A stretch of 64,000 nt of DNA, from contig DS990602.1 of the NCBI GenBank assembly GCA_000155715.1, positions 36,115 to 100,114 on the forward strand. Reading direction: 5' to 3'. Source of the DNA: a gamma proteobacterium HTCC5015. Lineage in GTDB: Bacteria > Pseudomonadota > Gammaproteobacteria > HTCC5015. The position numbers and the translations under genes were made by a program. The notes under the pieces were generated by a model. That model searched no databases. It saw only the letters and a program-made list of their open reading frames with translations, and was not told the DNA's origin. Shown in pieces: positions 1-64,000 of the stretch (position 1 is its first letter; each line of letters starts with the position of its first letter).

Positions 1-498
1 ACTATAGAGGCTACTGCCGATTATGTTGGAGCGGGCCTAATCCAAGTTGGCACTATTCTAGACAGTATCCCCGTCACCGATGCGGGAGCAGATCAGTCTG
101 TAGATGGCGGTGATACGGTCACGCTCAGTGGCACAAGCAACGTGGCCAACGGTACAATTGCTTCTTACCTATGGGAAAAGGTAAACGGCCCAGCAGTCGC
201 GCTAAGCCAAGCGAATACTGACAGCGCGAGCTTTAATGCCCCCAACGACAATACCGAATTCACTTTTAAACTGACGGCCACCAGCAGTAATGGCGAAACG
301 CACAGTGATACGGTCAAGGTCACTGTCGCCAAGACCAGCAGCGAGAGTGAGGATTCTGAGGAAGACAACGGCACTAACAGCGACAGTGGCGATACCAACA
401 ATGCCAGTGAAGACGGTGGCGGCGGAGGTGGCCACTTTGGTTCTACACTGTTTGTTTTACTGATAGCGCTGCACCTCGTCCGCCGAAGAACTCACTAA
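1..498 (+). CDS. C-terminal part of a GlyGly-CTERM surface protein with a PKD/REJ-like domain (5' truncated by window)
   Basis: The frame is open from base 1, so only the last 165 residues are visible and the true start lies before the window. A beta-sandwich of PKD/REJ type is suggested by the VTLSG strand, the YLWEKVNGPAV motif and the closing VKVTVA strand. An acidic Ser/Asn/Asp-rich linker follows, then six glycines, a short hydrophobic helix (FGSTLFVLLIALHLV) and RRR near the end. That tail is the GlyGly-CTERM sorting signal, which in known systems is processed by a rhomboid-like rhombosortase and delivers type II secreted proteins to the cell surface. The catalytic or binding part is out of view, so function is unknown. 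Confidence 0.8.
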   Translation, partial: TIEATADYVGAGLIQVGTILDSIPVTDAGADQSVDGGDTVTLSGTSNVANGTIASYLWEKVNGPAVALSQANTDSASFNAPNDNTEFTFKLTATSSNGETHSDTVKVTVAKTSSESEDSEEDNGTNSDSGDTNNASEDGGGGGGHFGSTLFVLLIALHLVRRRTH

Positions 499-525
499 GA
501 TAGCGAAGTGAAAACACACCACGAC

Positions 526-552
526 AGGGCTCCTTAATTAGGAGCCCTTTTT
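526..552 (+). terminator. Rho-independent terminator of the GlyGly-CTERM gene
   Basis: A 9-bp perfect stem (AGGGCTCCT / AGGAGCCCT) with a 5-nt loop is followed by a run of five T, 28 bases after the stop codon at 498. Confidence 0.9.
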
Positions 553-622
553 AATACCTAAAACCCTCAAAAATCGCCCATGCCCCATGAGGAGACTCAG
601 TAAGCGAAAAGAAAATAAGCAG

Positions 623-907
623 CTACTGATCACTGTGCCCTAGGCTTCGCTCTGGGTCGATGGCATCGCGGACGCGCTGTTTCAGCTCCGTAATGGCAGG
701 GAAACCACCGTCGGCTTTGCGGTTCCAAATGCGCTGTTGGTCCACTCGTACTTCGAAGTATCCCCCCGTGTCGGGGTGCAAGCTGAGTGTTTCGATGTCA
801 TCCGAGAAGGTGGTAAGCAGTTCCTGCGCCATCCAAGCAGAGCGCAGCAGCCAGCCACACTGCGTGCAGTAATAAATATCGATGCAATGCTTCACGCCTT
901 GCCCCAC
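623..907 (-). CDS. SelT/SelW/SelH (Rdx) family protein, cysteine form
   Basis: This 94-residue protein has the thioredoxin-like Rdx fold signature: a beta strand, then the redox motif YCTQC near residue 14, and later the GYFEVRV strand and the W-N-R-K segment before a C-terminal helix. In animals and some bacteria the second Cys of CxxC is selenocysteine. Here it is an ordinary Cys codon, so no recoding is needed. The family is thought to have thiol redox roles, but the bacterial substrate is unknown. The gene overlaps the 3' end of the phosphatase gene upstream by 16 bp, so the two are co-transcribed and probably translationally coupled. Confidence 0.8.
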   Translation of the reverse strand: MGQGVKHCIDIYYCTQCGWLLRSAWMAQELLTTFSDDIETLSLHPDTGGYFEVRVDQQRIWNRKADGGFPAITELKQRVRDAIDPERSLGHSDQ

Positions 908-1359
908 TGTTTGAGTAGTGATTCGGTCGTCGCCTCTACGAGTGCGTACACCGTTTGAAAACCCTCTTCACCACCGTAGTAGGGGTCGGGAACGGACTCT
1001 CCCTCATGCCCCGACAAGTGGTCGAGAAACAAACTGACTTTGGCTCGGCTCCCGACGGGCTGCATCGCTTTCAAATCCGCCAAGTTTTGTGCATCCATGG
1101 CCAATATGTGGTCGTAGTCATCGAAGTCCTCTGGAAAAACGGCGCGGGCGCGCAGGTCGCTGATATCGATACCGCGAGCGGCGGCTTGAGCTTGTGCCCT
1201 AGGATCGGGCGCCTTGCCAAGATGCCAATCACCCGTGCCGGCAGACTCGATCTCAAAACGATCTTGTAAGTCGGCATCGATGACCGCTTGGCGAAATACG
1301 CCGTGGGCGGTGGGGGAGCGGCAAATATTCCCCAAACATACAAAGAGAACGCGATGCAT
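892..1359 (-). CDS. Low-molecular-weight protein-tyrosine phosphatase
   Basis: The protein is 155 residues, the normal family length. The N-terminal phosphate-binding loop CLGNICRS (C8, then R14) is the CX5R(S/T) nucleophile motif, and the general-acid aspartate lies in VPDPYYGG near residue 120. It should remove phosphate from tyrosine in small proteins. In many bacteria the partner is a BY-kinase of exopolysaccharide export, but no kinase or capsule gene lies nearby, so the substrate here is open. It is first in a two-gene unit with the SelW-like gene and diverges from mltF, with about 100 bp between them for both promoters. Confidence 0.9.
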   Translation of the reverse strand: MHRVLFVCLGNICRSPTAHGVFRQAVIDADLQDRFEIESAGTGDWHLGKAPDPRAQAQAAARGIDISDLRARAVFPEDFDDYDHILAMDAQNLADLKAMQPVGSRAKVSLFLDHLSGHEGESVPDPYYGGEEGFQTVYALVEATTESLLKQWGKA

Positions 1360-1462
1360 TAGGCTGAACCTCTGGAAAAAGTTGGTTACACTGAACCCAT
1401 AATAACAAGGTGCTCAAGAGCGACAAAAAACAGCGGCGAAAGCCAGTGAGATCATCACGAAC

Positions 1463-2932
1463 ATGAAACGCGTTCCCCTACTGAATCTACTCGTACAGAG
1501 CGGCCCACTGCGGCGACGCTTTATTACGTTGATTTTGTTAGGTTTTATTTTTGTCGTCGTGTTCGCTTTTTTTCAGCTGCCCGCCCCCAGCCAGCTCGAA
1601 CGCATTCAGGATCGGGGCTACCTCAATGCCATTACTCGCTTTGGCCCCACGACTTACTACAAAGGCCCCGAGGGCGACACCGGCTTTGAATACGATCTGC
1701 TCAGTCTGTTTGCCGAGGAGCTCGGCGTCGAGCTGCGTCTGAAAACGCCCGAGAGTTTTGCAGATTTTTTGCCCTTGTTAGCCGGTGGCTCTGCCGATCT
1801 AGCCGCAGCGGGGATTACTGTCACAGACAAGCGCAAAGAACTGGTCACTTTTGGCCCGCCCTACACATCCACGACTCAGCAACTTATTTACAAATCCGGG
1901 GTTAACCGCCGCCCTAAAAACATGGGCGATACCGTGGGTAAAACCATTGAAGTGTTGGCGGGCAGCACTCACGAGGAGACTTTAATCGAGTCGAAGGCCC
2001 TCTATCCAGAGTTGGATTGGCAAACCGATGAAGACGCAAACATTGAGGAGCTTTTAAAAAAGGTCAACGATGACACCATCGATTTCACCGTAGCCGATTC
2101 CAGCGACATTAAAGTCAATCGACGCTATATGCCCGAACTGCGTGTGGCCTTTAACTTGACCGACCCAGAACCCTTGGCTTGGGCCTTCCCCAAAAACAAA
2201 GACGACAGCGTGCTTAAAGCGGCGCAGGCCTTTTTTGATCGCATTAAAAAAGATGGCACTCTCACCCAGTTGAACGAGCGTCACTTTGGCCACATTAAGC
2301 GCTTTGACTATGTCGACAAGCGCACCTTTTTGCGACACATCGAAGGCCGCCTGCCGCTTTATAAGCTGTCTTTTCAGCAGGCCGCTATGCAAAACGATTT
2401 AGACTGGCGCCTGCTCGCCGCCTTGGGCTACCAAGAGTCCCACTGGGACCCCAATGCAACGTCACCCACGGGCGTTCGCGGCCTGATGATGCTGACACAA
2501 CGCACGGCGGCGCAACTCGGTGTAAAAAACCGACTCGACCCTCGCCAAGCGATTTTCGGCGGGGCGCGCTACCTTCGCCAGCGTTATGAGCGCATCCCCG
2601 AACGCATTCAAATGCCCGACCGCATGTGGTTTGCCTTGGCCTCTTACAATGTCGGGCTCGGCCACTTAGAGGACGCGCGCGTGCTCACCGAATCCATGGG
2701 TAAAAACCCCGACTTGTGGATTGATGTCAAAGAAGTACTGCCCCTCTTGAGCAAGCCCAAATACTATCGACAAACCAAATATGGCTACGCTCGCGGATGG
2801 GAGCCCGTTAGATACGTTCAACACATTCGCGACTACTACCAAGTGCTTATATGGTATAGCCAGCGCGGCGAAGACAGCGACCCCACTCAAGTGCCCGAAG
2901 AATTAGAATTCCGCAATCCTTCTGCACTCTGA
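1463..2932 (+). CDS. mltF: Membrane-bound lytic murein transglycosylase F
   Basis: The 489-residue protein has the two-domain MltF layout. A single N-terminal membrane helix (about residues 20-38) is followed by a solute-binding-protein type 3 domain (about 45-275) and a C-terminal SLT lysozyme-like domain (about 300-460). The SLT domain shows the catalytic glutamate E325 in GYQESHW, then the substrate-groove motifs GVRGLMMLT and A(S)YNVGLGH. It cleaves peptidoglycan glycan strands to 1,6-anhydro ends in the periplasm, and in studied enzymes the solute-binding domain acts as an allosteric muropeptide sensor. It appears to be monocistronic, since downstream is a long repeat-filled gap. Confidence 0.95.
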   Translation: MKRVPLLNLLVQSGPLRRRFITLILLGFIFVVVFAFFQLPAPSQLERIQDRGYLNAITRFGPTTYYKGPEGDTGFEYDLLSLFAEELGVELRLKTPESFADFLPLLAGGSADLAAAGITVTDKRKELVTFGPPYTSTTQQLIYKSGVNRRPKNMGDTVGKTIEVLAGSTHEETLIESKALYPELDWQTDEDANIEELLKKVNDDTIDFTVADSSDIKVNRRYMPELRVAFNLTDPEPLAWAFPKNKDDSVLKAAQAFFDRIKKDGTLTQLNERHFGHIKRFDYVDKRTFLRHIEGRLPLYKLSFQQAAMQNDLDWRLLAALGYQESHWDPNATSPTGVRGLMMLTQRTAAQLGVKNRLDPRQAIFGGARYLRQRYERIPERIQMPDRMWFALASYNVGLGHLEDARVLTESMGKNPDLWIDVKEVLPLLSKPKYYRQTKYGYARGWEPVRYVQHIRDYYQVLIWYSQRGEDSDPTQVPEELEFRNPSAL

Positions 2933-2969
2933 GCACCCCGACCACAGCGAATCAAAGGCGGTGCCATTC

Positions 2970-3084
2970 ATCGTCATCCTGAACTTGATTTGCCTACAAG
3001 GACGTAGGTAGGAAGCGGAAGCTTCAGGATCTCCCGGCCGAAGCCCTATTTTGGAGATTCCAAATCCAGTTTAGAGTGACGAGA
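2970..3084. repeat. Dispersed repeat family A, copy 1 (long form)
   Basis: It begins GTCATCCTGAACTTGATT and ends in the partner hairpin GGAGATTCCAAATCC...GTGACGAG. Between GATT and TCAGGATCT sits an extra stretch of about 30 bp starting TGCCTACAAGGACGTAGG, which the short copies at 3231 and 7825 lack. Confidence 0.7.
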
Positions 3085-3130
3085 GGCGTTATAACATCTC
3101 GGCCCGAGGGCGGGCCTCCCACAAGTCAGA

Positions 3131-3212
3131 TGCGTAGGGTGAGTTAGCTGTCAGGCGTAACCCACCAATACATCACACGGCAACGGTGGATTACGCTACG
3201 CTAATCCACTCA
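3131..3212. repeat. Dispersed repeat with GTAACCCACC / GGTGGATTACGC arms
   Basis: The arms GCGTAACCCACCAATA and GGTGGATTACGCTACGC are in inverted relation and can fold. The flanking TAGGGTGAGTTAG and CTAATCCACTC segments are also complementary in part. Repeats of this look are common between genes in proteobacteria. Only one copy is seen in this window. Confidence 0.5.
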
Positions 3213-3228
3213 CACCACTCCTCACCAC

Positions 3229-3327
3229 CGTCATCCTGAACTTGATTCAGGATCTACCTATCAAGGCCCCGCTCGGGAGATTCCAAATCAAGTTTGGAAT
3301 GACAGTAAGCAGTTTGAAATGACGAGA
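3229..3327. repeat. Dispersed repeat family A, copy 2 (short form)
   Basis: It contains TCATCCTGAACTTGATTCAG (palindrome TCCTGAA-cttga-TTCAGGA), about 20 bp of spacer with GGCCCCGCTCGG, then a second palindrome TTCCAAA-tcaag-TTTGGAA ending in ATGACAG. A degenerate half copy (TTTGAAATGACGAGAG) follows directly. Confidence 0.75.
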
Positions 3328-3388
3328 GGCGTTATGGCACCTTGGCTCGGGCACCCAATGGCATAAGGCGTCCCCCTACAAAAACTCT

Positions 3389-3472
3389 CGTCATTGCGAA
3401 CGCAGTGAAGCAATCTACCTATCGAATGTGCCAACAAATTGCCGCGTCAGCGGTGCCTTCTGGCAATGACGA
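3389..3472. repeat. Dispersed repeat family C, copy 1
   Basis: It starts CGTCATTGCGAACGCAGTG, runs through AGCAATCTACCTATCGAA, and ends with TTCTGGCAATGACGAA, so its two ends (TCATTGC / GCAATGA) are inverted repeats. Related copies lie at 6660, 7971 and 50877. Confidence 0.75.
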
Positions 3473-3514
3473 ATTTCTAGCCGTGTCTCTCCAAAATATC
3501 CTCCATGTCTCTAA

Positions 3515-3562
3515 TCTCTAAAATACTCGTCATTCCCGTCTCTAAAATACTCGTCATTCCCG
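3515..3562. repeat. Two perfect tandem copies of a 24-bp unit
   Basis: The unit runs from TCTCTAAAATACTC to CATTCCCG and is repeated exactly once at 3515-3538 and 3539-3562. The second copy runs straight into the family B repeat, which suggests slippage at the repeat edge. Confidence 0.85.
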
Positions 3563-3640
3563 CGCAGGCGGGAATCCAGCGTCTTTAAGTGAGTGGGGGT
3601 CGTAAAGCCACTGGGCTCCCGCCTGCGCGGGAGCGACGGT
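3552..3640. repeat. Dispersed repeat family B, copy 1
   Basis: It contains CGTCATTCCCGCGCAGGCGG and GAATCCAGCGTCTTTAAGTG, then CGTAAAGCCACTGGG, and closes with the hairpin CTCCCGCCTGCGCGGGAG. An inverted copy with the same order of blocks lies at 50741-50806. Confidence 0.8.
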
Positions 3641-3687
3641 GGGCACCACATGCGAAATTCGGCTAACGCCTCAATACTAGATGCCTT

Positions 3688-3702
3688 CTAGCAGGCTGCT
3701 AG
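3688..3702. repeat. 15-bp palindrome CTAGCAGGCTGCTAG
   Basis: This is a perfect 7-1-7 palindrome about 75 bp before the dapC start. The identical sequence on the other strand lies at 19006-19020, where it supplies the stop codons of two convergent genes. Confidence 0.7.
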
Positions 3703-3777
3703 CCTGTGTAGCGAATCTGAGACAGTCGCGTATAATCGGCGGCCAAAACTGGCTATACCCGCTGCGCTGCGCCGACT

Positions 3778-4974
3778 ATGAACCCCGATCTCGATAAGCT
3801 GCATCCCTATCCCTTTGAAAAGCTGGCAAGGCTCAAGGCACAATGCCATCCGCCCGAAACGCTGGAACCGATTGCGCTATCGATTGGCGAACCGCGCCAC
3901 CGCGCCCCCCAATCGGTACTCGATACGCTAGCCCACCAATTGCAGGGTTTGGAGCAATACCCCGCCACGAAAGGCAATGTGGAACTACGAGAAACCATCG
4001 CCCAGTGGCTCGAACGACGTTTTCATTTGCCCAATATCGACGCCGAGCGGCAAGTACTGCCCGTTAACGGCACGCGAGAAGCCCTATTCGCATTTGCCCA
4101 AGCCTGTGTCGATCGCAGCTTGCAATCACACGGCACGCCACTCGTACTCTCACCCAACCCCTTCTATCAAATCTACGAGGGCGCCGCTCTGCTGGCTGGG
4201 GCGGACATTAGTTTTTACGCCCTGCGCGCCGACAACCACTATCAGCCCGACTTCGACGCCATCGACGCGGCCACTTGGCGCCGCTGCCAGTTAATTTACA
4301 TCTGCACCCCGGGCAACCCCACGGGCGCGGTCATTCCCCGCGACGCCTTGCGCGGTCTCATTGAAAAGGCCCAACAATACGATTTTGTGATCGCCTCAGA
4401 TGAGTGCTATTCCGAAATCTATGACCAGAACCCGCCCGTGGGCCTGCTCGAAGTGGCCGCCGAAATGGGCCTCGATGACTATCGGCGCTGCGTGGTGTTC
4501 CACAGCCTGTCCAAGCGCTCTAACCTGCCGGGGCTGCGCTCGGGCTTTGTGGCCGGTGATGCCGAGATATTGAGCGCCTTTTTGCGCTATCGCACTTATC
4601 ACGGCTGCGCCATGTCTGGCCCTGTTCAAGCCGCGAGCATCACCGCTTGGAGCGACGAACAGCACGTCGAGCTCAACCGCGCAGCCTATCGGCAAAAATT
4701 CGATGCCGTTCTAGACATCCTGCAGCCCGTACTCGACGTAAAGCGCCCCGAAGCGGGTTTTTACCTGTGGCCCAAACTGCCCGTAGACGACGAGCATTTC
4801 GCCCGCGAACTCTTCGCACAGCAGCATGTCACGGTGTTGCCCGGGCAATATCTAGCGCGAGAGCTTGACGGCTTCAACCCCGGCGCTCAACATGCTCGCT
4901 TGGCTCTGGTCGCCGAGCTAGAAAACTGCACGGAAGCGGCCCAGCGAATTCGAAACTGTATCGAGACACTATGA
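3778..4974 (+). CDS. dapC: Succinyldiaminopimelate transaminase
   Basis: The 398-residue fold-type I PLP aminotransferase matches DapC: the start MNPDLDKLHPYPFEKL, the LSIGEPRH segment, YICTPGNPTGA, the DECYSEIY motif and the PLP lysine in HSLSKRSNLPGLRSGF (about residue 245). It converts N-succinyl-2-amino-6-ketopimelate and glutamate to N-succinyl-LL-diaminopimelate in the succinylase branch of lysine and peptidoglycan synthesis. The stop overlaps the start of the next gene by 4 bp (ATGA). dapD, which makes the precursor two steps earlier in the branch, follows in the same operon and strongly supports DapC over other class I aminotransferases. Confidence 0.93.
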   Translation: MNPDLDKLHPYPFEKLARLKAQCHPPETLEPIALSIGEPRHRAPQSVLDTLAHQLQGLEQYPATKGNVELRETIAQWLERRFHLPNIDAERQVLPVNGTREALFAFAQACVDRSLQSHGTPLVLSPNPFYQIYEGAALLAGADISFYALRADNHYQPDFDAIDAATWRRCQLIYICTPGNPTGAVIPRDALRGLIEKAQQYDFVIASDECYSEIYDQNPPVGLLEVAAEMGLDDYRRCVVFHSLSKRSNLPGLRSGFVAGDAEILSAFLRYRTYHGCAMSGPVQAASITAWSDEQHVELNRAAYRQKFDAVLDILQPVLDVKRPEAGFYLWPKLPVDDEHFARELFAQQHVTVLPGQYLARELDGFNPGAQHARLALVAELENCTEAAQRIRNCIETL

Positions 4975-5318
4975 CCACGCTCTACGGCATCAAAAACTGC
5001 GACACCATTAAAAAGGCGCGACGCTGGCTGGAAGACAATGGCGTTGCCTATGAATTTCACGACTACAAAAAAGTCGGCGTGCCCGAGCAGCAACTGCGAC
5101 AGTGGATTGATCAATTTGGCTGGGAGGTTGTGCTCAACAAACGCGGCACCACCTACCGAAAGCTCGATGACGCCATCAAAGATAGCCTCGATGCGGAGAG
5201 CGCCGTCGCTGTTTTAATGACCAATGCCTCTATGATTAAACGCCCAGTCATCGAACACGGCGATACAACACTGATCGGCTTTAAAGCCGACGATTACCAA
5301 TCACTTTTTCAAACTTGA
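4971..5318 (+). CDS. ArsC-family (YffB-like) thiol reductase
   Basis: This 115-residue protein has the ArsC/Spx fold with the start LYGIKNCDTIKKARRWL (redox Cys10) that marks the YffB branch, then KRGTTYRKL and the closing IKRPVIEHG loop. YffB-type proteins resemble arsenate reductases, but their physiological substrate is not settled, so an arsenate role is not assumed. The gene is commonly found beside dap genes in gammaproteobacteria. Here it is translationally coupled to dapC by a 4-bp overlap and is followed 28 bp later by dapD. Confidence 0.88.
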   Translation: MTTLYGIKNCDTIKKARRWLEDNGVAYEFHDYKKVGVPEQQLRQWIDQFGWEVVLNKRGTTYRKLDDAIKDSLDAESAVAVLMTNASMIKRPVIEHGDTTLIGFKADDYQSLFQT

Positions 5319-5346
5319 ACCCATAGACTCAAAACGAGGACTTCCC

Positions 5347-6369
5347 ATGAGTAACATCTTTAGTTTCGCCATTGGCGTCGGCAACAAAAACGCCCGCAAC
5401 GAATGGCTGGATGTCTACTACCCCAAACCCATTCTCAAGCCCAGCAACGAACTAGTGGAAGCGGCTCACGCCGTGGGCTATGAAGATGGCAACGAAGCGA
5501 TCGAGTTAGACAAAAGCCTGCGTCAGGTGCTGGCAGATGCACTGGGAGAGACTGAGCAGGCCGATATCATTAAAGCCCTAGGAAACAGTGCACAGCCCGT
5601 TTTACTCACGGTCTTGGCGAGCGATGTAGAGCCGCAAACCACACCCGAGGCCTATCTCAAGCTGCACTTGCTGTCACACCGTTTAGTCCAACCCCATGGT
5701 GTTAATCTAGGGGGCATCTTTCCCTTACTGCCCAATGTAGCTTGGACCAACCAGGGCCCTGTCGATCTAGAAGAACTCACTGACAAGCAATTGGCAGCAC
5801 GCGCCAAGGGCGAACTACTGGAAGTTAACTCCGTCGATAAATTTCCCAAGATGACCGACTATGTAGTGCCTTCAGGCGTGCGCATTGCCGACACTGCCCG
5901 CGTTCGCTTGGGGGCTTACATCGGCGAGGGCACGACCATCATGCACGAGGGCTTCGTCAACTTTAATGCGGGTACGGCGGGTACCAGCATGATCGAGGGC
6001 CGCATCTCGGCCGGCGTATTCGTCGGCAAGGGCTCCGATTTAGGCGGTGGCTGCTCCACCATGGGCACGCTTTCAGGCGGTGGAAACATTGTAATTGCCG
6101 TGGGCGAAGGTTGCTTAATCGGCGCCAACGCTGGCATCGGCATTCCCTTGGGCGATCGCTGCACCGTGGAATCCGGCCTGTACATTACTGCGGGCACTAA
6201 GGTGCAAATGATCGACAACGAAGGCCAAGCTGCAGAAGTGGCAAAAGCCCGCGATCTCGCCAACAAGCCCGACCTTTTGTTCCGCCGCAATTCCACCAAC
6301 GGCGCGGTTGAGTGCTTGACTAATAAATCGGCGGTAGAGCTAAACGAAGAGCTCCACGCTCACAACTGA
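5347..6369 (+). CDS. dapD: 2,3,4,5-tetrahydropyridine-2,6-dicarboxylate N-succinyltransferase (long form)
   Basis: The 340-residue protein is the longer DapD type known from Pseudomonas and relatives. An N-terminal alpha/beta domain is followed by a left-handed parallel beta-helix (about residues 175-290) with hexapeptide repeats such as VRLGAYIGEGTTI, GRISAGVFVGKGSDLGGG and GCLIGANAGIGIPLGD. It transfers succinyl from succinyl-CoA to tetrahydrodipicolinate in the cytoplasm. A Shine-Dalgarno GAGGA precedes the ATG. It ends the dapC-arsC-dapD operon. No classical terminator is visible, but the structured element starting 22 bp after the stop could serve as one. Confidence 0.95.
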   Translation: MSNIFSFAIGVGNKNARNEWLDVYYPKPILKPSNELVEAAHAVGYEDGNEAIELDKSLRQVLADALGETEQADIIKALGNSAQPVLLTVLASDVEPQTTPEAYLKLHLLSHRLVQPHGVNLGGIFPLLPNVAWTNQGPVDLEELTDKQLAARAKGELLEVNSVDKFPKMTDYVVPSGVRIADTARVRLGAYIGEGTTIMHEGFVNFNAGTAGTSMIEGRISAGVFVGKGSDLGGGCSTMGTLSGGGNIVIAVGEGCLIGANAGIGIPLGDRCTVESGLYITAGTKVQMIDNEGQAAEVAKARDLANKPDLLFRRNSTNGAVECLTNKSAVELNEELHAHN

Positions 6370-6390
6370 TAAGCGGCCTTCGGCTCGGCT

Positions 6391-6657
6391 AGGGCCTGTT
6401 AACACAAATTTTATGATCTCTGCTGGAAGCCATTTTCCTGCCCAGCAAGGCAGAAGGCGTGCCGTGTAGTACGTCTACACAAACAACGGATAACGCAGCT
6501 GGGCGGAAAATAGCTCCAGCCCTTCGGGTTGTGGCTAAAAAAGCGCCACTCATCGTTGCTCGTCGCTCATTTGGAGTCACCAAACCACGCTCCTTGCGCC
6601 TTGATTGGCGCTTTTTTAGTCACAACAGTGACCATCAAATTTGTGTTAACAGGCCCT
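6391..6657. mobile_element. MITE-like palindromic element with 21-bp perfect terminal inverted repeats
   Basis: The ends 6391-6411 and 6637-6657 are perfect inverted repeats beginning AGGGCCTGTTAACAC. Inside are two further hairpins. The left one pairs 6431-6446 (CATTTTCCTGCCCAGC) with 6498-6513 and contains GTGTAG/CTACAC at 6464-6469 and 6475-6480. The right one pairs 6531-6547 (ending CTAAAAAAGCGCC) with 6607-6623. No credible protein is encoded and no target duplication is obvious. This is the organisation of a non-autonomous, structured insertion sequence; its mobilising transposase is not recognised. Confidence 0.75.
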
Positions 6658-6659
6658 GG

Positions 6660-6741
6660 TATTGCGAGCCGAAGGCAAAGCAATCTACCCATCGAATACA
6701 CCAGCAGATTGCCGCGCCGGCGGCGCCTCCTCGCAATGACG
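6660..6741. repeat. Dispersed repeat family C, copy 2
   Basis: It starts TATTGCGAGCCGAAGGCAAA, has GCAATCTACCCATCGAA, and ends CTCGCAATGACGA. It abuts the right end of the palindromic element and stops 2 bp before the htpX stop codon. Confidence 0.7.
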
Positions 6742-6743
6742 AT

Positions 6744-7625
6744 TCACTCGGCGTTGCGCAAAGCCTGAATGCGCTCTTCCAGAGGCGGGTGGCTCATCAG
6801 CAGCTGCTTGAAGCCCGAGGCCAAGCCACCCGAAATGCCAAAAGCGGCCATCTGCGCGGGTAGCGATTCCGTGTGCTGGCGTTGCAAGGCCTGCAAAGCC
6901 GCGATCATTTTGGGGCGCCCCGCCAGCGCTGCTCCGCCCGCATCGGCGCGAAACTCCCGCCAGCGAGAGAAGGCCATAGCAATCATAGCGGCGAACACAC
7001 CAAATACCATTTCAAACACAATACTGATGACAAAAAAGCCAATGCCGGGTCGATAGCTATCGCGGTTGCCCGATAGCGCTTGATCTACCAACATACCACC
7101 CACGCGGGCAAAGAAAATCACGAAGGTATTGAGCACGCCCTGCAGTAATCCCATGGTCACCATATCGCCATTGGCTACATGACTCACCTCGTGGGCCAAA
7201 ACGGCCTCAACTTCATCTGCACTCATGGATTGCATCAGTTCCACACTAACGGCCACTAACGCATTGTCTCGGCTCATACCCGTGGCAAAGGCGTTGGGCG
7301 AACCGGCTCGAAAAATGCCCACTTCGGGCATGCCAATACCGGCTTTTTCGGACTGGCGGCGCACGGTCTCCAATAACCATGCCTCGGTTCGGTCGCGAGG
7401 GTTCTCAATGATTTGCACACCCATACCGCGCTTGGCCATCCACTTCGACATAGCGAGAGAAATAAACGAGCCGCCAAAGCCAAAAATTAAGGCCATGACA
7501 AAAAAGCTCTGATAGGGAATGCCGTTTTGCGCCGCCCATTGATCTAAACCTAACAGTTTAGAGGCGATGCTAAATACGAAAAGTACGGAGGCGTTAGCCG
7601 CCAGAAACAGCAAAATTCGAGTCAT
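6744..7625 (-). CDS. htpX: Membrane zinc metalloprotease HtpX
   Basis: The M48-family protease is 293 residues from ATG 7625 (MTRILLFLAANAS), the length and start typical of HtpX. Two N-terminal membrane helices are followed by the zinc motif HEVSH, two more hydrophobic segments, and the third zinc ligand in REFRADAGG. It degrades misfolded inner-membrane proteins and is usually under Cpx or heat-shock control. The frame stays open upstream. A TTG codon 7 bp after AGGGGG at about 7643 is an alternative start, and the ATG itself has no clear Shine-Dalgarno. Confidence 0.93.
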   Translation of the reverse strand: MTRILLFLAANASVLFVFSIASKLLGLDQWAAQNGIPYQSFFVMALIFGFGGSFISLAMSKWMAKRGMGVQIIENPRDRTEAWLLETVRRQSEKAGIGMPEVGIFRAGSPNAFATGMSRDNALVAVSVELMQSMSADEVEAVLAHEVSHVANGDMVTMGLLQGVLNTFVIFFARVGGMLVDQALSGNRDSYRPGIGFFVISIVFEMVFGVFAAMIAMAFSRWREFRADAGGAALAGRPKMIAALQALQRQHTESLPAQMAAFGISGGLASGFKQLLMSHPPLEERIQALRNAE

Positions 7626-7824
7626 CGATAAACGCTCATACAATGGAACACCCCCTATAAATAGCGGCTCCGAAGCGCTTTTCAAGAGGGTGTTATCTTC
7701 GCCTTGAGGAGAGAGGGAGCTCCCCCGATGCATCTTCGTTATGGAGATTCCAGATCAAGTCTGGAATGACGAGAAGTGGGCTCATTTTGTTATTGTGAGC
7801 CCCTGTCATCCTGCGCTCCAACAC

Positions 7825-7903
7825 CGTCATCCTGAACTTGATTCAGGATCTACCGATCAAAGCCCCGTTCTGGGAAATTCCAGATTAAACCTGGAATGAC
7901 GAG
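7825..7903. repeat. Dispersed repeat family A, copy 3 (short form)
   Basis: It contains GTCATCCTGAACTTGATTCA, then GATCTACCGATCAAAGCCCC and the second hairpin TTCCAGATTAAACCTGGAA with ATGACGAG. A half copy with the same second hairpin lies at 7743-7774. Confidence 0.8.
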
Positions 7904-7970
7904 AAGTGGCGAGTGCCTGCCACTGCGAGAAAACACAGCCGATGTGACAACCTGATGGTGTGTTCGGTGA

Positions 7971-8051
7971 GTAGATTGCTTCGCTGCGCTCGCAATAACG
8001 CACTGTGTTCATTGCGAGGGGGCGCAGCCGACGCAGTAATCTATCCGATAC
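7971..8051. repeat. Dispersed repeat family C, copy 3
   Basis: It contains AGATTGCTTCGCTGCGCTCG followed by CATTGCGAGGGGGCGCAGCC and GTAATCTATCCGATA. It is in inverted order relative to copies 1 and 2. Confidence 0.7.
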
Positions 8052-8089
8052 CGCTTTAAACATTTCTGTGGCAATGTCGGACAGTTAGA

Positions 8090-10342
8090 CTATTGGCTGT
8101 CTTTCCAGTCGGCACTGAGTGCATCGACATTCTGATAGCCGCGAGGCAATTTAACGCCACGCTTGCCCCTTTCAATCGTGTAATCATCCTGCTCACTCGA
8201 TTTTAAGGTCTTGTGCTTTTTACCGCAGAATACCGTAAAGGCCTCGCCGTCTTGAACCAGTGTTACATAAGCTAAAAACTCTTCGCGCGTTTTAAATTTG
8301 GCGGGTGGAATACCCAACATTTTTACGCCTTTCCCCTTGGGCAATTGTGGCAATTCATCCAGCTTTATCACACCACAGTAACCCTGCTCGGTAACCCCCA
8401 CTAACCAATCTTGCTCATAGCTTCTCACCGGCACGGGGGGGAGCACCTTAGCGCCCTTGGGAACACTGAGCATCGCCTTGCCTGCTTTATTGCGCGTCAT
8501 CATGTCTTCGAGCTTAGCGACATAACCATAGCCTGCATCCGTAGCGAGTAGATAAAGATCCTGTGGCTTGCCCGCCATCACGCCGACAAACTCAGCGCCG
8601 TCTTTGACCTTGAGCTTGCCCGTTAATGGTTCACCAAAACTGCGCGCGGAGGGGAAGCTATGCGCGACCAGAGTGTAGGTTCGGCCGTTAGAATCAATAA
8701 ACACCGCCTGTTGATTCGTGCGGCCCAGTGCATGATGTTGATAACCATCACCCGCTTTGTAGTTAAGCTCCTCGGGTTTCAGGTCGTGCCCTTTGCCCGC
8801 TCGTACCCAACCTTTCTCAGAGATAACAATGGTTGTGGGCTCAGACGGAACCAGCGCGGTCTCATCCATCTGCTGCGCTGCTTCGCGCTCAACCAAGGGG
8901 GAGCGGCGATCATCGCCATAGTCTTGAGCATCGGCTTTAAGTTCTTTTTTGATCAGCGTTTTCAAACGCTGTTTAGAACCCAGTGTTTTTTGTAGATCGT
9001 CTCGCTCGCGCTCCAAGTCCTCTTGCTCTCCACGAATTTTCATCTCTTCGAGCTTGGCCAAGTGGCGCAGCTTGGTTTCGAGAATCGCTTCGGCCTGCTC
9101 ATCACTGAGCTTAAACGCCTTCATCAACACCGCTTTGGGTTCATCTTCCGTTCGGATGATTCGAATGACTTCATCCAAGTTGAGATAGGCGACTAATAAA
9201 CCCTCTAGGATATGTAAACGCTTTTCGACTTTATCTAGGCGCCACTGCAAACGACGCGTTACCGTTTGAATGCGGAACTTGAGCCACTCAACCAAAATTT
9301 CACGCAAGTTGCGCACTCGGGGACGGCCATCGAGGCCAATCACATTCATGTTGACGCGATAATTGCGCTCGAGGTCGGTCGTCGCAAACAGGTGCGACAT
9401 CAGCTCGTCGATGTTGACGCGATTCGAACGTGGCGAGATCACAAATCGAATCGGGTTTTCGTGATCCGATTCATCGCGCAAGTCATCTACCATGGGCAGC
9501 TTTTTGTCACGCATCTGCTGAGCGATCTGCTCCATTACCTTAGCGCCGTAGGTCTGGTGTGGCAGAGCAGTAATCACGACATCGCCCTCTTCCACCGTGT
9601 ATTTGGCACGCATGCGAATCGAGCCATTGCCCGTTTCGTACATTTTTTGAATGTCGCTTTTAGGCGTGACAACCTCGGCATCCGTTGGGTAATCCGGCGC
9701 GGGAATATACGCCATCAGCTCCTCAACGCTGAGGCGACTGTTATCGAGTAGAGCGATGCAGGCAGAGGCGACTTCCCGCAAGTTGTGCGGTGGAATATCC
9801 GTCGCCATGCCCACGGCAATACCTGTTGTGCCATTTAACAGCACATTGGGAACGCGAGCGGGCAGCACCACGGGTTCATTCATGGTGCCGTCAAAATTGG
9901 GCTGCCAATCCACCGTGCCCTGCCCCAGTTCGTGCAACATTAAGCGCGAGTAAGGGCGCAGCTTGGCTTCGGTGTAACGCATCGCGGCAAACGATTTAGG
10001 ATCATCGGGCGAGCCCCAGTTACCCTGACCATCGACCAAGGGGTAACGATAGGTAAACGGCTGAGCCATTAACACCATGGCTTCATAACAAGCGGAGTCG
10101 CCATGGGGGTGATACTTACCCAGCACATCACCGACCGTGCGCGCTGCCTTCTTGTGCTTCGAGCTAGCCGACAACCCCAGCTCCGACATGGCATAAATGA
10201 TGCGCCGCTGAACGGGTTTCATGCCATCGCCAATATGCGGCAGAGCCCGATCGAGAATCACATACATCGAATAATCGAGATAGGCTTTCTCAGTAAAATC
10301 CTTAATCGGTTGCGTTTCAATATCGTTGTAAATGGCACTCAT
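8090..10342 (-). CDS. parC: DNA topoisomerase IV subunit A
   Basis: The 750-residue protein is full length. The breakage-reunion domain (about 30-480) holds the catalytic tyrosine in [11 protein letters not shown] (about residue 120) and [10 protein letters not shown] coiled-coil segment and a C-terminal beta-pinwheel follow. It decatenates sister chromosomes with ParE in the cytoplasm. The quinolone-determining region reads [13 protein letters not shown], with Ser present at the usual resistance position. parE lies 1.6 kb upstream on the same strand, separated by a broken transporter gene. Confidence 0.96.
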
Positions 10343-10409
10343 AGTGTCTACTCAATTGTGTTTAACGCTAATTAAAATCAGCTTATCCATTCATAGGGTG
10401 TTATCAGCC

Positions 10410-11942
10410 TTAAAGGCCCGGTCCCAGCGGCCAGCCCAGTGCCAGCCATAGGGCGAGAGCAACGCTCCAAAATATCAATAGCGCCAGTGAATAAGGCAGC
10501 ATAAAAGCCATTAAACTGCCGACATTCATGTTTGGCTGATAGCGCTGCATAAAAGCCAGTACGACAGGGAAATACGGCATCAACGGCGTAATAATGTTGG
10601 TGCTGCCGTCGCCAATGCGATACGCCGCCTGGGTGGCCTCGGCGGGAATCCCTAAAAGCGCTAACATCGGTACAAAAATTGGCGCCATCACCGCCCACTT
10701 GGCCGACATGCTACCCACCAATAAATTGATCACCGCTGTGACGGCGATAAAGGCCATCAGCAACACCACGGAGTCAGCACCCCAGCCCTGTAGCGCACTT
10801 GCCCCGCTAATCGACAAGACGGGCCCAATGTTGGACCAGGCAAAATAATGAACAAACTGGGCGGCAAAAAACATCTACACCAAATAACTGGCCAAGCCGC
10901 GCATGGCGTCTTCCATACTGCCTACCCAATCGCTACCGCTTTTAAAGGCTCCCGTGAGAAAACCGTAGGCGCTACCCGCCACCGCAAAAAAGGCAGCACT
11001 CACGGCAACAATGCCCGACATAAATGGCGAGCGCAGAAACTCACCGGTCTCGGGATGTCTCAGCGGAGCGCCTTCGGGCACCACGAGCCACGCGACCAGT
11101 AGCATAAAAACAACGCTGGCAAACGCGGCTCCGAGGAGCCCTCGCTTCTCTGTGACACTTAAAGCCGTATTTTGGCTGGTCTGAGAAGACAGCTCGCCAT
11201 CGCCATTTTCTGCGGCTTCACTGGCATAGCTTCGATAGTACAGAGGCAGCACCACGCGCTCAGTAACCCAAGTGCCAATGGCGCCCACAATAAAAACGGA
11301 AGCCACCATAAAGTAGTAATTGCCCGCCACACCCACTTCGCGAGCCAAATTGCTGTCCAGTGCCAGCGCCTCGGTGGTCAGTCCCGCTAAGATGACATCC
11401 ACGGGGCCGAGCAAGAAGTTGGCACTAAACCCACCGGACACACCGGCAAAGGCCGCGGCCATTCCCACAACTGCGGGACGCCCTGCCGCGTAAAACACCA
11501 CGCCAGCCAGCGGCACTAACACCACATAGCCTGCATCCGCCGCCAAGCTCGACAACACACCCGCCACGACGACGAAAAAGGTAATCAGGGCGCCCTTGGC
11601 TGATCGCACCAATACACTCAGCAAGGTTTTCAACAACCCCGACGATTCGGCAAAACCAATGCCCAGCATCGCCACCACAACTGTTCCCACGGGCGTAAAA
11701 CCCGTGAAGTTACTCACACTGTGAGTGAGCATTTCTCGCAAGCCCCATGCGGACAATAAGCTTTTTACCGCCACACTGTCGCCGCTAATCGGGTGCTCAG
11801 CTTGAATATTCAGGGCCGCGAGTAACGCCGACAGCAAGACGACGAACGCGCACAGGGCGACGAACAACAGCGTCGGGTGAGGCAGGCTATTGCCTAGGCG
11901 CTCAATGCGCAGCAAGGCATTTTGTACGGCGTTTGCTAGCAT
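10410..11942 (-). pseudogene. AbgT-family transporter interrupted by an in-frame TAG
   Basis: The two halves lie in one frame. An N-terminal part of about 355 residues from ATG 11942 (MLANAVQNALLRIERLGNSL) ends ...LASYLV-TAG at 10875-10877, and the frame continues at once with ATG TTT TTT GCC GCC CAG. Together they give about 510 residues, the usual length of this family (p-aminobenzoyl-glutamate and antimetabolite transporters), with about a dozen membrane helices. Family members read straight through this spot (YLV-x-x-FFAAQF), so a single base change such as TTG to TAG explains it. The other possibilities are translational restart at the adjacent ATG or a sequencing error. The ATG 11942 start is 12 bp after the parE stop. 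Confidence 0.8.
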
Positions 11943-11953
11943 GCTAGGGCCTG

Positions 11954-13906
<1,953 letters not shown>

Positions 13907-13935
13907 TCAAACGGGCCAATTGCCCCACACCGACA

Positions 13936-13970
13936 ACAAAAAGGGCGGCTATTTTCTCAAATAGCCGCCC
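13936..13970 (-). terminator. Rho-independent terminator of dsbC
   Basis: A perfect 12-bp stem (GGGCGGCTATTT / AAATAGCCGCCC, 13943-13954 and 13959-13970) is followed on the minus strand by TTTTTGTTG, about 30 bp after the dsbC stop. Confidence 0.9.
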
Positions 13971-14002
13971 CAGCCTGTATGCGCTGAATGCGCTATCAGC
14001 GC

Positions 14003-14740
14003 TTACTGATCGTCGCCAATCAAAATTGCCATCAATTTGTCTACAGGACGATAACCGTTAATTTTAGTGCCCTTGCCCGTAAAAATGAGCGGCGTGCCGC
14101 GTAGCCCCATTTCGTGCGCGAGCGCCACGTGCTCTTTAATCGGGTTGTCGCAGCGCTTGCGGGGAATGTGATTGCCCGCCTTCGCCTCATCCATCAGCTC
14201 TTGTTGATCGTCGCCGCACCACACGCTCTCCGCTTTGCGCGCAGAGTCGGACATCACACCCGCTCGCGGATAGAAGAAGTAGCGCACTTCAACGCCTTTT
14301 TCGTTAAGTTCAGGGACTTCGTCATGCAGGCGTCGACAATAACCGCAGTCAATGTCGGTAAACACATTGAGCACATATTTGGATTCGCCCTCGGCGGGAA
14401 AGCGTACAAACTCCTTCTGCTCAGCAAACACCGCCGCGCGCATGCTGGACTCAGCCTGTTCCGTCAAATTGATCTCTGCCGCTTGATCGATGATGTCGCC
14501 CTGAATCAGATATTTGGCATCCGCCGTGAAATACACCAGACTGCCGCCGACAATCACTTCGTACAGGCCTTCAATGGGTGCGGGCTTCACACTCTCAACG
14601 GGCATGGGGTCTAGCGCTTCACGGATAGCGGTCTCGGCCTGTTGCTGGCTCGGCGCTTCATCCGCCCAAACGGGCATTGTTAAAACAGTCACAAGCAGCG
14701 CAGCAGCGGCTACCAAAGTCTTGGTGGTGATTAATTTCAT
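14003..14740 (-). CDS. dsbC: Thiol:disulfide interchange protein DsbC
   Basis: The protein is 245 residues from ATG 14740, chosen because GAGG lies 6 bp upstream and the residues MKLITTKTLVAAAALLV form a good signal peptide ending at VWA. An N-terminal dimerisation domain is followed by a thioredoxin domain with the active site DCGYC and the cis-proline segment RGTPLIF. It isomerises wrong disulfides in the periplasm and is kept reduced by DsbD, which is encoded at 28991-30664. xerD lies upstream on the same strand, the order seen in many gammaproteobacteria. Confidence 0.94.
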   Translation of the reverse strand: MKLITTKTLVAAAALLVTVLTMPVWADEAPSQQQAETAIREALDPMPVESVKPAPIEGLYEVIVGGSLVYFTADAKYLIQGDIIDQAAEINLTEQAESSMRAAVFAEQKEFVRFPAEGESKYVLNVFTDIDCGYCRRLHDEVPELNEKGVEVRYFFYPRAGVMSDSARKAESVWCGDDQQELMDEAKAGNHIPRKRCDNPIKEHVALAHEMGLRGTPLIFTGKGTKINGYRPVDKLMAILIGDDQ

Positions 14741-14887
14741 GATATACCTCATTGTTCGCTACAGAATTGACCCACTGCAACGAAAAACATTCCCCAATAT
14801 GCGTCAAATGGCGGCTATTCTTACACGAGCAGCGCCAGCCTGCAGCCCTTTCGCTAAAAACTCAGACAAACGGTGCATCGCAGTCTA

Positions 14888-15823
14888 CTAAGCCCGCGGG
14901 TGGTGTTGCTCGTGAAATTGTCGCAAGCGCTCGTTGGCGACATGGGTGTAGATCTGAGTGGTCGACAGGTCACTGTGGCCAAGCAGCATTTGCACGGCGC
15001 GCAAATCCGCTCCGTGGTTGAGTAAATGGGTGGCAAAGGCGTGGCGCAGCGTGTGCGGTGAAAGATCACCGCCCAAATGGGCTTGCTGGGCGTATTTTTT
15101 AATCACATTCCAGGCGGTTTGACGCGTCATTCCACCGCCGCGTCGAGTGACAAACAAAAAGGGCGTCGTGGTATCTCGCCCCTTGAGCAAATCGGGTCGC
15201 GCACTCTGCAAATACTCACCGAGCCAAGCCAGCGCTTCATCGCCAATCGGTACCAACCGCTCTTTGCGCCCCTTGCCCATCACTTTAACGATGCCGTGGT
15301 GGGCATCGATCTGCTCTAACCGCAACGTGACCAGTTCCGTGACGCGCAAGCCACTGGCGTAGAGCATTTCTAGCATCAGGCGGTCGCGCAGCCCCAAATC
15401 GGTGTGCGTATCGGGGGCGCGCAACAGGCGCTCAATATGCTCTTCGCTGATCGACTTGGGCAAGCGCACGCCAAGCTTAGGCGATTCCAACAAGGCGGTG
15501 GGGTCTTCCTGCAAGCGCCCTTCACTCACTTGATAGCGATAAAAGCGGCGCAGCGATGACAATAGGCGAGCGGCGCTACTGGCTTTGCCGCGCTTGGACA
15601 ATCGAAAGGCGAGAAAATCCTGCAGTGCGCCACGGTCCGCCTGCAGCAGATGTGATCCTTTGTCACCCAAAAAGCTCGAAAGCTGGCGCAAGTCACTGCC
15701 GTAAGAACCCAGTGTGTTGTCACTCAAACCGTGTGACATCCACAAGTTATCAAGGAAGCGGCGAATGATCACATCATCCGCCGCCGACACCGTCGTCGCT
15801 CTACTTGATTTGGATTTGGCCAT
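14888..15823 (-). CDS. xerD: Tyrosine recombinase XerD
   Basis: The 311-residue protein has the SAM-like core-binding N domain and a catalytic domain with all expected residues: Arg in YASGLRVTELV, His-x-x-Arg in HTLRHAFATHLL, the LGH motif and the tyrosine nucleophile in TTQIYTHV. It acts with XerC at dif to resolve chromosome dimers. Placement next to dsbC supports XerD rather than XerC. The start ATG lies inside the 3' end of the SIMPL gene (23-bp overlap), so it is co-transcribed with it. Confidence 0.93.
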   Translation of the reverse strand: MAKSKSSRATTVSAADDVIIRRFLDNLWMSHGLSDNTLGSYGSDLRQLSSFLGDKGSHLLQADRGALQDFLAFRLSKRGKASSAARLLSSLRRFYRYQVSEGRLQEDPTALLESPKLGVRLPKSISEEHIERLLRAPDTHTDLGLRDRLMLEMLYASGLRVTELVTLRLEQIDAHHGIVKVMGKGRKERLVPIGDEALAWLGEYLQSARPDLLKGRDTTTPFLFVTRRGGGMTRQTAWNVIKKYAQQAHLGGDLSPHTLRHAFATHLLNHGADLRAVQMLLGHSDLSTTQIYTHVANERLRQFHEQHHPRA

Positions 15824-16562
15824 TCACGTTCACCGTCAACACGGACGTGCCCGCCTCGACCGCAGGAGCCGACTCCACCGCGCTATCCATCGCCATCATT
15901 TTGGCGCCTCGATAAGCCACAGTGGGCCGTTGCCCTTGGGTGTTCACGTTCATACTCACTAAGTCATAGTCATCGGCTTTTAACTGCTGTTGTACTTGTT
16001 CCGCGCGTTGAGAGAATTTAGCGATGGCTTCATTGATGAGGCCCGTCTCCACCGATTCGCGGGTTTCCCGAGTCGGCACAAACTGCATCGAACTGACGGC
16101 AAGCTTCGATTGCAACTCGCGGGTGAGCTCCGACAGCTCTGAAAAATGCTTTGATTCCAGCTGCAAGTGCTGAGAGCCACGCCACGCTCGAATCTTCGTT
16201 TTTTCGTAGACAGGATGCGTTTGATAGTGCTGGGTTTCGCTTTTCACCGAGGTCACAGACTTGGCCTTGCCAAGTGCCCAGCTCATTGTCTGATTGATAG
16301 ACTCGGCCACATCGGCGGGAGAGTCGCCCTGATGGCTGGCTTTAAGTGTCACACGCATCAAATCATTGGGCACATCGCGCTCAGCCTGTACCGACAGATT
16401 TACCAAGTTGTAATTCAGGCTCTCCGCCCATGCGCTGCCGCTAATCGCCGCGCCAGCCCACGCCACGCTGGCGAAAGCTGCAATACTAATCCATCGAGCA
16501 ACGCTGGAGGCATTTGAGAAACGCTCTAGGCCACTCACACCATTCATAAGCCACTGATTCAT
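15801..16562 (-). CDS. SIMPL domain (DUF541) exported protein
   Basis: This 253-residue protein begins with a long signal sequence whose hydrophobic stretch (about residues 24-45) ends in SAWA. The SIMPL domain covers most of the rest, with the family's LSVQAERDVPNDLMRVTL opening strand and the closing LTVNVNGQIQI strand. SIMPL proteins are periplasmic or envelope proteins of poorly defined function, linked to oxidative stress in E. coli (YggE). AGAGGA lies 7 bp before the ATG. It is first in the operon with xerD. Confidence 0.82.
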   Translation of the reverse strand: MNQWLMNGVSGLERFSNASSVARWISIAAFASVAWAGAAISGSAWAESLNYNLVNLSVQAERDVPNDLMRVTLKASHQGDSPADVAESINQTMSWALGKAKSVTSVKSETQHYQTHPVYEKTKIRAWRGSQHLQLESKHFSELSELTRELQSKLAVSSMQFVPTRETRESVETGLINEAIAKFSQRAEQVQQQLKADDYDLVSMNVNTQGQRPTVAYRGAKMMAMDSAVESAPAVEAGTSVLTVNVNGQIQIK

Positions 16563-16630
16563 TGTTTATCCTCTTAGTTAAGTCGTAGGGCGGGTGACAG
16601 CACGCCACAGTCTGCGCATAATACGGCGCC

Positions 16631-17161
16631 ATGTTTGACGACTTCCCACTGCCCGTTATCGGCCTAATTGCCGACAAGAGTATCGACAAATCTGCCTTCA
16701 TCAAAGTTCACTTGCCTCTGTTCAATGAACGCGGTTGGCGCGTGGGCGTCATAAAAGAAGTGCACGATCGCTTTGACGTCGATCAGCCGGGCACCGCCAG
16801 CTTTGAAATGCGCAAAGCCGGCGCCACCCAGATGCTGCTCACCTCGGGGCAGCGCTGGGCACTCATGTATGAGCGAGAGTGCCATCAACCGCCCAAACTG
16901 GAAGAACACTTGGCCCACTTAGAGCTCGACGAGCTCGATTTGGTGCTGGTCGAAACCCTGGGCGATGGGCGTTTTCCCAAAATCGAACTGCACAAGCCAG
17001 CCATTGGCAAGCCACTGCTCTTCCCACAAGATGACGCCATCGTGGCCGTGGCAACCGATTCCCCATTGATACTCCCCGACCATATCCATCAGCTCGATTT
17101 AAATCAGCCGCTCGATATGGTCCAATACATCGAATGCCACTATTTGTCATCTTCTCGGTGA
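16631..17161 (+). CDS. MobB-like protein of molybdopterin-guanine dinucleotide synthesis, with degenerate Walker A
   Basis: The 176-residue protein aligns along its length with MobB: GWRVGVIKEVHDRFDVDQPG, SFEMRKAGATQMLLTS, RWALM and LDLVLVETLGD. The GTP-binding P-loop, normally (S)GTGKTT after the first strand, here reads ADKSIDKSAF (residues 14-23). It keeps the Lys-Ser pair but lacks both glycines. The reading frame is clean around it, so this is not a frameshift. The protein may have lost GTPase activity and act as an adaptor for MobA. No other molybdenum cofactor gene is nearby. Confidence 0.75.
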   Translation: MFDDFPLPVIGLIADKSIDKSAFIKVHLPLFNERGWRVGVIKEVHDRFDVDQPGTASFEMRKAGATQMLLTSGQRWALMYERECHQPPKLEEHLAHLELDELDLVLVETLGDGRFPKIELHKPAIGKPLLFPQDDAIVAVATDSPLILPDHIHQLDLNQPLDMVQYIECHYLSSSR

Positions 17162-17228
17162 TTTTCTCTGTGGGGGTGGCGCCGTAACCAAAACCACTGG
17201 ATGATCGGGGCACAATATGGAGGGCGCA

Positions 17229-17981
17229 ATGTTTAGAACAGTTCGATGCTTCATTGCGGTTATTTTCCTGACTGCCACTAGCTCAATAATCGCCGACGAC
17301 CTCACCCATGAGCACATTCGCATTGTTGCGCCGACCACCCCGCTATGGGCCAAGGAAAATGGCCTCGGCATCGCCCCAGAGCTCTTCAGCAAACTGCAAG
17401 AATCTTTGCCTGAGTGGACGGATATCGAGATCGCCACCCTACCGCTCAATCGCGCCATCGCCAGCTACGCCATTCACCACAGTGACTGCTTTATCGGCGG
17501 CGATGTAACGCTCTTTCGGCATTTGTATCCTGGCGCTTTAATTGCCAGCCGCCCCATTAAGCAATCGTCGATACTCCTTCTAACCTTGCAGTCAAAGCCT
17601 ATTATTAACCAACTGTCCGCCTTAGAGGGCCTATCAGTCGGTATTCCCGAAGGCACACACCGCCTGGCCATTGACCTGCTTGAGAAACACGGCGCCAGCA
17701 CCGTCAAAGCACGCAATTTCCCCCGACTTAAAAAATTGATCGAACTCGGCCGAATTGATGCCATTGCCGGCCCCGATTTAACCGCTTGGGCTCTCCCCAA
17801 GCTGCACTACGACGAGCGCTTTAAATTGATTCGCTATCAAGACACGTTGCACTGTCACGACAACAAAACAAACCGCGCTCTGATTAAATCGATCGACCCA
17901 GCACTGGAAGCCTTGAAAAAAGCGGGGTACATTGGCCGCTTGCTGGAGCGCCACACCGCGGCGGCTCACGTTTCTCAATAA
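17229..17981 (+). CDS. Periplasmic solute-binding protein, family 3-like
   Basis: The protein is 250 residues from ATG 17229, chosen because GGAGGG lies just upstream. A signal peptide (MFRTVRCFIAVIFLTATSSIIA) is followed by a bilobed SBP_bac_3-type domain: early IRIVAPTTPLWAKENGLGIAPELF, then LEGLSVGIPEGTHRLAIDLL and IDAIAGPDLTAWAL. Such proteins bind amino acids or similar small ligands, or serve as sensors. No ABC permease or ATPase lies beside it, so it is an orphan and its ligand is unknown. It is followed 11 bp later by an unrelated cytoplasmic-looking gene. Confidence 0.65.
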   Translation: MFRTVRCFIAVIFLTATSSIIADDLTHEHIRIVAPTTPLWAKENGLGIAPELFSKLQESLPEWTDIEIATLPLNRAIASYAIHHSDCFIGGDVTLFRHLYPGALIASRPIKQSSILLLTLQSKPIINQLSALEGLSVGIPEGTHRLAIDLLEKHGASTVKARNFPRLKKLIELGRIDAIAGPDLTAWALPKLHYDERFKLIRYQDTLHCHDNKTNRALIKSIDPALEALKKAGYIGRLLERHTAAAHVSQ

Positions 17982-17992
17982 AAGGTTTTCCC

Positions 17993-19009
17993 ATGCACAA
18001 TACCGCCGAAGCCCTGCTTCAAGCCCATGTTGCCTTTGAACTCGAGCGCCTAACGGGCGATCAACTAGAGAGCGATATTGGCGACATCGTTCAACACTTT
18101 TTAAACAGCGAGCTGCAAGCACCGCTAGACCAGTGGGTCGAGCCCGAGCAAGTCTCCGCCACCTTGGCCCGCTGCGTGCTCGAGCTGCCCCTCGATGCTC
18201 AGTTTGGCGAACTGATTGGCAGCATCGCCGAACACCTCTACCAGCTCAAAGACAGCGATCAGACCCAGCTCAGTCACCTCATTCCCCGCAAAGACGCCCA
18301 GCGTTGGGTGAAAGAGTCGCTGGCCATGAAGGAGTTGCGCGAAACGCTTATTCACAAGGGCATGCGCTCAACCATATACCGAGAGCTCGTCGCCGACATT
18401 CTCTACGCGGGCATCTCCAGCTATCTTACCGAGGCCAACGCCATCTCCAAAAATGTGCCCGGCGCCAAAAAAATGATGGCCATGGGTAAGGGCTGGATTA
18501 ACAAGGCCGCCCCCAAGCTCGAAGAACGCGTCGCCACACAGGTCAAAAAATCCATCAACGCCAACCTGTCTGAGGTCATCGAGCACGGCGAAGCCTTTAT
18601 TACAGAGTCCATCAGCGAGGCCCACCTCAACGACATTGCCATGAATATTTGGGACTCCATCGCCGAGCACCCCATTGCACTGATTCGCGATTATCTCGGC
18701 GCAGAGGACATCCAGACCTTTGTTCACTTAGGCTATGAGCAGTGGCTCGATCTGCGTGGGAATGACTACATCAAGGCGCTGGTGGAGGCGGGTGTGACCG
18801 CCTTCTTCGAGCGCTACGGCAGTGCCCCATTGGCAACGCTGTGCCAAGAGCTCGGACTCGACGCCAAGCGCATTACCGCCGAATGCCTAAACTACGCGCC
18901 AAAGGTTATCCACCAGCTACACAACAGCGGTTTTCTCGAGGCGTGGTTGCGCGAGCGACTCGGTGCCTTTTACGCCTCAAGTGCTGCCCAGAAAGTACTC
19001 GAGGGCTAG
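17993..19009 (+). CDS. Conserved hypothetical protein, 338 residues
   Basis: I do not recognise this protein. It is mostly alpha-helical and acidic-basic mixed, with no signal peptide or membrane helix. Segments such as LESDIGDIVQHFLNSELQAPLDQWV and MAMGKGWINKAAPKLEERVATQVKKSINANL look like amphipathic helices that could pack on membranes or partners. It is probably co-transcribed with the upstream solute-binding protein gene (11 bp gap). Its stop codon TAG lies inside the 15-bp palindrome shared with the convergent bcr gene. Confidence 0.7.
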   Translation: MHNTAEALLQAHVAFELERLTGDQLESDIGDIVQHFLNSELQAPLDQWVEPEQVSATLARCVLELPLDAQFGELIGSIAEHLYQLKDSDQTQLSHLIPRKDAQRWVKESLAMKELRETLIHKGMRSTIYRELVADILYAGISSYLTEANAISKNVPGAKKMMAMGKGWINKAAPKLEERVATQVKKSINANLSEVIEHGEAFITESISEAHLNDIAMNIWDSIAEHPIALIRDYLGAEDIQTFVHLGYEQWLDLRGNDYIKALVEAGVTAFFERYGSAPLATLCQELGLDAKRITAECLNYAPKVIHQLHNSGFLEAWLRERLGAFYASSAAQKVLEG

Positions 19010-19020
19010 CAGCCTGCTAG
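19006..19020. repeat. 15-bp palindrome carrying both convergent stop codons
   Basis: CTAGCAGCCTGCTAG contains the TAG of the plus-strand gene (19007-19009) and, on the other strand, the TAG of the minus-strand transporter gene (19017-19019). The same palindrome on the opposite strand is at 3688-3702. Confidence 0.8.
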
Positions 19021-20240
19021 TGCCCGCTACTGTCTTCTACTAACTGATCTTGCGTGGGGTGTTGATCGACGCCCCACTGCGACACGAGCAATACCAACAC
19101 CGCCAACACACCCGTCACCGCCATCACCGACGTCATCGGCCACAGGCTGTGATCGTGCACATGGCTAATCACATAGCCCGCTACACCGCCCATAAAAAAC
19201 TGGGTCGCCCCACTTAGGCCCGTCGCCGAGCCGCTATTGCGCGGAAACAAGTGCATCAAGCTGGCTAGTGTATTGGGCACGACGAGCGCAATACCCCCCA
19301 CCGCCAACATAATCAATGGCACAGACACCCACAGCGTTGCCAACCCCGCCCAAACCAACACAAACAGCGTTAATGCCGCCGATGTTTGCAACAACAGTCC
19401 GAGCCACAGAACCGACAGCGGCGCGTACCGGTGAATAAGTAATACATTCAAACGGTTGAAGGTAATCATCGTGAAGACATTGGCCCCAAAATAAATGGGA
19501 AAGGTCGCTTCGCTAACACCAAAGTGCTCCATATAAACAAACGCGGAATCCGTGACAAAGCTAAACATACAGGCAAAGGCCAGTCCGTTGGCGATGACAA
19601 ACCCCGCGCCGCGACGATCTCCCATCACGGCGCGATAGCCACGCAGCACACCGCGAAAACCGCGATTCAAATTGACGGGCTTCACCGTAGGTAGCGCGGT
19701 ATAGAGTAACGCCATCAAAAATACCGCGTAGCCCGCCAACACATAAAAGATCAAATGCCAGTGGTGTATGTGCAACAAGGCCGAGCCGATAGCAGGCGCC
19801 AACAGAGGAGCAATCAACATCACGAGCCCAATCGAGGTCAACACGCGAACGGCGCTAGAACCATCGAAGTGATCGCGCACACTGGCTGCGGCAATCACCA
19901 CCGTAGCTCCGCCCCCCAGCGCCTGAATAAAACGCAAAGCGTTCAGTTGCAGCACACTCTCGGTAAAAGTGATAGCAACACTGGCTACCGCGAATAGCGT
20001 TAAGCCCATCCAGGCCACAGGCTTGCGACCGTATTGGTCCGACAAAGGGCCGCCAATTAACTGCCCCAGCCCCGTTCCGATCATGTAAGTGCTTAAGGAC
20101 GTTTCCACCAGTGGCACAGGCACGCCGTAGTAGGCGGCAATCGCGGGGATAGCCGGCAAATAAGTGTCGATAGCCAGCGGCCCCAATGCCACTAACACAC
20201 CGAGAATCACGGCCAATCGCCCTGCAGAAATTACCGCCAT
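19017..20240 (-). CDS. Bcr/CflA family drug efflux MFS transporter
   Basis: The protein is 407 residues from ATG 20240, with twelve hydrophobic segments. The opening LGPLAIDTYLPAIPAI and the loop 2-3 motif GQLIGGPLSDQYGRKP are diagnostic of the Bcr/CflA branch of the major facilitator superfamily. Proton-driven export of bicyclomycin-like compounds, sulfonamides or amino acids is known for relatives; the substrate here is unknown. A GTG at 20252 overlaps the AGGAG ribosome-binding site and is less likely as the start. It is divergent from srkA with about 120 bp between them. Confidence 0.88.
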   Translation of the reverse strand: MAVISAGRLAVILGVLVALGPLAIDTYLPAIPAIAAYYGVPVPLVETSLSTYMIGTGLGQLIGGPLSDQYGRKPVAWMGLTLFAVASVAITFTESVLQLNALRFIQALGGGATVVIAAASVRDHFDGSSAVRVLTSIGLVMLIAPLLAPAIGSALLHIHHWHLIFYVLAGYAVFLMALLYTALPTVKPVNLNRGFRGVLRGYRAVMGDRRGAGFVIANGLAFACMFSFVTDSAFVYMEHFGVSEATFPIYFGANVFTMITFNRLNVLLIHRYAPLSVLWLGLLLQTSAALTLFVLVWAGLATLWVSVPLIMLAVGGIALVVPNTLASLMHLFPRNSGSATGLSGATQFFMGGVAGYVISHVHDHSLWPMTSVMAVTGVLAVLVLLVSQWGVDQHPTQDQLVEDSSGH

Positions 20241-20362
20241 GGCGGAGAGCACTCCTAAAACAATAAAAAGATGAGAGGCTCAGTGTAATCACACCACCTT
20301 GAGCCCGCTAGCATTTGCTGGCCATTCGGCGATCAGCGACAAGATTGCGTTACACTTCGTCC

Positions 20363-21352
20363 ATGAGCGATACACAACAACCGTTTCACCAACTCACGCC
20401 CTCTATCGTTGCCGATGCCGTGGAGTCAGTCGGCTTTCTATGCGATGGCCGCACATTTCCACTCAACAGCTACGAGAACCGCGTCTACCAAGTCGGCATC
20501 GAAGACGAACCACCACTGATCGCCAAGTTCTACCGACCTCAGCGCTGGAGCGACGAGCAAATTCTCGAAGAGCACAACTTTGCACAAACCCTGTCCGACG
20601 AAGGGGTTTCCGCAGTACCCGCCATCCAGCGCGATGGCGAGTCCCTACTGCGCTACGGTGAATATCGCTTTGCACTGTTTAAACGCCAAGGCGGCCACGC
20701 GCCGGAACCCAGCCTGCTCGACCAGACCGAGATCCTAGGCCGCAGCCTGGGGCGCATCCACCGCATTGGATCACAACAGGATTTTTTACACAGGCCGCGG
20801 CTCGACCCCACAAGCTACGGCCACCGCTGTGCCGACTTCTTAAAAAACTGGGGGCTGCCGCTGGAGCTGGAATCTATCTATACCGATTTGCTGGACGAAG
20901 CCTTGGCAAAAATCGATCGCATCTACGCCGAAACCAATGACATCACGTATATTCGCTGCCATGGCGACTGCCACATCGGCAATATTTTGTGGCGCGATAA
21001 CGCGCCCCACTTTGTCGATTTTGATGACGCTCGTATGGCACCCGCCATTCAAGATTTGTGGATGATGTTCAGTGGAGACGACCGAGAGCAACGCCTGCAA
21101 CTCGACGCCCTACTCGAAGGCTATGAAGTCTTTCACCACTTGCCCACCCAACAGTTGCACCTCATTGAAGCGCTCCGCACCTTAAGAGTGATTCACCACA
21201 GTGCTTGGTTGGCACAGCGCTGGCAGGACCCCGCTTTCCCTCACGCCTTCCCATGGTTCAACACCCAGCGCTACTGGGAAGAGCAAGTCCTAACGTTGCG
21301 CGAGCAGCTTGCGGCACTCGACGCCCCAGCGCTCCATCCGATAACGCTTTAA
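20363..21352 (+). CDS. srkA: Stress response kinase A (YihE/RdoA family)
   Basis: The protein is 329 residues from ATG 20363 (MSDTQQPFHQLTP). It belongs to the aminoglycoside-phosphotransferase-like Ser/Thr kinases: the nucleotide-binding lysine in LIAKFYRP, the catalytic loop CHGDCHIGNILW and the metal-binding FVDFDDARMAP. In E. coli SrkA counters MazEF-linked stress death and is co-transcribed with dsbA. No dsbA is adjacent here. An in-frame extension to 20315 exists but lacks the conserved opening, so the later ATG is preferred. Confidence 0.9.
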   Translation: MSDTQQPFHQLTPSIVADAVESVGFLCDGRTFPLNSYENRVYQVGIEDEPPLIAKFYRPQRWSDEQILEEHNFAQTLSDEGVSAVPAIQRDGESLLRYGEYRFALFKRQGGHAPEPSLLDQTEILGRSLGRIHRIGSQQDFLHRPRLDPTSYGHRCADFLKNWGLPLELESIYTDLLDEALAKIDRIYAETNDITYIRCHGDCHIGNILWRDNAPHFVDFDDARMAPAIQDLWMMFSGDDREQRLQLDALLEGYEVFHHLPTQQLHLIEALRTLRVIHHSAWLAQRWQDPAFPHAFPWFNTQRYWEEQVLTLREQLAALDAPALHPITL

Positions 21353-21478
21353 CCACATTGTCTTGTGGCTGTCACTCACTTTGAACACGGCAAGCATACG
21401 CTATGGCACAACACTTGCTAGATACAACAAACTAGCTCGTCATTTAAATCCTTTGATAGCAATCGATAAGGAGCCGCC

Positions 21479-21919
21479 ATGTTTTTTATTCCAGCCACGG
21501 TTGAAACCGCCTATTTTAATAAGCAAGTACACCAAGCACGCTCAGAAGTCAGGAAAAACCGAGAGTCAACCGCAATAATTCACTACGAACGAGCTATTGG
21601 GGAAGCCATATGGCTGTTGGAACACCACATTGAAAAGCGTGAGACCGAATCCGCTAGAGCTCTCCATCAAACGATTAAATGCCTTTCGAAAGAGCTCAAA
21701 GCACTTCAACTCGAAACCGCCAACAAGCTAGCCAGTGAAGCGATCATCGACAGCTGTAGCGCTATGCGAGCAGCGCATATGTTGGTCACAAAACCACCCC
21801 AGTTACCTCAATCACTCTACTTCTTACTGGGTTTTGGGCGCCACTTTCATTGCTGGGCTCTCTCTAAATCGAAGCTGTATTTCTCACATAAAACACAGCA
21901 CATCAAGGCTAAGATTTAA
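21479..21919 (+). CDS. Hypothetical protein, 146 residues
   Basis: I do not recognise this protein. A good ribosome-binding site (AAGGAG, 6 bp before ATG) supports translation. The first 100 residues are helical with a possible coiled coil (VHQARSEVRKNRESTAIIHYERAIGEA, split here into its repeated charged helices); the C-terminus is hydrophobic then basic. No signal peptide is present. It ends 4 bp inside the convergent FKBP gene. Codon use in the last third looks less typical, and the C-terminus may be poorly conserved. Confidence 0.5.
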   Translation: MFFIPATVETAYFNKQVHQARSEVRKNRESTAIIHYERAIGEAIWLLEHHIEKRETESARALHQTIKCLSKELKALQLETANKLASEAIIDSCSAMRAAHMLVTKPPQLPQSLYFLLGFGRHFHCWALSKSKLYFSHKTQHIKAKI

Positions 21920-22620
21920 CGGACGACCTCTAGTAACTCAACTTCAAAAACCAGCACCTGATTCGGGCCCATGCCGGGCATGCTTTGCGCTCCATAACCA
22001 AGCTCTGGCGGAATATAAAATTTAAATTTTCCACCGCGACGCATAAGCAATAAACCCTCGCGCCAGCCACTGATGACTTTTTCCAAATGAAGAGTGACCG
22101 GCTCGCCTCGCTCTACAGAACTATCGAACACTCGACCGTCAATCAACGTGCCGTGGTAGTGAACCAATACTTCATCTTCAATCTTAGGTGAAATTCCATC
22201 TCCTTCCTCAATCACTTCGTACTGCAAACCACTCTCTGTGGTAGTCACCGAGGTTTTTTTCGCATTTTTTGCCAAGAAGGCTTGGCTTTTTTGACGGTTA
22301 TTCTGTGCCAACTGTTCCACCGCACTTTGCAAGCGCTCTTGTGCCAAGCGCTTGTGCTTATCAACGACCGTCTGCATGACAGAGACATCGTACTTGGAGG
22401 GTTCTTGGTCATAAGCGGCCTGCATTCCCTTTCTAAACTCGGCCAAATTCAAGCTGGGGAAATCGTTCAGCATACGCGCAGCCACGTTATACCCCAAGCT
22501 ATAGGCGAGCACGGCCTGCTCTTCCTCGGGACTTAAATTTAAACGCTCGGCTTCATCCGCTCGCAAAGGAGAAGTAGCCACCGTTATCAAAAAGAAAAAT
22601 GCAAAAACACTGCGAAACAT
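21916..22620 (-). CDS. FKBP-type peptidyl-prolyl cis-trans isomerase, exported
   Basis: The 234-residue protein has a signal peptide (MFRSVFAFFFLITVATSPLRA), an N-terminal helical dimerisation domain of the FKBP_N type (about 25-125) and a C-terminal FKBP domain (about 130-230). The FKBP domain shows VLVHYHGTLIDGRVFDSS, GWREGLLLMRRGGKFKFYIP and GPNQVLVFEVELL. This is the FkpA/Mip layout. It catalyses proline isomerisation and acts as a chaperone for envelope proteins in the periplasm. It converges on the hypothetical gene at 21479 with a 4-bp overlap. Confidence 0.93.
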   Translation of the reverse strand: MFRSVFAFFFLITVATSPLRADEAERLNLSPEEEQAVLAYSLGYNVAARMLNDFPSLNLAEFRKGMQAAYDQEPSKYDVSVMQTVVDKHKRLAQERLQSAVEQLAQNNRQKSQAFLAKNAKKTSVTTTESGLQYEVIEEGDGISPKIEDEVLVHYHGTLIDGRVFDSSVERGEPVTLHLEKVISGWREGLLLMRRGGKFKFYIPPELGYGAQSMPGMGPNQVLVFEVELLEVVR

Positions 22621-22700
22621 GTTGTCTACCTATTCAAAACAAAGGCCAGCAGAACTGGCCAAAAAATTCTCTAGAAGTCGTTCTAAGGAGCTAGGGCCTA

Positions 22701-23135
22701 TTAAACTTTCACGGCTAACACATCACAGGGTGTGCCGTGTAAAACACCATTGGAGATAGAACCTAGCAACAGCTCAAGCCCATGGCGCCCATGAGTGCCC
22801 ACAACAATTAAATCCGCGTCGACCTCGGCGGCGTACGCTCGAATCTCCGCCGCGGGCGACCCCGAGTGAACGACCATTTTGAGCCGATCATTGCCAACAT
22901 CGCCGACTAATGTAGCCAGTTGTTCCTTTCGCTGTTGCTCGACGGACTGCTGAAGCTCTAAGGCGTTTAAGCCGCCGCCAAACCAATCGTCGCCAACGTA
23001 TAAATTTTCGAAGGATTCGACCACATGCAAAACGTGAATGTTCCCCTGTCCCGCCAGTTCCAGCGCTCTCTGAATAACCCGTCTGGAATCGTCACCCAAA
23101 TCAACGGCGGCAATAATGGTTTGATACGCGGTCAT
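22701..23135 (-). CDS. Universal stress protein, UspA family
   Basis: The 144-residue single-domain protein opens with the ATP-binding strand TIIAAVDLGDDS and carries the GTHGRHGLELLLGSISNGV loop, which fits the G2xG9xG(S/T) ATP-binding consensus. It is expected to be a cytoplasmic stress protein. A strong GGAGGTG Shine-Dalgarno precedes the ATG. The stop codon lies in TTTAATAGGCCCTAG, resembling the end of the palindromic element at 6391-6657. Confidence 0.92.
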   Translation of the reverse strand: MTAYQTIIAAVDLGDDSRRVIQRALELAGQGNIHVLHVVESFENLYVGDDWFGGGLNALELQQSVEQQRKEQLATLVGDVGNDRLKMVVHSGSPAAEIRAYAAEVDADLIVVGTHGRHGLELLLGSISNGVLHGTPCDVLAVKV

Positions 23136-23310
23136 AGCACACCTCCATAGGCTCTATACCTACTACTGAGTGTAGACGGCGGCTCATTGTCGAGGCAAGT
23201 CGAGTGCACACAACCAGCGCCGTCTTAAAGTGAGACCCTCTGTGCAATTCCTTGTACACTCTGGGGCTGCACTTGGTTTGTACCGAAGACTCCGCCAAAA
23301 GGCTTAGACC

Positions 23311-24069
23311 ATGAAACAGCATTTCGATTTCGCCCGCTCTCTGCTCGCCTCATCCGCCTCTTTGTGGCGCGGCACCTTCGCCCAAACAAATGGCAGCACG
23401 CCCGTACGCAAGCTCGAACTGTACGATATGGAAAACTGCCCCTATTGCCGCTTGGTACGCGAAGCCATCACGGCGCTGAACCTCGACGTGTTGATTTTGC
23501 CCTGCCCCAAAGGCGGTACCCGCTATCGCCCCAGAGCCGAGGCGCTGGGTGGAAAACAACAATTTCCCCTTTTGATCGATCACAACAGCGGCGTCAAACT
23601 CTATGAATCCGCCGACATCATTCACTATCTGCACAAAACCTACGGCTCGGGCAAAGCACCTCAAGCTTGGCGCATCCACACCATCGACAAGCCCTCGGCT
23701 TTTCTCGCCTCCAGCCTGCGCGGTTTGAGAGGGGTTCGGGTCGACGCCAACCGCCCTGCTCTGCAGCCACTGCACCTGTGGAGTTTTGAATCCAGCCCCT
23801 ATGCGCGCCCCGTTCGCGAGCGTCTGTGCGAACTCGAATTGCCCTATGTCGTGCACAATATTGGCAAAGCTCAATGGCAGGATTTCATGCTGCCCCAACA
23901 GCGCGCGCGCTGGATGCCCGATATGGACTTTAAAAACCCGGCCCGCCGCGCTCTAAAACAAAGAGCGGGGCGCGTCGCCTCTCCTTACTTGGCCGACCCC
24001 AACCGCGGCGAAGAGCTGTTTGAATCCCAAGATATCTTGGCCTATCTCAACCAGCACTACGCCCTTTAA
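23311..24069 (+). CDS. Protein with two tandem GST N-terminal (thioredoxin-fold) domains
   Basis: The 252-residue protein has two glutaredoxin/GST-N-like domains. The first (about 33-112) carries a redox-competent CPYC motif (C43, C46) in LYDMENCPYCRLVREA, and the conserved FPLLID and LYESADIIHYL. The second (about 150-250) opens LWSFESSPYARPVRERL, where Ser replaces both cysteines, and ends ELFESQDILAYL. No GST C-terminal helical domain is present. A glutathione-dependent redox or isomerase role is inferred. The protein lacks a convincing signal peptide and should be cytoplasmic. Confidence 0.82.
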   Translation: MKQHFDFARSLLASSASLWRGTFAQTNGSTPVRKLELYDMENCPYCRLVREAITALNLDVLILPCPKGGTRYRPRAEALGGKQQFPLLIDHNSGVKLYESADIIHYLHKTYGSGKAPQAWRIHTIDKPSAFLASSLRGLRGVRVDANRPALQPLHLWSFESSPYARPVRERLCELELPYVVHNIGKAQWQDFMLPQQRARWMPDMDFKNPARRALKQRAGRVASPYLADPNRGEELFESQDILAYLNQHYAL

Positions 24070-24079
24070 CCCCAGCAGA

Positions 24080-24601
24080 TTAATAGCGGTGTGACAGAGA
24101 CTGTATAAAGTCGCGAATATTGTCGGGGCACTCCTCTAGCACGGGCGCGTCAATAGCGGCACTATTGAGTAAATGGCTGAGGGGAACCGTGCCCTTTGCT
24201 CCCATGAACACCAATTTACTCAAGCCCACGGCGCACAGCTTGCCCGCGCTGATAAAGCGATACTCGAGATAAAAGTACTTGTCGTCCCAATAAACAACTC
24301 GCGTCTCTACATCAAAACGCCGCCCCCAGCGAATCAACCCCAGATACATAATCTGGCTCGCACTGACCACCACATGCAGCTTTCGTCGCTTGGCTTCTTT
24401 TCTCAAGCCCGATTGGGTCAACCAGTGCAGTCGCCCCAAATCCATAAAGCTGGGAAAGCGCGAATTGGTAAGATGGTGTTGAAAGTAATCGCTGTCGGTC
24501 GGCAACACACGAAAAGACAGGCTCGATAGCGCATCAAAGCCTTTGGTTTCGACAAAACGCAATCGAAAAACAAACCAAAGAAAACGAAAAAAGAGGTTCA
24601 T
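24080..24601 (-). CDS. Hotdog-fold thioesterase family protein (THEM-like)
   Basis: The protein is 173 residues from ATG 24601 (MNLFFRFLWFVFRLRF). The N-terminus is a membrane-seeking hydrophobic basic stretch. The hotdog domain follows with RVLPTDSDYFQHHLTNSRFP and DLGRLHWL (the usual (D/N)xxxH...N(S/A)R substrate-site pattern), FDVETRVVYWDDKYFYLEYRF and CAVGLSKLVF. Acyl-CoA or acyl-ACP hydrolysis is the family role, but the acyl chain is unknown. The frame extends about 47 codons further upstream, but that part has poor coding character and runs towards the divergent hydrolase gene. Confidence 0.75.
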   Translation of the reverse strand: MNLFFRFLWFVFRLRFVETKGFDALSSLSFRVLPTDSDYFQHHLTNSRFPSFMDLGRLHWLTQSGLRKEAKRRKLHVVVSASQIMYLGLIRWGRRFDVETRVVYWDDKYFYLEYRFISAGKLCAVGLSKLVFMGAKGTVPLSHLLNSAAIDAPVLEECPDNIRDFIQSLSHRY

Positions 24602-24756
24602 AGGACAACTCGGCGGGATTGGACCATTGACGCGACGGTGATGTCGCTGAAAACCGTATTTTATCGTTGGAAGTGACGAGAAGTCTAAGTGAAAGGCTGG
24701 CTCAAACACAGTGGCTTCGCTAGGATTGCCAGCTTCTGTCACAACGATGAAACACT

Positions 24757-25950
24757 ATGACGCTAGCCACTCCCGACATTCAAGGTTACTGCCCCCCTGA
24801 GTTCGCGCCCGTAAAAGATCAATTTTACAAGCACCTCAAACAGGGCCGAGACATCGGTGCCGGCCTGAGCTTTAGCGTAGACGGCGAAACGGCGATTGAC
24901 CTCTGGGGCGGCTGGACAGACCGCCAGCGACAACAGCACTGGCAAGAAGACACCCTGATCACCATTTTCTCTTGCACCAAAGGCCTAGCGGCGCTCTGCG
25001 CTCTGCACTTGGTCGATCAAGGAAGATTGGATCTCGATGCCCCCGTCTCTCAGTACTGGCCCGAATTTCGCGGCCACGGCAAAGAGCGCATGCCCGTGCG
25101 CTATTTGCTCAACCACCGCGCGGGACTGCCCGGGGCCAACAAGCTACTGCGCCACAACACATTACACGACCTCGGCGCACTGAGCGGCAGTCTGGCCAGC
25201 ATGAAGCCATGGTGGGAGCCAGGCAGTGCCCACGGCTACCACGCCATCACCATGGGCTGGCTCGTGGGACAACTGGTGGAACATATTACCGGCGAGAGCT
25301 TGGGGCGCTACTTTAAGCGAGAAATCGCCGACCCCCTAGACTTGGACATTCACATCGGCCTCGACGAAATGCACCACGAGCGCGTCGCCAAAGCCGTTTT
25401 GTTCGACGGCATTCCCGATGTGCACGACGACATCGTCAACATCGTCAAAGGCGTTTTTACCGAACCGCAAAAAGGCATGACGCTGAGTGCGTTTGCCAAC
25501 CCTGCGGCACTGGGACTGCACGCGTTCTTCAACAGCGCGGTATGGAAAAACAACGAACAGCCCGCCGCCAATGGCATGGCAACGGCACAGAGTTTGGCCA
25601 AGCTCTACGGCATTCTCGCCAACGCGGGTCAAGATCGAGAAACTGGCAAGGAACTGTTATCGCCAGAGACACTGTCCCTGTGCTGGGAAGAGCAGTCCAG
25701 TGGTCACGATCTCATCCTCAAGCGGCCCACCCGTTTTAGCAATGGCTTTATGCTCAGCCAACCCGGCCCACTGAGCTCGTACGGCCCAGGAGAACGCAGT
25801 TTTGGCCACAACGGCCTCGGTGGCTCGCTGTGTGTAGCCGACCCCGACCACCGCACCAGCTTTGCCTATGTCATGAACAAAATAGGCACCTATGTACTCG
25901 TCGATCCCCGCGCTCGCGCTCTGCTCGACCGCTTTTACGAATGTTTGTAA
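24757..25950 (+). CDS. Serine hydrolase of the beta-lactamase class C / esterase EstB family
   Basis: The 397-residue protein has the serine-acyl enzyme signature SxxK at S72-K75 (FSCTKGLAAL), the second-motif tyrosine in HGYHAITMGW, and the FGHNGLGGSLCVADP segment near the C-terminus in place of the KTG-like box. Relatives hydrolyse short esters or lactones rather than beta-lactams. No signal peptide is seen, so it is cytoplasmic and unlikely to be a resistance enzyme. It diverges from the thioesterase gene, with which it may share a role in acyl or ester metabolism. Confidence 0.85.
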   Translation: MTLATPDIQGYCPPEFAPVKDQFYKHLKQGRDIGAGLSFSVDGETAIDLWGGWTDRQRQQHWQEDTLITIFSCTKGLAALCALHLVDQGRLDLDAPVSQYWPEFRGHGKERMPVRYLLNHRAGLPGANKLLRHNTLHDLGALSGSLASMKPWWEPGSAHGYHAITMGWLVGQLVEHITGESLGRYFKREIADPLDLDIHIGLDEMHHERVAKAVLFDGIPDVHDDIVNIVKGVFTEPQKGMTLSAFANPAALGLHAFFNSAVWKNNEQPAANGMATAQSLAKLYGILANAGQDRETGKELLSPETLSLCWEEQSSGHDLILKRPTRFSNGFMLSQPGPLSSYGPGERSFGHNGLGGSLCVADPDHRTSFAYVMNKIGTYVLVDPRARALLDRFYECL

Positions 25951-25969
25951 CCCCTCAAACCAGTGATGA

Positions 25970-26866
25970 CTAGCGTTGAACCCAGCTGTTAACCGACTGA
26001 GCCGACAAAAACTCCTCGGCTTCATTGCCATGAAGCATCGCTAGCGTGGCTAAAAAACCGGCCTGTAAACAATCTGGTGCAGCGACGGTTACCGAGCGAG
26101 GCGCCCGCATCACCGGCCAGCCAGTTCGCGGATTGAGCACATGAGGGTAGCGCACACCGTCGCGTTCGATATAGCGCCGGGCATCGCCACTGGTGGCCAA
26201 GCCACCCTGCTTCAAGGAAATGCCTGCCGCGGCCCCTCCTCCCAGCGATTCCACACCGACCCGCCAGGTCTTTTGTGTACGGGGGGGACGCGTGGCAAAA
26301 AGGTCACCGCCAAAATTGATCAGTGCGGGCAACTCTGCGGCGCGTTCGCGAATCAGGGCGGCAGCGCGATCGACAGCGTATTCCTTGCCAATGCCGCCTA
26401 GGTCGATCTCCATGCCCTCGGGCAGCTTAATCACTCGGCCATCCCAAGCCACCTTGTCCCAAGCGATCAGCGGCAGAGCCGCCTTGACCGCCTTTCGCGA
26501 CGGAACCGAATCACTGCCATCAAAACGCCAGAAACGGCGCAGAACGCCAGAAGTAATATCAAACAGCCCGCCACTGAGCTGAAAAGCCCGATCGGCAAAA
26601 TCGAGCAAAGCCGCCAACTCGTCAGAAACGATGACGGCCTGCCCCCGTGAGTGGTTGATGGCGTAGACCTCGTTGTCGTCGCGATAGCGGCTGAAATCGG
26701 TTTCGATTCTCACCGCTTCATCGCGCACGACTTCCACGAGCCCCTGAACCAGCAGGCGGTCGCGACTTTCAAACAGTACTTCGCAGGGCCCCGCCATGGC
26801 ACTGAACTCCGCCGCCAGACCTAAATCGTGGCGACGAATAATCAATGGCCTTTTTTCAGAAGTCAT
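25970..26866 (-). CDS. apbE: FAD:protein FMN transferase (ApbE family)
   Basis: The 298-residue protein has the ApbE fold: FSAMAGPCEVLFE, FDITSGVLRRFWRF, the IDLGGIGKEYAVDRAA motif, INFGGDLFA, and the metal-site segment YPHVLNPRTGWPV. ApbE transfers FMN from FAD to Ser/Thr of exported proteins, using Mg2+. No cleavable signal peptide is evident at this start, so its compartment needs care; an exported ApbE would normally carry one. It is last in the leftward operon and overlaps the DUF3570 gene by 11 bp. The motif D-S-L-T-G-A-S in the DUF3570 product makes that neighbour a candidate substrate. Confidence 0.9.
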   Translation of the reverse strand: MTSEKRPLIIRRHDLGLAAEFSAMAGPCEVLFESRDRLLVQGLVEVVRDEAVRIETDFSRYRDDNEVYAINHSRGQAVIVSDELAALLDFADRAFQLSGGLFDITSGVLRRFWRFDGSDSVPSRKAVKAALPLIAWDKVAWDGRVIKLPEGMEIDLGGIGKEYAVDRAAALIRERAAELPALINFGGDLFATRPPRTQKTWRVGVESLGGGAAAGISLKQGGLATSGDARRYIERDGVRYPHVLNPRTGWPVMRAPRSVTVAAPDCLQAGFLATLAMLHGNEAEEFLSAQSVNSWVQR

Positions 26867-28151
26867 ACTTGAAGCGTAGCATCACCGCGTCTACTGGCGG
26901 CAGAAGGTCCTGTTTTTTCATCACCCCAAAGGCGTCAGCGGGCGTGTTCGGTGACTGGGTGTAGTACTCCATCGCAAGCGCCCAGGGGTGAGTGCCACTG
27001 CGTCCGTACTCCAGTCCCAAGGTATACGCTGTCATATCTGCCAAGCGGTAGTCGGCACTGGCAAACTCAGTCTGGTCACCCGCGGAAGGCTGCTCGCCGT
27101 CACGATAAAAGGCGCGGTAAAAATCGGCCTCTCCCTGTTGATACAAACGCACATGAGGTTCCCAGTAACTCTGTGCCGATCGGTTAAAGCGATAACGCAC
27201 ATCAAGCGTATGAGAATCGACACCCCAATCGTCGCTCATGAATCGATAGGACAAGTCCAGACTGTTGGCATCAAAAGCTCTTTTGTACTGGGCATAAACC
27301 GTATGTTTGGTGCGTGAGTCGGGGCGGTTCTCATACACGACATCCGCCAGGCCGGTTTGCGCGTCGGCCACCGTGGGACGGCCGTTGTTGTCTACCAGGC
27401 TGAGCACCTTGAACGGGTCGGTCATATAACCGTCGGCTTGACTCAAGCCGTAATTGACGACAAACAAGCTGTTGCGATCGATGACCTGTGTTACCCCCAC
27501 CAGTGCATCGACTGTGGTCTTGTCGTCACTGTCGGTTCGCCGATTGGGGGGATCACCGGCATTTTTCATGGCCGAGAAGGCAATGGGAATTTCCCCTTCG
27601 GGGTTGATGGTGTCTGCGGCCAGTGACAAGCCATAACTTAGCGTGGTGTTGCGCTGGTTGAAGTCGGTACTGAAAGTACTGCTGGCGGACAGCGATGTGT
27701 AATCGTACTCGCTGGACAAGTTGGCCCCGAGGGTCATCCTCGTCATCCGCGACAGCGGCTTTTCCCAGCTCGCATTAAAGGCCACACGGGTATCTCGGAA
27801 GGTATCATCCAGGGGCGTTTCACCAGCATCAGTGACAAAACTGCCATTGCCCGAGGGCCGGGTAAACGTCTGGGCCCGATCCGAAGGCAATGCGCCGTTG
27901 GCCGAGGCGCCTGTAAGTGAATCCAGCGTCAGTTTGAGCGTTAAAGTCTCGTCTGTATCAATGCGTTTGACGCCCTTGAGGATGGGTTCGACGGCAGAAA
28001 CTCGGTCGGGTTCTGAGTAAAACAGTACCGCTGAACTCAGATCCCAGTCACCGACATCCGCTTCGCCGGCAGTGGCTGCCTGAACCGAAGACCCCATAAG
28101 GGCGCAACTGGCGCCGGCCAGTGCCAGGCTTAAATTCTTGTAGGATTTCAT
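26856..28151 (-). CDS. DUF3570 predicted outer-membrane beta-barrel protein
   Basis: The 431-residue protein has a signal peptide (to SSVQA, about residue 25) and many alternating beta strands ending in a terminal Phe (MLRFKYDF), as in outer-membrane barrels. The DUF3570 opening is present: WDLSSAVLFYSEPDRVSAVEPI, then LTLDSLTGASANGA. The sequence D77-S-L-T-G-A-S83 resembles the Dxx(S/T)GA(S/T) site flavinylated by ApbE in other proteins. DUF3570, DUF4266, a thioredoxin and ApbE recur together in bacterial genomes; the function of the set is not established. Confidence 0.85.
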   Translation of the reverse strand: MKSYKNLSLALAGASCALMGSSVQAATAGEADVGDWDLSSAVLFYSEPDRVSAVEPILKGVKRIDTDETLTLKLTLDSLTGASANGALPSDRAQTFTRPSGNGSFVTDAGETPLDDTFRDTRVAFNASWEKPLSRMTRMTLGANLSSEYDYTSLSASSTFSTDFNQRNTTLSYGLSLAADTINPEGEIPIAFSAMKNAGDPPNRRTDSDDKTTVDALVGVTQVIDRNSLFVVNYGLSQADGYMTDPFKVLSLVDNNGRPTVADAQTGLADVVYENRPDSRTKHTVYAQYKRAFDANSLDLSYRFMSDDWGVDSHTLDVRYRFNRSAQSYWEPHVRLYQQGEADFYRAFYRDGEQPSAGDQTEFASADYRLADMTAYTLGLEYGRSGTHPWALAMEYYTQSPNTPADAFGVMKKQDLLPPVDAVMLRFKYDF

Positions 28152-28162
28152 ATCCGTTTACC

Positions 28163-28387
28163 TCAATTACAGCCACAGCCGCCGCCGGCAAAACTGCGGC
28201 CGCCACTGCTGGCTTCTTTACTGAAATAGATGTGGTCATCCAGCGCATTGGTCATGGGGGCGCTGTTGGGTGCCATGTCCGGGCGAGCCAACACGCCACG
28301 CTCCCAGGGCTGAACCCCCAGGCCGCTACAGGCACTCAAAGCCACAGAGATTGCGGCAATGGCGGTTACACGATGGGCGTATTTCAT
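28163..28387 (-). CDS. DUF4266 small lipoprotein with C-terminal Cys-Gly-Cys
   Basis: The 74-residue protein starts at ATG 28387, preceded by AGGAGGT. A signal peptide ends in the lipobox LSAC (C20). The mature part carries the DUF4266 signature PWERGVLARPDM and ends SFAGGGCGCN, so C71 and C73 form a CxC pair at the extreme C-terminus. It is probably anchored in the outer membrane beside the DUF3570 barrel. Its start codon overlaps the stop of the thioredoxin gene by 1 nt (TAATG), so the two are coupled. Function unknown. Confidence 0.85.
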   Translation of the reverse strand: MKYAHRVTAIAAISVALSACSGLGVQPWERGVLARPDMAPNSAPMTNALDDHIYFSKEASSGGRSFAGGGCGCN

Positions 28388-28857
28388 TACTGACCTCCTG
28401 CCAGTGCAGCGTCGACGGTGTGTCGCCACTCACTGGCATCGGATTGACGAAAGCCGATATGGGACGCCAACAACTCGCCCTCGGCGGAATAGAGATAGGC
28501 GCTGGGCATTCCCATCACCTCAAACTCGGGTGGCAAGCTGCCCGCCTGATCAAAGACCACATCAAAGTCGGCTCCATGCTCGTCCAGAAACTGCTCTGCC
28601 TGGCCGCGATTGGTGTCCACATTGATGGCCACGATGGCCAATTCATCTTCGCCATACGCCTGGCGCAAATCATTCATCCAGGGAAAGGACGCTCTGCAGG
28701 GGCCACACCAGGAGGCCCAGAAATCAAGGTAGAGCACCTTGCCGCGATAGTTGTCCAAATCGAAGGACTCGGCGTTTAGCCGGTCCGCCGCGCTGGACAG
28801 GGTGGCGACGGACATCAGGAACGTCGCCAACAGGGTGAATCTGACTTTTTTTGACAT
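28387..28857 (-). CDS. TlpA-like exported thioredoxin
   Basis: The protein is 156 residues from ATG 28857, chosen for GGAGGA about 8 bp upstream. The signal peptide MSKKVRFTLLATFLMSVATL ends near SSA. The thioredoxin domain has FWASWCGPC (C51, C54), AIVAINVDTN and the cis-Pro loop VMGMPSAYLY. WCGPC is the TlpA/ResA-type reductant motif. It is first in the leftward operon with DUF4266, DUF3570 and apbE. DsbD, encoded divergently 130 bp away, is the natural electron donor for such a protein. Confidence 0.9.
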   Translation of the reverse strand: MSKKVRFTLLATFLMSVATLSSAADRLNAESFDLDNYRGKVLYLDFWASWCGPCRASFPWMNDLRQAYGEDELAIVAINVDTNRGQAEQFLDEHGADFDVVFDQAGSLPPEFEVMGMPSAYLYSAEGELLASHIGFRQSDASEWRHTVDAALAGGQ

Positions 28858-28894
28858 GGTTCTTCCTCCGATTTTGCTCATCTTAGGCAGAGCA

Positions 28895-28937
28895 AGGTCA
28901 AACCAGGGTCAAATCATGGCCTTGATTCATTTGACCC
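28895..28937. promoter_or_regulatory. Putative operator: GGTCAAA repeats in the divergent promoter region
   Basis: AGGTCAAA at 28895-28902 and GGGTCAAA at 28906-28913 are direct repeats with an 11-bp period, and TTTGACCC at 28930-28937 is the inverted form. Helical-turn-spaced direct repeats are typical of OmpR-family binding sites. The site lies between the TlpA-like gene and dsbD, whose operon encodes an OmpR-family regulator. Confidence 0.5.
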
Positions 28938-28990
28938 GTGTTTAACCTTCGCCGCCGTAAAGTCGGTCAAAATTGAGCGGAGAAATCACC

Positions 28991-30664
28991 ATGTTGCGTC
29001 TTGTTTTGATCGTATTAATGTTGGCATTCAACCATCAGGCCACCGCGTCGGAGGAGTTCCTGCCACCCGATCAGGCTTTTGCTCTGGAACAGACGAGTCA
29101 GGGCGATCAAACCCAATTGCACTGGGATATTGCCGAGGGTTACTACCTCTATCGCGATCGGATTCATATCTGGGCAGACGGACAGGAGTTAACGGTGGAC
29201 GTTTGGCCAGAAAGTGTCCGCAAAGACGACCCCAACTTCGGCGTGGTCGACGTCTACAAACACGCACTCTCAGTAACCGTCAGGCACTCGCTCGGCAGTC
29301 AAATAAAAGTTCAATACCAAGGTTGTGCCGAAGCCGGACTCTGTTACCCACCACAGACCCGACATTTACAGATCAAAGGCGGAGCTGTGAATTCCGAACC
29401 TGAAGAAGTACCGGTCTCTTCTGCCCAAAGCATTGTTGATGCCCTAGCATCGCGCAGCCCCATTTACACATTGTTACTGTTCCTCGGCATGGGGGTCGTC
29501 ACTGCCTTCTCCGGCTGTTCATACCCGATGTTCCCGATTCTTTCACGCGTCATTATTGGCAATGGCAATGTGAAGGACATTGGCAGGATGCGCGGCTTCA
29601 CTCTGTCACTGGCTTACGTCATTCCCATCGCCACAGTCTATGCCGCCATTGGCGTGGTCGCTGGTCTTCTAGGCAAGAACCTGTCCAGCTGGTTCCAGAC
29701 GCCCTGGGCACTGGCTGCCATCGCCACCATTCTCGTTCTGATGGGCCTGTCCATGATCGGACTGTATGAAATTGGCCTACCCAGCCAACTGCAGTCGCGG
29801 CTCGATCAAATCAGCCGAAAACAAAAAGGCGGCTCCTACACCGGTGCAGCCATCATGGGCTTCATTTCCGCCTTTATCGTCAGCGCCTGTGTCGTTCCTC
29901 CCATGGTCGCCGCCACCACTTTTATTACCCAAAGCGGCAACTGGCTGCTGGGTGCCAGTGCCATGTTTTTCTTTGGTTTTGGCCTGGGCGTTCCCCTGCT
30001 GATGCTCGGCGCCTCGGCCAGTTGGCTTTTGCCCAAAGCCGGCAACTGGATGCTGACGTTGCAAAGGGTTATGGGCTTTTTGCTTTTTACCGCCGCCATC
30101 TGGATTGCCGACCGCTTTTTGCCCGGATGGTTTACGCAAATACTCTGGGCGGGCTTGGCGGCCGGCGCCGGCGTCTTCGTCCTCAAGAACAGCGCCCGTT
30201 CCTTGCACAAATGGCTGGCCCTGGCCCTGTTTCTGTTGTCCGGCATGCTCATGGTCTGGCCAGCCATTCAAAACGGCGGTGGCCACAGCGGCCTTCCCTT
30301 TGAGACCTATGACAGTATGGAGCGATTTGATCAGGTACTGGCGGCAGGCAAAAAACCGGTGATCGTCGATATCTACGCCGACTGGTGTACCGCCTGCCAG
30401 ACCCTCGAACACAAGGTATTGCCAGCGCCTGGAATTCAGCAGAAGCTGGAGCAATTCACACGCATCAAGCTCGACCTGTCTAGCGCCAGCGGTGAAGAGC
30501 AGGCCTTTCTCAAGCGCTACCGAATCCTTGGACCGCCGACTTTCCTGTTCCTAGCACCTAGTGGCGATGAGCTGGAGCACCTGCGCATTACCGGTGAAGT
30601 GGACGCACCGCAACTGTCAAAAACATTGACCCGAGCCATCGGGCCAATTAAGAAAGAACCATGA
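28991..30664 (+). CDS. dsbD: Thiol:disulfide interchange protein DsbD
   Basis: The protein is 557 residues from ATG 28991, with GGAGA 8 bp upstream. The layout is complete: signal peptide, alpha domain with the redox pair C112/C118 (GCAEAGLCYPP), eight-helix membrane domain with the paired cysteines in FSGCSYPMFP and VSACVVPPM, and a C-terminal thioredoxin domain with YADWCTACQTLE. DsbD moves electrons from cytoplasmic thioredoxin to periplasmic DsbC-, DsbE- and TlpA-like proteins. Here it is encoded with a two-component system and opposite a TlpA-like gene, suggesting a dedicated relay. It overlaps the regulator gene by 4 bp. Confidence 0.93.
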   Translation: MLRLVLIVLMLAFNHQATASEEFLPPDQAFALEQTSQGDQTQLHWDIAEGYYLYRDRIHIWADGQELTVDVWPESVRKDDPNFGVVDVYKHALSVTVRHSLGSQIKVQYQGCAEAGLCYPPQTRHLQIKGGAVNSEPEEVPVSSAQSIVDALASRSPIYTLLLFLGMGVVTAFSGCSYPMFPILSRVIIGNGNVKDIGRMRGFTLSLAYVIPIATVYAAIGVVAGLLGKNLSSWFQTPWALAAIATILVLMGLSMIGLYEIGLPSQLQSRLDQISRKQKGGSYTGAAIMGFISAFIVSACVVPPMVAATTFITQSGNWLLGASAMFFFGFGLGVPLLMLGASASWLLPKAGNWMLTLQRVMGFLLFTAAIWIADRFLPGWFTQILWAGLAAGAGVFVLKNSARSLHKWLALALFLLSGMLMVWPAIQNGGGHSGLPFETYDSMERFDQVLAAGKKPVIVDIYADWCTACQTLEHKVLPAPGIQQKLEQFTRIKLDLSSASGEEQAFLKRYRILGPPTFLFLAPSGDELEHLRITGEVDAPQLSKTLTRAIGPIKKEP

Positions 30665-31329
30665 GAGTACTGATCGTTGAAGACAATACCGACCTGTGCG
30701 CCAGTCTGGTGGATTACCTTCAGGCCCAGGGACACACAGTGGACTGCTGTTACAGCGGTACTGCAGCGGTGGAAATCTGCCGCGAACAATCGTTTGATGT
30801 GATTGTACTCGACCTCAACCTGCCCCGACTGAACGGTCTGGAAGTCAGTAAAATTCTGCGTCGGGAACTGAATCTGACGACGCCGATACTGATGTTGACC
30901 GCTCGCAGTGACATTGAGGACAAGGTGGCCGGCTTTGAAGCCGGTGCCGATGACTATCTGGTGAAACCTTTCAGCATGGTAGAGCTCAATGCGCGTATCA
31001 AGGCCCTGAGTCTAAGACGACACATCAACGAACAGGAGCTCCGCGTGGGCAAGCTGGTCTACCGCCCCCAGTCACAGGTAACCCTGCGAGACAATCAAAC
31101 CATTGATCTCAATCAGTCCTGCCGAAAGTTGTTACACAAGCTGATGCAGAAATCTCCCGAAGTCGTCAGCCGATCGGAGCTTGAAGCGGTACTATGGGGA
31201 GACGAGCCACCCGAGGGAGAGGTATTGAAAGCTCACATCCATATGCTGCGCCAGAAACTGGATGGCCCCTTCGACAACAAAATGATCCGGACTGTTCGCG
31301 GTTCAGGTTACCAGTTGGTGGCAACCTGA
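30661..31329 (+). CDS. OmpR-family response regulator
   Basis: The 222-residue protein has a receiver domain (E7, D8, phospho-acceptor D51 in VLDLNLP, the LTAR switch and K in LVKPFS) and a winged-helix DNA-binding domain ending VRGSGYQLVAT. It should be phosphorylated by the histidine kinase encoded immediately downstream and probably acts on the divergent dsbD / tlpA-like promoters, where helical-turn-spaced GGTCAAA repeats are found. The start overlaps the dsbD stop (ATGA), so thiol transport and its regulator are translationally linked. Confidence 0.92.
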   Translation: MRVLIVEDNTDLCASLVDYLQAQGHTVDCCYSGTAAVEICREQSFDVIVLDLNLPRLNGLEVSKILRRELNLTTPILMLTARSDIEDKVAGFEAGADDYLVKPFSMVELNARIKALSLRRHINEQELRVGKLVYRPQSQVTLRDNQTIDLNQSCRKLLHKLMQKSPEVVSRSELEAVLWGDEPPEGEVLKAHIHMLRQKLDGPFDNKMIRTVRGSGYQLVAT

Positions 31330-32583
31330 ATGTCTGTCCGCCAAAGAATTCTGCTGACATTACTGACTTTCAGTACGGCCAGCGTGCTGGTATTCGCCAG
31401 TGCGGTCCTGCTCTCCACGGACCACTTGGAATACCGGGTCATCGAAGCCACCTACAAAAACGAGATGAGGCACATCCAGCAGCAGTTGGCGGGGGATGAT
31501 CCCGTCAGTCTGCCCCAAAGTACTCAGATAAAAGCGTTTTGGGGCATGTCCGGCCACGTGCCTGCCGATTTTATTCCGTTCGGCCTCGGCAGCTATCACG
31601 ACATCCCCCACCAGGGGCACTACTACCACCTCTATGTCGAGCCGCTGAATGGCGACCTGCTTTACACCGCCATCAATATTGACCGCATTGAAGTATTTGA
31701 AGAAACACTGGCGGCCATCGTTCTGATGATCGGCGTCGCCATGCTGATCAGTACTATCTGGATCAGTTGGGTATTGACCCGCTATGTCATTCGACCGGTC
31801 AGCGCACTGGCCAGTGATATCGAAACACTAAAACCCGGGGCGCGCTCACTGCCGGAACGGCAGTACGACCCCGACCTCAGCGTCATTGAAGGCGCCATCA
31901 ACGAATACGTGTCCCGCATTGATGACTACCTGACTCGGGAAAAACAATTTTCCGGCATGGCCAGCCATGAACTGCGCACGCCGGTAGCCACTATCGTCTC
32001 TACCATTGAAACTCTGCTTCAGCAGATGCCAACGGATCAACTCGACGACGCTAACCGAGAGCGTCTGAAGAGACTCGAACGGGCCTCCCGCGACATCAAC
32101 TACATCAGCGAATCGCTGCTCAGCCTGGTCAAAAATCAAAAGCCGCACTCGGGCGAAATGGCTTACCGGATGTCAGACCCACTGAGCGAGCTGGTGGAGG
32201 ACTACCGACACTTTCTCCTGGGCTCTAACAACCAGCTTGAAATGTTGATCGAGCGTGACATGCATACCCGGGTCGACCCGGAGCTGCTGCGAATCATCGT
32301 GGGTAATTTGTTGAGAAACTCACTGCAACATGGCCAGTCAATTGTAGTTCGCTTAGTCATTGATGCGCCGAATTTAATTATCAGTGACACCGGCGAAGGA
32401 CTGAGCACTGACATACAAGCTTGGCTCGAAGACCCCGATCACAACCAACTCCCCGACCGCGATATCGGCCTTGGCTTGTATATTGTTCGCACGCTGGTCG
32501 ACCGCCTAGGCTGGACACTATCTGTTGAACCTAATAGAGGCGAGGGGGCTCAATTTACAATCAATACGCAACACAGCACCTAA
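31330..32583 (+). CDS. Membrane sensor histidine kinase
   Basis: The 417-residue kinase has two membrane helices (about 8-28 and 127-149) around a periplasmic sensor loop of about 100 residues, a HAMP-like linker, an H-box with H213 (FSGMASHELRTPVA), and an ATPase domain with IIVGNLLRNSLQHG, DTGEGLS and GLGLYIVRTL. The sensor loop is rich in His and Tyr (YHDIPHQGHYYHLYVE) and has no Cys, so direct thiol sensing is unlikely while metal binding is conceivable. The start codon follows the regulator stop directly. Confidence 0.92.
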   Translation: MSVRQRILLTLLTFSTASVLVFASAVLLSTDHLEYRVIEATYKNEMRHIQQQLAGDDPVSLPQSTQIKAFWGMSGHVPADFIPFGLGSYHDIPHQGHYYHLYVEPLNGDLLYTAINIDRIEVFEETLAAIVLMIGVAMLISTIWISWVLTRYVIRPVSALASDIETLKPGARSLPERQYDPDLSVIEGAINEYVSRIDDYLTREKQFSGMASHELRTPVATIVSTIETLLQQMPTDQLDDANRERLKRLERASRDINYISESLLSLVKNQKPHSGEMAYRMSDPLSELVEDYRHFLLGSNNQLEMLIERDMHTRVDPELLRIIVGNLLRNSLQHGQSIVVRLVIDAPNLIISDTGEGLSTDIQAWLEDPDHNQLPDRDIGLGLYIVRTLVDRLGWTLSVEPNRGEGAQFTINTQHST

Positions 32584-32653
32584 GCCTAGAAAATATAAGC
32601 ATTTGGCATAACCCATTACTCAACCCTAAAAGAGGGATGCACTACCACTGAAA

Positions 32654-34264
32654 TTACACCTTCCAGCGACCCACTGCGCGCTGAATGAGGCGGGGCGCCA
32701 CCTTGGCACTGCTTTTCACAAACTCCCCCACCGAGCTGGGGAAGGCCATATGCATCGCCGCTTTCAGGGTATTGTAGGTTGCCTCATCGTGAGGGTGCCA
32801 CCACAAGCTGCGGTTGCCCCCCATCCAATCCCAGTTGACCACCTTGGCATGGGTCATTTCCTCTAGGCCCTCTGGGCCATGAGTACGCCCGATGCCCGAG
32901 CCTTTCCAGCCTCCCCAAGGCGTCTCCGACAAGCCGTGGGTGTACAGGTGATCGTTCACCGTCGTCACGCCCGATTCCAATCGGGCGGCAATGGCGCGGC
33001 CGCGCTGGTTGTCTTTCGTCCACACCGATGAGGTCAGCGCTAGGTCGGAATCGTTGGCCCACTTGATGACCTCTTCCTCCGTATTAAACGGCATAACGGT
33101 AATCACAGGGCCAAAGCTCTCTTCGCGTTGAACGGTCATATCGTGTGTGACATCCAGCAAAACCGTCGCGGGGTGGAAAAACCCTTTATCGCTGACGTTA
33201 ACGGGGCGAGACTGAGCCGCCACCTTGGCGCCGCCTTTAACCGCTTCGTCAATGTGGCTCTGAACCAGCTTGAGCTGGTTGGCTGTGGTGAGAGAACCGA
33301 TATCGACATTAAACTCGGCGCTGGGCACGCCGTGGCGCAGGGCTTTCGTTTTGTTGCAAAGCGCCTCGACAAACTGGGAGTAAATCGAGGTGTGCACATA
33401 GATGCGCTCGACGCCGCCGCAGGATTGCCCCGCATTTTGAAAACCGCCCCAAATCGCCCCGTTTACAGCGCGCTCCAGATTGGCGTCTTTGAGAACAATC
33501 ATGGGGTCGTTACCGCCTAGCTCGAGCGATAGCGGTGTCAGGGTTTTCGCCGCCGCTGCCATAATCGACTTACCTGCGGGCACGGAGCCAGTGAAGAAAA
33601 GCTTATCAATGCCATGTTCCAGCATCGCACTCGACACCTCACCACCCGAGCCGTAAACCATCTGGAAAAGCCCTTCTGGCAATTGCCCCGCTTCAACGAT
33701 GCGTTGAATGGCCTCACCCACAAGTGGTGTGGCCGCAGCCACCTTGAGCACAACGGCATTGCCTGCCATCAAGCCCATAATGACCTCGCCAAAGGGAATG
33801 GAAAGCGGGTAATTCCACGGGCTAATAATACCCACAACGCCCACTGGCAGGTGCTCGATGGTGGTCAGTTTATTGAAAAACAGAATACTTCCTGTGGGGC
33901 GCCAGCGGCGGCGCAACACCTTCTGACTATTTTTGGCGTACCAGCCACAGGCCAAGGTGATCGGCAATACTTCCGTGGCCAAGGCATCGACGCGCGTCTT
34001 GCCGTTGCTCTCACTCACAACCTTGGCCAGCTCGTCGGCGTGGGCCATGATGTAGCGGCGCATGCGGCCGATGTACACAGCGCGCTCTTTATAACTTAAA
34101 CGCGCCCAGTAGCTTTGCGCCTGGCGCGCCTTGTTCAACATATTGGGAAACTGCTCGAGATCCGTATTGGCCACTTTGCCAATTTGCTCACCCGTGGCGG
34201 GGTTGTGCCCCACGGTGTGACCCATATCGCGAAGCTTTGAAACGTTGTCGTTTGCAGTTGCCAT
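32654..34264 (-). CDS. NAD(P)-dependent aldehyde dehydrogenase
   Basis: The 536-residue enzyme shows the ALDH catalytic residues: the general base Glu in SLELGGNDP and the nucleophile Cys in NAGQSCGGVERIYV, with the NAD-binding ISPWNYPL and FTGSVPAGKSI segments. The C-terminal 50 residues (from about 485) extend beyond the usual ALDH end and are basic and hydrophobic, possibly a membrane association tail. Substrate is unknown. A fatty aldehyde role is plausible, given the alkane monooxygenase at 47286 and the desaturase-like gene next to it, but this is inference. It appears monocistronic. Confidence 0.88.
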   Translation of the reverse strand: MATANDNVSKLRDMGHTVGHNPATGEQIGKVANTDLEQFPNMLNKARQAQSYWARLSYKERAVYIGRMRRYIMAHADELAKVVSESNGKTRVDALATEVLPITLACGWYAKNSQKVLRRRWRPTGSILFFNKLTTIEHLPVGVVGIISPWNYPLSIPFGEVIMGLMAGNAVVLKVAAATPLVGEAIQRIVEAGQLPEGLFQMVYGSGGEVSSAMLEHGIDKLFFTGSVPAGKSIMAAAAKTLTPLSLELGGNDPMIVLKDANLERAVNGAIWGGFQNAGQSCGGVERIYVHTSIYSQFVEALCNKTKALRHGVPSAEFNVDIGSLTTANQLKLVQSHIDEAVKGGAKVAAQSRPVNVSDKGFFHPATVLLDVTHDMTVQREESFGPVITVMPFNTEEEVIKWANDSDLALTSSVWTKDNQRGRAIAARLESGVTTVNDHLYTHGLSETPWGGWKGSGIGRTHGPEGLEEMTHAKVVNWDWMGGNRSLWWHPHDEATYNTLKAAMHMAFPSSVGEFVKSSAKVAPRLIQRAVGRWKV

Positions 34265-34383
34265 GTTGATTACCTTTAAAGTGTACGATTTAACAACTTA
34301 TACTACGCCGACGTCGCATAGGGACAAGAACATCGGCCTATTTTCACAATATTCTGGCGCCCAACTCGCCCAAAGCTTGGCCG

Positions 34384-35238
34384 CTAGCTCGCCTCATCCC
34401 TAGGTGAAACGTCGCCTTTAGCGCGCGAATCTACTGGCATCAAGGGCTGGATCAGCAAGCGATCAATACGCGTATCGGCCTTTTCACGAAACTGCTTCAA
34501 ACCCACCTGCATGCCGTCGTGACCGTCCCTCGGCTGGTCGCAATAAGTGCGAAACAACCAGTCCCACCACGGTAGGTTAAAGCCAAAATTAGAATCCGTT
34601 TCATCGCGGTGCCATGAGTGGTGAACCCGGTGCATATCGGGGGTGACAAGCCACAGTCTAAGAAAACGATCGAGCTTTGCAGGCAGCTGAATGTTCCCGT
34701 GATTAAACATAGACACGCCATTTAAAACGACCTCAAAGACGAGCACGCTGAGTACGGGCACCCCCAAAAGCACAATAATGGCCGACTTGATCATCATCGA
34801 TAAAATGATCTCTACCGGATGAAATCGCAGAGCCGTGGTGACATCAAACGCCACATCGGAGTGATGAACGCGATGCAGGCGCCACAGTAAAGGGACTTTA
34901 TGAAAACAGTAGTGTTGGCACCAAATAGAAAAATCCAATACTACAAAACCTAAGACGACCCACAAAGCTTGGGGAAGCTGCAAGGCAAACGCCGCGTTCA
35001 TCAGCCCCCACCCCTTAGCATCGGCATAGAGGGCCACACCCACCGCCGCTGCGGGAAAAAGGGCACGCACCACCAGTGCTCCGGCCACAAACAACAGTAT
35101 GTTATGACCCTGTCGAAACCGTGTTGTGGCATCCCTTTTGCGTTTGGGACTCAGCCACTCACCCAGCAGCAGCGCGAGTAGAACCACAGAAAAACAAGCA
35201 ACTCTGATAATAACTTCGTTATTCACACCACTATCCAC
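34384..35238 (-). CDS. Sterol desaturase / fatty acid hydroxylase family membrane protein
   Basis: The 284-residue protein has about four membrane helices and the eight-histidine di-iron signature of the family: HYCFH, HRVHH (in LWRLHRVHHSD) and HRVHHSWH near residue 205. Members insert oxygen into, or desaturate, lipid chains using O2. The start is uncertain: GTG 35238 has no clear ribosome-binding site, and further GTG codons lie just downstream. The lipid substrate is unknown. Confidence 0.83.
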   Translation of the reverse strand: MDSGVNNEVIIRVACFSVVLLALLLGEWLSPKRKRDATTRFRQGHNILLFVAGALVVRALFPAAAVGVALYADAKGWGLMNAAFALQLPQALWVVLGFVVLDFSIWCQHYCFHKVPLLWRLHRVHHSDVAFDVTTALRFHPVEIILSMMIKSAIIVLLGVPVLSVLVFEVVLNGVSMFNHGNIQLPAKLDRFLRLWLVTPDMHRVHHSWHRDETDSNFGFNLPWWDWLFRTYCDQPRDGHDGMQVGLKQFREKADTRIDRLLIQPLMPVDSRAKGDVSPRDEAS

Positions 35239-35393
35239 ACATGTTTGCGCGATTCCTTTCCCTGCGCTGTCACTGACATTTCATCCTATCACCGCAACAC
35301 ACACCGCGCTTAAAAGAGGTAATATTTTGAACTGACAAGCCATCGCCGCTGTCACTACCCATGTCCCCGCTAATTAACTCAGAGAGCACCATT

Positions 35394-36218
35394 ATGAAAA
35401 CTCACTCAATGACGACATGGCACATGGCGATCATCGTGTTCTCGCTACTGCTCGCCTGCACTCGTGTTGATGCCGACGCGGGCTTTGACCACGGTCTGTG
35501 GACACAAGACTTACAGCAATTTGTCACGCTGCGCCGCGAGGGGGTTGCCAGCGATGTGAACTATGCCGCTTGGCGACAAGCGAGAGAATCATTGGACCGC
35601 TATTTATCAAAACTGGCCGCTGTCGAAAAAGGCACCTACCAGTCTTGGCCCAAGGCCCAGCAACTCGCCTTTTTAATCAATGCCTACAACGCCTATACAG
35701 TACAGCTCATTCTCGATCACCCCGACATCGACTCCATCAAAGACATCGGCGGCTGGTTTCGCCAGCCCTGGAGCATTGAGTTTGCGTCCCTACTCGGCCA
35801 AACGCGCTCGCTGGACGAGATCGAACACCAACTCATACGCAGCGATTATTTCAGTGAACCCCGAATCCACTTTGCGGTGAACTGCGCCAGCGTCGGCTGC
35901 CCGCTATTGCGCCGCGAGGCCTATGTGGGTAAACACCTCGACCGCCAGCTCGGCGATCAAACCCAACGTTTCTTACAGGATAAAAGTCGCAATAAAATCG
36001 TTGGAAGCCGCTTAGTGCTCTCCCCCATTTTCAAATGGTACCGAGACGATTTTGAATCAAACTGGGGTGGCTATAATCGCTTAGAAGACTTTTTGTTAGA
36101 TCACCCCGCCGCGCTTGATCTCACCCAGCAGCAGAAAAAACTATTAAAAAATCGCCAGCTAGATATTGAGTACTCAGAGTATGACTGGTCGTTAAACCAA
36201 ACATCACCACATCACTAG
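35394..36218 (+). CDS. DUF547 domain lipoprotein or exported protein
   Basis: The protein is 274 residues from ATG 35394. The signal sequence ends in SLLLAC, which fits a lipobox, so a membrane-anchored lipoprotein is likely. The DUF547 core follows: AFLINAYNAYTVQLILDHP, SIKDIGGWFRQPW, the conserved HFAVNCASVGCPLLR with two cysteines, and FKWYRDDF. The paired Cys and conserved His suggest an enzymatic fold related to cysteine peptidases, but no reaction is established. It is transcribed alone and ends 85 bp before the convergent arsM-like gene. Confidence 0.82.
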   Translation: MKTHSMTTWHMAIIVFSLLLACTRVDADAGFDHGLWTQDLQQFVTLRREGVASDVNYAAWRQARESLDRYLSKLAAVEKGTYQSWPKAQQLAFLINAYNAYTVQLILDHPDIDSIKDIGGWFRQPWSIEFASLLGQTRSLDEIEHQLIRSDYFSEPRIHFAVNCASVGCPLLRREAYVGKHLDRQLGDQTQRFLQDKSRNKIVGSRLVLSPIFKWYRDDFESNWGGYNRLEDFLLDHPAALDLTQQQKKLLKNRQLDIEYSEYDWSLNQTSPHH

Positions 36219-36302
36219 TCGCACTTGGCCATCACTAGCCATCTCAAACCATTGCAAGGCTGTTCCCCTTGGGCAGTGAAGCAAAGCCAGCGGTTCCTGT
36301 GG

Positions 36303-37355
36303 CTAACAGCAAGCTCCCTCGCTCTGTTCTCCAACACTCTCACTGGAGCGAAATGGCAGGGACTCTCCACACCCCTCAAACAAACCATAGTGATACTTGA
36401 AATCACCAACAAACTCGAAGTGACTGGCAAAGCGGCTGTCCTGAAGCATGCGGAAGGTGTTGCCGCACACAGGAAACACCTGGCCACGCTCAATCGCGTG
36501 GTGAGCATCTAGATCAAAGCGGTGGGCGTGGCCCGGCACAGAGCCTCGGTAGATCACCGCCTGCCCATGGTCCTCGCAGGCGTCTTCAAGCTCGCCAATA
36601 TTGAACAACCGATAAGTCGCCGAGTAAAAGCGGATATTGCCGGTTCGCTCGGCCAGCGCTGGGTCGGTCACTGCTAGTGGTCGATCCTCAACTAAGCGCG
36701 GGTCGTTAAAGCCCGCTGCACGGGACAAGCGGATAAAGTCTTTCCAGTAGAGGGCACCACCTAGGCACTCGCCATAGAGCACCGGGTCGTTGGCCACCGA
36801 CTCGGGAATGCGGCGGTCGGCGTAGACATCGGAAAAGTAGAACTCGCCGCCGGGCTTGAGCAGTTTCTTAACGCCCGCCAGCACCGCAGGCTTGTCGGGG
36901 GACAGATTGATAACGCAGTTGGACACCACCACATCAAACGCGCCCTCCTCCAGATCCAGCTCATCGAGCTTTTCGATGTACCCCTTGAGGAAGCGCACAT
37001 TGTCGTAGCCGAATTGATCGGCGTGATAGCCACGGTGAGCCTCGGCCACGGCTAGTTGCTCGTCGGTCATATCCACACCCACCACTTCGCCCCTCGGCCC
37101 CACCAGCTGAGCCAGTGCGTAGACATCTCGGCCACTGCCGCAGCCCAGATCCAGCACTCGGCAGCCCTCTAGCAGCTCGGGGCACACCAGACCGCAGCCG
37201 TAGTAGCGGGACAATACCTCGCCGTGAATGTTGGCTAGCAGTGGCTTGAGCCAATCGGGCACCGCGCTGGCGTCGCAGCAGGCGTCGGTTTTCAGATCAT
37301 CGCTACTCTGCAGTGTTTTGCCGTAGTAGTCCTGAACAATATCGTGTGTCGACAT
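36303..37355 (-). CDS. arsM: Arsenite methyltransferase ArsM-like
   Basis: The 350-residue protein has a Rossmann SAM-binding domain (VLDLGCGSGRDVYALA, about 67-81; GVDMT) followed by a C-terminal domain of about 130 residues typical of ArsM. Cysteines C147 (VSNCVINLSPDK) and C197 (YGECLGGALYW) are 50 residues apart, as are the arsenic-binding cysteines of studied ArsM proteins. An N-terminal ACC (C26, C27) and a C-terminal ACC give further thiols. It methylates As(III) to mono- and dimethylarsenicals. AAAGGA precedes the ATG. It is last in a leftward operon with arsS, supporting an arsenosugar role. Confidence 0.88.
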   Translation of the reverse strand: MSTHDIVQDYYGKTLQSSDDLKTDACCDASAVPDWLKPLLANIHGEVLSRYYGCGLVCPELLEGCRVLDLGCGSGRDVYALAQLVGPRGEVVGVDMTDEQLAVAEAHRGYHADQFGYDNVRFLKGYIEKLDELDLEEGAFDVVVSNCVINLSPDKPAVLAGVKKLLKPGGEFYFSDVYADRRIPESVANDPVLYGECLGGALYWKDFIRLSRAAGFNDPRLVEDRPLAVTDPALAERTGNIRFYSATYRLFNIGELEDACEDHGQAVIYRGSVPGHAHRFDLDAHHAIERGQVFPVCGNTFRMLQDSRFASHFEFVGDFKYHYGLFEGCGESLPFRSSESVGEQSEGACC

Positions 37356-37375
37356 ATTGGTCCTTTGTGTGTGTA

Positions 37376-37786
37376 TTAAGTGTGGCCGGGAATGGTCCGA
37401 TCACCTTTGGCCCAGGCGACGGTATCCACGACGTCGAACGCCAGACTGATGCCGTTCATGATCAGCACCATGACAATGTAAACAGCTTCAGTACCCTCTG
37501 GCGCGCCATTACCCACAATCCCCAACAAGCGGGCTATCAGAAGACACTCCAGCGGCCCCCAAAACAGTAAGTGTGGTATTGCTAGGACTTTGCCCAGCCC
37601 GCGATCGCGGGCAATCAGAAAGCCGTTACACACCACTACCAGACCAGCGGCAATGGCCGTGGCCACGCCCGCCCAAGTATCGAGCAAAAAAAAGGCCGCC
37701 GCATTGACGGGTACAAGAAAGGCGGCAAGCCATATCTGTACCCACAGGGGCAAGCTGGTAAAGGATCGAACGATATCTTTAATCAT
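37376..37786 (-). CDS. Small integral membrane protein of the arsenosugar operon
   Basis: This 136-residue protein has about four hydrophobic helices (about 15-35, 38-56, 65-90 and 98-120) with a conserved-looking IARDRGLGKVLAIPH loop and FDVVDTVAWAKGDRT at the end. I do not recognise a named family. It lies between arsM (21 bp away) and the VTT-oxidoreductase fusion (28 bp), so it is co-transcribed with the arsenic genes. A role in moving an arsenical across the inner membrane or supporting the neighbouring membrane flavoprotein is possible but unproven. Confidence 0.65.
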   Translation of the reverse strand: MIKDIVRSFTSLPLWVQIWLAAFLVPVNAAAFFLLDTWAGVATAIAAGLVVVCNGFLIARDRGLGKVLAIPHLLFWGPLECLLIARLLGIVGNGAPEGTEAVYIVMVLIMNGISLAFDVVDTVAWAKGDRTIPGHT

Positions 37787-37813
37787 AAAAAGTCTCGCAA
37801 CCTGAGAATAAGA

Positions 37814-39970
37814 TCAGGCGCCGCCGCGGCGCCACTGGTGATAGCGGGCTAAGCAACGCAGTACGCCCTCCGGCTTGTGGGCCTGTTTCCACTGGCCGGC
37901 GGCGAACTTATTGGCTTCGGCCAGCGTCGGGTAGGTGTGAATCGTCGAGAGTATCTTGTTCAGCCCCAGCCCCCAGCGCATGGCAAAAACGAACTCCGCC
38001 AACAATTCGCCGGCGTGGGCACCGACGATAGTAGCGCCTAAAATACGGTCTTTGCCCGGTGGGGTCAGCACTTTGACGAAGCCCTTGGTATCGCTCTCGG
38101 CGATAGCGCGGTCCAGATCGTCCAGTTCATAGCGCGTGACTTCGAACGCCACGCCCTGCTCTATCGCTTCCTGCTCACTCAAGCCCACTCGGGCCACTTC
38201 GGGATCGACGAATGTCGTCCAGGGAATCACACTGTAGTCCACTTTGAATTTTTTGAACGAGCCAAACAAAGCGTTCACCGCCGCATACCAAGCCTGGTGA
38301 GCGGCGGTGTGCGTAAATTGATAAGGGCCGGCCACGTCGCCCGCAGCAAAAATATTGGGATACAACGTTTCCAGATACTCGTTAGTGACCACGGTTCGAT
38401 CGGTTTCAATCCCCAAGGCCTCTAGGCCGTAACCGGTGAGGCGCGGGGCGCGGCCCACGGCACAGAGCAATTCGTCAAAGGCAATCGCCTCCTCGCGACC
38501 GTCGACTTCCACGATCAGTCGCTTCTCGTCGCCTTCGACCTCGCAGCGCAGGGCCTTGTGGCCGGTGAGGACGCGCACGCCCTCCCCGCTCAACTCGTGT
38601 TCAACCAGCTCGGACACCTCGGCGTCCTCCCGAGCCATCAGGCGCTCACCCATTTCCACCTGAATCACCTCACTGCCAAGTCGAGCAAAGGCTTGAGACA
38701 ACTCACAGCCAATAGGGCCACCGCCCAGAATCAGCAAGCGACGCGGCGGCGCCTCTAGGGCAGCGAAGCGCTCCCACAGGGTGTCGGACGTCACATAACC
38801 GACCTCTTCCAGTCCCGGCAGCGGCGGCACAAAAGGGCTGGCGCCGGCGGCAATCACGATACTGCGGGTGGTCAGGCGCTGTGTTTCACCGTCTTCTTTC
38901 GCAATCTCAACCGTCCAGGGATCGACAAGGGTGGCGTAGCCCTGCTGCACATCAACCCCGAGCTCCTCATAGCGCTCCACACTATCGTGGGGCTCGATGT
39001 CGCGAATAACCGATTGCACTCGGTCCATGATGGCCTTGAAGGAGACGCTGGGCTCAGCGGCTTCTAGCCCGTAGCGCTCGGCGTGGCGCATCTGGTGAGC
39101 CAGCTTGGCGCTTTTGATCAGAGCCTTGCTGGGCACACAGCCATAGTTGAGGCAATCGCCGCCCATTTTATGCGCCTCCACCAGCGTCACTTCAGCTTTG
39201 ACCGCAGCGGCGATATAGGCGCTGACAAGCCCACCCGCACCGGCGCCGATCACCACCATATTGCGATCAAACTGCTTCGGCTTTTGCCAACCGCGGTAAG
39301 CCTTGCGGCGGCGGAAGAAAGCGACAATGGCCTTGGCAATCCAAGGAAAAATACCCAGAAGAGCAAAAGAGAGAATCAGTTCCGGCGAGAGAATGCCCGA
39401 AGCGCTCTCGAGTTGGCCGAGCTGGGTGCCTGCATTCACATAGACCACCGTACCGGCGAACATGCCAAGCTGGCTGACCGCGTAAAACGTCACAGCCCGC
39501 ATAGGCGTCAGCCCCATCGCCAGATTGATGACAAAAAATGGAAAGGCGGGAATCAAGCGCAGAGTAAACAGATAAAAGGCACCGTCGCGTTCGATGCCTT
39601 GGTTAATCGCTTTGAGCCGATCGCCAAAGCGCTGCTGCACCGTATCGCCAAAGACATAGCGGGCCGAGAGAAAAGCCAGCGTAGCGCCGATGGAGGAGGC
39701 AAAAGACACCAGCACCGTGCCCCACAACAAGCCGAACAAAGCCCCAGCGGCCAGCGTCATGATGGCTGCGCCGGGCAGTGACGCCGCCGTCACCAACACA
39801 TAGGCGACAAAGAATCCCCCCAGCACCAGCCAAGGGGATTCCTGACGCCACAGCGCCACCTCGTCCAGGCCCGATTTAAGCCCGGCAAAGGTCAGATGCT
39901 GGTGCCCCCCCAAGGCAAAGAACGCCACGGCAACGGTGGCAATTAGGGCAATGATAATCAGCTTTTTCAC
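37814..39970 (-). CDS. VTT (TVP38/TMEM64-DedA) membrane domain fused to a pyridine nucleotide-disulfide oxidoreductase
   Basis: The 718-residue protein starts at GTG 39970 (AGGA 7 bp upstream). Residues 1-220 form a multi-helix VTT domain (SLPGAAIMTLAAGALFG, LRLIPAFPFFVINL). Residues 235-710 are a mercuric-reductase/lipoamide-dehydrogenase-like flavoenzyme with the FAD motif GAGAGG (242-247), redox cysteines C273 and C278 (GGDCLNYGCVPSK), a second NADH-binding GGGPIGCE and the C-terminal His-Glu dyad in HTYPTLAE. It should pass electrons from NAD(P)H to a thiol or metal substrate at the inner membrane. Such fusions occur elsewhere; the substrate is unknown. It sits between arsS and the small membrane protein. 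Confidence 0.88.
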   Translation of the reverse strand: MKKLIIIALIATVAVAFFALGGHQHLTFAGLKSGLDEVALWRQESPWLVLGGFFVAYVLVTAASLPGAAIMTLAAGALFGLLWGTVLVSFASSIGATLAFLSARYVFGDTVQQRFGDRLKAINQGIERDGAFYLFTLRLIPAFPFFVINLAMGLTPMRAVTFYAVSQLGMFAGTVVYVNAGTQLGQLESASGILSPELILSFALLGIFPWIAKAIVAFFRRRKAYRGWQKPKQFDRNMVVIGAGAGGLVSAYIAAAVKAEVTLVEAHKMGGDCLNYGCVPSKALIKSAKLAHQMRHAERYGLEAAEPSVSFKAIMDRVQSVIRDIEPHDSVERYEELGVDVQQGYATLVDPWTVEIAKEDGETQRLTTRSIVIAAGASPFVPPLPGLEEVGYVTSDTLWERFAALEAPPRRLLILGGGPIGCELSQAFARLGSEVIQVEMGERLMAREDAEVSELVEHELSGEGVRVLTGHKALRCEVEGDEKRLIVEVDGREEAIAFDELLCAVGRAPRLTGYGLEALGIETDRTVVTNEYLETLYPNIFAAGDVAGPYQFTHTAAHQAWYAAVNALFGSFKKFKVDYSVIPWTTFVDPEVARVGLSEQEAIEQGVAFEVTRYELDDLDRAIAESDTKGFVKVLTPPGKDRILGATIVGAHAGELLAEFVFAMRWGLGLNKILSTIHTYPTLAEANKFAAGQWKQAHKPEGVLRCLARYHQWRRGGA

Positions 39971-40000
39971 AAGTTCGTCCTGTCTCGTTGGTCGGTTGTT

Positions 40001-40975
40001 TCAGTGGCTTTCCAAAGCGCCACCACAACTGGAACCACTGCCAGCGGTGCAGCCGTAGCAGTGGTCGGCGACGACAATCGGCTGGCCCACGGCATCGGAC
40101 GTCAGCAAGTCGCGCAAGTGGGGACGACCCTCGGAAAATTCCTGCGAAGCCATAGGCAGTTCCAGCATCTGGTTAAAATCGCAATCGTAGAGGTAGCCCT
40201 GCCAATCGACACTGACCTGACTGCGACACATCACATGGGGTAGATTGGCAGCCGAGTGGTTGCTCTTGAGCAAATCCATATAGGCATCAAACTGCTCAGT
40301 CGCCCGCAACATGGAACCAAAGCGCTTGATGGGCATATTCGTGATGGTAAAGAGCTGGTCAAACTCAATGCCAAAGTGTTCCCGCAACTCGCGTTTGTAG
40401 TCGGCCTCCAGGGCGCCCTGCTCCGGCGGCAACGAAGCGCCCTGAGGGTTGTAAACCAAGTTCAACACCAAATCGCTACCGGCTTGACCATAGCCCAAGG
40501 CATTGAGCCGCTTGAGCGCTTCAATGCTGCCCTCAAACACGCCATCGCCGCGCTGGGCATCGACATTGTCCAGTGAATAACACGGCAGAGAGGCCACCAC
40601 TTCCACCTTGTGATCGGCGAGAAACTGCGCGGTGTCCTCCTGCCCGGGCTCGAGCAGAATGGTCAGATTGCAGCGATCGATGACATGTACCCCGCGCTCA
40701 GTGGCGGCGCGTACCAAGTCCTTAAACCCCTCGTGAATCTCCGGCGCACCGCCAGTAAGATCCAGTGTTTTAAAAGGCCGCTTCTCAAGCACCTCGGCAA
40801 TCAGGTCGAAGTTGTCATCGGTCATCATTTCCGTGCGGCTGGGGCTGGAGCCAACGTGGCAATGGCTGCAGCTCAAGTTGCAGCGGTAGCCGATATTGAC
40901 TTGCAACGTATCCAGTGATGCCCGACGCAAAGGCGGGAAATCGGTTTTTTCTAAAAGGGGCAATACGGATTTCAT
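40001..40975 (-). CDS. arsS: Arsenosugar biosynthesis radical SAM protein ArsS
   Basis: The protein is 324 residues from ATG 40975. The 4Fe-4S/SAM motif is CNLSCSHC (CxxxCxxC, about C32/C36/C39), with LDLTGGAPE as the GGE-like SAM site. A DUF3641-type C-terminal half contains MCRSQVSVDWQGYLYDCDFNQ and the cysteine-rich tail HCYGCTAGSGSSCGGAL, probable auxiliary cluster ligands. Studied ArsS proteins add 5'-deoxyadenosine to dimethylarsenite, the first carbon skeleton of arsenosugars. Some homologues are selenoproteins; here all positions are Cys. It lies upstream of arsM in the same direction. Confidence 0.9.
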   Translation of the reverse strand: MKSVLPLLEKTDFPPLRRASLDTLQVNIGYRCNLSCSHCHVGSSPSRTEMMTDDNFDLIAEVLEKRPFKTLDLTGGAPEIHEGFKDLVRAATERGVHVIDRCNLTILLEPGQEDTAQFLADHKVEVVASLPCYSLDNVDAQRGDGVFEGSIEALKRLNALGYGQAGSDLVLNLVYNPQGASLPPEQGALEADYKRELREHFGIEFDQLFTITNMPIKRFGSMLRATEQFDAYMDLLKSNHSAANLPHVMCRSQVSVDWQGYLYDCDFNQMLELPMASQEFSEGRPHLRDLLTSDAVGQPIVVADHCYGCTAGSGSSCGGALESH

Positions 40976-41025
40976 AAGTCTCAACCATGTTTTTACAGGG
41001 GCGTCTTACAAGGCCTTTAAACCCT

Positions 41026-41898
41026 TTAAAGACGCCTAAATCGCAATGTCATGCGGTCGCTTTCACCGATGTTTTCATAGGTATCCAGACAGCGAGACCG
41101 CTGACTCTCTTCCACCGATCTACAGGCGCGCAGCGATGGCGGCAAAGACCAAACGCCCGCCTCGTGCTCTCGCGGATCTTTAGGGTTGTGATTGAGATCG
41201 CTAGAAGCCTCTAACTGAAAGCCCGCAGACTCCACTTTCTCCACCAGCCAGTCTTCCCGCACATAGCCCGTGCGCTTTTCCCACTCCGGCGTGGCATCAT
41301 CTAGGGCGCGGTGTTGAACGATCGCTAAAACACCTTCCTTCTTTAGAACATCTCGGCTCGCCGCTAACACGTCATCCACGATGTCGGCGCGAATAAAATT
41401 ATGAAAATGCCGCGATAAAACCACCATGTCCGCCGAGCCCGACTCGCCAAAACTCACATACTCAGGCGGCGAAAAGGGCACAATTTGAACAGAGCCATAG
41501 ACCTCGGGTTTAGCTGCCATTTTGTCGGCAAACCGCTTTGCCGAATCGGCGCGCCATTGGGGCGTCGCATCCAGCGGGAAATTGGCCACTACCAATTGCC
41601 CCCTGTCTTTGAGGGCCGGCGCCAAAATCTCCGAATACCAACCGCCGCCGGGCCACACCTCCACGACTGTCATGTCGGGTTCAAAGCCCCAAAAAGCGAG
41701 CGTTTTCAAAGGTCGGCGATGGATATCTCGCGCTCGGCTTTCGGCACTGCGATGCTCACCATGGAGCGCTTGCTCGATGACGTGCTTAATCTCTTGACCA
41801 ATGGCCGATTGGCGGTCGACATCCGCATAGAGCGGAGTCGTACTGATCGCGAGTAGCGCCAACAGAGTGGCGTGGACAATTGCTGGGCTTCGTATCAT
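41026..41898 (-). CDS. Exported class I methyltransferase-fold protein (COG4798-like)
   Basis: The protein is 290 residues from ATG 41898, preceded by GAGGGAACC. An N-terminal signal peptide (MIRSPAIVHATLLALLAIST...YADVD) predicts export. The mature part has a methyltransferase-like Rossmann fold with TVVEVWPGGGWYSEILAP in place of the usual ExGxGxG loop, FPLDATPQW, and DMVVLSRHFHNF. S-adenosylmethionine is not known to be available in the periplasm, so catalysis is doubtful and a binding role is possible. It is 50 bp upstream of arsS on the same strand, so it may belong to that operon. Confidence 0.78.
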   Translation of the reverse strand: MIRSPAIVHATLLALLAISTTPLYADVDRQSAIGQEIKHVIEQALHGEHRSAESRARDIHRRPLKTLAFWGFEPDMTVVEVWPGGGWYSEILAPALKDRGQLVVANFPLDATPQWRADSAKRFADKMAAKPEVYGSVQIVPFSPPEYVSFGESGSADMVVLSRHFHNFIRADIVDDVLAASRDVLKKEGVLAIVQHRALDDATPEWEKRTGYVREDWLVEKVESAGFQLEASSDLNHNPKDPREHEAGVWSLPPSLRACRSVEESQRSRCLDTYENIGESDRMTLRFRRL

Positions 41899-42277
41899 GG
41901 TTCCCTCTGCCGCTTTAAGTGCGTTGATATATTTCGTCATTGTGTAAAAACCATACGCTTCCTAAGCATGGCCTGTCACAAGGCTATACACACGACACCC
42001 TAGGGAACAAAAAAGTTCACCCCCACTATCGGCTGAGTATGCCGCTTCACCGCATTTCATGGTCTGCAACAAAAAATATCGGCTACTGAAATCGGCTCTT
42101 TAAAAAACGCCGTAAAACCAATGAAATCCGCTACGCCCTGTATAAACTTTTACCAAGTCAAGATAAATCCTTTTGATAAAGACTCTGTGAAGAGAATCGC
42201 TCAATAGTGACTGACAAAGTAATTACATCGCCCTTTAATATCACCTAAACTCAGCAGAAACCGCTCGAATACAGCAC
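41899..42277. promoter_or_regulatory. Divergent intergenic region of the arsenosugar locus
   Basis: These 379 bp separate the leftward methyltransferase/arsS operon from the rightward glycosyltransferases and must hold both promoters. They are A/T-rich. I see no gene, no clear terminator and no recognisable ArsR-type operator. Confidence 0.4.
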
Positions 42278-42967
42278 ATGTCTCAACCAACAACACAAGC
42301 CAAGCTGAGTATTATCGTCCCTGTACTCAATGAGTGCGCGCATATCGGCGCGCTAAGCCGCCTTGCAGAACGCTGCAAAGCAGCCCCAATCGAACTCATT
42401 TTAGTCGACGGAGGAAGCAGCGATAATTCAAAGTCGTTCGCTGAGGCCGCGGGCTTGACGGTTATACACTCAGATCGAGGGCGGGCAAAACAAATGAATG
42501 CAGGGGCTCGACACGCCAAGGGAGCTCTATTGCTTTTTTTACACGCCGACACACAGCTCAGTGGAGAGGCACTGGAAGCCTTACTCACACTACCCGATGA
42601 CATATTATGGGGGCGCTTTGATGTCGACATACAAGGGCAATCGCGACTTTTCCCCCTCATTTCATTTTTCATCAACTGGCGTTCGCGCCTCAGTGGTATC
42701 GCCACCGGAGATCAAGCCATTTTCGTACAATCCTCGTTACTGCATCGTATTGGGCTGTTCCCCGTGCAAGACTTAATGGAAGATATCGAGCTCTCCAAAC
42801 GACTCAAGCGAATTCGGCGCCCCATCTGTTTAAAAAATACCGTGATGACATCGGGTCGGCGCTGGGATCAGCGGGGTGTGTGGCGAACCATTTTTTTAAT
42901 GTGGCGATTAAGGCTCAGCTACTGGCTCGGCAAAAGCCCTGAAGCCATTGCCCGAGAGTATCAATGA
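42278..42967 (+). CDS. Family 2 glycosyltransferase, TIGR04283-type (rSAM-associated)
   Basis: The 229-residue protein has a GT-A fold with LSIIVPVLNECAHIG, the LILVDGGSSDNS motif, HADTQLS (the metal-binding DxD-like site) and a late TGDQAIFV and LMEDIELSKRL. This short GT2 subfamily is named for its association with radical SAM / selenodomain proteins, the group that includes ArsS. A role in adding sugar to the arsenic-adenosine product is a reasonable inference. It overlaps the next gene by 4 bp (ATGA). Confidence 0.85.
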   Translation: MSQPTTQAKLSIIVPVLNECAHIGALSRLAERCKAAPIELILVDGGSSDNSKSFAEAAGLTVIHSDRGRAKQMNAGARHAKGALLLFLHADTQLSGEALEALLTLPDDILWGRFDVDIQGQSRLFPLISFFINWRSRLSGIATGDQAIFVQSSLLHRIGLFPVQDLMEDIELSKRLKRIRRPICLKNTVMTSGRRWDQRGVWRTIFLMWRLRLSYWLGKSPEAIAREYQ

Positions 42968-43599
42968 ATCCAACGCGCATTGTGATTATGGCAAAAGCCC
43001 CTGTACCGGGGTTTTGCAAAACAAGGCTCATCCCCTACCTCGGGGCCGATAAAGCCGCCCATCTAGCACGCAAAATGCTATCTCACACCTGTCGCGAAGC
43101 ACTCCATGCCGACGTAGGCCCCGTTGAGCTTTGTGTCACGCCACCTCCCAACAGCGAGAGCTGGAAAAACAACCCAGCCTCTGAAGCGGTGCCCCAATCG
43201 GTTCAATGGAGCGCGCAATGCGAAGGGGACCTAGGACAGCGACTGGCCGACATCTGCCAGCGCGCCATTCAGCAAAAGGAGCACTGTTTGATGATCGGCA
43301 CAGATTGCCCCGAGCTCCGAGCGTCACACTTGCAACAAGCTAGCGCCGCATTGGTTCATCACGACGCCAGTCTCATTCCCGTTGACGACGGGGGCTATAT
43401 CCTTTTAGGCGTTAAACGCTTTTTACCCAGCTTGTTTGCAAACATGGCCTGGAGTACCGCCGATGTTTACGCCTTAACCGTTGAGCGTATGCAAGCGGCG
43501 CATTGGCGAGTGTGGGAAGGTGACATACTGCACGACATTGATCGCGCCCAAGATTTGCGATGGCTACCGCAAAACTGGCCCGAGCGAGAGCTAATCTAG
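42964..43599 (+). CDS. TIGR04282-type glycosyltransferase (arsenosugar biosynthesis associated)
   Basis: The 211-residue nucleotidyl/glycosyltransferase-like protein opens IVIMAKAPVPGFCKTRLIPYLG, has GDLGQRLADI, IGTDCPELRASHL and PVDDGGYILLGV, all hallmarks of the TIGR04282 (DUF2064) family. It is the regular companion of the TIGR04283 protein and of ArsS in bacterial genomes. The two are translationally coupled. Its 3' end overlaps the convergent RimK-like gene by 9 bp. Confidence 0.87.
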   Translation: MNPTRIVIMAKAPVPGFCKTRLIPYLGADKAAHLARKMLSHTCREALHADVGPVELCVTPPPNSESWKNNPASEAVPQSVQWSAQCEGDLGQRLADICQRAIQQKEHCLMIGTDCPELRASHLQQASAALVHHDASLIPVDDGGYILLGVKRFLPSLFANMAWSTADVYALTVERMQAAHWRVWEGDILHDIDRAQDLRWLPQNWPERELI

Positions 43600-44562
43600 A
43601 TACACGGCAAATGAGCGCTGGCAAAACTTCACGCGCTCCCACTCCTCGGGCAAGGGGTGGTCGCCGCGCTCTTCTAGATGCTGCTCAATTAACTCGCAGC
43701 GCCGAATGAGTCCATCATCGTTGGCAATTTGAATATTTAAGCCGGGACGCGCATTGAGTTCTAGCATCATCGGCCCGTGTTCGGCATCCATGACCAAATC
43801 GACCCCCAGATAGCCGAGCCCCGTCAGATCGTAGCAGCGCGACGCCAACTCTAGACACGTGTTCCAATCGGGAATACTCAGCCCGGATACCGCATGGCCC
43901 GTATCGGGGTGACGGTCAATTTTATGATTGTGCCAAGTCCCCCCCACCGTGATGCCGCTGGCCAAATCCACGCCGACACCAATTGCCCCTTGGTGCAGAT
44001 TGGCCTTGCCTTGAGACTGCCGCGTGGGCAATCGCAACATCGCCGCCACCGGGTAACCGCGCAACACAATAATGCGCAGGTCGGGCACGCCTTCAAAACT
44101 AATGCGATCAAACAACGGCGTTGAGCGCACGCGATACTCAACCAGTGCGCGATCGCGATGCCCTCCCAGTGAATACACGCCCGATAAAATGCCCGACAGG
44201 TGAAAGTCCACCTCCTCGGGGTTAATAATGCGTCCCGAGGTGGTGCGGTAGTAGCCCTCAAAGCGATCCCCCACCACCAAAATGCCATCGCCGCCCGCCC
44301 CCTGGCTGGGCTTAATCACGAAATCCTGATGGGGCTCTACCAAATCCGCAAAGTCGCGAATATCGTGCTCAGACTCAATGATGCCGTAGAGAGGCGGCAC
44401 GACGATACCGGCTCGCTTAGCCAGTTCCTTCGTGCGAATTTTATCGTCAACCAGCGGGTACTGGCTGCGCGGGTTATAGCGCAGCACATAGTCGCCATTG
44501 CGACGATTGATGCCCATCACACCGCGTTTGCGCAACGCCTTTCGCGTTCTCCATCCAATCAT
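43591..44562 (-). CDS. Alpha-L-glutamate ligase-like protein (RimK-type ATP-grasp)
   Basis: The 323-residue ATP-grasp protein shows NGDYVLRYNPRSQYPLVDDK, the ATP-binding KPSQGAGGDGILV, and the C-terminal metal site VDLVMDAEHGPMMLELNARPG with E and N ligands. It resembles RimK/LysX ligases that add glutamate or similar acids to peptides, but its substrate is not known. It forms an operon with the 7TM inactive transglutaminase and the retropepsin-like gene, all joined by 4-bp overlaps, a set conserved across many gammaproteobacteria. Confidence 0.88.
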   Translation of the reverse strand: MIGWRTRKALRKRGVMGINRRNGDYVLRYNPRSQYPLVDDKIRTKELAKRAGIVVPPLYGIIESEHDIRDFADLVEPHQDFVIKPSQGAGGDGILVVGDRFEGYYRTTSGRIINPEEVDFHLSGILSGVYSLGGHRDRALVEYRVRSTPLFDRISFEGVPDLRIIVLRGYPVAAMLRLPTRQSQGKANLHQGAIGVGVDLASGITVGGTWHNHKIDRHPDTGHAVSGLSIPDWNTCLELASRCYDLTGLGYLGVDLVMDAEHGPMMLELNARPGLNIQIANDDGLIRRCELIEQHLEERGDHPLPEEWERVKFCQRSFAVYLD

Positions 44563-46106
44563 GGACGCGTCTCACCTTTGCTATTGAGCAAGTCTCTAAA
44601 GCGCACCAGCTCGGTGAGGCGATAACCGCGATAGTGGCCCATCAAAACCATAACCGCCGCTAGGCACAGCAGTACGCCGGGGAAGGTAAAGAAAAAATAG
44701 CTCAAAAACGGCTGGATCATTAAGAAGTGGCACAGTACCGCCCCCAGCAATGTACCGAGGCCCACCTTAATCACATGGTTCGCACCGCGCTCCTCCCAAA
44801 CAATCGACAAGCGCTCGATCACCATGGTCAAAATCACCATGGGGAACAGCGCCACTGACAACCCCGTGGAGATGCCCAACTTGTAACCCAGCAAGCTCAC
44901 TAGAGCCATCAGCACCACCACAAAGGTCAGCACCACCGATAAGCGCGACAGCAACTGTAAACGCAAGTGCTCTAAATAGCCGCGCAGCAATAGGCCAAAA
45001 GCGGTAATCGTGACAAACAGTAAAATCCCCCAGAACAGCTGGGTTTCGCGAAACGCAAGCGCGATCAATACGGGCGTAAAGGTGCCCAATGTTTCGACAC
45101 CGACCCAACTACGCAGTAAAAGCACTAACAAAACGCCCAGCGGAATCATCAACACGACTTTATAGAGATGCTGACTGGGCAGCGGCAGCTCATAGAGCGA
45201 GGCATCGATAAAACTACGCTGGTTGCGCTGGTTGAGAGACTGAGCCATTTCCAGTGCGCCCATTTCATTTTCGTGAAAACTAAAGCTGACCTCGGGGTTG
45301 CGACCGCCCTCCAACGTCAGCAGCTCACCTTGCCCCCGCCACCACACGACGCGGTCGTCGGGCATCCCTTGCTGACCCGTCATCGGGTTAAAGTACAACC
45401 ACTCTTCACCATTAAAAGTGCGCAACCACAGTTCGGGGATTTGCCCCTGACTTTCCACCAAGCGCAGTGTGTGCACCGGCTCCGCCGGTATGTGGGCGTA
45501 CGCCAGCAATAGATCAACCAAGCGCACGCGATTGCGCTCGCTGGTATCTTGTCCCAGCAGCAATTTCACATTGTCATTGTCGAGGTCGCTCACACGCTTG
45601 ATGGTTTCACTAATAAAGGTCTCGACATCCGCCGAGTGTTCGCGAATCGGTTTCAATAGCGCTTTGGCCGCCAACTCTTCTGCGCCATCCAGTTTAGGCG
45701 CACTGCGGAACTGAGGCCCGACGGGCTCTGGCTGATCTTCACCATAGCGCGGCGTCATCATTAGTCGGTAGTAAAGATACTGGCGTCCCTCGGCGCGGCG
45801 CGCCGACCAAGTCACCTGTCGGTTACCCGCCTCGCGATTGACGTGAACACCGTAATTATTGGAGACAAAACTTTCGTTGAGTGTGGTGTAGCCCTCTTCC
45901 ATGGGCGGCACAAACATGCGCACCTTTATCGGGAATCGCGGACGCGCATCAAACGAAATTTGCGCATCGATAATCCAAACGGGATCTTTTTCACTTTCAC
46001 TCAGTGGCACATTCAGCACTTGAACTTGATAGGCGATGCTGCCCAGACCCGCCAGCATCAAGGCCAGCGCTAACAGCCGCGCATGCCACTTAGCCGAGTG
46101 CATCAA
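44559..46106 (-). CDS. Inactive transglutaminase-like domain fused to seven membrane helices (UUP1 type)
   Basis: The 515-residue protein has an N-terminal signal anchor (about 10-30), a periplasmic transglutaminase-like domain (about 35-300) and seven C-terminal membrane helices (about 320-500). The papain-like Cys expected in active transglutaminases is missing; the corresponding region reads RVRLVDLLLAYAHIPAEPVH, consistent with the inactive family. The 7TM part holds RSWVGVETLGTFTPVLIALAFRET (given as key motif GTFTPVLIA). It probably senses or presents a periplasmic ligand to the RimK-like cytoplasmic partner. It overlaps both neighbours by 4 bp. Confidence 0.88.
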   Translation of the reverse strand: MMHSAKWHARLLALALMLAGLGSIAYQVQVLNVPLSESEKDPVWIIDAQISFDARPRFPIKVRMFVPPMEEGYTTLNESFVSNNYGVHVNREAGNRQVTWSARRAEGRQYLYYRLMMTPRYGEDQPEPVGPQFRSAPKLDGAEELAAKALLKPIREHSADVETFISETIKRVSDLDNDNVKLLLGQDTSERNRVRLVDLLLAYAHIPAEPVHTLRLVESQGQIPELWLRTFNGEEWLYFNPMTGQQGMPDDRVVWWRGQGELLTLEGGRNPEVSFSFHENEMGALEMAQSLNQRNQRSFIDASLYELPLPSQHLYKVVLMIPLGVLLVLLLRSWVGVETLGTFTPVLIALAFRETQLFWGILLFVTITAFGLLLRGYLEHLRLQLLSRLSVVLTFVVVLMALVSLLGYKLGISTGLSVALFPMVILTMVIERLSIVWEERGANHVIKVGLGTLLGAVLCHFLMIQPFLSYFFFTFPGVLLCLAAVMVLMGHYRGYRLTELVRFRDLLNSKGETRP

Positions 46107-46723
46107 TCGCCCGCCTTGTCAGGATCGTTAGCCTCCGAGGGCGCATCGGTGTTCTCGGCTTTGCATTGAGGCCGTCCCGACCCCATGGATATGGCTGGGT
46201 CCACCAGTGAGTTCAACTTTCTCAATGCGTCCGAGCCAATTAATAGTGGATAACTAAAATCGCGGCGATCGGTCAGATTGACATCAATCACCGCCTCTCG
46301 ACCGCCGATACACACGGTCATCTCAACCACGGGGCGACGACTGTAGTCCTTTTCACCTTTTTCGAGATTTTCCGAGCGTTTTTTGATGCGGACATGACGA
46401 GACAACGGCATTTGCACATCGTCCCACTGCTCTTTTGAAAGCCCCATTTCTTGGCGGTCATTTTTGTCGATGGATAAGTCGAACTCCACCCAGTCCTCTC
46501 CATCGCGTTCAAAGAGCTTGATAAAGCGGGCACTGAGAGAGGCGGACTCCGCCCCAGTATCGAGTTTGGCAGACAGGTTGACGCCGAGCTCTTTAATACG
46601 CACCTTTTCGTGCAAACCGTAAATGACCTTGCCCTCGTGTTGGGGCTCGGCCTCGTCAGAAGCCGCCGCAGAAAAAACAGACAAACTCAACACCATCGCG
46701 ATGACATATCGAATTAACGGCAC
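46103..46723 (-). CDS. Retropepsin-like 'ATP-dependent zinc protease' family protein (RimB type)
   Basis: The protein is 206 residues if started at GTG 46723, which has GGAG 7 bp upstream and gives a signal peptide MPLIRYVIAMVLSLSVFSAA. The longer open frame to 46867 lacks such support. The domain opens with the retropepsin motif KLDTGAESASLSA and includes RRPVVEMTVCIGG and FSYPLLIGSDAL. Despite the database name it resembles an aspartic protease monomer with an exported location. It is first in the operon with the 7TM and ATP-grasp genes. Confidence 0.83.
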   Translation of the reverse strand: MPLIRYVIAMVLSLSVFSAAASDEAEPQHEGKVIYGLHEKVRIKELGVNLSAKLDTGAESASLSARFIKLFERDGEDWVEFDLSIDKNDRQEMGLSKEQWDDVQMPLSRHVRIKKRSENLEKGEKDYSRRPVVEMTVCIGGREAVIDVNLTDRRDFSYPLLIGSDALRKLNSLVDPAISMGSGRPQCKAENTDAPSEANDPDKAGD

Positions 46724-46826
46724 AAAGGATCTCCACAGCCACAAAAATGACGCCAAAGTGTAATACAGGGCACGATGCAATGCAGTGTCATCGCAGGGGC
46801 TTTGCAGAACTTTGCGCGGCACAAGG

Positions 46827-47144
46827 CTAGTCGTCGTCCCAGCCGTAATCGTGAAACAACTCATCACCCGCTTTGATATTGCGCAAGGCCACCACGGTCA
46901 AATCGTCGTAGTAGGCAACATTGGGCTTGCCGCTGTGATTGATGTATTTGAAATCGCACTGCACGCGAAAACCGCGCTCCTCGTCGATCCACAAGGTGTA
47001 CATAGAGTCCTGGCTCGTCCAGCGACCACTGAGATCACCTAAAATGGTGTCTTTTTTAATGGCCTCCCCCGCGTACAACCCCTTGCCGTGGACGGGGCTG
47101 TTTTTCACCACCACATCGACCTTGTTTTTTGTCTTCACAGGCAT
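46827..47144 (-). CDS. SET domain protein, 105 residues
   Basis: This compact protein is nearly all SET domain: VKNSPVHGKGLYAGEAIKK at the start, then YINHSGKPNVAYY (the SAM/substrate NHS motif) and the closing GDELFHDYGWDD with its catalytic tyrosine. SET domains methylate protein lysines. Small bacterial SET proteins are widespread, but their substrates are largely unknown. It is cytoplasmic and seems to be transcribed alone between the RimB-type gene and alkB. Confidence 0.85.
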   Translation of the reverse strand: MPVKTKNKVDVVVKNSPVHGKGLYAGEAIKKDTILGDLSGRWTSQDSMYTLWIDEERGFRVQCDFKYINHSGKPNVAYYDDLTVVALRNIKAGDELFHDYGWDDD

Positions 47145-47221
47145 GCTGCTGTCTCTGTAAAAATGTGACTGCCAATCATACTAAACAAGGGAAGCGCTGC
47201 ACAATCTGAACGGCATGGGCA

Positions 47222-47252
47222 TAAAAAAAGGCCGCACTAAGAAGGCGGCCTT
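47222..47252 (-). terminator. Rho-independent terminator of the alkB gene
   Basis: The stem AAGGCCGC / GCGGCCTT (47229-47236, 47245-47252) is followed on the minus strand by a run of seven T, starting 34 bp after the alkB stop. Confidence 0.88.
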
Positions 47253-47285
47253 GATAGGACAATGATATGTCTTGAATCGATTTCT

Positions 47286-48674
47286 TTAGTTTTCAATCGG
47301 TTTGAAGTCAACTTTTTCACGCACGCCACAATCGGGGCAGCACCAGTCTTTGGGGATATTGGCCCATGGCGTACCAGGGGCAAACCCCTCTTGCTCACAG
47401 CCCTGCTCTTGGCGATAGACATAACCGCAACCGGGACATTCAAAGTCAGTCGCTTGGCTGTCTTTTTGCAAATGTTCCAAACTGCTATCGACCACTTCGA
47501 GGTCACTCTGAGTGTCTTCACTCACACCCCAGCGCGCCAAAATCTTTTCACGCTTTGAGGGCAGGATGTTCGCCTTGGTCAAATCGCCGTCGTGGTGCTT
47601 GTAAACCAGCGGGTCCATCATGCGGTACCAAAGCGGCGTCACATAAGCCACCAAGATCATAGAGGCGTAGCCCGAGGGCAACTGAGGGCTGTCCTCAAAG
47701 TGGCGCAGCGCTTGGAATCGACGTGTTGGATTCGCGTGGTGATCCGAGTGACGTTGCAACTGATAGAGAAACAGGTTGGTGACAATATGGTTGCTGTTCC
47801 ACGAGTGGCGAGGCTGGCAGCGCTCGTAGCGACCGCTCGGCAGCTTTTGGCGCAACAGGCCATAGTGCTCCACATAGTTAATCACTTCGAGCAGCGACGC
47901 CCCATAGGCCGCTTGCACGACCAAGAAAATCAAGGCGGGCCAGCCCAGCCAAGCGGTTAGCGCACCGAAGAAAACCACCGTCATCATCCAGGCCTTGATG
48001 TTCTCATTGTCCCAACTCAGCACCGATTTATTTAAACGGTTCAGGCGCTTTTTCTCGATGTTCCACGCCGAGCGCACGCTGCCAATCACAGTGCGCGGCA
48101 AAAAGGCGTAAAAGCTCTCGCCCATTTTGGAGCTAGCGGGATCTTCAGGCGTGGCCACATTCACATGGTGGCCTTTGTTGTGTTCGACAAAGAAGTGGCC
48201 GTAAGCCACGGGCATCAGTGTCACCTTCGCCAAAAAGCGCTCAAACTTGCCCTTTTTATGGCCGAGCTCGTGGGCAGTATTGATGGCAACCCCATTAATC
48301 ACACCCACAGACCAGCATAGACCGAAAATTTCCCAGCCACTCAGAATACCCGAAACGGCCAACCAAGCGCCCCACACAGTCACGCCTACCTGAGCGGGAA
48401 TGTAGGCATACACAATAGCGCGGTAGTAGGCGTCGTTTTCGAGTTGCGGCACAGCACTCTCGGGGGGATTCGTACGATCCGTACCGACAATCAAGTCAGC
48501 TACGGGAATAATGACATACGCCAAAATCGGTCCCATCCAGAGTAGGAAACTCCAATCGGTATAGAAATAGAGACTCACTGCGATCAAGCCCAAGAAGGGA
48601 ATCAGCGGGCTGAGAAGCCAGAGATAGCGTTTACCATCTGACCAGTTTGTTGTGTTGGCTGTTATTGTCGTCAT
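47286..48674 (-). CDS. alkB: Alkane 1-monooxygenase with fused C-terminal rubredoxin
   Basis: The 462-residue protein has six membrane helices and the AlkB di-iron histidine motifs HELGHKKG, EHNKGHHVN, LQRHSDHHANP plus the substrate-channel motif NYVEHYGL. A linker leads to a complete rubredoxin domain (about 411-455) with iron ligands C413, C416, C446 and C449 (CPGCGY and CPDCG). It hydroxylates the terminal carbon of medium-chain alkanes using O2. The fused rubredoxin passes electrons from a rubredoxin reductase encoded elsewhere. The divergent AraC regulator is the likely controller. Confidence 0.95.
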   Translation of the reverse strand: MTTITANTTNWSDGKRYLWLLSPLIPFLGLIAVSLYFYTDWSFLLWMGPILAYVIIPVADLIVGTDRTNPPESAVPQLENDAYYRAIVYAYIPAQVGVTVWGAWLAVSGILSGWEIFGLCWSVGVINGVAINTAHELGHKKGKFERFLAKVTLMPVAYGHFFVEHNKGHHVNVATPEDPASSKMGESFYAFLPRTVIGSVRSAWNIEKKRLNRLNKSVLSWDNENIKAWMMTVVFFGALTAWLGWPALIFLVVQAAYGASLLEVINYVEHYGLLRQKLPSGRYERCQPRHSWNSNHIVTNLFLYQLQRHSDHHANPTRRFQALRHFEDSPQLPSGYASMILVAYVTPLWYRMMDPLVYKHHDGDLTKANILPSKREKILARWGVSEDTQSDLEVVDSSLEHLQKDSQATDFECPGCGYVYRQEQGCEQEGFAPGTPWANIPKDWCCPDCGVREKVDFKPIEN

Positions 48675-48753
48675 CGTCTCACCTCACAGAGTTAGCTTAG
48701 ATTAAAGCATTTGCTTTGAGCCTAGTATGCACGCCACGAGGCACGCTATTAAG

Positions 48754-48785
48754 GCGTATTCATCCGTATATCTTTAGTGATACGC
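48754..48785. promoter_or_regulatory. Candidate operator between alkB and the AraC-family gene
   Basis: GCGTAT (48754-48759) and ATACGC (48780-48785) form an inverted repeat in the 180-bp divergent region. It could bind the neighbouring AraC-type regulator, but AraC proteins usually prefer direct repeats, so support is weak. Confidence 0.3.
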
Positions 48786-48856
48786 TAACAATATTGCTGA
48801 AAGGCAGAATCCTTTAGTCAAACGCCAAAACCGGCCTCACACGAGATCGATGCAAC

Positions 48857-49801
48857 ATGGACACCCTTAGCCTGCTACTCAATGACATTCGCCTGAGCGG
48901 CGCTCGCTTCAAACGCGCCGAATTACAGCCGCCTTGGAAAATGCACCTGCACACGCCCGGTGTCGCCAGCTTTCACGTTGTCACTCAGGGTCAATGCATT
49001 TTAGTGCGAGGCCAAGAAGCCCCTTTGGAAGTACATACAGGCGATGTGGTTATTTTGCCCCGTGGTCCCGCCCACGACTTGGCCGACAGCGCTGGCAGCT
49101 TGCAGGCGGCATCCGCTATTGATCTAAAACAGCACTTGGACAGCGAGCAAAGCGGCGGGGTGCAAACGCTCTATAACATCAGCCACCCTCAGAGTGCCGA
49201 TCATATGGTCAGCGGCTATTTTGAATTCGACAGCGATTTAGCACGGCCTTTATTCTCTGCCCTGCCCGACTTAATTCACTACCGAGCCATGGACAGCGAA
49301 ACCCCCGATTGGCTGCACTTTGGCATGATGTTTCTCAACACCGAAATTGCCGCCCAACGCAGCGCTCAACAAGCCATTATCAATCGCATTGCCGATATTT
49401 TATTGATCGAGTGCCTGCGCGATTATGTCGACAACCTCCCCGAGGGCAGTGGCAACTGGCTGCTCGCTCTCAAAGATCCCGCCTTATCAGCCGCACTGTC
49501 GGCCATGCACAGTCAACCCGACAAGCAATGGTCTGTACCTCAGCTCGCCGATATTGCTTGTCTATCGCGATCCTCTTTTGCCAACCGCTTTGGCAAGGTG
49601 CTCGGCGAACCGCCGCTGTCCTACCTCACCGCCCACCGCATGCGACTGGCCGCCTGGCAACTGCGCAACAGCAACCAACCCATTTGCCACATCGCTGAAC
49701 AAGTTGGCTACCAATCCGACGCCGCCTTCAGTCAAGCCTTTCGACGCATTCACGACTGCTCGCCCTCCCGCTACCGCGAGCACAGCCGCCTCACTTCTTA
49801 A
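48857..49801 (+). CDS. AraC-family transcriptional regulator with cupin sensor domain
   Basis: The 314-residue protein has an N-terminal cupin fold (about 15-170; MHLHTPGVASFHVVTQG, GDVVILPRGPAHDL) and a C-terminal double helix-turn-helix (about 210-312; VPQLADIACLSRSSFANRF, QPICHIAEQVGYQSDAAFSQAF, SPSRYRE). It is the cupin_6 type often found beside oxidation genes. Its position divergent from alkB suggests that it senses an alkane, alcohol or related compound and controls alkB. Its stop lies in CTTAACAGGCTGCC. Confidence 0.9.
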   Translation: MDTLSLLLNDIRLSGARFKRAELQPPWKMHLHTPGVASFHVVTQGQCILVRGQEAPLEVHTGDVVILPRGPAHDLADSAGSLQAASAIDLKQHLDSEQSGGVQTLYNISHPQSADHMVSGYFEFDSDLARPLFSALPDLIHYRAMDSETPDWLHFGMMFLNTEIAAQRSAQQAIINRIADILLIECLRDYVDNLPEGSGNWLLALKDPALSAALSAMHSQPDKQWSVPQLADIACLSRSSFANRFGKVLGEPPLSYLTAHRMRLAAWQLRNSNQPICHIAEQVGYQSDAAFSQAFRRIHDCSPSRYREHSRLTS

Positions 49802-49853
49802 CAGGCTGCCAGTACTCCAAGCCCTTCCGTGCCAGATGGCTAAGACCTTGAAA

Positions 49854-50483
49854 CTAAGGGGCTAGGCGCTCTATCACCCAGTTGCCATCAGCCTGCTTTT
49901 GGTAGCGAAAGCGGTCGTGTAGGCGACTGGGGCGGCCATGCCAAAACTGGATTTCGCTGGGGACAATGCGATATCCCCCCCAGCGCTGCGGCTTGGGAAC
50001 TGGCCCTTGAGGGCAATCCTTTTTAAGTTTTTCTACCTCTTCTTCAAGCCACTCCCGGCTAACCGCGTGGCTCTGGGGGGAAATCGCAGCACTGACTTGG
50101 CTGTCGTAGGGTCGAGAGTGAAAGTAATCGGTAGACACTTCGTCGCTGAGTTTTTCCGCGCGCCCTTTCACCACGATTTGGCGATCAAACGGCTGCCAAA
50201 ACATCGTAAAAGCCACTCGATCATTAGCCGCGATATCTTGGCCCTTTTGGCTGTCGTAATCGGTAAAAAAAGTAAAGCCGCCCTGTTCAACGCCCTTGAG
50301 CAAAACAATGCGATTTGAGGGTTGCCCATTGGCATCCACGGTGGCGAGTGACATCGCATTGGGCAGTGGCAAATCGGCATCGATGGCTTCCTGTACCCAT
50401 TGCTCCGCTTGGGCCAAAGGGTCGGCGTTAAGATCCTGCTGATTCAAAGGCTGGGCGTAATACTCGTCGCGAACGTGTTTCAT
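49854..50483 (-). CDS. pdxH: Pyridoxamine 5'-phosphate oxidase
   Basis: The 209-residue flavoprotein matches PdxH: NAMSLATVDANGQPSNRIVLLKG (given by the key motif RIVLLKG), GFTFFTDYDSQKG, RQIVVKGRAEKLS, the FHSRP motif and the C-terminal signature FWHGRPSRLHDRFRY. It oxidises pyridoxine or pyridoxamine 5'-phosphate to PLP with FMN and O2. The enzyme feeds PLP to the many aminotransferases, including DapC. It is transcribed alone, with a repeat-filled gap upstream. Confidence 0.95.
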   Translation of the reverse strand: MKHVRDEYYAQPLNQQDLNADPLAQAEQWVQEAIDADLPLPNAMSLATVDANGQPSNRIVLLKGVEQGGFTFFTDYDSQKGQDIAANDRVAFTMFWQPFDRQIVVKGRAEKLSDEVSTDYFHSRPYDSQVSAAISPQSHAVSREWLEEEVEKLKKDCPQGPVPKPQRWGGYRIVPSEIQFWHGRPSRLHDRFRYQKQADGNWVIERLAP

Positions 50484-50600
50484 AAATGGCTTTAAACAGA
50501 CAAAAATGCATTATAAAGCCTTGAAAGACGATCTGCATAAGTGGCGAGTTGATTCGTCCATCCCGTCTTTTCAGGCTCGATCAGGAATCGCCATAATGGG

Positions 50601-50693
50601 GGCCGATTGGGAGATCCTAAAGCTTCTGCTCCTGCTCACGCCCCTTATCTACAATCCCTGTAGGTTAAGCAAAATCTGCGTTCGCGATGACGG
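50601..50693. repeat. Dispersed repeat family A, long form, inverted and diverged
   Basis: Read on the minus strand it shows the same block order as 2970-3040: CGTCATCGCGAA, AACCTACAGGGA (matching the GCCTACAAGGA insert), then AGAAGCTTTAGGATCTCCCA. The insert is therefore found at the same place in two family A copies. Confidence 0.6.
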
Positions 50694-50740
50694 CAACCTG
50701 CCGTGGGTCCAGCCCGAGCACCCAAGGGCATAAAGGCGCC

Positions 50741-50806
50741 CTCCCCCAGTGGCTTTACGACCCGCTCACTCAAAGACGCTGGATTCCCGCCTGCGCGGGA
50801 ATGACG
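50741..50806. repeat. Dispersed repeat family B, copy 2 (inverted)
   Basis: It contains CCAGTGGCTTTACGACCCGC, AAAGACGCTGGATTCC and CGCCTGCGCGGGAATGACG. On the minus strand these match 3552-3615 block for block. Confidence 0.8.
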
Positions 50807-50876
50807 CATATTTCTAACAATGGAGTGATATATGTATTTCGGAGATTTGAGGTTTGGAAGAATGACCGACATTTCG

Positions 50877-50997
50877 GGAAGGCGCAGCCGACGCGGTAAT
50901 CTGTGGAAGTATCCGATGAGCAGATTGCTTTGCCTACAGGGACCTCAGGTAAGGGGGAGCAAGAGCCGAAGCGTCACCTTCGGCTCGCAATGGCCCA
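50877..50997. repeat. Dispersed repeat family C, copy 4, with an internal insertion
   Basis: The GCAGATTGCTT and GGCTCGCAATGG arms that are adjacent in copy 3 are split here by about 45 bp beginning TGCCTACAGGGACCTCAGG, which resembles the insert in the long family A copies. Confidence 0.65.
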
Positions 50998-51010
50998 GTA
51001 CAACCACACC

Positions 51011-52300
51011 TCAACTCACCGATTGTAGATAGGCGCGTCGCTGTTCCTCGGCTTCGATGTGCTTCAACCACTGCTGAGCGGCTTTCGCCGTTTGCTCGTC
51101 TTTCTTGGCTTTTTTAAAAGCCTGTCGAGCTTGGCTGAAATCCTCTAGGTTAAATTCGATCATACCCTTCAATACATAGGCGGATGAGGTTTGACGCAAA
51201 CCACCTTGTTTTAAGGCCGCATCCACATGAACAGATGCCTGTTGCCACTCGCGGCGCTCAACAAACAGCTGCGCTAATTTGAAGTGGTTGTCGCCCGTCT
51301 CCGACTCTTTGGCTGCAAGCTTTAGCGCCGCAATGGCTTTATCGTACTCTTTGGCCATCATCCAACTATCGGCCAGCAGGGATAAATTGCGCTCATTGGC
51401 CTCGACGATGTTTTGGTCGATCCCCTGTTGCAATACGCCCGCCGCTTTAAACGGCACTTCATTGGCCAGCATCATCTGCGTCAGCGAAATATAGTGCTGT
51501 TCCTTTTCCAAATAATCCTGCTCATAGGCCGCTTCCATGGCGGCCAGCTCTTTGGTTTCGTCACCTAACTGGTTGTACACCGCCGCCAACTGCACCCAGT
51601 AACTGGCTTTCGGATAAAGTGCGAGCAAGTCTTTTAAACTGCGTTCGAGGCCGTTGTAATCTTTATTTTGATAATAGATAGCCCGCTCGAGCAGCAGCCA
51701 GTTCTCGCGCATTTTTTTACCCTTGCTGCGCGCGATCTGACCGGCTGTACGAATTTCGGGCAGTGCCTTATTAAATTGTTCCAGTTGGTAGAAAATCTGT
51801 GCGCGCAAAATATGCGCCTCTGCGCCGGGCTTCTCCGCCAGATCAAACCATTTGTTTAAGGGCGTTAATGCTTTTTGATACTGCTCTTGAATCAAGTACA
51901 GCTTTGCCAAGCTGTACAGTGTGTTTTCCTCCAAGCTGACGGGAATGCGGTCTTCTTTTAACACATTCTCATACGCTTTAGCCGCTTCGCTGTAGTTCTC
52001 TTGGTTAAAGTGTACATAGGCGTACATATTCCAAGTCATCGCTTTTTCATAGGAGTTGCGGCGGATTTTCGACAACTTGTCGAGTTTGGCTGTGGCATCA
52101 CCATACTGCTGGGCATCGGCTGACTCTCGCGCTTGATCCAACATTTTAAAAATATTGGGGCGCAAAGTGGGCGTGCGGCGAATGCGGCTTTTCTGCTCGG
52201 CGGCCTGTACTTCACTCCCCACAACCGACATAGCCGTCGGCACAGCCAATAAAGAAACGACCCAAGTGAAAATCACAAACAGTTTTAGCGTATGTTTCAT
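51011..52300 (-). CDS. Exported TPR-repeat protein of the TonB cluster
   Basis: The 429-residue protein has a signal peptide (to about residue 33, SEVQA) and then helical tetratricopeptide repeats throughout: YAYVHFNQENYSEAAKAYE, LYSLAKLYLIQEQYQKALTP, AQIFYQLEQFNKALPE and KGMIEFNLEDFSQARQAFKK are clear units. It is probably periplasmic. It is last in the ExbB-ExbB-ExbD-TonB operon, the same position as the TPR gene of TonB2-type clusters in Vibrio and relatives, where such proteins assist TonB-dependent transport. It follows tonB by 15 bp. Confidence 0.85.
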   Translation of the reverse strand: MKHTLKLFVIFTWVVSLLAVPTAMSVVGSEVQAAEQKSRIRRTPTLRPNIFKMLDQARESADAQQYGDATAKLDKLSKIRRNSYEKAMTWNMYAYVHFNQENYSEAAKAYENVLKEDRIPVSLEENTLYSLAKLYLIQEQYQKALTPLNKWFDLAEKPGAEAHILRAQIFYQLEQFNKALPEIRTAGQIARSKGKKMRENWLLLERAIYYQNKDYNGLERSLKDLLALYPKASYWVQLAAVYNQLGDETKELAAMEAAYEQDYLEKEQHYISLTQMMLANEVPFKAAGVLQQGIDQNIVEANERNLSLLADSWMMAKEYDKAIAALKLAAKESETGDNHFKLAQLFVERREWQQASVHVDAALKQGGLRQTSSAYVLKGMIEFNLEDFSQARQAFKKAKKDEQTAKAAQQWLKHIEAEEQRRAYLQSVS

Positions 52301-52315
52301 AGTGCTCTACTCGCT

Positions 52316-52954
52316 TTATCGCGTACTTTTATCCAGTTCAAAACGGATGATGGTCCGCACGCCCGGTACGGGCTGAGGTTTGCCGTCGACAATGCGCGGC
52401 TTGTACTTGTACTTCAGTGCAGACTGCGTAGCGGCGCGGTTAAAAATGCCAGGGGGATCGGCCTCGATCACCACGGGGTTTTCCACCGCGCCCTGGGCGT
52501 TCACCGTGTACTCGACAACGACATAACCCTCAATACCCTTTTGCGCAGCGCGACGCGGATAGACCGGAGCGACTTTAACGATCGGCAGAAAATCGCCATC
52601 GCCACCGGCTCCGCTCAAGCCTGCATCCACGCTCATCTCGGCATCCACACCGACACCCGAAATGTCAAAGGCACTGGCGGGATTCACCGTGCTGTCCAAA
52701 CTGGGCTGGGGCATATCGGGCTGGGGTGGCTCCTCAGGTGGCGCCGGTGGTTTTTTCGGTTTGCGTTGGTCGGTTTGGACATCGCTGTCGCGACTCATGT
52801 CAATAAAATCGGGAATGCGCTGTGCCTCCATATCGCGCTCAACCGATCCCCCGACACCCACGAGAGCCTGCATGCCCCAGAAAACCACAAAAGTCACAAC
52901 GACCCCCACTACGGCGGCAAGAGCGAGACGATTAATGGGCGTCCCCTTAATCAT
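52316..52954 (-). CDS. tonB: TonB-family energy transducer
   Basis: The 212-residue protein has one N-terminal membrane helix (ALAAVVGVVVTFVVFWG), a proline-rich periplasmic stretch (KKPPAPPEEPPQPDMPQP) and a C-terminal TonB domain (about 125-210) with VAPVYPRRAAQKGIEGYVVV and the closing YKPRIVDGKPQPVPGVRT. It passes proton-motive energy from ExbB/ExbD to outer-membrane receptors. It overlaps exbD by 4 bp (ATGA). Confidence 0.93.
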   Translation of the reverse strand: MIKGTPINRLALAAVVGVVVTFVVFWGMQALVGVGGSVERDMEAQRIPDFIDMSRDSDVQTDQRKPKKPPAPPEEPPQPDMPQPSLDSTVNPASAFDISGVGVDAEMSVDAGLSGAGGDGDFLPIVKVAPVYPRRAAQKGIEGYVVVEYTVNAQGAVENPVVIEADPPGIFNRAATQSALKYKYKPRIVDGKPQPVPGVRTIIRFELDKSTR

Positions 52955-53361
52955 TGGTTTTCCTCAGTTGCAAAGGACACATTGCTCACACCCGCCAAGC
53001 GCGCCGAATCGGTCACCGATGCCAGCAATTTCACCTTGGCATTTTCATCCGCTTGTATCACCACAGAGCCCTGGGGGTTTTCCGCGTGAAGGCGCTCGAC
53101 CACAGCGCGCACCGAATCTTGCTTGACCTTACGCTTGTCGATCCAAATCTCACCTTTCTCGTTAATGGCGATAAAGATGTTGGCCTTGGTTTGCTGTTGC
53201 GCCGTGCTCGCTTCAGGGCGATTCACTTCAATGCCCGACTCTTTCACAAAGGAAGCCGTCACAATGAAAAAGATCAGCATAATAAACACCACATCCAACA
53301 TAGGAGTGATATCAATGTCGCTATCTTCTTCCGGTGCGTGTTGCGAAAATCCGCGTCTCAT
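52951..53361 (-). CDS. exbD: ExbD/TolR biopolymer transport protein
   Basis: The 136-residue protein has a short cytoplasmic N-terminus, one membrane helix with the proton-path aspartate in ITPMLDVVFIMLIFFIVTAS (D23 or so), and a periplasmic domain with KANIFIAINEKGEIWIDK and VVIQADENAKVKLLA. It completes the proton-driven motor with the two ExbB-type proteins upstream. It is coupled to tonB by a 4-bp overlap and follows the smaller exbB by 59 bp. Confidence 0.94.
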   Translation of the reverse strand: MRRGFSQHAPEEDSDIDITPMLDVVFIMLIFFIVTASFVKESGIEVNRPEASTAQQQTKANIFIAINEKGEIWIDKRKVKQDSVRAVVERLHAENPQGSVVIQADENAKVKLLASVTDSARLAGVSNVSFATEENQ

Positions 53362-53420
53362 AGTGTCTTACTCTTTTTCATTGGATGTCGTTCAATGGAT
53401 TTAACGAGTTCGATCTCAAC

Positions 53421-53942
53421 TCAATGATCGAACGTGAGTTTGTCTTCGATGTGAATCTTTTCGGATTCGATACGGCGCTGTAACAAAGAGTGCGCAAACA
53501 CCCCCGTAATGGCACCAACCATGCCCGCCATTGTGGGCAACATCGCCTTAAAAATACCCGAGGCCATAGCACGGGGACTGCCACTGCCCATATAGGCCAT
53601 CACATCAAATACTTCGATCATTCCCGTTACGGTGCCCGTCAGACCCAGCAGCGGACAGATGGCGACCATCACTTTGATTAAGCCCATATTGGCTTCGAGT
53701 GCCATCTCGACCTGAACCACTAAATCTTGACGAATATTATGGGCGTACCAGGAAGTGCGCTCTTTGCGCGCTTCCCACTCGCCAACAATGTCGCTTAAGC
53801 GCTTGCGGTGCACTAGGAAGAAGTACACGAGCCGCTCAACAATAAGCACCCACAAAATGAAAACTACGAGCAGGATGGCGTACAGCACGCCACCGCCGCG
53901 TTCCATAAAGAGGTAGATCTGTTCGTAGGGGTTACCCAACAT
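53421..53942 (-). CDS. exbB: MotA/TolQ/ExbB proton channel protein (short form)
   Basis: The 173-residue protein has three membrane helices (about 15-40, 93-115 and 135-158) with the conserved LGLTGTVTGMIEVFD and AIMLPTMAGMVGAITGVFAH-type segments (here KAMLPTMAGMVGAITG). It forms the pentameric proton channel with ExbD. It is the second ExbB-type gene in the operon, the arrangement of TonB2-type systems. Confidence 0.94.
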   Translation of the reverse strand: MLGNPYEQIYLFMERGGGVLYAILLVVFILWVLIVERLVYFFLVHRKRLSDIVGEWEARKERTSWYAHNIRQDLVVQVEMALEANMGLIKVMVAICPLLGLTGTVTGMIEVFDVMAYMGSGSPRAMASGIFKAMLPTMAGMVGAITGVFAHSLLQRRIESEKIHIEDKLTFDH

Positions 53943-53957
53943 GATCAGTACCTGCGC

Positions 53958-55340
53958 TTAAGAAGACTGCTGGTGATGGCGTTCCGCCTGACGGGCGAGA
54001 ATGCCCGTCGCGCGCTCTTCCAGAATCAGCACCTGAGTGCGACTCATGCTGGTACACAAAGCGTGCATAAAGAGAGCGGGGATCGCCGCCACAAGGCCGA
54101 GCACCGTTGTCATCAAAGCCTGTGAAATACCGCCAGCCATGTCTTTGGGATCACCCGCACCCGAAAGCGCCAGCGTTTCAAATACCGAGATCATCCCCGT
54201 CACCGTACCCAGCAGCCCCAACAAGGGCGCGACGGCGGCGATCAATTTGATCCAGCCAATGTAGCGATTGAAAACGGGGACTTCATTTGCAATGGCCTCT
54301 GACAAGTGCAGCTCAAGTGTTTCCGTATCGGCGTCTTTGTTTTTATCAAAAGCCGCCATAACGCGACCGAGAGGGTTGCCGCTATCCGCTTTATCACTCG
54401 CCATTTGCTTCTTGATTTTTCCGCCTAGGCCCAACAGCACGACAACGCGCCAAACACCCAACAACAAGCCAATGCCACCGATGGCAATGATGATATAGCC
54501 AATCGCCCCACCTTGATCGATGCGCTCACTCAACTCGGGCGACTGCACCATGATTTCCAACAGGGTACCGCGCGAGGGATCAATCCAAACCCCAGTCAGC
54601 TCGCCCGCACTCGCGGAGGCCAAATCGTCATTGGGGCTGGTGTAACGACCTGCGGGTTGCTTGGCCAACTCGATCAACTGCTCGGCTTCGCTGTCCCACT
54701 TGAGGAAGCGCTCGCCCGCGATGGCGCCGAATCCACCAATGCGAACAACGTCTTCCTGACCGCTCTCGCCATTAGGTGCAACCACGGTGGCAGAGTAGCG
54801 CGCCACCTGACCGCTGTAGGTCATCTCACGTTGCATTTCAAACCAGAGTCGCTCCAGCTCCTCCACCGACGGCAACTTGGATGAAGAGCCGGTTTTTTCA
54901 ATCAGTTCGGTCAAAAAGACGCCGCGATCGTCAACCTGTGAACTAATCACGGAGTTATCAAAGGCACCTTTGGTTTCGCCCGCCACTTGCTGAAGCACAC
55001 CAAACAACTCCTTCAATGTCCCCATACGCTCGTCCAAGCGCGCCTGTTCTTCAGCCAGCGTCTCTTCATTTTTTGCGTAGACACTTTCTAGCTGAACGCT
55101 GCGGTTTTGCAGTTGATCCCGCTCACTGGTCGCTTGACGAGTCAAGCGCTCTTGTTCAGATTTTTTCTCGCGAAATTCCTGCAGTCGCTGTTGATATTGC
55201 TGTGAATCTCGCACCTTGCCTTGCTGCACGAGTTTGAGCAGCTCATCCAAGGTATTCGCTTGTGACTGTGACGCTGAAAAACCCAGCGCAAATACAACAG
55301 TCAGTGAAAAAATAATGCGTTTCATGACTCGGCTTCTCAT
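53958..55340 (-). CDS. ExbB-family protein with long exported N-terminal extension (TtpC type)
   Basis: The protein is 460 residues if started at ATG 55340, whose A is the last base of the DUF3450 stop and which has GAGG 7 bp upstream. An alternative start at ATG 55325 (MKRIIFSLTVV) also gives a signal peptide. The N-terminal 270 residues are exported with a long coiled coil (about 35-115) and a beta-rich part; the C-terminal 190 residues are a three-helix MotA/TolQ/ExbB domain (LLGLLGTVTGMISVFE). In Vibrio, the similar TtpC is required with TonB2 for transport. Confidence 0.9.
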   Translation of the reverse strand: MRSRVMKRIIFSLTVVFALGFSASQSQANTLDELLKLVQQGKVRDSQQYQQRLQEFREKKSEQERLTRQATSERDQLQNRSVQLESVYAKNEETLAEEQARLDERMGTLKELFGVLQQVAGETKGAFDNSVISSQVDDRGVFLTELIEKTGSSSKLPSVEELERLWFEMQREMTYSGQVARYSATVVAPNGESGQEDVVRIGGFGAIAGERFLKWDSEAEQLIELAKQPAGRYTSPNDDLASASAGELTGVWIDPSRGTLLEIMVQSPELSERIDQGGAIGYIIIAIGGIGLLLGVWRVVVLLGLGGKIKKQMASDKADSGNPLGRVMAAFDKNKDADTETLELHLSEAIANEVPVFNRYIGWIKLIAAVAPLLGLLGTVTGMISVFETLALSGAGDPKDMAGGISQALMTTVLGLVAAIPALFMHALCTSMSRTQVLILEERATGILARQAERHHQQSS

Positions 55341-56152
55341 CACTGGGCCTCTTTATTTGCGGTAACGGGAGCGGCGACAGGCACCTTGATTAAATCCGGA
55401 GCGGCTTGCTCGCGAGCGATGCGAATACCTTGAGCCACGCGACTCTTATACTCGCTACCCAGTGGTGACCACTGACCCGCCTGTTGATCCCACGCGCCGA
55501 CGGCTTGGCCATCGAGGCTTTGATACATCAAAGAAATGCGCCCCACACGCAAGAAGTCGACGGCTTTTTGCGTACCGTCAATCGTCAACTCACCGCGGTA
55601 GGCTTTAATCGTGCGCCCGTAAGTCATTTCCGTTTGATACGCCTCCATGACCTTGCGAAACTTTTCCGCGGCCGAGACATCCGCTCGATCCATCAGTGCT
55701 TTTAAATTTTCGACGCGAGCCGTGCGCTCCTCTCGCATAAACGGAACATCGGCTTTTACAAACTGTTCAATCGAATCAATCATTTTCAACATCAAAGGCA
55801 CGACTTGACGTTCAATCAGTGTTACTTGTTTGATGCTGTCTTCAATTTGCTGCAGCTCTTCTTCTTGAGCAGTGACCTGGCGGCTCATTTGTTTTACATA
55901 CACATTTAAGCCTTCGATCTCTTTGACTAAACGGTAGTAATCGCGCGTTTCTTCGCGAATGCTACTGTCCAGTTGATCAATTTGATTTTGCTGCGATTGC
56001 GCCGCCTGAGTTCGCGCCACTTCGCTGTTGATGGCTTTGTCTAAATCACTGGCCTGGGACGCACCAGAGACTGCCGCCAAGGCAATAAAACAGAGTGCTG
56101 TCGGCTGTAAAGCCCACTTTGCACTCCGTGAAAAAAAGTCGAGTTTTAACAT
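55340..56152 (-). CDS. DUF3450 exported coiled-coil protein of the TonB cluster
   Basis: The 270-residue protein has a signal peptide (to SGASQAS, about residue 34), a coiled coil (about 45-125; INSEVARTQAAQSQQNQIDQ, then VKQMSRQVTAQEEELQQIED) and a beta-rich second half with MTYGRTIKAYRGEL and VDFLRVGRISLMYQS. DUF3450 proteins are regular first members of two-ExbB TonB operons. A periplasmic role with the extended ExbB is likely, as both share the same coiled-coil plus beta layout. GGAG precedes the ATG. Confidence 0.88.
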   Translation of the reverse strand: MLKLDFFSRSAKWALQPTALCFIALAAVSGASQASDLDKAINSEVARTQAAQSQQNQIDQLDSSIREETRDYYRLVKEIEGLNVYVKQMSRQVTAQEEELQQIEDSIKQVTLIERQVVPLMLKMIDSIEQFVKADVPFMREERTARVENLKALMDRADVSAAEKFRKVMEAYQTEMTYGRTIKAYRGELTIDGTQKAVDFLRVGRISLMYQSLDGQAVGAWDQQAGQWSPLGSEYKSRVAQGIRIAREQAAPDLIKVPVAAPVTANKEAQ

Positions 56153-56291
56153 TGAGATCCGCTCCGACGATCAGGAAATCGATGAACAAAAAAGATTGAG
56201 ATACACCTCAAAACTAGGCGCACAATATAGGCAGAAAATGTGACAAGACCGTTACAAGGCAGTAACTTGATGATGAAGTTTGAAACATAAA

Positions 56292-56317
56292 AAAACGGCG
56301 CCCGAAGGCGCCGTTTT
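56292..56317. terminator. Bidirectional-looking Rho-independent terminator after the lipoprotein gene
   Basis: A perfect 11-bp stem (AAAACGGCGCC / GGCGCCGTTTT) around a CGAA loop, with a further T-run on the minus strand, lies 24 bp after the lipoprotein stop. It separates the receptor-lipoprotein pair from the DUF3450-exb-tonB operon. Confidence 0.9.
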
Positions 56318-56340
56318 GTGATTTAAGGCTTAGGCCTTAT

Positions 56341-57699
56341 TTACAGTGTGCCGTCCAATGTCCAGCCAGCCCACCAAGCATCAGCAGCAGCCGTACCGGG
56401 CTCAACAGCACCGACATAGTTTGTGGCTTCAAAGAATGAAGTGTTGTTTTGCTCTGTTGGCTTGCCAGAAGCAACAGAAGCGTTCGATGTCAATGCATAA
56501 GCAGCATTTACATCTACATTCACTTCGTTGAAATCAAATGTAGCAGCGTTAACACCATTACCAGTGGCATTTTCAACCGCTGCAGTAGCGGCATCGCACA
56601 CGTTACCAGAGAAGCCATTAACAGTACCTTGGTTCATCGTCTCAGTGTCTTCAATCAAAACACAAGTGTCGGCATTGACAACAGCAGAGTTCATGATGCC
56701 GCCAATAGTGCCCTTCTTGAAGCGCCAAACTTGGCTAGCAGCGGGATCAGACACCCATGTAACATTCGCCAAACGAGGATTAGACATAGGCAGATCATCG
56801 TTGGAATCACCGGCATTGTCTGCCTCGATACCATTACCAGCGCCCGTGGGGTGAGTCACCAACACATACTGCAAGCCGCCGATAAATCCTTCGTCCCAGT
56901 CGATGCTGTCATCGTTGTTGCCTGTGAGAACAAGGTTTTTAACATTGACCGCACCACCGAAGAACTCGATGCCATCGTCTTGGTTACTGTTGATTTGAAC
57001 ATTCTCAATCGTAGTACCAGTACCAACAGACATGAGTGTCAGGCCATTGATCTCATTATCAGGAGAGACCTCAAAGCCACCCTCAGTGATGATGAGGTAT
57101 TTGATTGAACCACTGTTATCTGTGTTGTCGTCGCCACCGAAGTAGTTGACACCACCTTCACCAAAGAGGTTACAGGGATCAGCGGCATTACATTTGTTGT
57201 TTTGAGCGAAACCCTGAACAACAAGGCCGCCCCACTCACCAGTACCATCAAAACCGTCGTCGTAAGAAGACATAATGATAGGAGCGTCTGCTGTACCCTC
57301 AGCCATGATTTTTGAACCGCGGGTAATATTCAGTGCAGCGCCTTTTTCAGAGCGAAAGTGAACACCTGGCTCCACAGTCAGTGTGACACCATTGTCTTTT
57401 ACATCTAATACGTCATTATCTGATTCGAGCTTATTGTTGCCCTCGCCTACAGATACAATGCCTTTCAACTGATAGATGAAGTCAGTCGTTAGCGTGGCGT
57501 CTGCTGTAATAACACCCGACAGACCACAGACCTCTTTACCATCCAGTGTTTCGCCCGTTTTGATACCAACATCAGCACAAGCAGTTTCAGTGTCCGGCGT
57601 ATCAGGAGTGTCGCTGCCGCCATCGCTGTCGCTGCATGCTGTCAGCATGGCAGACGAAAGCACTACAGCACTTAAGCTAAGTTTTGAAAAAGCGTTCAT
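56341..57699 (-). CDS. Beta-helix lipoprotein paired with the TonB-dependent receptor
   Basis: The protein is 452 residues from ATG 57699, with GGGG 8 bp upstream. The signal peptide ends in the lipobox LTAC, followed by an Asp/Thr/Pro-rich linker. The body is a series of short strands with DNDVLDVKDNGVTLTVEPG, IMAEGTADAPIIMSS, GVNYFGGDDNTDNSG and DGIEFFGGAVNVKNLVLTG, as in right-handed parallel beta-helix proteins. It is co-directional with the receptor gene 78 bp upstream and is probably a surface or periplasmic partner in ligand capture. The ligand is unknown. Confidence 0.8.
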   Translation of the reverse strand: MNAFSKLSLSAVVLSSAMLTACSDSDGGSDTPDTPDTETACADVGIKTGETLDGKEVCGLSGVITADATLTTDFIYQLKGIVSVGEGNNKLESDNDVLDVKDNGVTLTVEPGVHFRSEKGAALNITRGSKIMAEGTADAPIIMSSYDDGFDGTGEWGGLVVQGFAQNNKCNAADPCNLFGEGGVNYFGGDDNTDNSGSIKYLIITEGGFEVSPDNEINGLTLMSVGTGTTIENVQINSNQDDGIEFFGGAVNVKNLVLTGNNDDSIDWDEGFIGGLQYVLVTHPTGAGNGIEADNAGDSNDDLPMSNPRLANVTWVSDPAASQVWRFKKGTIGGIMNSAVVNADTCVLIEDTETMNQGTVNGFSGNVCDAATAAVENATGNGVNAATFDFNEVNVDVNAAYALTSNASVASGKPTEQNNTSFFEATNYVGAVEPGTAAADAWWAGWTLDGTL

Positions 57700-57777
57700 T
57701 TTGTTACCCCACATAGGTTTTAAATAAATAGCGGGGGTCATCCTACCCCCGCCATATTTCATCTTTTTTACGGTTTT

Positions 57778-60700
57778 TTAAAATTGATATTTCAAACCAA
57801 AATTTACGGACATCCCTTTGGTGTAAACATCAAAATCTTCCTGCCCAATCTTTCGCTCCACTTCTTCATCCAACAGATTACCCACTTCATAAGACATGCT
57901 GAGCTGATCTGAAACGGTTTTAACAACATTAAAATCCATTTCTATACGAGCTTGTTTGATAACATTAGGCACGCCCAGAGGCGATACAGAATCGATACTC
58001 TCGCCTTCTCGGTTCATAACGAGTGTGTATTCTGTGCCGCTTGAAAGATCGTCCACACCGACTTGCAGATTCATGAGGTTTTCTGGTTGGCCTTGCAGAT
58101 TTTGAGTTCGGGTTTGGCCCGATGTTTCGATGACCACTTCCGAGTCGATGAATGCGAGGTTCCCCGATACAAACCACAGATAACCTCCCTGTTCGAATTC
58201 TTTTCGAGCATCCAGCTCGACACCTGAGATGACACCATCGGAGCCGTTTGCATAGCTAAAGAAAAATTTGTTGCCAGCACCGGGCAGAAGCACTTTTTCG
58301 ATGGGGCGATCAATCGATTTGTGGAAAAGGGCCAGCGTTACACTTTCAGTTTCGGAGTAATAATACTCGCCACGAATATCGATGTTATCCACTGGCGTTT
58401 TCTCCAGCTGGCTATTCCCTGTAATCGTGTCGCCACTTTCAATATCGACAAATTGCGCCTCAGCCAACTCCCTGAAGTCGGGACGGTTGACGCTTTGGTA
58501 GTAACCAAAACGATATTGCATACTCTCGTTTTGGATATATGTCGCAGAGAAGGATCCATAGGCATCATCGTCTTCGGCTCTGCCCTCTACCAGTAGGTCG
58601 CTATTTGAACGCGCAGCGGCGAAGGTGGTGCCTGTTTGCGCGGTATTGACAACAATATCGGAGTCTTCAATGCGAGCACCGGCATTCAATCTCCAGTTCA
58701 GCCCCAGTTCCAAGTCAGCGCCTAGGTAATAGCTAAAGTAATCCCATGTCGCATCATAGACATCAGTAACACTGGTTTTACTAGTGATTGTGTAGTCACC
58801 ATTTTCAATCGTTGCATCGTTGATTAACTCATCCACGCTGAATGTGTCTGTTGGGATTTGACTACCAAGATTTGACTGATACCCCAATCGAGTCGTTTCA
58901 GCGTCTCGTTCACGATTAAAGAATGACAGTCCATACAGCCCTTTCAATACATAATCATCACCGCTTAACAGTACGCTCGATAAGTCGACACCGAAATCGG
59001 CGCTATCGTCTTCTATCTCAGTAAACGATCGGTCCACTGTGCTGACAAACAAACGGTAATTATCTTGATCTTTGTCGGCCTGGAAGCTATAGCTGGCGCG
59101 ATCGGGAATATTTAGCGTTGCCTTGGATAAGGTGGCACGCCAATCCAATTCCGTCTCAGCAAAATCAAAGAACAAGTGCTCGCCGGTAAATTGTTGCACC
59201 ATAAATTCGCGCTCATACCAAGAGGTCAGGTAGTTCTGCATGTCTCGGTTTTGCTCCGTCTGGAAGCCAGACTGGACTTCTGTTTCTGCGGTTGACTGCC
59301 TCAACAACATAGTATTTGAATTGATTTCGTGATCGCCCGAAATCCATCCCACAGAACCGGCTAAACCTAGATCGACATCGTTCAATGTGCGCTGGTAGTC
59401 ATAACTTTCGTCAATGGCCAACTCCCCAGTGCTCGCGTTCGCTAGCAGGTAGCTGGTCTCTTTGGCGTCGTCTTGATGGCTCCATTTGTTAGAGAATTTG
59501 ACGGAGAACAAATACCCCAATTCACCCATATCATTCTGATAGGAGTTACCTTGACCGTATTCAACAGAAATATCGGGGTTCACTTTTTGGCTCGAAAGAT
59601 CCAGTGGTCTCGAAGTCAGATCTTTAGACGCCGCTCGCTCTAAATCGCTAGTGGGGAATGTGCCTTCGCGCTCTGTACGCTCAAACTCAGAGACAGCTCC
59701 CGACATATCTCGGCTACTGACACCAAAGCCAAAGAAATCTCCACTCTCACTTTCTCCCAGTTCTTTGTTACTGCCCGTCAGACCAAACGTACCCCCGAGT
59801 GACAAAGACAGCTTGCTTTCATAGTCCGCCGGGAATTTGCGCGTATTCACTGTAATGGCTCCCCCGGTTGAGCCAGAGGGCGTATCTACGGAGCGCGATT
59901 TCTGTACTTCGAGCCCTGAAATCACACTCGATGGAAATATGTCGAGCGGCGCCACGCGACGACTTGGGTCAGAGCTTGGAATATTGCCCCCGTTGAGCTG
60001 CACCGTGTTGTATCGTGGGTTGAGCCCTCGTACCACGGCGTATCGACCGCCCTCAATGGAGACGCCAGCCACTCGCTTGAGCGCGGACGCGGCATTGGAA
60101 TCACCAAACCGAGATAGCTGCTCGGCACCAATGGCATCCAGTACCGCACTGGAATCGCGCTCAGAGGCGGTCGCCGTGCTGGGAATATAGCTGCCCACAG
60201 CGACGACTTCTTCAATCACGCTGTCGCCTGACATGCTCATGGTCAAATTGATTTGACTGGCGACATTAGAAATCACCCGCACATCGTCAATATCGCGATT
60301 GCCGTACTCGGGGTGAGCCACTTTGAGCTGATAGCTACCGCGGGGCAACTCTAGAGCGAAGAAGCCGTCTTGATCTGTCGCCGCCGCTACTTCCGTGCCC
60401 GCGACGGAAATTCTCGCGTCGACGACACCACCGCCCGTTTCTGCCGACGTCACCATGCCTGAAATATTGCCTAGTGCGGGCGTTTCCTCTTGGCCGGGCA
60501 CATAGGCCTGTACTTCTGCTAGCGCTTCACCTGCGATGAGCTCAACCTGAACTTCGGCACTTTGATCGGCGCTCAAACTAAATTCGGTTTCGCCCACCCA
60601 AGCACCGAGTTGAGAGAACTCGGCAAAATGATCGCCACCCTGGCTGTCAAAAACGGCAAAACCATTTTTTCCGACCAATTGTTTATCGCCATCAAATGTA

Positions 60701-60819
60701 ACGGCTACATTATTAACCGCCGCCCCTTCTTCTGTGACATAAAACACCACTTCGCCGGCAGCAATTTGTGATGTCAGAAGCACCCCGCTTAGAAACACGG
60801 GTAACTTTAAAAAATTCAT
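57778..60819 (-). CDS. TonB-dependent outer-membrane receptor with carboxypeptidase-like regulatory domain
   Basis: The 1013-residue protein has a signal peptide (to about 22), an unusual N-terminal beta region (about 25-105), a carboxypeptidase-regulatory-like domain (about 110-195; GMVTSAETGGGVVDARI, GFFALELPRGSYQLKV), a plug domain (about 215-335; VLDAIGAEQLSRFGDS, YAVVRGLNPRYNTVQLNG, GSTGGAITVNT) and a 22-strand barrel ending LKYQF. It takes up a ligand using energy from TonB. The plug resembles receptors for carbohydrates or peptides more than siderophore receptors, but the substrate cannot be read from sequence. GAGGAG precedes the ATG. Confidence 0.93.
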   Translation of the reverse strand: MNFLKLPVFLSGVLLTSQIAAGEVVFYVTEEGAAVNNVAVTFDGDKQLVGKNGFAVFDSQGGDHFAEFSQLGAWVGETEFSLSADQSAEVQVELIAGEALAEVQAYVPGQEETPALGNISGMVTSAETGGGVVDARISVAGTEVAAATDQDGFFALELPRGSYQLKVAHPEYGNRDIDDVRVISNVASQINLTMSMSGDSVIEEVVAVGSYIPSTATASERDSSAVLDAIGAEQLSRFGDSNAASALKRVAGVSIEGGRYAVVRGLNPRYNTVQLNGGNIPSSDPSRRVAPLDIFPSSVISGLEVQKSRSVDTPSGSTGGAITVNTRKFPADYESKLSLSLGGTFGLTGSNKELGESESGDFFGFGVSSRDMSGAVSEFERTEREGTFPTSDLERAASKDLTSRPLDLSSQKVNPDISVEYGQGNSYQNDMGELGYLFSVKFSNKWSHQDDAKETSYLLANASTGELAIDESYDYQRTLNDVDLGLAGSVGWISGDHEINSNTMLLRQSTAETEVQSGFQTEQNRDMQNYLTSWYEREFMVQQFTGEHLFFDFAETELDWRATLSKATLNIPDRASYSFQADKDQDNYRLFVSTVDRSFTEIEDDSADFGVDLSSVLLSGDDYVLKGLYGLSFFNRERDAETTRLGYQSNLGSQIPTDTFSVDELINDATIENGDYTITSKTSVTDVYDATWDYFSYYLGADLELGLNWRLNAGARIEDSDIVVNTAQTGTTFAAARSNSDLLVEGRAEDDDAYGSFSATYIQNESMQYRFGYYQSVNRPDFRELAEAQFVDIESGDTITGNSQLEKTPVDNIDIRGEYYYSETESVTLALFHKSIDRPIEKVLLPGAGNKFFFSYANGSDGVISGVELDARKEFEQGGYLWFVSGNLAFIDSEVVIETSGQTRTQNLQGQPENLMNLQVGVDDLSSGTEYTLVMNREGESIDSVSPLGVPNVIKQARIEMDFNVVKTVSDQLSMSYEVGNLLDEEVERKIGQEDFDVYTKGMSVNFGLKYQF

Positions 60820-60956
60820 GTGGACTCCTCAGTTCATCTCAGCAATACGGCGGTCAAAAACACCAACCAGCGTGCCGAACCTTAGAAGAGTCTTGTTACG
60901 ATGGTATTAAACGGAACTTCAAAAAACCGATAAAAAGCCCACAAAACAGGCTCGCT

Positions 60957-60972
60957 TGTCATGGAAATGACA
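60957..60972. promoter_or_regulatory. Inverted repeat TGTCAT-GGAA-ATGACA upstream of the receptor gene
   Basis: This 16-bp interrupted palindrome lies in the 260-bp divergent region, about 140 bp from the receptor start and 110 bp from the hydrolase start. It could be an operator, but no regulator is assigned. Confidence 0.35.
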
Positions 60973-61080
60973 TATTCATTAAGGCGCATTTTCGCTATAG
61001 TGCGAAGTCAACCAATATTTAAAAAACACTGCTACTGCTACTAACTTGCATGGAACGCACACAGGGGGACCTGAGAAGTA

Positions 61081-61986
61081 ATGAATACCGTGCAACGTGA
61101 AGACCGCCAGTTCGGCGATTTAAAAGGTGAGATTTTTTGGCTAACCACGGCCGAGCAGGGCTTGATTGCCGTCACCCATCTACCCGCCTCAGGCGATGGC
61201 CCCAACACCCCAGTGGTCATGCTGCCCGGCATGTTTAGCAACCGTCGCTTCTGGCTTTCTGACAAAGGTATTGGCTTTGCGGCCGCACTCAGTGCCGCAG
61301 GCTTTGACTGTTGGATGATGGAGCGCCGAGGTCTGGGCGAATCGGGTAAAGAAGGCTACTTAAAAGCGGGCCTAGGCCAGTGTACAAAATACGATCTGCC
61401 CGCGGTGCAAGGCCTTGTTCAAGCGCACAATGAACAACCCGCCTTTTGGGTAGGGCACTCCTTTGGCGGCGTTCTGATTGCTGGCAGCTTGGCTCGCGGT
61501 GCGTTAAATGGCGAGCACGTAGCGGGCTTGGTCAACTTCAGTTCACAACTCACGGTGGGCAAGCCTTTTCTCAACTGGCCCTTGAGCACAAGCATTTACG
61601 CATCGACGAAAGTGCTAAAGCATTTTCCTTCCAAGCTACTTAAAATGGGGCCAGAGAATGAGCCCCCGCAAACCATGCGCGACTGCGTTCGATTAGTAAA
61701 ATCCGCCAAAAGCCATAAAAAACCCAACTATTGGACAGGCTTTGACCACATCACTGCCCCAGTTTTAGCTTTTGGCTCCGTCGGTGACACGGTCGATCCT
61801 GCCGAGGGCTGTCGCGAGCTCATGGTGAGAATGAACAGCAGCGATGCCAAGTTCGTTTTACTCGGCAAGGCCCACGGCCACCGACAAGATTACGATCACG
61901 TTGGCATGGTCATCAGCAAAGATGCACAGCAGGAAGTTTGGCCTATGATCATTCAATGGATGACCGACCGAAGCGGCAAAAAATAG
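61081..61986 (+). CDS. Alpha/beta hydrolase
   Basis: The 301-residue protein has the alpha/beta hydrolase fold: the oxyanion-region VVMLPGMFSNRRFW, the nucleophile elbow GHSFGG (Ser about 128), the acid in VLAFGSVGDTVDPAEG and the catalytic His in GKAHGHRQDYDHVGM. No signal peptide is present. It resembles lipase/esterase-like cytoplasmic enzymes of unknown substrate. It is divergent from the receptor and has its own terminator, so it is transcribed alone. Confidence 0.88.
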   Translation: MNTVQREDRQFGDLKGEIFWLTTAEQGLIAVTHLPASGDGPNTPVVMLPGMFSNRRFWLSDKGIGFAAALSAAGFDCWMMERRGLGESGKEGYLKAGLGQCTKYDLPAVQGLVQAHNEQPAFWVGHSFGGVLIAGSLARGALNGEHVAGLVNFSSQLTVGKPFLNWPLSTSIYASTKVLKHFPSKLLKMGPENEPPQTMRDCVRLVKSAKSHKKPNYWTGFDHITAPVLAFGSVGDTVDPAEGCRELMVRMNSSDAKFVLLGKAHGHRQDYDHVGMVISKDAQQEVWPMIIQWMTDRSGKK

Positions 61987-61996
61987 AGAATCATAA

Positions 61997-62021
61997 AAAA
62001 GCCCCGCACAGCGGGGCTTTT
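61997..62021 (+). terminator. Rho-independent terminator between the hydrolase and coiled-coil genes
   Basis: A perfect 11-bp stem (AAAAGCCCCGC / GCGGGGCTTTT) with an ACA loop sits 11 bp after the hydrolase stop. The A-rich left side lets it also serve the convergent coiled-coil gene. Confidence 0.92.
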
Positions 62022-62047
62022 CGTCTAGCCAACCAAACATCGACTCA

Positions 62048-62338
62048 CTAGGAAACGAGTTTGTCTTTAATCGATTTAAAGCCACTCTCGATAGAGTCCG
62101 CCAAGCCTTTCACTTGGCTCTGAATTTCGTCCAGCATATCCTCAGATGCATTTTGAGCCTCTTGTAGGCGATGCGACAACTCTGAACGTTTTTCGCGCAA
62201 CTCCAGCTTGTTGCTCTCCCAAGTATGGCGAACATCCTCGTTTGCCTTTTCCAATTTGGTATCCAAAGAGCTTAATTCGCGATCCACTTCATCAATTTTG
62301 TTTTCAATGTTGCGAATAATCTCATTTTTCTTACTCAT
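62048..62338 (-). CDS. Small coiled-coil protein, 96 residues
   Basis: The protein is almost entirely a charged heptad-repeat coiled coil (NKIDEVDRELSSLDTKLEKA, then KLELREKRSELSHRLQEAQ), followed by an amphipathic end SIESGFKSIKDKLVS. AGGAG lies 9 bp before the ATG, so it is very likely expressed. No signal peptide or membrane helix is present. I do not recognise a named family. Its length and pattern resemble small stress-linked helical proteins, but function is unknown. Confidence 0.7.
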   Translation of the reverse strand: MSKKNEIIRNIENKIDEVDRELSSLDTKLEKANEDVRHTWESNKLELREKRSELSHRLQEAQNASEDMLDEIQSQVKGLADSIESGFKSIKDKLVS

Positions 62339-62469
62339 TATTTACGCTCCTGTTGTGAGGGTGAGTCACTAGCGAAACATAGAGCCGTTAAAAAATCGTG
62401 AAACTTACTTTAACTGTTGTAAACCATCGTAAAGCCAATAACGACCTATCCATTTTTTGCGGACAAAAA

Positions 62470-62491
62470 AACGGCCTCAAAAGAGGCCGTT
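62470..62491 (-). terminator. Rho-independent terminator on the minus strand
   Basis: The stem AACGGCCTC / GAGGCCGTT with an AAAA loop is followed on the minus strand by TTTTTTGTCC. It lies about 270 bp beyond the transposase stop and 130 bp before the coiled-coil gene. It may belong to a gene now displaced by the insertion sequence. Confidence 0.8.
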
Positions 62492-62762
62492 GAGTGGATA
62501 TTCAATCTACTTCGATCAAGCCAGATCTTTTAACCTAAATTCTGCAATCTGTGTTTTTTCGTAGCTCAAACACCTTAGATGACCGATTGAAAGTCATTCA
62601 CTCTGATATTCGGACAAGGATTGAGATTAGCTTGGCAGTAATCATTGCGTTGTTTGGTTAAATGGCGACCTATTTTCCGATTTTGGTATTCAGTAGGCAA
62701 TAGGAGCGCTTGGCCCTGTTTGAAAGCCACTTATTTTTATCGTTTTGGCGGAAATTTTATGG
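62492..62762. other. Non-coding stretch probably containing one end of the IS1380-family element
   Basis: No gene is visible. The left end of the insertion sequence should lie here, but its terminal inverted repeat cannot be fixed because the other end of the element is outside the window. Confidence 0.45.
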
Positions 62763-64000
62763 TTAGGCTTCGCTAATAAATGATAACTTCAGCCAAGCAT
62801 CCCATTCACTGGGATAGAGATGCTTATCGGGTATTTTTACCTTCAGTTGATTACTTCCAGTAAGCAGCTGTCCTGCAGTCCGAACCAGAAATGCGCGTAT
62901 CGTCTGGATTTCCCAACGCCTTAGTGTGCGATGGTTGCTGATAAGTGCCATCCACCGAATGGTGTTGTAGGCAAGCACAGCGCTTTGAAACATGAGTGAA
63001 CTAGCGACAAAGTCGTGGCTTTTCAAGTGTGCCAGGCCCATCTGATTCTTCGCTTCATCCAGCCAGGTTTCACAGGTCGCGCGCTGACCGTAGGTTTTGT
63101 GTGCTTGCCAAGGCGTTAATCGCTCGGTGGTGACATAACAGAAATAGTCATAAACCGGCTCGATAATCAGAGACTGTTGTGGTCCTTCTTTTTTCACTTT
63201 TGCAAGACGCCTAACCGCAATGAATCGTCGGGACCGTGACCACTTACCACAGGCATGAGTGAACTCACACTGCTCCCACCCCGGGCAATTTGAAACCGCC
63301 TGCCAAGTTTGTTTATCAAGCAAAGCGCTCAGTCCTTTCAGCTTCACCTTGATGAGATAGCCGTGGCCACCTTGCTCCAGCCAGTCCATCAACTCGCCAG
63401 AGAAGAAACCGGAATCTCCTCGGAACAGCATGCGCATTCGCGGAGGCATCTGCACGGCTAATTGTTTCATAAACTCGACGATACCATTACTGGTGTAAGC
63501 GCTTCCGGTTCGCAACCAGGCTTGTAGAATCTCCTTCGTGTGACTACTAAAGGCGACCAGCGGATGATAGGAAAGGGCTCCTTTCTTCGCAGCATTGTAG
63601 CCTTTTGCCGCTCCTTCCTGTCGACCAAAGACCGTTTTCACGGTAGAGTCGACATCAACCCATGAACGGTAAAAATCACCGGGTTGCATCGCCCCACTTT
63701 TTAGGCAACGCTCCCATACTCGATGACGTAGTCGGTGATTCACTTCTTCCAGTTGCGCCACATGCTTCTGTTTACCTTGCCGGAAAATTCGCCCCAGCGT
63801 GCTGTCATCCGGCACAGACAACCAACCGCTAACATCGCGCAACACTTGATCGGACCAGACAGCAACCACTTTTAAAAGGGAATTGGCTCCCGCAATCATG
63901 CCCAACAATGTCATGAAAACGGAGTCGGTGAGACTATAGGTGGCATTGTCACCACGCTGAAAGTGGATATGCTTATCGCAAACGTCATTGAATCCGAGTT
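62763..64000 (-). mobile_element. IS1380-family transposase, 5' end beyond the window
   Basis: The frame is open past base 64000, so at least 412 residues are visible and the start is missing. Conserved blocks of IS1380 DDE transposases are intact: WVDVDSTVKTVFGRQEGAAK (first Asp), MLFRGDSGFFSGELMDWLE (second Asp) and TCETWLDEAKNQMGLAH (Glu), followed by AYNTIRWMALIS. Visible catalytic residues are all present, so the copy may be active. The apparent start ATG 63914 is internal, since the family residues continue upstream (SLTDSVF before MTLLGMIAG). Confidence 0.9.

Follow-up and report, generated by a model that had tools for sequence, protein, structure and literature searches.

What does a cluster of thiol-disulfide and flavin-transfer genes do in gamma proteobacterium HTCC5015, and could its products carry electrons from the cytoplasm to the outer membrane? 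In the window, i.e., the whole 64,000-nt stretch of DNA analysed here, a DUF4266 protein, a WCGPC thioredoxin of the TlpA type and a full DsbD are encoded side by side, flanked by genes for a DUF3570 protein, an ApbE and a two-component system. Pfam matches and the sequence itself bear out this part of the original prediction, the DUF4266 tail reading Cys-Gly-Cys-Asn. The genes had also been assigned to one unit. A single operon is rejected, since tlpA-DUF4266-DUF3570-apbE on the minus strand diverges from dsbD-response regulator-histidine kinase on the plus strand across a common intergenic region of about 110 bp. Within both units, start and stop codons overlap or almost do so. Elsewhere in the window, positions 23311–24069 encode a protein with two tandem glutathione S-transferase N-terminal (glutaredoxin-like) domains, and a methyltransferase gene with Cys-rich ends, arsenite methyltransferase-like by eye only (36303–37355), lies near a VTT-domain/pyridine nucleotide-disulphide oxidoreductase fusion (37814–39970).

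On the thiol side, dsbD (28991–30664, plus strand; likely start ATG 28991) encodes the three domains DsbD_N, DsbD_TM (PF02683, E = 4e-72) and thioredoxin in Pfam, and scores above the NCBIfam DsbD cut-off. The six expected cysteines are kept, and GCAEAGLC, SGC/SAC and WCTAC read as one Cys pair per domain. The TlpA-type periplasmic thioredoxin (28387–28881, minus strand) matches the Redoxin, AhpC-TSA and Thioredoxin families, and its CxxC is conserved across homologues; PF13899 is matched only by the C-terminal domain of DsbD. The DUF4266 mini-lipoprotein (28163–28387, minus strand; 74 aa) matches PF14086 at 8e-23 with all 50 positions covered. It has a lipobox, LSAC-S (residues 17–21), in which Cys20 is invariant in 48 homologues, and residue +2 is not Asp; it is thus predicted to be an outer-membrane lipoprotein anchored by lipid at Cys20. 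Its C-terminal Cys-Gly-Cys-Asn (28166–28177, minus strand) is conserved in homologues, as the original prediction had supposed: GCGC[N/Y] ends 33 of the 33 intact genes found by profile, where the profile spans the tail itself but a search begun from DUF3570 yields the same genomes. The 34th DUF4266 gene (L051) lacks the tail, being out of frame past a run of seven G, and the 80 named loci were excluded from this count, having been picked with GGGCGCN. No enzyme that might modify the tail peptide is a conserved neighbour at the relatives' loci. The DUF4266 structure model is of low confidence and leaves the tail disordered; a disordered, lipid-anchored tail would suit reaching into a barrel.

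The presumed partner, DUF3570 (26856–28151, minus strand; PF12094, 2e-129), is predicted to be an outer-membrane beta-barrel. An AlphaFold2 model built with 53 sequences (mean pLDDT 90.6) has 16 strands, counted from its strand list, and its PDB matches are outer-membrane channels. Every long loop comes after an odd-numbered strand, and even-numbered strands are followed by short turns only. In outer-membrane barrels, the termini and short turns are usually periplasmic. The flavinylation motif D-S-L-T-G-A-S (residues 77–83; 27903–27923, minus strand), with Ser83 as predicted FMN acceptor, sits at the end of strand 3 in the model, and by the usual rule it would therefore face the outer or lumen side, where the long loops are. 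Unlike ordinary surface loops, three of these loops are as conserved as the strands or more so (0.70, 0.71 and 0.66 vs. 0.59). The mature protein of the window contains no cysteine, and none is conserved across 53 homologues, so a group other than cysteine must be its redox centre and a thiol donor could pass electrons only to a bound cofactor. For the same reason, we rejected the idea that the thiol relay serves disulfides of the barrel. Asp77 and Gly81 are invariant in the 53 homologues; the published rule for the flavinylation motif is D-x-x-[ST]-G-A-[ST] (PMC12052999). The motif is intact once in the window protein, and the second motif position reads SGNG. At one related locus (L048, 10173, plus strand), the DUF3570 domain lies in a 912-aa open frame, about twice the usual length.

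The putative flavinylating enzyme, ApbE (FAD:protein FMN transferase; 25970–26866, minus strand; 298 aa; PF02424, 3e-63), is unusual. Its N-terminus lacks the hydrophobic stretch of a signal peptide, also when the five extra in-frame residues upstream in the 303-aa open frame are considered. By a simple measure, 1 of 76 normal-length ApbEs of such modules has a hydrophobic N-terminus, compared with 90 of 93 DUF4266 and 76 of 83 TlpA proteins; the measure is weaker for DUF3570 (48/80). An Asp-Ser-His triad has been proposed for FmnB (301/257/273) and the V. cholerae enzyme (285/241/257; PMC12052999). In an alignment with FmnB, the window ApbE keeps Ser226 and His242 and carries Gly270 (codon 26057–26059) in place of the Asp; module ApbEs have Gly in 90/93, Ser in 92/93 and His in 93/93 cases at these positions. 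By alignment, Gly270 would correspond to D283 of E. coli ApbE, which binds metal in the crystallised enzyme's structure (PMC4767422). The window protein thus belongs to the family of the canonical ApbE/Ftp enzymes of V. cholerae, E. coli, T. pallidum and L. monocytogenes (FmnB) and shares their Ser and His, whereas it differs from them in lacking a Sec/lipoprotein signal, in the exchange of Asp285 (V. cholerae)/Asp301 (FmnB) for Gly and in two extra conserved cysteines, Cys28 and Cys266, found in about 90% of module ApbEs. The ApbE of the Klebsiella fumarate reductase likewise has no signal peptide, but its target is cytoplasmic (PMC12052999), whereas the presumed target of the window ApbE ends up in the outer membrane. 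The genome encodes a second, canonical lipoprotein ApbE elsewhere. Either this second ApbE carries out the flavinylation, or the module ApbE does so before export and by a different mode of action. We consider it unlikely, taken jointly, that DUF3570-linked ApbEs are a separate lineage of FMN transferases, cytosolic and without the Asp, which act on the barrel precursor before Sec export, and that the folded barrel holds FMN in or above its lumen, to be reduced by the Cys-Gly-Cys tail of the lipoprotein threaded in from below. If true, this combination would let electrons cross the outer membrane from thiol to flavin without any haem.

Survey of other genomes confirmed the expected co-occurrence. 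Of 398 genomes surveyed from the phylum, 29 have DUF4266 above cut-off and precisely these 29 have DUF3570, neither being found alone above cut-off; one further DUF4266 match (G021) is below cut-off and without a cluster. The 33 loci found with the DUF4266 profile contain DUF3570 in 33, TlpA in 30, ApbE in 21, DsbD in 6 and a nearby response regulator in 8 cases, and the 80 named loci in 80, 73, 69, 10 and 28 cases, respectively, with some of the contigs incomplete. The order TlpA-DUF4266-DUF3570 is kept with few exceptions across more than 100 loci and, together with the perfect pairing in 398 genomes, rejects chance proximity. DUF4266 and DUF3570 are single-copy in the HTCC5015 genome, whereas DsbD (by DsbD_TM) and ApbE are each present twice, the copies in the window being dedicated second copies. 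Given the low number of linked dsbD genes, the housekeeping DsbD must usually serve the module.

The seven-gene divergent layout of the window is also found in two Marinomonas species (L143 and L144; L060 is apparently the same contig as L144), and Acinetobacter sp. (L152), L111 and L119 show variants that combine DsbD with a two-component system. The module of Colwellia, Glaciecola and others is next to a block encoding response regulator, histidine kinase, cupredoxin, an FTR1-like protein and a 240-aa protein, and cupredoxin and FTR1-like genes adjoin the module in about a dozen loci. Pfam identifies the cupredoxin clearly; the permease-like protein passes as FTR1 in 1 of 11 members (7e-17). 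Its RExxE motif is lost in most and retained in L130, and the conserved 240-aa protein has no Pfam match. These three genes either separate the two-component system from the module or flank the module (L036, L058, L084, L100, L118, L121, L129, L130, L136). The HTCC5015 genome has no FTR1 gene. Another class of nine loci (L035, L038, L041, L042, L055, L056, L057, L062, L066) keeps TlpA-DUF4266-DUF3570 without an adjacent ApbE, within a large different block with SH3, small barrel, TPR and ExbB/ExbD-like genes and a gene for an HZS_alpha-domain protein. Three of these loci have an intact flavin motif; in the other six it is degenerate (S[S/N]AS). As TlpA, DUF4266 and the barrel persist there with some motifs degenerate, the flavin may not be essential in the module. 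A search for plasmid context returned just three distant Vibrio matches with no annotation under them.

The module had been called poorly described. Its core was in fact published by Méheust et al. (2021, eLife; PMC8238504), who reported 285 DsbD clusters, 227 with DUF3570 and 221 with DUF4266, noted the conserved C-terminal CxC of DUF4266 with possible redox cycling, and proposed a hybrid thioredoxin/flavin system fed by DsbD; the notion of an undescribed module is thus rejected. The same study demonstrated ApbE-dependent flavinylation of one distant DUF3570 homologue, that of Chlorobium luteolum, and found VIT1 in 25 clusters (PMC8238504). The window shares with these systems the same five genes, with DsbD_TM present, ApbE and DUF3570 adjacent and DUF4266 ending in CxC, and is a real, complete copy of a system already described in outline. 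It differs in having one canonical [S/T]GA[S/T] motif in DUF3570 instead of two, a TlpA-type thioredoxin instead of a PF13899 protein, and an ApbE without signal peptide and triad Asp. The main text of PMC8238504 does not mention an associated two-component system, and a literature search on either DUF name, the regulator or an outer-membrane flavin barrel returned nothing beyond this study. New here are the two-component system with its box, the 16-strand cysteine-free barrel model, the unusual ApbE and the cupredoxin/FTR1-like neighbours.

The response regulator (30661–31329, plus strand) is of the OmpR/PhoB type (Response_reg and Trans_reg_C), and the sensor histidine kinase (31330–32583, plus strand; HisKA and HATPase_c) has a periplasmic sensor segment. 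A periplasmic His cluster (YHDIPHQGHYYH) in this kinase is a possible metal-binding site; relatives do not conserve the sensor domain, and a single orthologous sensor kinase at all loci is not supported. Among relatives, a TTAA-N7-TTAA tandem, typically CTTAAG-N5-CTTAAG and usually about 60 nt upstream of tlpA, is present in 28 of 38 loci with a nearby response regulator, whereas shuffled sequences predict about 1.4, and the background in other 341-nt stretches or upstream regions of the same loci is 3–5%. Loci without a linked response regulator have it in 13 of 65 cases. This tandem has the geometry of a PmrA box. Seven of eight regulators of relatives score best against PmrA or QseB models, PmrA ranks second for the eighth, and none of the scores reaches an equivalog cut-off; that a two-component system of the PmrA/QseB type repeatedly adjoins the module is a new result of this analysis. 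In contrast to these PmrAB/QseBC-like systems, the window regulator scores best against other models, and the TTAA-N7-TTAA box is absent from the window. Instead, the shared promoter region of 110 bp contains GGTCAAA-N4-GGTCAAA (28894–28914, plus strand; 11-bp period, found by repeat search) and an inverted right half, GGTTAAA-N4-GGTCAAA (28929–28949, minus strand), which form a 21-nt inverted repeat with 86% complementarity. The pattern GGTYAAA-N4-GGTCAAA was derived from these copies, whose presence is therefore no test; the 2.6 Mb genome contains it exactly two times, in both cases between tlpA and dsbD, and the lack of further copies suggests a regulon with a single site. We infer that the adjacent response regulator binds this predicted operator (28894–28949). 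The GGTCAAA boxes were not found in Marinomonas intergenic regions. The claim that the module has its own two-component system is thus strengthened by an operator found nowhere else in the genome, although the sensor differs in relatives.

Our preferred reading, which we hold to be about 55% probable, is a relay spanning the periplasm, made first of thiols and then of a flavin. DsbD would take electrons from cytoplasmic thioredoxin and pass them over the inner membrane to the TlpA-type thioredoxin, which would reduce the C-terminal Cys-x-Cys of DUF4266. The flexible DUF4266 tail would then reduce FMN attached by ApbE to Ser83 of DUF3570, and from the long-loop (outer) face or the lumen of the barrel the electrons would reach an external acceptor, most plausibly ferric iron. 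The contacts of DUF4266 with TlpA and with DUF3570 are putative steps in this scheme. The dedicated two-component system would switch both divergent operons via the common operator. The pairing of DUF4266 with DUF3570, the invariant CGC tail, the cysteine-free barrel, the flavinylation motif, the adjacency of apbE, the dedicated second DsbD and ApbE, the seven-gene layout in Marinomonas and the published DUF3570 flavinylation (PMC8238504) all support the relay. Counting against it are the few loci with linked DsbD (6/33 and 10/80), the class of loci that retains TlpA, DUF4266 and the barrel with no ApbE next to them, the window ApbE without signal peptide and triad Asp, and the lack of FTR1 in the genome. 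Iron is the favoured destination by neighbourhood only, namely the cupredoxin and FTR1-like genes of relatives and the published VIT1 clusters. Electron movement from cytoplasm to outer membrane, as proposed in the original prediction, is thus the best reading and matches the published model, but the prediction missed the terminal carrier, probably an FMN in covalent linkage to the DUF3570 barrel. Likewise, the FMN transferase named there is present, but in the relay it is no side component: ApbE would be the enzyme that flavinylates DUF3570.

The module could possibly mature a metal site instead. The CGC tail would then bind Cu(I)/Fe(II), with DsbD and TlpA keeping it reduced, and would load or gate the barrel for maturation or for the passage of metal; the flavin would be an accessory. 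An invariant, short C-terminal CxC suits metal binding, cupredoxin and FTR1-like genes adjoin the module in relatives, and some relatives keep the tail without a local ApbE and with a degenerate flavin motif. Most loci nevertheless have apbE and an intact motif, flavinylation has been shown for one DUF3570 (PMC8238504) and this genome has no FTR1 gene, so that we regard metal handling as doubtful.

Quite unlikely, in our estimate, is a respiratory or detoxifying reductase in which an identical relay delivers electrons from the barrel flavin not to iron but to some other external acceptor, organic or oxidant. The anatomy would be the same, and the window itself carries no iron link; however, no acceptor enzyme is conserved next to the module. 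Thiol-disulfide exchange is the usual role of DsbD and TlpA-type proteins, going by NCBIfam names, and DsbD-TlpA-DUF4266 might accordingly repair or isomerise disulfides of envelope proteins, with DUF3570 as client or partner barrel. DUF3570 offers no cysteines for repair, however, and its obligate pairing with DUF4266, together with ApbE, points to a single dedicated path, which makes such quality control very unlikely.

Three features open the published proposal to direct tests: the perfect DUF4266/DUF3570 pairing, the genome-unique operator and the unusual ApbE. The signal that induces the module, and hence its function, could be approached through the PmrA/QseB-type regulators of relatives. 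Should electrons reach the outer membrane in this way without haem, cells would have another option besides conduits built from multihaem cytochromes.
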